A stretch of 26,312 nt of DNA from a virus: positions 1-26,312 of IMG/VR virus record IMGVR_UViG_3300027736_000220, one strand, 5' to 3'. Position numbers and translations under genes: made by a program. The notes beneath the pieces are model-generated. The model was not told the origin of the DNA and ran no database searches. It was given only the letters and a program-made list of their open reading frames with translations. Shown here one piece after another: positions 1 through 26,312 of this stretch. Numbering within the stretch: the first letter of the stretch is position 1; every line of letters begins with the position of its first letter.

Positions 1-1089
1 CGGCTCTACTCTCACCCAAAACGGGAGGAGATTGTCCAGCGTATCACCTACTCTGAACACCAGCGCACAGACGTTCCTAACGGCTTGCAGCGCATCATCA
101 TGAGCCAGACGGACCCGACTCTGTACGGGAACGTTAACCTCGATCTGTCCGGCCAAAACCGCTACAAGGCTCAAGTGTCTGAGCCTACCGTTGAGATGAC
201 GGAACTGTGGATCTGGAATGACGAGACTGAAGATTATCAAGTAGTCACCAAGGCAGATCCAGACATCATCATTTACGACAGACCTGGAGCAACCGTCTTT
301 TTGAAAGGCGAATTGCCGTTTGTTCAGATTTGCCCGTTGCCTTTATACGACTACTTCTGGGGACAGTCCGAGGTTTCCCGCTTGATATTCCTGCAACAGA
401 TGCGGAATAAACGGATGGCAGAAATCCTCGACCTGCTCTCCAAACAAGTCAATCCTCCGACCTCTCTTATCGGGTTTACGGGGATTCTGGACGAGAAGAA
501 CTTTGCACTTAACCGTGCTGGTGGCCTTCTGTCCACGGACATGCCCAACGCTAAGATTGAGAAGTTATCTCCGCAGATGCCGCCAGACCTCTTTAGGGAA
601 ATCAACGAGATTGATTCCATGTTTGAGGAAGCATCCGGTATTGTGTCCGTCTTGCAGGGACGGGGGGAGTCTGGGGTCAGATCGTCTGGTCACGCCAGCC
701 AACTTGCCAGATTAGGGTCTTCTAGGGCTAAGAAACGTGCTCTGGTGATTGAAGACTCTCTGGAAAAGATGGCAACGCTGTATCTGAAGATGATGCAGAC
801 GTATGGGAACACGCATTACACGGATCTCAACGGCAACAAGTTCATTGCAGAACAATTGCCCAAGAATTACGCTGTAAAAGTTGATGCACACTCGAATTCT
901 CCCATTTTCATGGAAGATTCACGGCAAATGGCATTTAATTTGTTTAAAGCCGGTGTGATTGACAAAGAATCTTTGCTAGACTTGGTTGAACCGCCAATGA
1001 AGCAGCAATTGAAAGACAGACTCAGGAAAATGGAAGCAAAGCAAGCCCAACAAGCCGCTATGCAGCCACCGGAGAAAAAGAATGGCTAA
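1..1089 (+). CDS. Portal protein, C-terminal part (5' end outside window)
   Basis: The frame is open from base 1 to the TAA at 1087-1089, so the gene starts upstream; the ATG at 85 is internal. The visible 362 residues are mostly helical and lack signal or membrane segments. A stretch around 355-480 reads as a long helix (LQQMRNKRMAEILDLLSKQ), followed by a mixed region and an E/S-rich loop with SGVRSSGHASQLAR, then another long helix ending in a charged tail. This layout, and the position just upstream of scaffold and capsid genes, fits a portal: the dodecameric ring at the capsid vertex through which DNA is packaged and ejected. The assignment rests on context plus general resemblance to podoviral portals; no single diagnostic motif was used. 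A large terminase gene would be expected upstream of the window. Confidence 0.75.
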   Translation, partial: RLYSHPKREEIVQRITYSEHQRTDVPNGLQRIIMSQTDPTLYGNVNLDLSGQNRYKAQVSEPTVEMTELWIWNDETEDYQVVTKADPDIIIYDRPGATVFLKGELPFVQICPLPLYDYFWGQSEVSRLIFLQQMRNKRMAEILDLLSKQVNPPTSLIGFTGILDEKNFALNRAGGLLSTDMPNAKIEKLSPQMPPDLFREINEIDSMFEEASGIVSVLQGRGESGVRSSGHASQLARLGSSRAKKRALVIEDSLEKMATLYLKMMQTYGNTHYTDLNGNKFIAEQLPKNYAVKVDAHSNSPIFMEDSRQMAFNLFKAGVIDKESLLDLVEPPMKQQLKDRLRKMEAKQAQQAAMQPPEKKNG

Positions 1090-1246
1090 CCAAGCAGTCC
1101 AAAAGAACGGTGATCAACCCAGAGTGACCACTAAAACTCTGGATCAAAGACCGGCAACGCCTAACTTGACGTATAGAACACAGTCAAATAGGATGGGATC
1201 TGCGGGGAATAATTCCCGTATGACCCGAGATTACACTCGCAAATGA
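1082..1246 (+). CDS. Small basic protein of 54 aa, overlapping the portal stop
   Basis: ATG at 1082 overlaps the portal stop by 8 bases. A GGAG at about 1070 gives a good ribosome binding site inside the portal gene, so translational coupling is likely. The product is 54 residues, rich in Arg, Lys, Asn, Gln and Thr, with no hydrophobic stretch, and ends in MTRDYTRK. It looks unstructured and DNA- or capsid-binding proteins are possible, but no family was recognised. It is the first of a series of tiny basic reading frames between the portal and the scaffold-like gene. Confidence 0.6.
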   Translation: MANQAVQKNGDQPRVTTKTLDQRPATPNLTYRTQSNRMGSAGNNSRMTRDYTRK

Positions 1247-1254
1247 GGTACGAA

Positions 1255-1296
1255 ATGTACGGACGCAAAATGAAGGGTCGTAAGACCCGTCGGTAA
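1255..1296 (+). CDS. Possible 13-aa Arg/Lys micropeptide
   Basis: The frame reads MYGRKMKGRKTRR and stops at 1294-1296. Seven of 13 residues are Lys or Arg. A GAGG at 1245-1248 sits six bases before this ATG, which is a good Shine-Dalgarno spacing; the GAGG overlaps the stop codon of the 54-aa gene. An alternative in-frame ATG at 1243 would add four residues and overlap that stop. The GRK pattern recurs in the next micro-ORF at 1362. It is too short for statistics to separate it from chance; the support is the placed ribosome binding site and the repeated composition. Confidence 0.35.
   Translation: MYGRKMKGRKTRR
1275..1288 (+). other. Small hairpin with GTAA tetraloop
   Basis: GGGTC at 1275-1279 pairs with GACCC at 1284-1288 around the loop GTAA, which is of the stable GNRA type. 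It lies inside the 13-aa micro-ORF. There is no T-run behind it, so it is not a terminator. It could be a processing or stability element in the late mRNA, or a by-product of the GRKTR codons. Confidence 0.35.
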
Positions 1297-1361
1297 ATCC
1301 GCAATAGTGGTTATGGGTATGGCTGCTTACCCCTTTAAGTGGCCCCAATTAGGAGACTGTC

Positions 1362-1394
1362 ATGGCACGCCGTGGTCGTAAAGGTCGCAAGTAA
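1362..1394 (+). CDS. Possible 10-aa Arg/Lys micropeptide
   Basis: The frame reads MARRGRKGRK and stops at 1392-1394. Six of ten residues are Lys or Arg. AGGAG at 1351-1355 is a strong Shine-Dalgarno site six bases before the ATG. In composition and in the GRK motif it resembles the 13-aa peptide at 1255. Known analogues in spirit are very small basic packaging proteins such as protein J of microviruses, but that is only an analogy. A real gene of this size would be missed by normal gene callers. Confidence 0.4.
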   Translation: MARRGRKGRK

Positions 1395-1426
1395 TTGCGT
1401 CGTAACAGGTTTTTAAACCGGCCTGC

Positions 1427-1449
1427 GGGAGGTGGGCGATGAGCCTCCC
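1427..1449 (+). promoter_or_regulatory. Hairpin covering a strong Shine-Dalgarno site
   Basis: GGGAGG at 1427-1432 is a near-ideal ribosome binding site for the ATG at 1439. It is exactly complementary to CCTCCC at 1444-1449, so a six-pair stem would hide the site and leave the ATG in the loop. A second stem, roughly 1430-1436 with 1447-1453, competes with the first. The layout is that of a translational control hairpin (thermometer-like or protein-bound). No ligand or regulator can be inferred. Confidence 0.4.
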
Positions 1450-1477
1450 ACTTGACTTTTATAAATTATTAGTTTAA
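1439..1477 (+). CDS. Possible 12-aa leader peptide before the 151-aa gene
   Basis: The frame reads MSLPLDFYKLLV and ends at TAA 1475-1477, ten bases before the ATG of the next gene at 1488. It has the strongest Shine-Dalgarno site in this zone (GGGAGG, spacing six), while the ATG at 1488 has none that can be seen. A leader whose translation opens or feeds the next start by coupling would fit. It is equally possible that the peptide is not functional. Confidence 0.3.
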   Translation: MSLPLDFYKLLV

Positions 1478-1480
1478 AAG
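1452..1480 (+). promoter_or_regulatory. Weak sigma70-like promoter candidate
   Basis: TTGACT at 1452-1457 (5 of 6 matches to TTGACA) is followed after 17 bases by TAAAAG at 1475-1480 (4 of 6 to TATAAT), in an AT-rich stretch. A start of transcription about seven bases on would fall at the ATG at 1488 and give an almost leaderless mRNA for the 151-aa gene. It could drive an extra transcript of the scaffold and capsid genes. The match is modest and the host is unknown. Confidence 0.25.
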
Positions 1481-1487
1481 TTCGCAA

Positions 1488-1943
1488 ATGAGCGTACCTA
1501 GTGATAAATTGATGGAGTTGATGAAAGGCAGTCGCAGCGCAAATGCGTCGATGCCTGGTGATCAACCCAAGCCGCCAAGTGCGGATGAATCTCCTCCTAT
1601 GGCTTCGCCAATGTCTACCCCTGAGAAACAAATGGGTACACGCGAAGCTGCAATGATTAACGTTTCAATTGCTCTTGATCTTCTGGAGCAATCATTGCCA
1701 GCAATTGGTTCTGATTCGGAAGAAGGCAAAGCAATTATTGATGCAACTAGCAAGCTAGGTGGTTTGCTAGGCGGGAAACGCAACCAGACGGCTGAACTTC
1801 AGCAGTCAGAGATTTTGCAAATGTTGCAGACTCTGCCTAAAGCTGGCGGCATGACTCCCGAGGCCAAGTCTCTCCAGTCAGCACCGCCCCCCGGTATGAC
1901 GCCCCCAGGCGCAGGTGCGCCGCAACCTCCTAAGATGGGATAA
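1488..1943 (+). CDS. Hypothetical Pro/Met-rich head-region protein, 151 aa
   Basis: Encodes 151 residues. The N-terminal third is rich in Ser, Pro and Met (KPPSADESPPMASPMSTP) and looks disordered. The middle, about residues 48-85, reads as helices (AMINVSIALDLLEQSLPAIG). The C-terminus is again Pro/Gly/Ala-rich. No catalytic motif or membrane segment is seen. The start has no clear ribosome binding site, which makes coupling to the short frame at 1439 plausible. It lies between portal and scaffold-like genes, so a head assembly or minor virion role is a reasonable inference. Family not recognised. Confidence 0.75.
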   Translation: MSVPSDKLMELMKGSRSANASMPGDQPKPPSADESPPMASPMSTPEKQMGTREAAMINVSIALDLLEQSLPAIGSDSEEGKAIIDATSKLGGLLGGKRNQTAELQQSEILQMLQTLPKAGGMTPEAKSLQSAPPPGMTPPGAGAPQPPKMG

Positions 1944-1945
1944 AA

Positions 1946-2128
1946 ATGGATCTTTTTAAACCTCGGGGCGCATCGGCCCCACGCCGTCCTACGGACGATA
2001 AGCAGGAAAACGGTCAGATTGTTAACACTCCCCGTTTTTCACGTTTTGGTGGCCTTGACAAGCCTAGCGATCTTTCTAAGAACCGCATGATTGTTCAAAA
2101 GCCAGCAGACGGTCGTAAAGTCATCTAA
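1946..2128 (+). CDS. Hypothetical small basic protein, 60 aa
   Basis: A 60-residue, basic, low-hydrophobicity product beginning MDLFKPRGASAPRR. It starts two bases after the previous stop, with GGGAT just upstream as a possible ribosome binding site. Arg, Lys and Pro are spread along its length and no fold is evident. It lies in the head-assembly cluster between portal and scaffold, next to other short basic frames. Function unknown. Confidence 0.65.
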   Translation: MDLFKPRGASAPRRPTDDKQENGQIVNTPRFSRFGGLDKPSDLSKNRMIVQKPADGRKVI

Positions 2129-2152
2129 CACCACATTGTAACGAGGGTAACA

Positions 2153-2683
2153 ATGTCTCTTGAAAACCTTAGTATCGACGCCCGTGATGAACTCGCGGCG
2201 CTCGCTCAACAGTTGGCTGAAAATCCGTCAACCCGTAAAGAATTTTTGCGGATGACGAAGAAAGTCAAGCCTGATCTTCCAATTCCAGAACTGGAAATTG
2301 AAGAGAGCACCAACAAAGCCTTGTCACTGGCAGAACAACGAGTCCAATCGTTGGAAAACAAGCTGCGTGAGAAGGATGCACTAGATGATTTGCAACGTCG
2401 GCGCAATGCCATCAAAGCAAAGGGTCTGGTGAACACGGAAGATGATATTAAGGAAGTCGAGAAAATTATGCTTGACCGGGGTATCACTAATCACGAAACC
2501 GCCGCTGAGTATCACCAGTGGATGAAGCAGTCTGCTACGCCCACTCCATCAGGGTATAACCCACAAATTATTCAGAAAATGGATCTGAATAAATACTGGA
2601 AAAACCCTGTAACCGCAGCAAGAAACGAAGCGGTCAGCGCATTACAAGAACTGCGCCGTCCGAATCGTCCTATTGGTTTGTAA
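2153..2683 (+). CDS. Putative scaffold protein
   Basis: Encodes 176 residues and starts at ATG 2153 behind a good GAGGG. It is highly charged and helical: residues about 52-88 form a probable coiled coil (LAEQRVQSLENKLREKD), followed by a second helical stretch. The C-terminus is basic (ALQELRRPNRPIGL), as is usual for scaffold proteins that contact the coat through a positive tail. It sits directly upstream of the major capsid gene, the standard place for the scaffold. The gene may also be a capsid-assembly protein without a true scaffolding role; no protease motif is seen. Confidence 0.65.
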   Translation: MSLENLSIDARDELAALAQQLAENPSTRKEFLRMTKKVKPDLPIPELEIEESTNKALSLAEQRVQSLENKLREKDALDDLQRRRNAIKAKGLVNTEDDIKEVEKIMLDRGITNHETAAEYHQWMKQSATPTPSGYNPQIIQKMDLNKYWKNPVTAARNEAVSALQELRRPNRPIGL

Positions 2684-2701
2684 TTTTTACCGGAGATAAA
2701 C

Positions 2702-3712
2702 ATGCCTATTGGTGGTGGAATTCTTCCGGCTACGGGATCTACCCAATACACCGAGCTTACTTATGTAACTCGGAGGGCGTTTATCCCCAAGCTGGTTGTA
2801 CAACTTTACAACTCGACGCCCCTACTTGCAGCTCTGATTGCTAACAGTCAGCAAGCCAGCGGTGGTGTTTCTTCAGTCACCGTCCCCGTCCAAGGGGCAC
2901 AGTTTGTTAACGCACAGTGGTCAGACTACAGCGGATCTTTCGCTCAACCGTCTGTCCAGCAAGGTGCGTTCAACGCTGAATACAACCTCAAGTTGATGAT
3001 CACCCCAGTCCCATTCTTGGGAATGGAAGGTGTGGCACAGCAAGACGCTGCAATCATTCCTCTGGTTGAGGCTCGCATGAACGATGCGACCAACGTCATG
3101 ATGGATGCTATGGCGACCGCGCTGTACAACAACTACACCAACACGCAGCAGTTTATCGGGCTTCCTGGCGCGATTGACGATGGCACGAACTTGACGACCT
3201 ACGGCAACATTAACCGTAGCACCTACACTTGGTGGAAGTCGAAGGTTTACAACGCCGGTAACGTCAACCCAACCCGTCAAAACGTCCTGCAATACATTTC
3301 GGGTACCGTAAAGAACGGTGCTGAAGTGCCTTCGTTTGGTGTTTGCGGATTCGGAACCTGGACGCTTCTGGCGCAAGACTTCGTTGGTCAAGAGCAGTAT
3401 GTCATCACCCCAGGATCTGGGTTTGATGCAGACAGCAATGGCCCACAGGCTGCGTTCCGCGCCCTGATGGTTGCCGGTGTGCCGATCTACCCAGATCCAT
3501 ACTGCCCAGAAGGAACCGTCTACTTTGTTAACACGAACTACCTGAACCTGTACATCCATGAGCAGGGTTCGTTTGTGTTTACCGGCTTTGAATCGACCCT
3601 GCCTAACTGGCAGATCGGTTACGTCGGCGCAGTCTTGATGATTGCAGAGATGGTCAGTACCAAACCCAAGTCTATGACACGGGTTGGGTCTTACAACTCT
3701 TTGAGCCTGTAA
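2702..3712 (+). CDS. Major capsid protein
   Basis: Encodes 336 residues, typical for an HK97-fold coat protein. The N-terminal part (about residues 1-60) includes YVTRRAFIPKLVVQLYNSTPLLAAL, written here as the short segment RRAFIPKLVVQLYNSTP. This is followed by a beta-rich stretch with VTVPVQGAQFV, a helix (RMNDATNVMMDAMATALYNN), and FIGLPGAIDDG near residue 155, a pattern often seen in such coat proteins just before the peptidase-free core. The C-terminus is beta-rich. A strong AGGAG-type site precedes the next gene and CGGAG precedes this one. Position after the scaffold and before the connector genes supports the call. No delta-domain or protease is visible, so maturation by cleavage cannot be judged. 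Confidence 0.85.
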   Translation: MPIGGGILPATGSTQYTELTYVTRRAFIPKLVVQLYNSTPLLAALIANSQQASGGVSSVTVPVQGAQFVNAQWSDYSGSFAQPSVQQGAFNAEYNLKLMITPVPFLGMEGVAQQDAAIIPLVEARMNDATNVMMDAMATALYNNYTNTQQFIGLPGAIDDGTNLTTYGNINRSTYTWWKSKVYNAGNVNPTRQNVLQYISGTVKNGAEVPSFGVCGFGTWTLLAQDFVGQEQYVITPGSGFDADSNGPQAAFRALMVAGVPIYPDPYCPEGTVYFVNTNYLNLYIHEQGSFVFTGFESTLPNWQIGYVGAVLMIAEMVSTKPKSMTRVGSYNSLSL

Positions 3713-3722
3713 GGAGAAAGTC

Positions 3723-4046
3723 ATGGCATTAGCCTTTAACAAAATCCTTGTAGCTGGCGCGAATTCCAACACCACTGGTGCTTACTTTCAGACCACAACT
3801 CTGAGCGTTACAACTGGTGCTGGTAACGTTATTCCTGCTGGTACTTACCTCATGTTCCCAACCGGGAACGTCACCATTATTGCTAACAACGGAACTGGAT
3901 ACAGCACCGTTATTGGTAACAACACTGGTGGTTTCGTAATTAGCGACGGTCAGAACGTGTATGCCAACTCTTTGGGTAGCACGCAGACCCTGACCCTGTT
4001 GACGGTTAACGGTGGGCTTGCGGCGACTGGCACATTTAGTTCGTGA
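3723..4046 (+). CDS. Hypothetical beta-rich virion protein, 107 aa
   Basis: Encodes 107 residues with AAGGAG well placed before ATG 3723. The sequence is rich in Thr, Asn, Gly and Val and reads as alternating beta strands (GTYLMFPTGNVTIIANNGTG). No membrane segment or enzyme motif is seen. Small beta-rich proteins encoded right after the coat gene are often capsid decoration proteins, and this is the best guess. Family not recognised. Confidence 0.7.
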   Translation: MALAFNKILVAGANSNTTGAYFQTTTLSVTTGAGNVIPAGTYLMFPTGNVTIIANNGTGYSTVIGNNTGGFVISDGQNVYANSLGSTQTLTLLTVNGGLAATGTFSS

Positions 4047-4054
4047 GGTGAGTA

Positions 4055-4459
4055 ATGAACTCTAATCATGTAGGTGCTGAGTACCCGAATGCGTTTGGGT
4101 ACTTCTCTGTTGCTGCTGCTGACGCTGTTCCAGTTAACGCCGTTAGTAACGTTGCTGTCGTGATGGGAGTGACGGGTACGTCATTCCTAGCGCGTCAAGC
4201 CATTGTCTACAACGCTAACTCTTCCGCTGCTACTGCAAACGTAGCAATCCTAACGAGCGGTGATGGAAACCTGGCAAATGCCATTTTCACCACCACTGCC
4301 ATCGGTAACGTGACTGGCAACACCAAGTACCAGTTTCTTACCGCTAATACCAGTGTTAACACGACTCTGGTTACGGCAAATGCTCTGTGGGTTGCTGTCA
4401 CTACGATTGCAAATGCTACGGTCAGCGTTACTGTTCTTGGCGACGTTCTTGTTCTGTGA
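4055..4459 (+). CDS. Hypothetical Ala/Val/Asn-rich virion protein, 134 aa
   Basis: Encodes 134 residues starting at ATG 4055 with GAGG upstream. Composition is dominated by Ala, Val, Thr and Asn in short alternating strands, as in beta-sandwich surface proteins. It follows the 107-aa protein, to which it is similar in composition but not clearly in sequence. A second decoration or head-surface protein is plausible. No diagnostic motif is seen. Confidence 0.7.
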   Translation: MNSNHVGAEYPNAFGYFSVAAADAVPVNAVSNVAVVMGVTGTSFLARQAIVYNANSSAATANVAILTSGDGNLANAIFTTTAIGNVTGNTKYQFLTANTSVNTTLVTANALWVAVTTIANATVSVTVLGDVLVL

Positions 4460-4776
4460 GTGAAGTTTTTGTCACTAACTGTAGCGACACCGATTTAGCA
4501 GACCGCTATTCCGGTGTTGACTACAGTTTCAAGAAAGGCGTTGAGGTATCAATTCCTGTTGATGCAGCAACGCATATTTTTGGGTATCGTGACACAGATA
4601 AATTGCCTTATGCCGTAAGGCTGGGGTTTGTCCGGCATTCGTCGGAAGTTGAGATTGGACTGGATCGTTTGGCTATGTTTAAGATTAGCCCGACAGCCGC
4701 GCAGGACCGCATTCCCTCGGCGGTAGGCGTAGTACCCCTGCCCGTCCGTAAAACGGCGGGGGGAAAAGTCTCCTGA
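4456..4776 (+). CDS. Hypothetical connector-region protein, 106 aa (GTG start)
   Basis: The start chosen is GTG 4456, which overlaps the TGA of the previous gene as GTGA. The longer reading from ATG 4387 would add a Cys/Arg-rich segment lying entirely within the preceding gene, which looks like an out-of-frame translation. The 106-residue product begins MSEVFVTNCSD and contains a beta-rich core (YSFKKGVEVSIPVDAATHIFG) with conserved-looking aromatic and Gly positions, then RLGFVRH. Proteins of this kind occur between capsid and adaptor genes in related environmental phages, as far as I recall, but the function is not known. Confidence 0.7.
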   Translation: MSEVFVTNCSDTDLADRYSGVDYSFKKGVEVSIPVDAATHIFGYRDTDKLPYAVRLGFVRHSSEVEIGLDRLAMFKISPTAAQDRIPSAVGVVPLPVRKTAGGKVS

Positions 4777-4796
4777 GGGTTTAGAATGGCTGGATT

Positions 4797-5642
4797 ATGG
4801 CGACCCTCAACTCATACATCACAGATTGCAGAAGACTTCTCCACGATGCCAACGGGAACTTCTGGACCAATGATGAACTCACGAGCTACATCAATTCTGC
4901 CCGTGAGAGAGTGGTTAGAGACACTGGTTGCCTCCGCACCCTTCAAATATCCGCTACACCACTTGCGCCTAACGGCACTGCCGCCATTGCATGGTCTTCT
5001 GGCCTAGCAGTTACCGCTGGTCAGTACGTTTTCTCTAATATCTTTATCTATCAGGTTACGGTTGGTGGAACACTGGCTACTTCAGCTCCACCATACCCGG
5101 CTTCTGGTAGCAATTTCCCGCCGTCAACTGCGTTCACAAACGGAACAGCAACCCTGCTCTACGTCCAAAACGCAGAAATTATTCCGTTTTCTGCCCTGCC
5201 TAACGGCGCATCTACGCTAGACGTACTCAACATCAATATCTACTGGGGTAATTCCCGTATTCCGCTGCGTTATCTACCCTGGACAAACTTCAACGCCCAG
5301 TTGCGGTACTGGCAGAACTACGTTGGACGGCCTGTGTGCTTTTCAACTTACGGTCAAAACCAACTTTATATCTCTCCGATTCCAGACCAGTCTTACAGCA
5401 TGGAACTAGACACGGTTGTTCTGCCTACCGAACTGGTTCTGTCTAATCCAACTGTTGCAGACTCTATTCTTGATCCGTATACTGTTCCCGTGGCGTACTA
5501 CGCTTGCTACAAAGCCAAGTACAAGGAACAGAGTTATGGTGAAGCGGAGATTTTCCGGCAAGATTATATTCGCCAGGTTCAATCTGTCCTGACAACGGTA
5601 TCTACACGCCGTATTCCAGACCCCTACAGTAGTTCTTACTAA
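4797..5642 (+). CDS. Head-tail adaptor protein with inserted beta domain
   Basis: Encodes 281 residues. The N-terminal 50 residues (LLHDANGNFWTNDELTSYIN, then a helix with SARERVVRDTG) match the pattern of phage adaptor proteins that sit under the portal. The C-terminal 80 residues are helical again (YACYKAKYKEQSYGEAEIF). Residues about 60-124 look like an insertion: AIAWSSGLAVTAGQYVF, IYQVTVGGT, SAPPYP, then NGTATLLYV. This resembles the small W-x-G-Y carbohydrate-binding-like modules found in phage tail proteins. ATG 4797 is the only start, because an in-frame TAG lies at 4782. A TGAGGG at 4773 is better placed for the ATG at 4786, which opens another frame. Confidence 0.7.
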   Translation: MATLNSYITDCRRLLHDANGNFWTNDELTSYINSARERVVRDTGCLRTLQISATPLAPNGTAAIAWSSGLAVTAGQYVFSNIFIYQVTVGGTLATSAPPYPASGSNFPPSTAFTNGTATLLYVQNAEIIPFSALPNGASTLDVLNINIYWGNSRIPLRYLPWTNFNAQLRYWQNYVGRPVCFSTYGQNQLYISPIPDQSYSMELDTVVLPTELVLSNPTVADSILDPYTVPVAYYACYKAKYKEQSYGEAEIFRQDYIRQVQSVLTTVSTRRIPDPYSSSY

Positions 5643-7877
5643 ATGGCATCTCAAGAACAGAAAAAAAACTATGCTGTTCTCAAGAGATTCCGTGGGATAA
5701 ATACTAAAGCCCAGCGGACGGCGATCAACGAGGACGAATTTGCGTGGCTAGAGAATGCCATGCCTATTGGCGACTCCAACATTAAGATTGTTCCGGCGCA
5801 GTCTTCGGTATCTAACAGCACCAATAGTGCCGTTGTTTTTGGCAACGTAGTTACTTACCTAACGTCTACCAATATCGACCAAACCGATTACGTTGTCGGT
5901 TTTGAAGACAATGGTCGATCAGAAGCGTTTAATCTATCTTCTAATGTTCTGTCTAACGTAGCCGTGTCTGGCACGTTTAGCAATGCGAACGTATCTACCG
6001 CGCAGTGGAAAAACGAACGGTTGATCATTGGTGACCCGTCAAAGGGTCTATTTAGTTGGAACTCTAACAACGTTGTATCTATTGGTTCCGTAGGTTTAAT
6101 AGCAATCACAAACCCAGGTAGTGGGTATTTGACTGCACCTACCGTGACTATCGGCGGGCCTAACGATTCTAACGGGGTACAGGCTACTGCTGTTTGTACG
6201 ATCGTCTCTGGTTCTGGCGGCGTCAGGGCCGTGCAAGTCACAGCCGGTGGTAGTGGGTACACATCAGTCCCAACGGTGACTATGGGCGCTCCCAACCTGT
6301 CTGGAGGCGTACAGGCAACGGCTATTGCAGCTATACAAGGTGGTGTTGTTGTAGCTGTTTCTATGGTTGAAGCAGGGTCTGGATATACGTCTGCACCATC
6401 TGTGAGTTTTTCTGGCGGTGGAGGCTCTAGCGCAGCGGCTACAGCCATACCATCTACGGGTGGAGTTAACTCTGTAACGCTTACCAACGCAGGAACAGGT
6501 TATACCAGTCCTCCTACCGTAACGTTTTCCGGTGGAGGCGGGGCAAACGCAAATGCTATAGCCCAGATTTTGACGTTCAAGAAAGGCACTGTAAGCGTTC
6601 TGGTGACCAACGGTGGTTCTGGGTATACGTCTACCCCTAGCGTGACGATTACGGGCGTAGGAACGTCTGCCAATGCCGTTGCAGTGGTCTTAGGAAACTC
6701 TGTCTCATCTATTGTGATGGACAACCCTGGTACTGGTTATCTAGCCAACACTACTGTATCAATTGCTCCACCATCATCACCTCTTGGCAACAACGCTGTA
6801 GCCACTGCGACAGCAGTTGTCAACACAGATGAGATTGTTTCTGTAGCGACGTTCTCGGGTAGAACATGGGTTGCAGCCGGTAGAACCGTTTATTACTCAG
6901 CAGCAGATTCTTACAGTGATTTCACCGGAGCGTCTGCCGGTGCTTTTGTCATTACAGACTCGACGTTACACGGCAATATCCGTGCATTACTGTCTGCCAA
7001 CAACTTTCTGTACATTTTTGGGGATGACAGCATCAATGTCTTCTCTGATGTTAGGGTTGACACTAATGGGCAGACGTTATTTACCAATACTAACGTTTCT
7101 GCAAGCGTAGGAACAAAGCGGATCTACGCTATTTTCCCGTTCTTCCGGTCTGTTCTGTTTATGAACGACTACGGAATCTATTCTCTTGTTGGATCTACTA
7201 CCAGCAAGTTATCAGACGATCTAGACGGGGTTTTCCCTAACATAGATTTCTCTTTGCCGGTTTCTGGTGGTCAGGTTCTACTAAATAACATCCTATGCGC
7301 GGCATTCAACTTCACTTACAACGACCCGGAAATTGGTCCGAGGCAGGTCCAGGCCGTCTTCTTCGAGAAGAAATGGTTCATGACCTCCCAAGGGGAGTTA
7401 GATTACATCACTTCCGTCCCTTCAGCCGGTTTAATCCGACTGTACGGCGTAGACGGAAAGAATCTGTACCGTCTGTATGCCAACAGCACGGCGCAGGTAG
7501 CGAGTAAAATCAAGACTGCTTTGATGCCTATGGGAGATGCCATACGGACAAAGCAAGCATTGAAGTTTGGCATAGAAGCCACCTTGTCGGACTATACTAC
7601 GCTTACGGTTAGCGTAGATAATGAGACTTCTACGGGTACGGCGCAGTCATATACGCTGACTACGTTCATAACCTGGCTTAATAATTTCTTATCTGCGGTG
7701 ACTTGGACTAACAACAGCAATAATGTTGTTAACTGGACGCCTTCTAATAGCTATGCTTTGTACAAGTCAGACGCGCAGCAGTACGGTAAATATTTGGGGT
7801 TGACAATAACCAGTTCTAACGCAGCGTTTATTGTCAGCACGTTTGAATTTGAACATGAATTGAGAGTGAGATTCTAA
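5643..7877 (+). CDS. Nozzle-like tail protein with six inserted GSGYTS repeats
   Basis: Encodes 744 residues. Residues 1-150 and about 398-744 resemble the beta-propeller nozzle or DNA-stabilising proteins of short tails (P22 gp10 and T7 gp12 types): FRGINTKA, then later SGRTWVAAGRTVYYSA, LSANNFLYIFGDDSINVF and RSVLFMNDYGIYSLVG, in the alternating-strand style of propeller blades. Residues 152-397 are six tandem repeats with the motif G-[ST]-G-Y-[TL]. The protein would close the tail tip and hold DNA in the particle. The start follows the adaptor stop directly (TAAATG). The repeats are probably an exposed extension and may bind a surface glycan. The nozzle call is by architecture and position and was not tested by search. 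Confidence 0.65.
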   Translation: MASQEQKKNYAVLKRFRGINTKAQRTAINEDEFAWLENAMPIGDSNIKIVPAQSSVSNSTNSAVVFGNVVTYLTSTNIDQTDYVVGFEDNGRSEAFNLSSNVLSNVAVSGTFSNANVSTAQWKNERLIIGDPSKGLFSWNSNNVVSIGSVGLIAITNPGSGYLTAPTVTIGGPNDSNGVQATAVCTIVSGSGGVRAVQVTAGGSGYTSVPTVTMGAPNLSGGVQATAIAAIQGGVVVAVSMVEAGSGYTSAPSVSFSGGGGSSAAATAIPSTGGVNSVTLTNAGTGYTSPPTVTFSGGGGANANAIAQILTFKKGTVSVLVTNGGSGYTSTPSVTITGVGTSANAVAVVLGNSVSSIVMDNPGTGYLANTTVSIAPPSSPLGNNAVATATAVVNTDEIVSVATFSGRTWVAAGRTVYYSAADSYSDFTGASAGAFVITDSTLHGNIRALLSANNFLYIFGDDSINVFSDVRVDTNGQTLFTNTNVSASVGTKRIYAIFPFFRSVLFMNDYGIYSLVGSTTSKLSDDLDGVFPNIDFSLPVSGGQVLLNNILCAAFNFTYNDPEIGPRQVQAVFFEKKWFMTSQGELDYITSVPSAGLIRLYGVDGKNLYRLYANSTAQVASKIKTALMPMGDAIRTKQALKFGIEATLSDYTTLTVSVDNETSTGTAQSYTLTTFITWLNNFLSAVTWTNNSNNVVNWTPSNSYALYKSDAQQYGKYLGLTITSSNAAFIVSTFEFEHELRVRF
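6096..6833 (+). repeat. Six protein-level tandem repeats (GSGYTS-P-V type)
   Basis: The motif G-[ST]-G-Y-[TL]-x-x-P-[TS]-V-[TS] begins at residues 159, 203, 245, 284, 325 and 363 of the nozzle-like protein, with spacings of 44, 42, 39, 41 and 38. The last copy has lost the Pro (GTGYLANTTV). At DNA level the copies have diverged, so this is an old array rather than a recent slippage product. Each unit has Gly-rich and Ala-rich strands, fitting a beta-solenoid or a string of small beta domains. Confidence 0.85.
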
Positions 7878-7878
7878 A

Positions 7879-9192
7879 ATGGCTGTAACGTATACCTTTT
7901 CTACGCAGAGTGGGTCTATACCGCTGGCACAACTAGATGCCAACTTTGCTACGCCAATCACGATTGGCAATACGTCTGTCCAGTTAGGCAATACGATCAC
8001 CACGCTCAACAACATTACCCTGGCAAATACGACTATCAGCAGTGGCAATGTCACGCTGACAAACGTGTCTGTTACTACGGCTAACGTTACTACCGCAAAT
8101 ATCACAAATGCGGTTATCGGTACTGCAAACGTCACGACAGCTAATGTCGGTACGTTGACGCTGACAAACGCTCTAGGAACTGCGTCTGGCGGTACTGGAC
8201 TAACGTCGTTTACGTCTGGCGGTGTTGTCTATGCCAGCAGCGGTAGTGCTTTGACCACTGGGTCTGCGTTGACTTGGGATGGCAGCACGTTTTATGTAAA
8301 GCCTACTGGTGCTCAATTTGTTACGGGCGCAACATTTGCCAAAATTGAAAATTTGTCTGGAGCGTCTGCTAGTTTCATCATGGCAGATACTACTGATAGC
8401 GCAACCATTAAAAATATTGCTTCAAGCCTTGCGTTTATTAACAGCGGTACCGAAGGAATGCGCCTGACCAGCACAGGGCTGGGTATTGGGTTGGGCGGGA
8501 GTTCTCCCGGTAACAGACTTCACGTGCAAGGCTCTGGTGATGTTGCCCGGTTTACCAACGGCTCAAACAGCGCCTACTTTGCATTGGATTCGTCTGGTTT
8601 CACGTTGTTCACAGGCGCAGGGCAGACTGGCAACGGTTTGTACGCCAAAGCATCTGACAATTCTTTACAACTGTGGACAAACAGTAGCGCAAAGGTTTAC
8701 CTCGACTCCTCCGGCAACCTGCTGGTAGGGCAGACGGGACAAGGGCCAGCAAATTCATACAGTATGTGTTATGGGGTTGGCAACACTGGTGGGCTTGACC
8801 TGAGCCACATTAGTGGGTCTGCTAGTGGAACCATGTATGCGCGGTTTAACTACAACGCTACCACAATTGGCTCTATTACCCAATCCGGTACAGCAGCGGT
8901 TTTGTACAACGTCACCTCTGACCAGCGCCTGAAAGAAAACATTCAAGACGCTGATTCTGCTTCGTCTTTGATTGACTCTTTGCAAGTACGTAAGTTTGAC
9001 TGGAAAACAGATAACACTCACCAGCGTTATGGATTTGTAGCCCAAGAGATTGTGTCTGTTGCGCCAGAAGCGGTTCATCAACCCGCAGACCCTGACGAAA
9101 TGATGGCTGTGGACTACTCCAAACTGGTCCCAATGCTTGTTAAAGAAATTCAATCCCTTCGTATCCGTATTGCCCAACTGGAGGCCAAATAA
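7879..9192 (+). CDS. Tail fibre with C-terminal S74 chaperone domain
   Basis: Encodes 437 residues. The N-terminal 20 residues (SQSGSIPLAQLDANFATPI type) look like an attachment segment. Residues about 25-110 are Asn/Thr/Val repeats (TTANVTTANIT), typical of a trimeric fibre shaft. A beta-rich middle carries GGTGLTSFTSGGVVYASSG. The last 91 residues are a Peptidase_S74-type intramolecular chaperone: SDQRLKENI starts at Ser347, the expected site of self-cleavage, followed by YGFVAQEI and a C-terminal coiled coil (VKEIQSLRIRIAQLEAK). In this family the chaperone trimerises the fibre and then cuts itself off. The fibre probably binds a host surface glycan. Confidence 0.9.
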   Translation: MAVTYTFSTQSGSIPLAQLDANFATPITIGNTSVQLGNTITTLNNITLANTTISSGNVTLTNVSVTTANVTTANITNAVIGTANVTTANVGTLTLTNALGTASGGTGLTSFTSGGVVYASSGSALTTGSALTWDGSTFYVKPTGAQFVTGATFAKIENLSGASASFIMADTTDSATIKNIASSLAFINSGTEGMRLTSTGLGIGLGGSSPGNRLHVQGSGDVARFTNGSNSAYFALDSSGFTLFTGAGQTGNGLYAKASDNSLQLWTNSSAKVYLDSSGNLLVGQTGQGPANSYSMCYGVGNTGGLDLSHISGSASGTMYARFNYNATTIGSITQSGTAAVLYNVTSDQRLKENIQDADSASSLIDSLQVRKFDWKTDNTHQRYGFVAQEIVSVAPEAVHQPADPDEMMAVDYSKLVPMLVKEIQSLRIRIAQLEAK

Positions 9193-9524
9193 TGGGAATT
9201 CAAGCATTTACCCCTATGGGTAATACGGTAATCTTTACCGCTACCAACAGCACTCCTACTACTTCTGCACAAGCAGTCTCGACTACGCTAGGTGGAAACC
9301 AGTACCGCATTATTAACGCCGGTAGCGTGACCGTATTCTTGGGTGTAGGGTCTAGCAGTGCTAATGCCATAGCCAACGCGGTTACAATTAGCACTACAGC
9401 GTCTTCTATCCCCCTTCTAGCGGGTACAGACGAGATACTATCGTTTGTTCCCAACGCTTATTTTTCAGGAATTACAGCAGCAGGATCTGCTTCTCTGTAC
9501 ATTACCCCTGGTGACGGACTCTGA
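9192..9524 (+). CDS. Small beta-rich fibre-associated protein (paralogue of 20174-20521)
   Basis: Encodes 110 residues. ATG 9192 overlaps the fibre stop as TAATG. The product begins MGIQAFTPMGNTV and ends SASLYITPGDGL. Both ends match the 115-aa protein at 20174 (QAFYPMGKT and TVYVTPGEGL), and the centre aligns loosely with similar strand spacing. No enzyme motif or membrane segment is seen. Position directly after the fibre suggests a tail or particle-surface role. Family not known to me by name. Confidence 0.75.
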   Translation: MGIQAFTPMGNTVIFTATNSTPTTSAQAVSTTLGGNQYRIINAGSVTVFLGVGSSSANAIANAVTISTTASSIPLLAGTDEILSFVPNAYFSGITAAGSASLYITPGDGL

Positions 9525-9532
9525 GGTAAACC

Positions 9533-10681
9533 ATGTTAAAGACAGTATCCACAAGTGGGGGAGGAGGTGGTGGTGGCAACATTTCTAGTGTTACCGCAAC
9601 CACTCCACTAGCATCTAGCGGTGGAAGCACCCCAGATATTAGCCTGAGCGGTCAGGTCTCTGTTGCTAACGGTGGAACTGGAAAGGCAAACCTCACGCTT
9701 AACAACGTCATTCTCGGTAACAACACCGGGGCTGTTCTTTTTGTAGCACCAGGCACCGCCGGTAACGTACTTACCAGCAACGGAACCACTTGGACTAGCA
9801 ACGCTGCTGCCGGTGGTGGAGGTTCTGGAACCGTTACTACTGTATCTGTAGTCAGCGCTAACGGACTTGCAGGTACGGTTGCCAACGCTACGACTACTCC
9901 TGCCATTACTCTGTCTACCAGCGTCACCGGCCTGCTAAAAGGCAACGGAACTGCCATTTCTGCGGCTAGTAGCGGTACTGATTACGCTCCAGCAACATCT
10001 GGCTCATCTATTCTGTACGGCAACGGGTCTGGTGGGTTCTCTAGTGTAACCATTGGCTCTGGATTAAGTTTCTCTACCGGCACACTGTCTGCAACTGGTG
10101 TTGGGTCTGGCACGGTTACTAGTGTTGGGTTGGTTGCACCAGCTATATTTACGGTTACTGGATCTCCGGTAACGTCATCTGGCAACTTAACTCTTGCCTA
10201 TTCTGGCACTGCTTTGCCTGTGGCTAACGGTGGAACTAACTCTACGTCAGCAAGCATTACTGCGTTTAATAACATCACGGGTTACACGGCTGCTGGCGCT
10301 ACCGGAACAACTAGTGCCAACTTGGTATTTTCAACAACACCAACGCTGACCAATCCAACCGTCACCAACTATACAGAAACGCTGTATACAGCCAATACCA
10401 GTACGGCAATCACGGTAGATCTGGCTAACGGTACGGTTCAGAAACTTACGTTGACTGGCAATGCAACGATCACAATGCCTACTGCTACGGCAGGTAAGTC
10501 TTTTGTGATCATTCTGGCCCAGGATGCTACTGGTAGCAGAACTGTTACTTGGTCAACGGTTGTGTGGCCTTCTGGCACTGCGCCTACCATCACCAGCACG
10601 GCAAGCAAGAAAGACATTTATTCTTTCTTTGCTGACGGAACAAGCTGGTACGGCACCACTATTGGACAGAACTACACATAA
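9533..10681 (+). CDS. Gly/Ser/Thr-rich tail fibre protein
   Basis: Encodes 382 residues with GAGG before ATG 9533. The N-terminus has a run of seven Gly. The body holds strings common in phage fibres: VSVANGGTGKANLTLNNVIL, GSGTVTSVGLVAPAIF and ALPVANGGTN. The last 110 residues differ: TVQKLTLTGNATITMPT and SFVIILAQDATGSRTVTWS, a beta-rich module resembling the C-terminal domains of other fibres. It is probably a second fibre, or a distal fibre segment that pairs with the preceding genes. Confidence 0.75.
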   Translation: MLKTVSTSGGGGGGGNISSVTATTPLASSGGSTPDISLSGQVSVANGGTGKANLTLNNVILGNNTGAVLFVAPGTAGNVLTSNGTTWTSNAAAGGGGSGTVTTVSVVSANGLAGTVANATTTPAITLSTSVTGLLKGNGTAISAASSGTDYAPATSGSSILYGNGSGGFSSVTIGSGLSFSTGTLSATGVGSGTVTSVGLVAPAIFTVTGSPVTSSGNLTLAYSGTALPVANGGTNSTSASITAFNNITGYTAAGATGTTSANLVFSTTPTLTNPTVTNYTETLYTANTSTAITVDLANGTVQKLTLTGNATITMPTATAGKSFVIILAQDATGSRTVTWSTVVWPSGTAPTITSTASKKDIYSFFADGTSWYGTTIGQNYT

Positions 10682-12666
10682 TGTTTGCCGCATCTAAATC
10701 TGGGAAAGCCGCAGCCGCAGCCGCCGCGACAGACCCGTATTTTCCGTATGTTCCGCTACTGCTGAACACTACCAGCACTAACGGGCAGCAGAACAATACA
10801 TTCCTAGACTCATCTACAAATAACTTCACAATCACCCGCAACGGCACACCCACTCAGGGAGCGTTTACGCCGTATCAGCCTAGCGGGTATTGGTCTAACT
10901 ATTTTAATGGCACTACTCAATACGTAAGTGTTGGTGGAACCACATCTTTATCTGCAAATTTTACAATAGAGTTTTGGTTTTTCCCATCTTCCTCTGCAAA
11001 CAATAATTTTTTTGGTATAGATGACACGCAAAATCCAAATTCTTTAGCTTGCACATATAATGCAGGCGGTCCATCTATTAATGTTTTTGCTGATGCTGGA
11101 ACTCCAATTAGCAGCGGCGCCCCAGTAGTTTTAAATTCTTGGAATCACGTAGCATTAGTTAGGAGTAGTTCTACTGTAACCGTATATGTAAATGGGGTTC
11201 AAAAAGCCACAGGAAGCGTTCCCAACTCTATTAGTGGTTCTTTGCAAATTGGAAGATGGTTAGACTCCGGTTCGTACACAAATGGTATTACTGGGTACAT
11301 GTCTAATTTTAGAGTCTCAAATACCAACATATACAGCGGAAGCACTTTTACAGTTCCAACTTCTCCATTAACGTCCTCTGCAAATACTTTATTATTAACC
11401 CTACAAGACAATAGAGTAAAAGACAATTCTTCAAGTCCAAAAACATTAACTGTTTCTGGTTCCCCGCCAGTCCAAGCCTTCCAACCCTTCTCCCCGGCGG
11501 CATCGTACAGTGCTGCGACGTATGGGGGGAGTGGGGTATTTAATGGGAGTACGGATTATTTAAGTCTTGCTGACAACGCGGCACTACAACTTAGCACTGG
11601 TGATTTTACAATTGAAGGATGGTTTTACATTTCTGGAGCCACTTCAACTGCATATAATTTAATTAGCAAAGGTGCTGCGGCTACAGGATGGTCATTAAAT
11701 ACCACAACCGGCGCAAGAATTCAGTTTAGTTATACGGCATCAAATTTGACGGGGTCGACTACTACTCTTGTGGCAAATGCGTGGTATCACATTGCTGTAG
11801 TTCGTTCTGGAAGCGCATCTGGAAATTTAAAAATTTATCTTAATGGCGTTCAAGAAATTGCAAGCGCAGGCGCGGTTAATGACAATTTTAACCAAACTAG
11901 CACAATGTACATTTCTGCTAGTAGAACCGCCACTGTTCCGTTAAATGGATATTCTTCAAATATTCGTGTAGTAAAAGGCACCGCAATCTACACCGCCGCC
12001 TTCACACCTCCAACCATCCCCGTCACCGCAGTAAGCGGCACCTCCCTCCTCACCAACTTTGGCAACGCCGGAATCTACGACGCTGCTTGGCAGAATAATG
12101 CCCTGACGGTGGGGGATGCTCAGGCCAGCACCACACAGTACAAGTGGTCGCCTACGAGCATGAAGTTTGATGGGACGGGGGATGGATTAAAAGGAACGGT
12201 TACAACCAATGTAACCCCTGTTAGTGGCGACTTTACTTGGGAAGGATGGGTTTACTTTAATACATTGGCATCTGCCCAATGTTTAATTGGTGTTGGCAAT
12301 TCCGCAGACAGAACAATTTTGTATTTTGATAATTCAACTGGTTTAACATATGTTGTTGCCAGAAGCGGATCCAACCAGATATTGGCTTCTCAAGGCTCAA
12401 CTTCTGGTTGGGCGACTAGCACTTGGTATTATTTTGCTTTAACTAGAAGCGGCAACGTATACACCGTTTATCGCAACGGTACGTCTATTGCAACAACCAC
12501 TTCTTCATACGCTCAATCAGACCTTAGTCAACCAATAACGGCTGGGTATAGCGATTGGTCAACGTCTAATTTGACCTTAAATGGATATCTTCAAGATATA
12601 CGCATCACCAAAGGCGTGGCCCGCACCGTCACCACCACGCCAACCGCAGCATTCCCAACGAGGTAA
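10681..12666 (+). CDS. Triple LamG-domain tail fibre / adhesin
   Basis: Encodes 661 residues; ATG 10681 overlaps the previous stop as TAATG. After an Ala-rich start (KAAAAAAATDPYFPYVPLLL) come three concanavalin-A-like LamG jelly-roll domains at about residues 73-219, 285-437 and 493-646. Each shows the set: DFTIEGWFY-like strand, W-[NY]-[HY]-[VIF]-A-[LV]-[VT]-R, [VK]-x-[VI]-Y-x-N-G, and a G-Y-x-x-[ND]-[FI]-R-[VI] strand. Such domains bind glycans, so receptor recognition is likely. The domain cores are clearly AT-rich and the linkers GC-rich (see findings). The gene is followed by a fibre-assembly chaperone, which supports a fibre role. Confidence 0.85.
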   Translation: MFAASKSGKAAAAAAATDPYFPYVPLLLNTTSTNGQQNNTFLDSSTNNFTITRNGTPTQGAFTPYQPSGYWSNYFNGTTQYVSVGGTTSLSANFTIEFWFFPSSSANNNFFGIDDTQNPNSLACTYNAGGPSINVFADAGTPISSGAPVVLNSWNHVALVRSSSTVTVYVNGVQKATGSVPNSISGSLQIGRWLDSGSYTNGITGYMSNFRVSNTNIYSGSTFTVPTSPLTSSANTLLLTLQDNRVKDNSSSPKTLTVSGSPPVQAFQPFSPAASYSAATYGGSGVFNGSTDYLSLADNAALQLSTGDFTIEGWFYISGATSTAYNLISKGAAATGWSLNTTTGARIQFSYTASNLTGSTTTLVANAWYHIAVVRSGSASGNLKIYLNGVQEIASAGAVNDNFNQTSTMYISASRTATVPLNGYSSNIRVVKGTAIYTAAFTPPTIPVTAVSGTSLLTNFGNAGIYDAAWQNNALTVGDAQASTTQYKWSPTSMKFDGTGDGLKGTVTTNVTPVSGDFTWEGWVYFNTLASAQCLIGVGNSADRTILYFDNSTGLTYVVARSGSNQILASQGSTSGWATSTWYYFALTRSGNVYTVYRNGTSIATTTSSYAQSDLSQPITAGYSDWSTSNLTLNGYLQDIRITKGVARTVTTTPTAAFPTR

Positions 12667-12669
12667 GCA

Positions 12670-13092
12670 ATGTTACTTGCCAATCAAGACCTGATCATTA
12701 AAGACCACACAGAGTGGTTTCCCAACACTTCGTTTGGTGACCGTGGACCTACTCTAGACTGGATAGCAGACCAAGGGTACTACGTCATCACCGTGTGGAA
12801 GCCCTATAACCATGCAACTGAAAAACTGGTTCCTGCTACGCCACACCTGTATGAAGGGATGTGCTGCACGGTTGATGTAGAGCCTAAAACAGAACAAGAG
12901 TTGAAAGAACGGATTAGTAATGAATGGACGGCTATACGGCAGCAGCGTAACCGTCTGTTATCCGAATCTGACTGGACTCAGTTAGCAGATTCACCTGCTG
13001 ACAAAGATAAATGGGCTGTTTATCGGCAAGAATTGCGGGATATTACGACCCAAGAAGACCCATTTTCTATTGTCTGGCCTGTTATAGACTAA
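12670..13092 (+). CDS. Tail fibre assembly chaperone (Phage_tail_APC-like)
   Basis: Encodes 140 residues with GAGG placed before ATG 12670. Residues 86-139 carry the signature of the Phage_tail_APC type: RQQRNRLLSESDWTQLADSP, then KWAVYRQELRDI and a closing WP. The N-terminal half (PNTSFGDRGPTLDWIADQG) is also found in such proteins. Members help neighbouring fibres fold or trimerise, and the gene follows the three fibre genes directly. The adjacent LamG protein is the likely partner. Confidence 0.85.
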   Translation: MLLANQDLIIKDHTEWFPNTSFGDRGPTLDWIADQGYYVITVWKPYNHATEKLVPATPHLYEGMCCTVDVEPKTEQELKERISNEWTAIRQQRNRLLSESDWTQLADSPADKDKWAVYRQELRDITTQEDPFSIVWPVID

Positions 13093-13094
13093 AA

Positions 13095-13292
13095 ATGACT
13101 GAGACAACTGAGACTAAACTAGCTGTGCACGAAGCAATTTGCTCTGAAAGATACGGCAAAATATCTGAGTCATTATCCGCTGGAGACAAGCGAATGACCA
13201 AGATCGAGTATCTTCTTTACGCAGTAATTGCAGCAGTTTTGTTTGGTCCAGGCGTAGCAGCAGAGTTTGTGAAGAAGTTGCTGGGCATTTAA
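13095..13292 (+). CDS. Small single-span membrane protein (possible holin, XhlA-like)
   Basis: Start chosen is ATG 13095, three bases after the previous stop; an earlier in-frame ATG at 13011 lies inside the chaperone gene and is unlikely. The 65 residues have a charged N-terminal helix (CSERYGKISESL, GDKRMTKIE) and one membrane segment at about residues 38-58 (YLLYAVIAAVLFGPGVAAEF). This is the layout of XhlA-like or other small phage holins. It is far from the endolysin at 20688, where better holin candidates exist, so it could instead be a virion membrane-interacting protein. Confidence 0.7.
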   Translation: MTETTETKLAVHEAICSERYGKISESLSAGDKRMTKIEYLLYAVIAAVLFGPGVAAEFVKKLLGI

Positions 13293-13293
13293 C

Positions 13294-13632
13294 ATGAATA
13301 TGGACGATCTTTCTACACTAGAATTTGGAGATGTAGATGGGTTGGGCAGGTTTTTGTTTGAAAATGGTGTTCAACACAAGTTGTTTTACGAGACTTTGGC
13401 TGACAGGGGTATTCTCATCCCTCAGTACCCTATCTCTGATGCTGATCCTAGTAACCTAGATGACTGGTTGTTTGTCCACAATCAGGAGCATGAGAGGATA
13501 GCCAGTCAGTTAAAGTTAGACAATCCTTTCCAGTTGTTAGACTCAGACTGGAACGTAGAGAATGACTTTTACGACTGGATAGGCGTACATTTGAGCATTC
13601 ACGAGCAGATCATTAAGGTTTTGAACCTATGA
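13294..13632 (+). CDS. Hypothetical protein with three His-containing repeats, 112 aa
   Basis: Encodes 112 residues, acidic and helical. Three similar segments are visible: FLFENGVQHKLFYETL, WLFVHNQEHERIASQL and WIGVHLSIHEQIIKVL. Two contain H-x3-H, and the first has N-x3-H. They alternate with D-rich linkers (DADPSNLDD, LDSDWNVENDF). The form recalls a small helical protein made of related helices, perhaps metal-binding. The function is unknown; it is conserved in style among related phages only as far as I recall. Confidence 0.7.
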   Translation: MNMDDLSTLEFGDVDGLGRFLFENGVQHKLFYETLADRGILIPQYPISDADPSNLDDWLFVHNQEHERIASQLKLDNPFQLLDSDWNVENDFYDWIGVHLSIHEQIIKVLNL

Positions 13633-13883
13633 TGGAAGATCAAATGCAACAGGCACGGGCTGCTGCACAGCAGTTTATGCAACAACATGGGCTTGATCCC
13701 AGGACGATGGCTGCCGTGGGAGAGATGGCGCAGGCTGCTATACAGGATAAATCACTGTATGCCATGCTTCGTGAGCAGTTGATTGGCGCAGAGATTTTGA
13801 CAGAGAAAGAACTTCCAGAAGAGACAAATTACATCACTCTGGCGGCGCTTGTGGGCATTGGCAAAGTTGCTGGAGAAATGTAA
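13629..13883 (+). CDS. Hypothetical helical protein, 84 aa
   Basis: ATG 13629 overlaps the previous stop as ATGA. The 84 residues are Gln/Ala/Met-rich and helical (MQQARAAAQQFMQQHG), ending in a mildly hydrophobic stretch (YITLAALVGIGKVAGEM). The gene overlaps the large ejection-type gene by one base (TAATG), so it is cotranslated with it. A small partner of the internal virion proteins is possible. No family recognised. Confidence 0.65.
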   Translation: MMEDQMQQARAAAQQFMQQHGLDPRTMAAVGEMAQAAIQDKSLYAMLREQLIGAEILTEKELPEETNYITLAALVGIGKVAGEM

Positions 13884-15445
13884 TGCCAAGTCCATTTACC
13901 CCAGGATCTTATGAAGACGCTTACTACAACTCTTTAGATGAGTCAGGTAAGAACCAACTTAATTATTCCAGTTCACGTTACGGTGCATACGGGAGGACTG
14001 GCGTAGTAGCGGGTTTAGCAAACAATCCCAATTATGTAGCATTTATAAATGCAAACAAACCTTCTTTAGATTACAGCCTAGCCCAACAAGGTAAATTAAG
14101 TTGGGCAGATTTTTATCGAGACAACCCGTCTTATGCTCCTAAGCCTGATCCTCTTACTCAGGCAATGAGCGCAGATGTGCACAAAGTAGAAGGTGCCACT
14201 TCAGGACTTTTGGGAATTGTTACGTTAGCCCTTATGGTTCCTGGCATGAGTTCTGAAATTGGTTCTGGCATCCTTGCACAAGCAGGTATTACAGGGGCTT
14301 CTCCAGCCGTTAATGCTGCTGTTGGATCTGCTGCTATCAACACTGCTACTACGCTTGCTAAGGGTGGAGACTTTCAAGAGGTTTTGCAATCTGCTGCATC
14401 TGGTGCTGCTGCATCTGGCATCAACGTGCAGATGGGTGGAGGCGTTGCCGGGGCCGTAACTGGCTCTATTGCCGGTACAGCGATTGCCGGTGGAGATGCC
14501 AACCAAGTAGTGATGAATGCTCTTGCAGCAGGGGTTGGCGCTGGTGTGCAGGGTGCAACTGGTAGCGCTGCTCTGGGTAGTCTTGCAAGAAGCACAGTCA
14601 TAACTGGAGAAGTATCTGGAGAAAGCCTGTTTAACGCGGCTATGGCCGGTATTAAAGCTGGTGACTCTATAGAAAAGACAGAGAGAAGCATCAATAATGC
14701 TTTAGAGGATCTGTCATCTACTTTCGGCGCACAGGCAGAGGGTCAGGACACGGTTGCAGGTGAGGCTGGTCAAGATACTTTAGGCGGTGCAGAGACTACT
14801 GATCAAGACCAGATTGTTGATCCTTTCCAAGATATTTCTCCCCCTCCGGTAGAAGACCCTAATGCTGTCCCGCTTGACCCGGTAACAATCCAAGGCCAAA
14901 GAGAGCAGCCAGTTGTTTCTGACGTAGTGACGGACGTTACCCGTAGCGCAACTCCTGCCTCGACAGACCAGCAGATTATTGACCTGATCGCCCAAGAGAC
15001 TGCGCCAGTAGCGGCAGATCCCAACGCCGGAGAACTGGAACAAGTGATCATTACTGGAAAACGGGAACCAGAATCTAATGTTTCGCCGGTGGTAACAGAC
15101 GTATCTACCGGAAGGCCAACAGCGGAACTAGACAGAGTTACGGTTACTGCCGCTAGAGAACCTGATTTTGAAGAAGAGCCTAATAAAGAAGAAGAACCTG
15201 ATGCTGAAGAAGAGCCTAAGAAAGAAGAAGAACCTAGACAAATATATCCAACGGTTACGGGTGTTCCTCCTAAAAGACGTCCTAGAACGCCTATAATTAC
15301 GGGTGCTACGACACCTAGACTTTTGGCAGATGCTTTGGCGGCGTATAGACCTGCTGGTGCTATAGAAGGAAAAGGAACTGGTGACGAACGCCAGGATGTT
15401 TGGAATGAAAAATCACTGCGTCTGCGTGACGCGCTGGGGTTGTAA
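13883..15445 (+). CDS. Putative internal virion / ejection protein, 520 aa
   Basis: Encodes 520 residues. Residues 1-100 are Tyr/Asn/Ser-rich. Residues about 106-250 are a long Gly/Ala-rich, weakly hydrophobic stretch (LLGIVTLALMVPGM, then GGGVAGAVTGSIAGTAIAGG), fitting insertion into the host membrane. The C-terminal half is acidic with repeated units (VTIQGQRE, VIITGKRE, VTVTAARE) and a four-fold EEEP repeat at 15170-15235. It ends in a basic tail (PKRRPRTPIITG and LRLRDALGL). It is first of four large genes between fibres and lysis genes, the usual place of podoviral ejection proteins. Role inferred from position and composition. Confidence 0.6.
   Translation: MPSPFTPGSYEDAYYNSLDESGKNQLNYSSSRYGAYGRTGVVAGLANNPNYVAFINANKPSLDYSLAQQGKLSWADFYRDNPSYAPKPDPLTQAMSADVHKVEGATSGLLGIVTLALMVPGMSSEIGSGILAQAGITGASPAVNAAVGSAAINTATTLAKGGDFQEVLQSAASGAAASGINVQMGGGVAGAVTGSIAGTAIAGGDANQVVMNALAAGVGAGVQGATGSAALGSLARSTVITGEVSGESLFNAAMAGIKAGDSIEKTERSINNALEDLSSTFGAQAEGQDTVAGEAGQDTLGGAETTDQDQIVDPFQDISPPPVEDPNAVPLDPVTIQGQREQPVVSDVVTDVTRSATPASTDQQIIDLIAQETAPVAADPNAGELEQVIITGKREPESNVSPVVTDVSTGRPTAELDRVTVTAAREPDFEEEPNKEEEPDAEEEPKKEEEPRQIYPTVTGVPPKRRPRTPIITGATTPRLLADALAAYRPAGAIEGKGTGDERQDVWNEKSLRLRDALGL
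15170..15235 (+). repeat. 18-bp tandem repeat encoding EEEP-xx
   Basis: Four units encode EEEP-NK, EEEP-DA, EEEP-KK and EEEP. The DNA units are close to identical apart from the two variable codons and GAA/GAG changes. A tandem repeat of this kind can change copy number by slippage, giving length variants of an acidic spacer in the ejection-type protein. Confidence 0.85.
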
Positions 15446-16438
15446 ATGAGTGAACTACGCAAAATGACCCGTATGGGCGGTGATCTTCGCAAGATTGCCA
15501 AGTTGCTGCAAGGTAAAGGCAGGAACGGAGATACCATCCTAGCGCACATCAACCCAGAAGAAGCAGCACTACTGCGGGACTACGGTGGGTCTGGAACTAC
15601 TAACCCAGATACGGGTTTGCTGGAGTTCTATGCCGGTGAAGAATACGGAGATGCAGGGTACGAATTGCCAATGCCTCCTGAAACGGTCAACATTCCCAGC
15701 CAAGAAATTGTTTCGCAAGTTGCCATACCGGAATATCAAGACGCAGCATACAACTTGCCAATGCCCCCTGCATTACCAGAACGTGAGCAATTTCAACCGT
15801 TTAGCCGTGAAGCATTCATGCCTGGGCCTACGCCTGTAGAGCCAGTATCTCCTGGTCTAAGTGCAAAAGACATTGGTTTGCCGCTTTCACAACAAGCTCG
15901 CGGTGCTGGAGCGCCTTCTCAAGAAACACAAGAAGGATTTCTGTCTGGTCTTAGCAAAGATGACAAGTTGCGTCTAGGTCTTGGCCTTGCAGGTGGAGTG
16001 CAGACTGCTCTTACAGCCCGTAAAGCCCGTCAAGGCGCACAAGAGTACGCTAACCAGATCCGTGCTCTGGGACAACCTTACGCCCAGCGTGGACAAGCAG
16101 AACTGTCAGCGGCGCAGCGCGGTGAACTAAGTCCGGTTGGGCAACAGCAGTTGGATGCTATGCGTGCTAGGGCTGCACAGGCACAGGCACAGCGTGGTGG
16201 CGTAGGTGCTGCACAGGCCCAACGTGCAGAGGAAGAATTGCGTCAGAGATTAAATGCTGCTAGGGAAGACTTTGGTCTCAAACTGACGGGTATAGGTGAC
16301 CAGTACACTGCCAAGGCTATCCAAGAGGGTATCCGCGCTGACCAAGAAATTGCTAGTCTGTACAGCAGTTACTTTGGTAACCTTATGAAGATGGCTGCAC
16401 CAACTGTCATCCAAGCGACTCAACCTGCCAAGGGTTAA
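15446..16438 (+). CDS. Putative internal virion protein, 330 aa
   Basis: Encodes 330 residues and starts directly after the previous stop (TAAATG). The N-terminus carries GRNGDTILAHINPEEAALL and then GSGTTNPDTGLLEF, a pattern I have seen in internal virion or ejection-type proteins of tailed phages. A short repeat AxYxLPMPP occurs twice (GYELPMPP, AYNLPMPP). The C-terminal half is helical and Gln/Ala/Arg-rich (AQAQRGGVGAAQAQR), probably coiled coil. It is likely packaged with its neighbours and ejected with the DNA. Confidence 0.65.
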   Translation: MSELRKMTRMGGDLRKIAKLLQGKGRNGDTILAHINPEEAALLRDYGGSGTTNPDTGLLEFYAGEEYGDAGYELPMPPETVNIPSQEIVSQVAIPEYQDAAYNLPMPPALPEREQFQPFSREAFMPGPTPVEPVSPGLSAKDIGLPLSQQARGAGAPSQETQEGFLSGLSKDDKLRLGLGLAGGVQTALTARKARQGAQEYANQIRALGQPYAQRGQAELSAAQRGELSPVGQQQLDAMRARAAQAQAQRGGVGAAQAQRAEEELRQRLNAAREDFGLKLTGIGDQYTAKAIQEGIRADQEIASLYSSYFGNLMKMAAPTVIQATQPAKG

Positions 16439-16440
16439 TC

Positions 16441-18114
16441 ATGGCTGAACTATTCTTTACGGAACAGCTTAATAAGCCACTTGCTGGGTTAGGTGCTCCC
16501 ACACCCGCTCCTGCTCCTAAACAAGTTGGGTTTCCGTCTATAGAACGTCCGGCAGACCCGCGACCAGGCATTGAAAGAGAGCGTGCAAGGATTGCTACCG
16601 AGACTGCCAACCTGGATGCCAAGATCATTACCAACTTGGCAGATCAAGGTAGGTTCCAAGCTGAACAGGCCAAAAGCAAAGCAGAGTCAGAAGCTAAAGC
16701 ATTGCGTGAAGTTGACGATGCAAGAGGTAGATTAGAAAAAAGTCTTTATGATTCTCCTGCATACAAGACTATTCAAGAGAAAAGCAAAGAGATTGCAGAG
16801 AAGTCTACGTTTAACCCTAATCAGCAAAATGCTCAAACTCTTGCTGCTGTATTTAGTGTTATTGGTGCTGCCGGATTCCTGCTAGGCGGGAACAACAAAA
16901 ACACTGCCAAGGCTGCTCTTGCCGCCATGAATGGCATGGCAGACGGGTATTCCAAAGGTAGGGACCAGTACGCAAAAGAGCAACGTCAGATATTTGAAAC
17001 TAACCAGAAAGCGTTGAGATCGACTCTTGACTCTCTGGAAAAGGCTTTTGAGTACGAGATTGCTCAGTCAAAAAATGATATTGATAGCGCAACTCGCAAG
17101 GCGAAGATTGCTGCTATCGAGCGGGATGCTGCGTTTATCAACACCAACATTGACAAGTACGGTCTTGTTGCTACGCTTGAACAATTGAAATCCAACAAGA
17201 AAAGATTGGAAACTGTTCTTGGTGCGCTGCAAAAGAAAGAAGATGCCTACTCTGCTGAGATGCAAAAAGAGTGGTTTGCAAACGAATCTAGGAAAGCAAC
17301 TTCCGCTGCTGCTCAAGAAAGAGTTGAGTACCAAGAACAAGAGCGGACAAGAAGAGAACAGGAACGGCTTCAAGATCAAGCAAGAAGAGATCAAGAACGT
17401 AGAGATTTTCAGCGTGATATGGCTCAGTTTAGGGTTGAGAATAGACCTACAAAAGAAACTACCCAAAGAGCTTCTCAACAACAATTCATTACTCAACGCG
17501 CCGTAAACGCTTTGGGTGGCGTCGCCTCTGCAATTGAAACTATTGTGGAACTTCCACAAGGGTCAACAACCGGATGGTTACCAAATCTTCAAACTAAAGA
17601 CGGCATGTTCAACGCAATTAGGAATCAAATAGGACGCAAGATTGCTCCTGTTGACGCCGAATTGATGAACACCACATTTACAGGAATTGGCAGAAACCTA
17701 GCTGCAATTGAAAGCAGCGGTCTTGCCAGCGGACTTGCAACGCTTGCCAATCAAATGCAACAAGGTACATACATCAATGCTGGTGTAGATGACCCCTATA
17801 AGGTTGCAATGAAATTGGCAGATATTAAGCGTATTGCAACAGAAAACATTCAACCAGCAATTGACTCTGGGTTGATGACTGATCTTCAAGCAAAGGCTGC
17901 TCAAGACTTAGTAAAAAGAATTGAAAAAGCAATTCCATACAACACTAGGGACGTTGCTGTTGCTTACAGAGAAGCCACTGCCAGAACAAAAGGCAAGCCA
18001 ACTGTAGGCCAATCCGCTTCTCAAGTTGTAAGGCCTGGAGAGGGCTGGTCTGATAAGGATGAAAAGCGTTTGCAAGAACTAGAGGAGAAAGCCCGTGGCT
18101 CTCAACCTAAGTGA
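16441..18114 (+). CDS. Putative ejection protein, long coiled coil, 557 aa
   Basis: Encodes 557 residues with AAGGG before ATG 16441. Pro-rich at the start (PTPAPAPKQ), then a helical region to about residue 120, one hydrophobic segment at 133-150 (LAAVFSVIGAAGFLLGG), and more long helices. Around residues 290-335 is a Gln/Arg/Glu-rich coiled coil (RREQERLQDQARRDQERR). The last 200 residues are a folded helical domain. The mix of long coiled coil and a single hydrophobic segment suits a protein that builds a channel across the host envelope during DNA entry. Confidence 0.6.
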   Translation: MAELFFTEQLNKPLAGLGAPTPAPAPKQVGFPSIERPADPRPGIERERARIATETANLDAKIITNLADQGRFQAEQAKSKAESEAKALREVDDARGRLEKSLYDSPAYKTIQEKSKEIAEKSTFNPNQQNAQTLAAVFSVIGAAGFLLGGNNKNTAKAALAAMNGMADGYSKGRDQYAKEQRQIFETNQKALRSTLDSLEKAFEYEIAQSKNDIDSATRKAKIAAIERDAAFINTNIDKYGLVATLEQLKSNKKRLETVLGALQKKEDAYSAEMQKEWFANESRKATSAAAQERVEYQEQERTRREQERLQDQARRDQERRDFQRDMAQFRVENRPTKETTQRASQQQFITQRAVNALGGVASAIETIVELPQGSTTGWLPNLQTKDGMFNAIRNQIGRKIAPVDAELMNTTFTGIGRNLAAIESSGLASGLATLANQMQQGTYINAGVDDPYKVAMKLADIKRIATENIQPAIDSGLMTDLQAKAAQDLVKRIEKAIPYNTRDVAVAYREATARTKGKPTVGQSASQVVRPGEGWSDKDEKRLQELEEKARGSQPK

Positions 18115-19570
18115 AAAAGAAGAATTAGAACTTCTTCAATTACGCAAACAAAAAGCACAGTTTTCTCAAAAGCCAGTTAAAGAACCTTCTTTTGGTGAGA
18201 AGGTTGGGGCTGGCCTTTATGGTGCGGCTACAGGCGTTGCAGGCGGTCTTGGCGAATTGGAAAAGTTTGGTGCTTACGAGTTGCCAAAAATGTTTCCAGA
18301 GGCTGCGCGTCAGAACTTAGCGACTATTGGCATTCTTCCAGAGACTGACGAAAAGCCTAAAGGTAGACAGACAATTTTTCCAACCGTGAAAGAAGCAGAA
18401 AAAGGTCTTCAAAAGGTTGGCATTCAACCACCTAGAGAAGAAGTCAGTGGGTATAGAACTGCTGGTGAAGTTTTAGGTGGTTTAGGTTTGTCAACTCCAA
18501 GGATGGCTAGGGGCGCCGGACGGTTGGTCGGAGGGGAAGCCACTCAAACTGGAGAACGTTTAGCGAGACGGGCAGAAGAGCTTGGATTGCAAGTAAAGGC
18601 TCCTCAAGTTAGAGAATCCAGCCCAATGAGTCTTTCTAGTAGTAGACAGAGCCAAACAAGAGCAAATCAACTTGCATCAGAAACTACTGGCGTTCCTGGT
18701 GTAAATGAAATTGATGATGCGTTTATCAGAAATCGTATTGGTGCACTTGGGAACGAGTACGAAAACTTGTTTGCCAATCAACAGATCCGTCTTGATCCGC
18801 AGTCTATTCAAGCGTTGCAGGACGTAGCAAATATTCAAAACCTGTTGCCTACCGCTGCGGCAGGTGTAAGTCCTGCTGCTAGACAATCAGTTAACAACAT
18901 ACTAAACAATTATCAACAAATGGCAAGAAGGCCTGGAGCTAATCCAGCTACGTTTTCTGCCAATGGTCCTGAGTTGCAAAGGGTAAGATCCGGGTTGTTG
19001 ACTGCTGCCAGAAATTCTTCTGACATGGCAACTAGGCAGGGGATATTTGATCTTCTAGAAGGCATTGACCAATCAATAGCCAGAAATCACCCACAGATAT
19101 TTGCTGAAATACGCAGACTAAATCCTTTGTACAGAAATACTGTAAACCTTGAGCAATTGATGCAACAAGGTGGGATTGTTAATGGTGATATTAGTCTCGA
19201 ACGTCTTGGCAATATGCTTGGTCAAAGAACTGGGTCTGTCAGATATCAACCAACTGGATTAGATGAACTTGGTTTGTTGGGGAGAAATCTTGGAATGAGA
19301 GCAAGATGGGAACCAGCCGGACGTTCGTACACTCCAGAAATGGCTGCTGCGGGTCAAGCTGCTGGAGTCAGAACTGGTGCTGTAGAAGCACTTGCACGGT
19401 TCAGCACTCCGTTCCAAAGAACTCTGCAAAGGAATTTGCAACCTCCACCTCCTGCTGCAACTAGGGCTGGGCGTGCAAGTCAGGCTGTAATCCAAGGTTT
19501 GGCAAGAAGTCCTGCTACTACGGGAACATTAAGCGGTATTGGTCTTAGGCAGGTTGAACCGGAAGAATAA
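18095..19570 (+). CDS. Putative internal virion protein, 491 aa (GTG start)
   Basis: Starts at GTG 18095 with AGAGGAG at 18081-18087, seven bases before it, and overlaps the previous gene by 20 bases in another frame. The 491 residues start with a charged helix (SEKEELELLQLRKQK), a Gly/Ala-rich membrane-prone patch (VGAGLYGAATGVAGGLGEL), and then a mostly helical body rich in Arg, Gln and Asn. The C-terminus is basic and Pro-rich (RNLQPPPPAATRAGRASQA). Last of the four large genes between fibres and lysis genes, so an ejection-type role is likely. No enzyme motif, such as a transglycosylase, was found. Confidence 0.6.
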   Translation: MALNLSEKEELELLQLRKQKAQFSQKPVKEPSFGEKVGAGLYGAATGVAGGLGELEKFGAYELPKMFPEAARQNLATIGILPETDEKPKGRQTIFPTVKEAEKGLQKVGIQPPREEVSGYRTAGEVLGGLGLSTPRMARGAGRLVGGEATQTGERLARRAEELGLQVKAPQVRESSPMSLSSSRQSQTRANQLASETTGVPGVNEIDDAFIRNRIGALGNEYENLFANQQIRLDPQSIQALQDVANIQNLLPTAAAGVSPAARQSVNNILNNYQQMARRPGANPATFSANGPELQRVRSGLLTAARNSSDMATRQGIFDLLEGIDQSIARNHPQIFAEIRRLNPLYRNTVNLEQLMQQGGIVNGDISLERLGNMLGQRTGSVRYQPTGLDELGLLGRNLGMRARWEPAGRSYTPEMAAAGQAAGVRTGAVEALARFSTPFQRTLQRNLQPPPPAATRAGRASQAVIQGLARSPATTGTLSGIGLRQVEPEE

Positions 19571-19764
19571 TGAGCAAGAAACGCGGTATCAATCCAGACC
19601 TTGAGAAGGCCATCCTAGATGTGCTTAAGGCTACTATTGCAGACCCAGAGTCTAGTCTTGATGCTAAGATGAAGGTTATCGACCGTGCTCTCAAGTTAGA
19701 GGCTATCAAACTCAAGGATGAGGGTTCTGAGTGGGGTACGGGTTTTTTATCTGATGATGAGTGA
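19570..19764 (+). CDS. Hypothetical small helical protein, 64 aa
   Basis: ATG 19570 overlaps the previous stop as TAATG. The 64 residues are charged and helical (LEKAILDVLKATIADPESSL, then KVIDRALKLEAIKLKDE), and end in an acidic tail after EWGTGF. I recall similar short proteins in other tailed phages but no function for them. It starts the small-gene block that leads to the endolysin. Confidence 0.7.
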   Translation: MSKKRGINPDLEKAILDVLKATIADPESSLDAKMKVIDRALKLEAIKLKDEGSEWGTGFLSDDE

Positions 19765-19984
19765 AAATATGGAAGCTATCCAGTTGATCAAGTTAGCGTT
19801 GACAGTCATTACCGAGCGTCTGATTACCATCATTAGCATACTGACCTCTTGTGGGTTAAGTTGCTGGGTGATGTACGAACCCACATGGGAGAGGGTTGCC
19901 ACCCTTGGAATCTATGTGTTCTTTTGTTACCTTATTCTTGTTGCTAAGGAGCCAAGAAATGCAGCATCGTCCACATCAACGTGA
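19757..19984 (+). CDS. Two-span small membrane protein (holin or lysis candidate)
   Basis: Start chosen is ATG 19757, overlapping the previous gene by eight bases; ATGs at 19754 and 19769 are alternatives. The 75 residues have membrane segments at about 21-40 (LITIISILTSCGLSCWVMY) and 47-63 (ATLGIYVFFCYLILVA) with a polar tail. Such short two-span proteins in a lysis block are commonly holins or pinholins. The 57-aa protein at 20518 is an equally good candidate, so one may be an antiholin or a regulator. Confidence 0.65.
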   Translation: MSENMEAIQLIKLALTVITERLITIISILTSCGLSCWVMYEPTWERVATLGIYVFFCYLILVAKEPRNAASSTST

Positions 19985-20174
19985 CAACGATATAAACCAG
20001 CAGATTGCCAAGTCTGTACGACCACAGCTCCCCCGTGACGGAAGCAAAGACATGGTGCGGTGGGAGGCAGGACAACTACCGAAAGGTGGATTCCGGCCTG
20101 TTCTGCCTTTCTGTGAAGGACCGTACAACACCAAGTTGAACCCTACTAGCGGTGCTGGTAAGAGGATCTACTGA
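19959..20174 (+). CDS. Hypothetical protein, 71 aa
   Basis: Start chosen is ATG 19959, because TAAGGAG at 19945-19951 is correctly spaced; an earlier ATG at 19896 lies within the membrane protein gene. The 71-residue product is hydrophilic (RPHQRDNDINQQIAKSVRP) and ends SGAGKRIY. It overlaps the membrane protein by 26 bases and the next gene by one base. No recognised domain. Its tight coupling suggests it works with its neighbours. Confidence 0.6.
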   Translation: MQHRPHQRDNDINQQIAKSVRPQLPRDGSKDMVRWEAGQLPKGGFRPVLPFCEGPYNTKLNPTSGAGKRIY

Positions 20175-20521
20175 TGGCTTATAACCAGGCTTTTTACCCT
20201 ATGGGGAAGACGTTTGTTTTGTCGGGGAGTTCTTCCCTTGCAAGTTCAAATGTTTTTGCCGACAGTCCTTGCAGCCAGTATCTGTTTGTCAATCATGAGA
20301 CATCAGGTAGCCAACCACTGTATGTCAGAATCTCGGCTACTTCTGGCGCGAACGCTGCTGTGCCAACGTCTGGCACTCCTGGGTATGGAGTACCTATCAG
20401 GCCACAGGAATCAATTGTGCTGAGTGGGCCACAGTGTTCTAGCACCGCGAATGTGTACATATCTTTCATTTCTTCGTCTCAAACTCCAACCGTCTACGTC
20501 ACTCCTGGGGAAGGACTATGA
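20174..20521 (+). CDS. Small beta-rich protein (paralogue of 9192-9524)
   Basis: Encodes 115 residues; ATG 20174 overlaps the previous stop as TGATG. It begins QAFYPMGKT and ends TVYVTPGEGL, matching the start and end of the 110-aa protein after the fibre gene. The middle is beta-rich with no obvious motif. Four Cys-free strands are followed by a SQTP turn. It lies just upstream of the holin-like gene, an odd place for a fibre-associated protein. It may be a head or tail surface protein. Confidence 0.75.
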   Translation: MAYNQAFYPMGKTFVLSGSSSLASSNVFADSPCSQYLFVNHETSGSQPLYVRISATSGANAAVPTSGTPGYGVPIRPQESIVLSGPQCSSTANVYISFISSSQTPTVYVTPGEGL

Positions 20522-20691
20522 AATACCTCATTGAACGTTTTAAAGAACCTAGCTCATGGGCTGGTATTGCCATTCTCATCAACATTCTTTCACCGTTGAT
20601 TGGCATTCCACCAGGCACCGGAGAGGCATTGGTTCACCTTGGCACCGCTGCTGCGGCGTTTGGGGCTGTCTTCCTACAGGAAAAGCCGTGA
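20518..20691 (+). CDS. Holin-like small membrane protein, 57 aa
   Basis: ATG 20518 overlaps the previous stop as ATGA. The 57 residues begin with a charged helix (MKYLIERFKEPSSWAG), then membrane segments at about 14-30 (AGIAILINILSPLIGIP) and 36-53 (GEALVHLGTAAAAFGAVFL), and end QEKP. Length, two spans and the SSWAG entry into the first span match common small phage holins. The endolysin follows directly, overlapping its stop as GTGA. It would open the cell membrane for lysis. Confidence 0.75.
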   Translation: MKYLIERFKEPSSWAGIAILINILSPLIGIPPGTGEALVHLGTAAAAFGAVFLQEKP

Positions 20692-21029
20692 GTCTTGTAG
20701 CAGAGCAAGCAGAGTTCCTCAAGGACGTTGCTAGGCTTATTGACAAGTGTTTTGAGCTAGGGTTTGTTGTCACGGGTGGCGAGCTATTTCGCACCCCTGA
20801 GCAGCAGACGATCTACCTGCAAAGAGGTCTGAGCAAGACTTCTAACTCTATGCACCTCAAGCGGTGTGCCATTGACTTGAACTTCTTCAAGGACGGAGAG
20901 TTGGTAGGCAAAAGGGAACCTTTAATCCCGGTTGGCGAGTTCTGGCAGAGTCTCAACCCCAAGAACCGCTGGGGTGGTAACTTTAAGAACATTGTTGACT
21001 GTCCACATTTCGAGAGAAACGTTGGCTAA
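20688..21029 (+). CDS. Endolysin, M15-type L-Ala-D-Glu / D-Ala carboxypeptidase
   Basis: Start chosen is GTG 20688, overlapping the holin-like stop; a longer frame from ATG 20556 would lie inside the holin gene. The 113 residues carry the peptidase M15 zinc signature: S54-x-H56-x6-D63 (SMHLKRCAIDLNFF), and D104-x2-H107 (DCPHFE). H56, D63 and H107 would bind zinc and D104 is the probable catalytic base, as in T5-type endolysins. WGGNF near residue 95 also fits. It cuts the peptide part of peptidoglycan. No signal peptide, so export depends on the holin. Confidence 0.9.
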   Translation: MSLVAEQAEFLKDVARLIDKCFELGFVVTGGELFRTPEQQTIYLQRGLSKTSNSMHLKRCAIDLNFFKDGELVGKREPLIPVGEFWQSLNPKNRWGGNFKNIVDCPHFERNVG

Positions 21030-21246
21030 GAAGTTTCCTAATTTGTCTGTTGGCAGGGGTGAGAAGCTACCTGCAAGCAGAGGTGCTGGCCTGACAGAGA
21101 AGGGTAGGCGTAAAGCCCGTGCTGCCGGATCTAACCTACAGGCACCTACCAAGTCAGGACCGCGCCACAAGTCTTTCTGTGCGCGTAGCAAGAGTTGGAC
21201 CGGAGAACGTGGTAAAGCCGCTAGACGGCGTTGGGGATGTAGATGA
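21022..21246 (+). CDS. Small basic protein of the GAGLTxKGR type, 74 aa (TTG start)
   Basis: Start chosen is TTG 21022 with GAGAG close upstream, overlapping the endolysin stop by eight bases; an ATG at 20932 lies inside the endolysin gene. The 74 residues include KLPASRGAGLTEKGRRKAR, GSNLQAP and KSFCARS, then an Arg/Lys-rich end (GKAARRRWGC). I recognise this signature from short phage and giant-virus proteins of unknown function (I believe the DUF6321 type). Very basic, so nucleic-acid binding is possible. Confidence 0.7.
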   Translation: MAKKFPNLSVGRGEKLPASRGAGLTEKGRRKARAAGSNLQAPTKSGPRHKSFCARSKSWTGERGKAARRRWGCR

Positions 21247-21386
21247 GAACACCAAAAGCAAAGCGTGGTCTTTACTACAACATCAACAAAAGACGTAAGG
21301 CTGGTAAGCCAGCTAAGAAGCCAGGGCAGAGTGGTTATCCTACTGCCGAGGCTTTCCGGCGTTCTGCCAAGACTGCCAAACGATAA
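21243..21386 (+). CDS. Small basic protein of the GLYxNI type, 47 aa
   Basis: ATG 21243 overlaps the previous stop as ATGA. The 47 residues read KAKRGLYYNINKRRKAGKP, then GYPTAEAFRRSAKTAKR. This matches a widespread short family in phages and giant viruses (GLYxNI...KxGxPTxxAFxxSAKTAK). Together with the gene before it, it forms a pair of extremely basic, small proteins. Function unknown; a role in packaging or DNA binding is only inferred from charge. Confidence 0.75.
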   Translation: MRTPKAKRGLYYNINKRRKAGKPAKKPGQSGYPTAEAFRRSAKTAKR

Positions 21387-21401
21387 AAAAACTCATAACG
21401 T

Positions 21402-21431
21402 AACCTGTCTGTAAAAATTGCAGATTAGGTT
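21402..21431 (+). promoter_or_regulatory. Imperfect hairpin in the gap before the metallophosphoesterase
   Basis: AACCT at 21402-21406 pairs with AGGTT at 21427-21431, and TCTG at 21408-21411 pairs with CAGA at 21421-21424, giving a nine-pair stem with a small bulge and an A/T-rich loop. It lies in the 75-base gap after the small basic genes. No T-run follows, so it is not a classic terminator. A protein- or ribosome-related control site is possible. Confidence 0.35.
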
Positions 21432-21434
21432 CGC

Positions 21435-21453
21435 GCCATGATTATCTTATGGC
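21435..21453 (+). promoter_or_regulatory. Second inverted repeat before the metallophosphoesterase
   Basis: GCCAT at 21435-21439 and ATGGC at 21449-21453 form a five-base inverted repeat around a nine-base spacer, ending nine bases before ATG 21462. It could be an operator or an mRNA hairpin near the ribosome binding region, which has only a weak Shine-Dalgarno site. Chance occurrence is also quite likely. Confidence 0.25.
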
Positions 21454-21461
21454 AGATTTAG

Positions 21462-22433
21462 ATGGCAAAGCATACAGATGCAGATTTTATAGAGGTCTGG
21501 AATAAATTTAAAAGCCCGGTAAAAGTAGCAGAAGCTCTAAAAATAAACATCAGAACAGTAAATTACAGAAGAAGAAGTCTGGAACAAAAATACAAGATTC
21601 AACTTGAGGCTACAGACGAGAGAGCAAAGAAGTTTGCTAACAACGTCCACCTGATCAAAGCTAGGCATATAGGTGGAATCATAGATGGCACAGTCCTAGT
21701 ATTCTCAGACGCACACTTCTGGCCCAATATACGCACCACAGCATTTCAAGGATTGCTCTGGGCTATTAACACTCTCAAGCCCATCATGGTTGTCAACAAC
21801 GGTGATGCGTTTGACGGAGCCACAATTTCCAGATATCCGAGATCACAGTGGCAACAAAGGCCGTCAGTCGCACAAGAGTTGGATGCTTGTAAAGGGTATC
21901 TAAAAGAAATTGAAGATGCCTGTCACAAGGTTAGGCATCACACTCAATTAGTCTGGCCTTTAGGTAACCATGACGCCAGGTTGGAATCCAGGCTCAGTGC
22001 TATGGTTCCTGAGTTTGAAGGAGTTACAGGGTTAACTCTCAAGGATCATTTCCCCAAGTGGACCCCATGTTGGTCTTGCTGGCCTGTGCCCAATGTTGTC
22101 ATCAAGCACCGCTACAAGAGTGGCGTCCACGCTACCCACAACAACACGGTTAACGCTGGGTTGACCATCGTGACTGGTCATCTTCACAGTCTTAAGGTCA
22201 CGCCATTTGACGATTACCGGGGAACCCGTTGGGGAGTAGATACCGGAACACTTGCAGATACAGACGGTCCGCAGTTCCTAGATTATCTGGAAGACAGCCC
22301 GACCAACTGGAGATCGGGCTTTGTTGTGCTGACTTTTAAAGACGGGCATCTTCTCATGCCAGAGATCGCTCGGAAGCACAGTGATGGGTTCATTGACTTC
22401 CGAGGTCAGCTCATAGGAGTAAGCGGATATTAA
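21462..22433 (+). CDS. Calcineurin-like metallophosphoesterase with N-terminal HTH
   Basis: Encodes 323 residues. Residues about 18-41 read as a helix-turn-helix (SPVKVAEALKINIRTVNYRR). The rest is a metallophosphoesterase with all metal motifs: D83-x-H85 (FSDAHFWPN), GD115AFD, GN169H170DA, H223 (GVHATH) and GH240LH242. Members are phosphatases or nucleases (SbcD/Mre11 relatives). The HTH suggests it acts on DNA or regulates. It is the last + strand gene and converges on the - strand block. No strong ribosome binding site is visible. Confidence 0.85.
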   Translation: MAKHTDADFIEVWNKFKSPVKVAEALKINIRTVNYRRRSLEQKYKIQLEATDERAKKFANNVHLIKARHIGGIIDGTVLVFSDAHFWPNIRTTAFQGLLWAINTLKPIMVVNNGDAFDGATISRYPRSQWQQRPSVAQELDACKGYLKEIEDACHKVRHHTQLVWPLGNHDARLESRLSAMVPEFEGVTGLTLKDHFPKWTPCWSCWPVPNVVIKHRYKSGVHATHNNTVNAGLTIVTGHLHSLKVTPFDDYRGTRWGVDTGTLADTDGPQFLDYLEDSPTNWRSGFVVLTFKDGHLLMPEIARKHSDGFIDFRGQLIGVSGY

Positions 22434-22606
22434 CTATCCGTTTGTTCGTCTTTTTCTTGACCCTCTTCCTCTTCTTCTTCCAACTCTTCTTCGTCATCCG
22501 TTTCAACAACGGTAGTCTCGCCGTTGAACATTTCTTCCAGTAGAGGCTGGATTTCGGTTGCGTCAAAGTACGCTACATCTGCTTCAAAAGAAATCTTGAC
22601 TTTCAT
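22430..22606 (-). CDS. Very acidic small protein, 58 aa
   Basis: Start chosen is ATG at 22606-22604, with TTGAGG five bases upstream; a TTG at 22618 is less likely. The 58 residues begin with beta-like KVKISFEADVAYFDA, then a helix (IQPLLEEMF) and a long Glu/Asp tail (seven Glu in a row, plus DDEEE). Such charge can mimic DNA, as in Ocr or other anti-restriction proteins, but this is speculative. It is the last gene of the - strand block and its stop overlaps the stop of the metallophosphoesterase gene. Confidence 0.65.
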   Translation of the reverse strand: MKVKISFEADVAYFDATEIQPLLEEMFNGETTVVETDDEEELEEEEEEGQEKDEQTDS

Positions 22607-22623
22607 GATTGACCTCAAGTTTT

Positions 22624-22646
22624 TGCCGGAATTGGCACTTTATTTT
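22624..22646 (+). terminator. Weak terminator-like hairpin for the + strand transcript
   Basis: TGCC at 22624-22627 and GGCA at 22634-22637 form a four-pair stem, followed by CTTTATTTT to 22646. The stem is short, so this is weak evidence. It lies beyond the convergent stop codons and behind the acidic gene, so + strand transcripts would have to run into that gene before stopping. No better terminator is visible between the two convergent genes. Confidence 0.25.
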
Positions 22647-22666
22647 AGGATCAAATTGTTTCCGTT

Positions 22667-23404
22667 TTAAGGCGCTGGGATAAGTCCACCCTCGAACAGG
22701 TAAGACCCGTAGTGTCCCAGGCGTACCCAAGGTGCTGCGTAGACCTTGTGACCGTGCTTCCTGGCGATCGTGCAGAAGGCAAAGTCCTCTGACAGCAGAC
22801 GATGGTCTACAACAGGAACCGGGAAGTATTCGTGAATCTTGTCCCGCTTCATCGTTCCTGCTGTGTCTAGCACATCGTTGTAGTACCAGCGTACACGCCT
22901 CTTGAGGTTCTGGAAGACTTCCCTCTTGATGAGCATGAAGCCAGTACCGCCGTTAGCGATCTCTAGCGGTTCATGGGCTGGAACCTTAACCTCTCCTTCC
23001 TGGCCTACAAGGTTAACTACCAGAGCGCCGGTGTAGTTCTTGAGTTGATCTACAGGAACTCCGTTAGCGGCTGCTGAGGCTACCTGTTGCCAGTTAATCT
23101 CCTTCTTGGGGTAGATTCCGCAGATAATGTCCTTGTCTGCTTTCACCATCGAGATAACGTCAGCAGGGTTGAACCGGATATCTGCGTCTATGAACATCAG
23201 GTGGGTGCAGTGCTTGTGAGTTAAGAACTGCTGCACCATCGCGTTCCTAGCCCTCTGGATGAGGCTTTCGTTGAACATGAAGGATACGGATAGTTCCATG
23301 CCATTGTCTTTGATAGCGGGGACTAGAGACAGGATGGACTGCATATAGAACCCTGTCCCCATGCCACCGTACATGGGCGTAGCTACGAATATATGATTTT
23401 TCAT
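22667..23404 (-). CDS. GT-A-type glycosyltransferase
   Basis: Encodes 245 residues. The N-terminus MKNHIFVATPMYGG, then HLMFIDADIRFNP with a D73-A-D75 motif, is the nucleotide-sugar and metal site of GT-A glycosyltransferases. ESLIQRARNAMV between them is also common to these enzymes. ANGGTGFMLIKREVF and VDHRLLSEDFAFC follow, matching the acceptor-side motifs of GT2-like enzymes. Its ATG overlaps the stop of the GT-B-type gene upstream as ATGA, so the two are coexpressed. The target may be a virion protein, a host polysaccharide or DNA; the sequence does not say. Confidence 0.8.
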   Translation of the reverse strand: MKNHIFVATPMYGGMGTGFYMQSILSLVPAIKDNGMELSVSFMFNESLIQRARNAMVQQFLTHKHCTHLMFIDADIRFNPADVISMVKADKDIICGIYPKKEINWQQVASAAANGVPVDQLKNYTGALVVNLVGQEGEVKVPAHEPLEIANGGTGFMLIKREVFQNLKRRVRWYYNDVLDTAGTMKRDKIHEYFPVPVVDHRLLSEDFAFCTIARKHGHKVYAAPWVRLGHYGSYLFEGGLIPAP

Positions 23405-24351
23405 TTGAACACCGTATGGACTTTCTGGATAAATTGTTTGTCTTCAATGGTCAAGAAGTTTCGGTACCTGTCCATAGACTTCCAAGCGTCCTCAAAACCG
23501 TCTGTAAGGATGCTCTGAACCCTCTGTGCCAGGTTACCTTGCAGCAGGTCAAAGTCATTGAACATGAGGTGCTGAGGCAGCGGTACGTCCTCAAAGAACT
23601 GTGCTGCTCCTGCTGTTCTACACATGACTACGCAACCCCACTTAGCTGCTTCTCTAGGCATACGATCTTTGCCTGGATGATGACCAAAGTCTATGTAGAG
23701 TCTAGACTTCATCATTTCATCTTTGACTTGCTCTGCATCCATCCCGGTAAGAGGAATGAACTTGATGTGTGGCATCTGTGCAGCTAGAGCAAGAGCACGC
23801 TCTTTACCCTTGCGTGGGTTGTAGAGAATGGTTTGTTTCATCTCTAGATCAATCGCATTGGCTGTATATAGATCATCTATATAATCTGATATCTCCCAGA
23901 TATCTCTAACACCATGCTGCTGCAAAAAGTTAGCTGCGTAGCGTGACTGGTAGTAGTGCTGGATAGGAAGTTGAAAGAACTCTTTCCTTGTCTGTTCCTG
24001 CAAGAGTGGGCTGTCTACAGTAAATGCGTTGTCTACAGATAGCCACCAAACAGCGGTAGGAATGTGATGGCAGAGTTGTCTAGCAAAGTTGGTAAAGACT
24101 TCTGGAAAGATTATCTGCTTGATATCACTTACTTTGCAAGAATAAGCAATGTCTGTTCTATAACGTTCATATTCAACTATTTTTTGATGAGGAGGATTGA
24201 CAATAAATTCTTCACCATCTATATTAAAACCACATTCGGGTGAAATATAAACGATCCTGTTATCAATCCTGAGTGTTGCTAATCCGTCTGCGAGTTGGTG
24301 TAGAGATTCAACTCCACCTGTAACGAATATGGGTGAGACAATAATAATCAA
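23401..24351 (-). CDS. GT-B-type glycosyltransferase (TTG start)
   Basis: Starts at TTG 24351-24349 with AGAGGATATATC upstream; no in-frame ATG is better placed. The 316 residues begin IIIVSPIFVTGGVESLHQL, the glycine-rich N-terminal loop of GT-B enzymes. Residues 221-245 (HHPGKDRMPREAAKWGCVVM) carry the conserved E-x7-type donor-binding region. It is coupled to the GT-A-type gene that follows. The pair suggests a two-step sugar transfer, for example one enzyme adding the first sugar and the other extending it. Confidence 0.7.
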   Translation of the reverse strand: MIIIVSPIFVTGGVESLHQLADGLATLRIDNRIVYISPECGFNIDGEEFIVNPPHQKIVEYERYRTDIAYSCKVSDIKQIIFPEVFTNFARQLCHHIPTAVWWLSVDNAFTVDSPLLQEQTRKEFFQLPIQHYYQSRYAANFLQQHGVRDIWEISDYIDDLYTANAIDLEMKQTILYNPRKGKERALALAAQMPHIKFIPLTGMDAEQVKDEMMKSRLYIDFGHHPGKDRMPREAAKWGCVVMCRTAGAAQFFEDVPLPQHLMFNDFDLLQGNLAQRVQSILTDGFEDAWKSMDRYRNFLTIEDKQFIQKVHTVFK

Positions 24352-24365
24352 GATATATCCTCTAT
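24352..24365 (-). promoter_or_regulatory. Repeated ribosome binding site, copy 1
   Basis: Read on the - strand this is ATAGAGGATATATC, ending just before the TTG start of the GT-B-type gene. The same 14 bases occur upstream of the gene at 24379-24606. The AGAGG core is a good Shine-Dalgarno site, which decides the TTG start. Confidence 0.6.
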
Positions 24366-24378
24366 ACGATGAATGTAT

Positions 24379-24606
24379 TTACCTTTTGAGTTCTTTCAAC
24401 TCTTTAATTTGTCTTGCAAGTTTGTCTCTGATCTTTGAATGCAAAATATTGTCAGGCTCTTTTCCCTTTTTTTCTATCATTGCATCTGCTATATCGTATG
24501 CGAATTCTGCAAGCTCTTTGTTGCTTCCCATGCCGTCTAGATTTATTAAAATCCCTGAGATTGCTTGACCGGCAAACCAATCTCTTAAAGTCATTCCTTC
24601 TATCAT
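24379..24606 (-). CDS. Small conserved-type protein starting MIEGMTLRDW, 75 aa
   Basis: ATG 24606-24604 overlaps the stop of the upstream gene as ATGA and has AGAGG well placed before it; the later ATG (residue 5) is too close to its GAAGGA. The 75 residues contain MTLRDWFAGQAISGIL and later YDIADAMIEKKGK, a pattern I know from many short phage proteins without known function. The rest is charged helix (SKIRDKLARQIKELKELKR). Confidence 0.7.
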   Translation of the reverse strand: MIEGMTLRDWFAGQAISGILINLDGMGSNKELAEFAYDIADAMIEKKGKEPDNILHSKIRDKLARQIKELKELKR

Positions 24607-24911
24607 GATATATCCTCTATTCTCATTACATATCTACCTTTAGAATTCTTCCTGTGTCCATGTACTTCTATCCGGATACCCGCTTTCCTTACTGCTCCCA
24701 CTGTGTCAGACGCCATGATCTTGTTGATGCGGTCTGCAACACCAGATGCCGTGACCTGCACAGCAAGGACTTCATTCTCGCGGATAGCCAGGATGTCACA
24801 CCAACCCCAGAGATCCTGCCGTATCCGAGCATGTGGATTCCACTTCTCAACTATGGCGCAGAGATAGCCCTGCTCACGCAGGTACTCTAAAGACCTCTGG
24901 GTAGGAGTCAT
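24603..24911 (-). CDS. Putative small nuclease of PD-(D/E)xK-like fold, 102 aa
   Basis: Start chosen is ATG 24911-24909, which overlaps the stop of the upstream gene as ATGA; an earlier ATG at 24968 would lie inside that gene. The 102 residues carry D33-LWGWC-D39-ILAI, E47-VLAVQVT and a basic stretch (HGHRKNSKGRY). The order recalls small phage resolvase- or VRR-type nucleases, where D and E residues bind metal. The usual final Lys is replaced by Thr (QVT), so activity is uncertain. Confidence 0.5.
   Translation of the reverse strand: MTPTQRSLEYLREQGYLCAIVEKWNPHARIRQDLWGWCDILAIRENEVLAVQVTASGVADRINKIMASDTVGAVRKAGIRIEVHGHRKNSKGRYVMRIEDIS
24607..24620 (-). promoter_or_regulatory. Repeated ribosome binding site, copy 2
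   Basis: Read on the - strand this is ATAGAGGATATATC, directly before the ATG at 24606. It is identical to the copy at 24352-24365. It may reflect a duplicated leader or selection for a particular initiation strength. Confidence 0.6.
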
Positions 24912-25345
24912 CAGAACTCTTCTTTTAACTCTTTGTGCCGCTGCTTGTGGCAGGGCTGGCAAAGCCACATAACTTCAAGTGGTTTGTCGTAGTCTTCATG
25001 GTGAGCGAGAGATCGTTCAGACCCGCAGCGACAGCATGGGGCGCGTACAAGCAAGCCTTTACTAATTGCTCGCGCAACCGCGTTGTGAGCTTTTGTGCGT
25101 CTACGATCTTCATTTCTCCAGGCGTGAGTGATAATGAGATTTGCAAGTTTTCTCTCAGGTCTTTTAGCTCTCTCTTTGTCATATTCTCGAATCCTTTCTA
25201 TATTTTCTGTTCTGTGTTTTGAAACATCTGCTTTCGTGCAGGTTTTGCACTTGTTGAGATGACCGTCACCCATCATCAGATGTTTGTAAAACTCTTCCAA
25301 TGGCTTGACGGTCTTGCACTTGAAACACTCTTTAGAACTGATCAT
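24911..25345 (-). CDS. HNH-type / zinc-binding protein, 144 aa
   Basis: Start chosen is ATG 25345-25343 with AGAGG upstream; a longer frame from 25375 is less likely. The 144 residues have an N-terminal zinc ribbon (C7-x2-C10 and C33-x2-C36), a basic middle, and an HNH-like C-terminus: C104/C105-x-C107, AHHEDYDKPLEV around H115-H116, C129-x2-C132, then H133 and H137. Many phage proteins of this form are homing-type or packaging-associated nucleases. The second His of a classical HNH is not certain here, so it might only bind DNA. Confidence 0.7.
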   Translation of the reverse strand: MISSKECFKCKTVKPLEEFYKHLMMGDGHLNKCKTCTKADVSKHRTENIERIREYDKERAKRPERKLANLIITHAWRNEDRRRTKAHNAVARAISKGLLVRAPCCRCGSERSLAHHEDYDKPLEVMWLCQPCHKQRHKELKEEF

Positions 25346-25373
25346 GCCGTACCTCTGTGCTGGTGGTACGACC

Positions 25374-25379
25374 ATTATA
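25374..25379 (-). promoter_or_regulatory. Candidate -10 box (TATAAT) before the HNH-type gene
   Basis: On the - strand this is a perfect TATAAT in the short gap between two genes, 28 bases before the ATG at 25345. No good TTGACA-like box lies 16-18 bases upstream. It may be a weak internal promoter or chance in an AT-rich gap. Confidence 0.35.
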
Positions 25380-25387
25380 GACCAGTT

Positions 25388-25711
25388 CTAATTAAAAGGT
25401 ACGTCAGAATCAGGATCGTAGTTCTTCTTGAACGATCCACTAGACGGTGCATACTTAGGTTTGACCTCGGTATGCTGCTCTGACTTATCTTTGTGGTAGG
25501 TGTTCTCTTGCAGAGTCACATACTCATTGCCATTGCTGGCAGTGTTCTTCCACGCAGACAATGCCAGTTGTTCTCCTGCTGCGTAGGCGCGTTGCAGGAT
25601 AAGAACACCGTCAAAGTCAGGTTGTTTAGGATGCTTCTTTGCCTTGGGATCTGTCCAGAAAAGATGGGCCTTGCCGGGCGTAGGAACGTATCCTTGCTTG
25701 TTTGACGACAT
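25388..25711 (-). CDS. Hypothetical protein with SSB-like acidic C-terminus, 107 aa
   Basis: Start chosen is ATG 25711-25709, with AAGGAG at 25719-25724, seven bases upstream. The 107 residues include HLFWTDPKAKKHPKQPDFDG, a beta-rich part (VLILQRAYAAGEQLALSAWK) and NEYVTLQEN. This recalls small OB-fold-like phage proteins. The end, YDPDSDVPFN, resembles the acidic tip of single-stranded DNA-binding proteins (DDDIPF), by which they recruit other replication proteins. It lies next to the RecT-like gene, so a replication or recombination role is plausible. Confidence 0.6.
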   Translation of the reverse strand: MSSNKQGYVPTPGKAHLFWTDPKAKKHPKQPDFDGVLILQRAYAAGEQLALSAWKNTASNGNEYVTLQENTYHKDKSEQHTEVKPKYAPSSGSFKKNYDPDSDVPFN

Positions 25712-25739
25712 CAAATAACTCCTTGTTTATATTACCTAT

Positions 25740-25751
25740 GGCTTGGAAGCC
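25740..25751. other. 12-bp palindrome between RecT-like and SSB-tail genes
   Basis: GGCTTGGAAGCC is an inverted repeat with a two-base centre, just after the stop of the RecT-like gene on the - strand. There is no T-run behind it in either direction. A weak hairpin or a protein site is possible; chance cannot be excluded. Confidence 0.3.
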
Positions 25752-25753
25752 GC

Positions 25754-26312
25754 TCACAGAAAATCCACCCCTTCTTCCAGGATCTGTGGCGGCTCTACTG
25801 GCTTTGGGGCAAGAGCACCAGAATCCCTTAGCACCTGCTTCATCCTCAGATTGAAGATGGTAGGCAGTGCTTCTATACCCGCAGTGTTGAACTCCATCAG
25901 ACGCTGGATCTTCTCTTTCTTAACTTCGTCGAACATGTTAGATCCGTTGATCCGACCAATAAGTTCCCGCATCCCGTCGATATATCCATCCATGTCTGGG
26001 AAGGATTGATAGACCTCTCCATCACCTTTGTAGATGTTGTAGGGATGCTCTTGGGAAATCTTAGGCTCAGGAGCCTCTACAACGACCGCTGCGCCCATAT
26101 CTTTGTGCTGTGCATGGGTAGGTATGTCCTGCATCTCCTCGGGCGTGTAGACGCCTAATACAACGCCGGGGAAAACAGTACGGATTCCCTCACTGACTAC
26201 CCTGGCACGCAGCATCGCACGGGGATAGTTCTTCCAGTTGTCCTTGCCGGTCAAATTAGCCTTCTTAGCTTGCTCGAACGTCCAGGTAATGGTTGCGGAA
26301 CCACCGGAAGGG
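25754..26312 (-). CDS. RecT-like single-strand annealing recombinase (5' end outside window)
   Basis: The frame is open from the window edge on the - strand and ends at TGA 25756-25754; 185 residues are visible and the start lies beyond base 26312. The visible N-terminal part reads SATITWTFEQAKKANL, then GKDNWKNYPRAMLRARVVSE, GIRTVFPGVVLGVYTPEE. This pattern, with the WxxYPxxMLxxRxxSxxxRxxFPxxxxGxYTxEE string, matches RecT-type recombinases. The C-terminal third is helical with an acidic end. It anneals DNA strands in phage recombination and is the first gene of the visible - strand block. Confidence 0.7.
   Translation of the reverse strand, partial: PSGGSATITWTFEQAKKANLTGKDNWKNYPRAMLRARVVSEGIRTVFPGVVLGVYTPEEMQDIPTHAQHKDMGAAVVVEAPEPKISQEHPYNIYKGDGEVYQSFPDMDGYIDGMRELIGRINGSNMFDEVKKEKIQRLMEFNTAGIEALPTIFNLRMKQVLRDSGALAPKPVEPPQILEEGVDFL

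What the first reader, a model, noticed from the sequence alone, without database searches (positions are those of the whole stretch)
10897..12666. LamG gene is a base-composition mosaic: AT-rich domain cores, GC-rich linkers
Counted rows of 60 bases: cores at 10981, 11041, 11341 and 12301 give about 33, 40, 35 and 33 percent GC, whereas the linker row at 12001 gives about 58 percent and the last row at 12601 about 67 percent. The shifts coincide with LamG boundaries. Inference: the jelly-roll cores are exchanged as cassettes through conserved linkers, which would change host range by module swapping.
Basis: partly seen in the sequence, partly recalled or inferred. Interest (0 to 1): 0.7.

Follow-up and report, generated by a model that had tools for sequence, protein, structure and literature searches.

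The report
Phage fibre gene with swappable lectin domains
A phage tail-fibre gene is built like a rack with three sugar-binding-type slots: the connecting DNA stays nearly the same between related phages while the domains in the slots are replaced whole, and the replaced pieces show up as AT-rich patches in the gene.

Summary
Gene 10681-12666 (661 aa, three Laminin_G_3 domains, followed by a tail-fibre chaperone gene) has synonymous third-position GC (GC3) of 0.265 in cores and 0.54 in linkers. Synonymous-codon shuffling never reproduces this (0/20,000), and no other gene in the window shows it. In relatives whose backbone is 92-98% identical, cores 1 and 3 are completely different (about 45% nt) while core 2 and the linkers are 90-99% identical. 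In others core 1 is shared (79% identity at fourfold sites) while the linkers are near saturation (38-46%). Identity of cores among genes with similar linkers is all-or-nothing, and cores also move between slots. This is whole-domain replacement, not gradual divergence. The AT shift recurs in 41/41 distinct homologues scored and is smaller where a domain has stayed put. Recombination through conserved linkers fits best but is inferred. Host-range change was not tested. Why the composition differs (AT-richer donors or GC-elevated linkers) is unresolved; in the window the linkers, not the cores, have the less typical codon usage. This is a clear new variant of known receptor-binding-protein module shuffling.

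The parts
10681..12666 (+). Three-slot LamG gene (661 aa), inferred tail fibre / receptor-binding protein
   Evidence: Laminin_G_3 PF13385, three stretches, E 2.5e-46; next to a tail-fibre assembly chaperone gene
10681..10893 (+). N-terminal framework (resident): MFAASKSG...DSSTNNFTITRNGTPTQG...
   Evidence: 91-95% nt in L005/L006/L007/L011, sharp end at 10893 in all four; GC3 0.56 for 10681-10887
10894..11468 (+). Exchange block 1: LamG core 1 (about 10903-11313) plus AT-rich first half of linker 1-2
   Evidence: 42-46% nt in L005/L006/L007/L011 between 90+% flanks; 90.5% nt in L001/L003; GC3 0.23 for 10888-11460
11469..11565 (+). Conserved linker 1-2 (VQAFQPFSPAASYSAATYGGSG)
   Evidence: Part of the high-identity stretch beginning 11438-11469 in the near relatives; GC3 0.68 for 11461-11535
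11566..12038 (+). Exchange block 2: LamG core 2 (about 11539-11967)
   Evidence: 99.5% nt in L005/L006/L010/L011/L018 but about 45% in L001 (11628-11970) and L003 (11566-12038); GC3 0.24 for 11536-11976
12039..12179 (+). Conserved linker 2-3
   Evidence: 90-99% nt in close relatives, 75-76% in L001/L003; GC3 0.72 for 11977-12180
12180..12624 (+). Exchange block 3: LamG core 3 (about 12166-12603)
   Evidence: 37-46% nt in all seven close relatives compared; best counterpart is core 1 of L007, 76% nt
12625..12666 (+). Conserved C-terminal end (TTPTAAFPTR)
   Evidence: 94-97% nt over the last 39-65 bases in L005/L006/L011; GC3 0.76 for 12601-12663
12670..13092 (+). Tail-fibre assembly chaperone gene directly downstream
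   Evidence: Phage_tail_APC PF16778 E 9.8e-17; phrog_4912 tail fiber assembly

Best explanation
The gene encodes a phage tail fibre or receptor-binding protein with three LamG (concanavalin-A-like) domains held in a conserved framework (N-terminal anchor, two linkers, C-terminal end). Phages exchange individual LamG domains, independently per slot and sometimes between slots. The most likely route is recombination between co-infecting phages or with prophages, with the conserved linker DNA on either side serving as the homology. Framework and cores therefore have separate histories. Cores come from a large and on average AT-richer pool and the framework is resident, so the gene shows GC-rich linkers and AT-rich cores. 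SHOWN: the composition mosaic beyond amino acids; independent replacement and reuse of whole domains with conserved framework DNA; slot switching; sharing of framework and cores between phages with no detectable backbone similarity; a smaller GC deficit in resident domains. INFERRED: homologous recombination in linkers as the molecular step; AT-richer donors; change of receptor or host specificity as the advantage.
For: Sharp drops from 91-99% to 37-46% nt at recurrent positions (10893; 11437/11468; 12124-12183; 12576-12624) against relatives with 92-98% identical flanks. All-or-nothing core identity: of 70 gene pairs with framework >=80% nt, core 1 is at 0.50-0.60 in 59, at 0.6-0.8 in 0 and >=0.8 in 11; linker 1-2, not used for selection, is never below 0.6. 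Window versus L001: core 1 keeps 79% identity at fourfold sites where the N-terminal framework has 38% and linker 2-3 has 46%, so core 1 was shared after the lineages split. Slot switching: L026 core 1 = L031 core 2 at 95.7% nt; window core 3 = L007 core 1 at 76%. L030 and L036 share core 1 at 100% nt and framework at 86-96%, have an unrelated core 2 (0.55), no nt match in 7 kb of flank, and at protein level only the LamG gene and the downstream gene (68%) match. In the GC-rich framework clade (L021-L038) the resident core 3 has GC3 0.69-0.78, near the framework, while most replaced cores 1 and 2 have 0.28-0.55. GC deficit versus residence: Spearman -0.54; resident 0.14, replaced 0.28.
Against: Codon usage in the window does not mark the cores as foreign. 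Fit to the backbone is near typical for exchange blocks (-0.03) and worse for the framework (-0.18). Core 2 of the window group is shared by close relatives yet is as AT-rich as the others, although at 99.5% nt it is also more alike than most of the framework (mostly 91-96%), which fits a recent spread. The residence correlation is not corrected for shared ancestry and leans on core 3 of one GC-rich clade. No recombination event or recombinase was observed. Assembly chimeras in metagenomes cannot be fully excluded, though eight of these genes recur identically in two or three separate contigs.
Confidence: 0.88

Rival explanations
1. The cores diverge in place by rapid diversifying selection or local hypermutation (including a diversity-generating retroelement), with no exchange.
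For: LamG domains are the likely receptor-contact parts and would be under strong selection; the cores differ while linkers do not.
Against: Core identity is bimodal with nothing at 0.6-0.8 for core 1. The same core at 90-100% nt reappears in diverged frameworks and other slots. Shared cores are more alike at synonymous sites than their flanks. No reverse transcriptase in the 26 kb record.
Confidence: 0.04
2. The composition contrast has nothing to do with exchange: it is an intrinsic constraint of the LamG fold (codon choice for cotranslational folding, or amino-acid content) or a general within-gene codon pattern.
For: The contrast occurs in 41/41 distinct homologues scored, including AT-rich and GC-rich phages, and in an aligned average over 434 cores it starts at the domain edge. 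Core 2 in the window's group is shared by close relatives and still AT-rich.
Against: Not amino acids. In L021-L038 the resident core 3, with the same fold, has GC3 0.69-0.78 while most replaced cores in the same gene have 0.28-0.55. The AT-rich block in slot 1 extends about 150 bases past the fold to the exchange boundary.
Confidence: 0.2
3. The linkers are the shifted part: repeated recombination tracts centred on the linkers raise their GC by GC-biased repair, and the cores merely keep a more ordinary composition.
For: In the window the framework departs from backbone codon usage more than the cores do; linker GC3 exceeds backbone in 26 of 40 genes, fourfold sites 29 of 40.
Against: Cores lie below backbone in 37 of 40 genes with a larger mean shift (-0.148 versus +0.057). 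Linkers of the GC-rich clade keep GC3 0.75-0.83 in backbones from 0.49 to 0.86, which could equally be inheritance of a mobile framework.
Confidence: 0.2
4. Metagenome assembly chimeras join backbones and cores that do not occur together.
For: All relatives used are IMG/VR metagenomic contigs and shared linkers are just where assemblers can misjoin.
Against: Identical genes recur in separate contigs from different datasets; frames are intact in nearly all genes; shared cores are often not identical (76-95%), so not copies of one sequence; framework, core and backbone divergences scale differently.
Confidence: 0.05

Closest known systems
Modular receptor-binding proteins of tailed phages with ongoing domain shuffling (Smug et al. 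2023, PMC10684548)
   Same: Conserved part kept, binding domains replaced in near-identical phages; recent exchange in tail fibres and spikes, sometimes across families
   Different: There typically one C-terminal domain is replaced after a conserved N-terminus; here three internal slots are replaced independently between conserved linkers and a conserved C-terminus. The paper's main text does not mention lectin or laminin domains.
RBP genes with conserved DNA motifs flanking the exchanged domain (PMC10408124)
   Same: Conserved DNA on either side of the swapped domain, proposed there as recombination hotspots
   Different: Two or three short motifs around one domain in Escherichia phages; here whole linkers between three domains, with a composition contrast
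[quoted passage not shown]
   Same: Tail-associated array of carbohydrate-binding-type domains; in two lineages it grew by horizontal transfer of separate domains; gene region shared by phages whose other DNA is unlike
   Different: Different domain; no conserved-linker rack or GC contrast described (the words recombination and GC content do not occur in the main text)
Metaviromic islands in marine phages (PMC3909814)
   Same: Recognition parts within host-recognition genes vary between co-existing near-identical phages
   Different: Shown by read recruitment; no cassette replacement or composition pattern seen in the passages read
Phage DSL-LC04 concanavalin A-like lectin protein (OR003939.1)
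   Same: Best match in the phage collection, 39.8% aa over 95% of the query; lake phage; S74-type chaperone protein in the same region
   Different: Gene about twice as long (4098 bp); little DNA similarity (3% of a 7.9-kb query)

Membership tests
Laminin_G_3 (PF13385) domain proteins | Significant match to the profile in each domain | tested here: met
   E 2.5e-46, three stretches; Foldseek best hits are laminin and neurexin LG/LNS arrays, E down to 7e-16, on a model of moderate confidence (mean pLDDT 70.6)
Phage tail fibre / receptor-binding protein | Lies in the tail-fibre region next to a fibre chaperone | tested here: met
   PF16778 gene starts 4 bases after the stop; S74-chaperone fibre gene upstream
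Phage tail fibre / receptor-binding protein | Binds the host surface / is in the virion | not testable with these tools
   Needs protein or virion work
Modular RBP evolving by domain exchange | Domain replaced between otherwise near-identical genes | tested here: met
Modular RBP evolving by domain exchange | Exchanged domain alters host specificity | not testable with these tools
   No hosts known for these contigs
Diversity-generating retroelement | Reverse transcriptase and adenine-directed changes in one variable repeat | tested here: not met
   No PF00078 match in the 26 kb record, which may be a fragment; whole domains are replaced, with length changes
Invertible tail-fibre segment (Gin/Cin type) | Alternative segment present in inverted orientation | tested here: not met
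   BLAST of the three cores on both strands of all then-fetched loci gave plus-strand hits only; no invertase search was made

The most novel reading that the evidence does not exclude
The LamG gene is a mobile rack: framework plus chaperone travels between unrelated phages, its conserved linkers act as dedicated recombination sites loading domains from a shared pool, and the GC3 difference between a core and its linkers is a readable clock of how long that domain has been resident, with the linkers themselves kept GC-rich by repeated recombination.
Probability: 0.15. Interest if true: 0.75.

Novelty: new variant of a known kind. Interest (0 to 1): 0.52.

Why it matters
It turns a composition oddity in raw sequence into a measurable footprint of domain exchange in a phage recognition gene. 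It offers a large natural data set (103 three-domain genes scored; 285 core families at 70% nt among 436 cores) in which slot, framework and donor pool can be separated. If GC deficit tracks residence time in general, recent receptor-domain acquisitions could be spotted in single genomes without relatives.

Tried and rejected
Amino-acid content as the cause: rejected by synonymous shuffles. In-place hypermutation or a diversity-generating retroelement: rejected by bimodal identity, core reuse and absence of a reverse transcriptase in the record. Inverted cassettes: none found. Highly-expressed-gene codon usage in linkers: on an MCP-versus-rest scale linkers look like ordinary genes and cores lower, but fit to whole-backbone codon usage put the framework, not the cores, as the outlier, so neither reading of 'foreign cores' was adopted from codon usage alone. 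Search of 84,980 bacterial and archaeal genomes for a cellular or prophage donor gave only distant LamG proteins (22-48% aa). DNA searches of cultured phages gave only short matches. Variable part of the neighbouring S74 fibre gene: exchanged too but not AT-shifted (GC3 0.47 against 0.51 constant), so exchange does not always leave this footprint. Nine literature searches in the open library found no report of this LamG rack or its GC pattern; subscription papers are not covered.

Full report
What is there. The window is a 26,312-base virus record with portal and major-capsid genes on the left, a tail-fibre region in the middle and an endolysin-like gene further right. Gene 10681-12666 encodes 661 residues with three Laminin_G_3 domains. 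It lies downstream of a fibre gene with an S74 chaperone domain (7879-9192) and directly upstream of a tail-fibre assembly chaperone gene (12670-13092, PF16778). An AlphaFold model from 29 relatives (mean pLDDT 70.6, pTM 0.44, so domain placement is not reliable) matches laminin and neurexin LG arrays in the PDB. The role as a receptor-binding protein is inferred from neighbours and domain type.

The observation. The row counts are exact. Third-position GC at synonymous codons is 0.54 in linkers and 0.265 in cores, and no synonymous shuffle of 20,000 reaches that difference. Among 15 genes tested only this one has strongly excess row-to-row variance, z = 7.1. A segmentation that knows nothing of domains finds breaks at 10888, 11461, 11536, 11977, 12181 and 12601 in its seven-segment form, although BIC prefers five segments with cores 1 and 2 merged. 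Label-rotation tests rank the core labelling 3rd and the exchange-block labelling 11th of 661 placements, so the fit is good but not unique.

Exchange. IMG/VR gave 80 relatives. Against L005, L006, L007 and L010/L011, with flanking genes 92-98% identical, cores 1 and 3 fall to 37-46% nt over blocks with recurrent edges, while linkers and core 2 stay at about 90-99%. Against L001 and L003 the pattern is the reverse: block 1 is shared at about 90% nt while cores 2 and 3 are different. At fourfold sites core 1 in window/L001 is 79% identical but the N-terminal framework is 38% and linker 2-3 is 46%, which vertical descent does not explain. In 70 gene pairs with framework of at least 80% nt, core 1 is either at the unrelated baseline (59) or at least 0.8 (11), with none between, and linker 1-2 is never below 0.6. 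Core identity correlates poorly between slots (Spearman 0.10-0.16) and framework segments correlate better with each other (0.42-0.55).

Mobility beyond one lineage. The same core occurs in different slots (L026 core 1 and L031 core 2 at 95.7% nt; window core 3 and L007 core 1 at 76%). L030 and L036 share core 1 at 100% nt and the framework at 86-96%, have unrelated cores 2, no nt match in about 7 kb of flank, and at protein level only the LamG gene and the gene after it correspond. The gene, with its downstream neighbour, can therefore move as a unit as well. Relatives with five to seven LamG domains exist (L039, L042, L045, L048).

Why the composition differs. The linker-over-core GC3 contrast holds in 41 of 41 distinct genes scored, 35 of them with z above 3, in phages from 43 to 62% GC. 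Cores are below backbone GC3 in 37 of 40 genes and linkers above it in 26. The best discriminating case is the GC-rich clade L021-L038. Its core 3 is conserved and has GC3 0.69-0.78, close to the framework, while most of the replaced cores 1 and 2 in the same genes have 0.28-0.55 with a few at 0.66-0.69. Over 50 genes the GC deficit falls with residence (Spearman -0.54; replaced 0.28, resident 0.14), without correction for ancestry. This favours an AT-richer donor pool with slow adjustment. Against a simple version, core 2 in the window's group is shared yet AT-rich, and codon fit to the window's backbone is worse for linkers than cores. Part of the contrast may therefore be a GC shift of the linkers. 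I leave this open.

Mechanism. Conserved linkers of about 60-210 bases at high identity on both sides of each core would give homology for recombination during co-infection. This is inferred; no recombinase was identified here, and the record may be a fragment. Whether a new core changes the host is not testable here.

Known or new. Shuffling of binding domains in phage receptor-binding proteins is well known (PMC10684548, PMC10408124), and horizontal transfer of single domains into tail-associated arrays is described for BACON domains (PMC6949934). What I did not find described is a LamG rack with three independently replaced internal slots, slot switching, and a composition footprint that weakens in resident domains. 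Hence: new variant of a known kind.

Noticed in passing
window 8145-9164: The neighbouring S74-chaperone fibre gene (7879-9192) also has a replaced part: L010, L005 and L011 match the window at 96-98% up to 8144/8261 and again from 9165, with almost nothing between. This replaced part is not AT-shifted.
   Followed up: partly
window 11539-11967: Core 2 is 99.5% identical in at least five relatives whose framework is mostly 91-96% identical to the window, which looks like a recent spread of one domain.
   Followed up: partly
L039, L042, L045, L048: Related genes with five to seven LamG domains (1,114 to 1,572 aa), so the number of slots varies.
   Followed up: no
L030 3285-3677 and L036 6276-6683: The gene after the LamG gene is conserved (68% aa) between two phages with otherwise unlike flanks but has no Pfam match; probably an undescribed fibre chaperone travelling with the LamG gene.
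   Followed up: partly
window 10236-10343: Short stretch in the upstream gene (9533-10681) that interrupts 94-96% identity in L005, L006 and L007 but not in L010/L011.
   Followed up: no
window 22667-23404 (-): Protein matching phrog_1574 of unknown function (E 3.7e-49) and, below cut-off, the Anp1 glycosyltransferase family.
   Followed up: no
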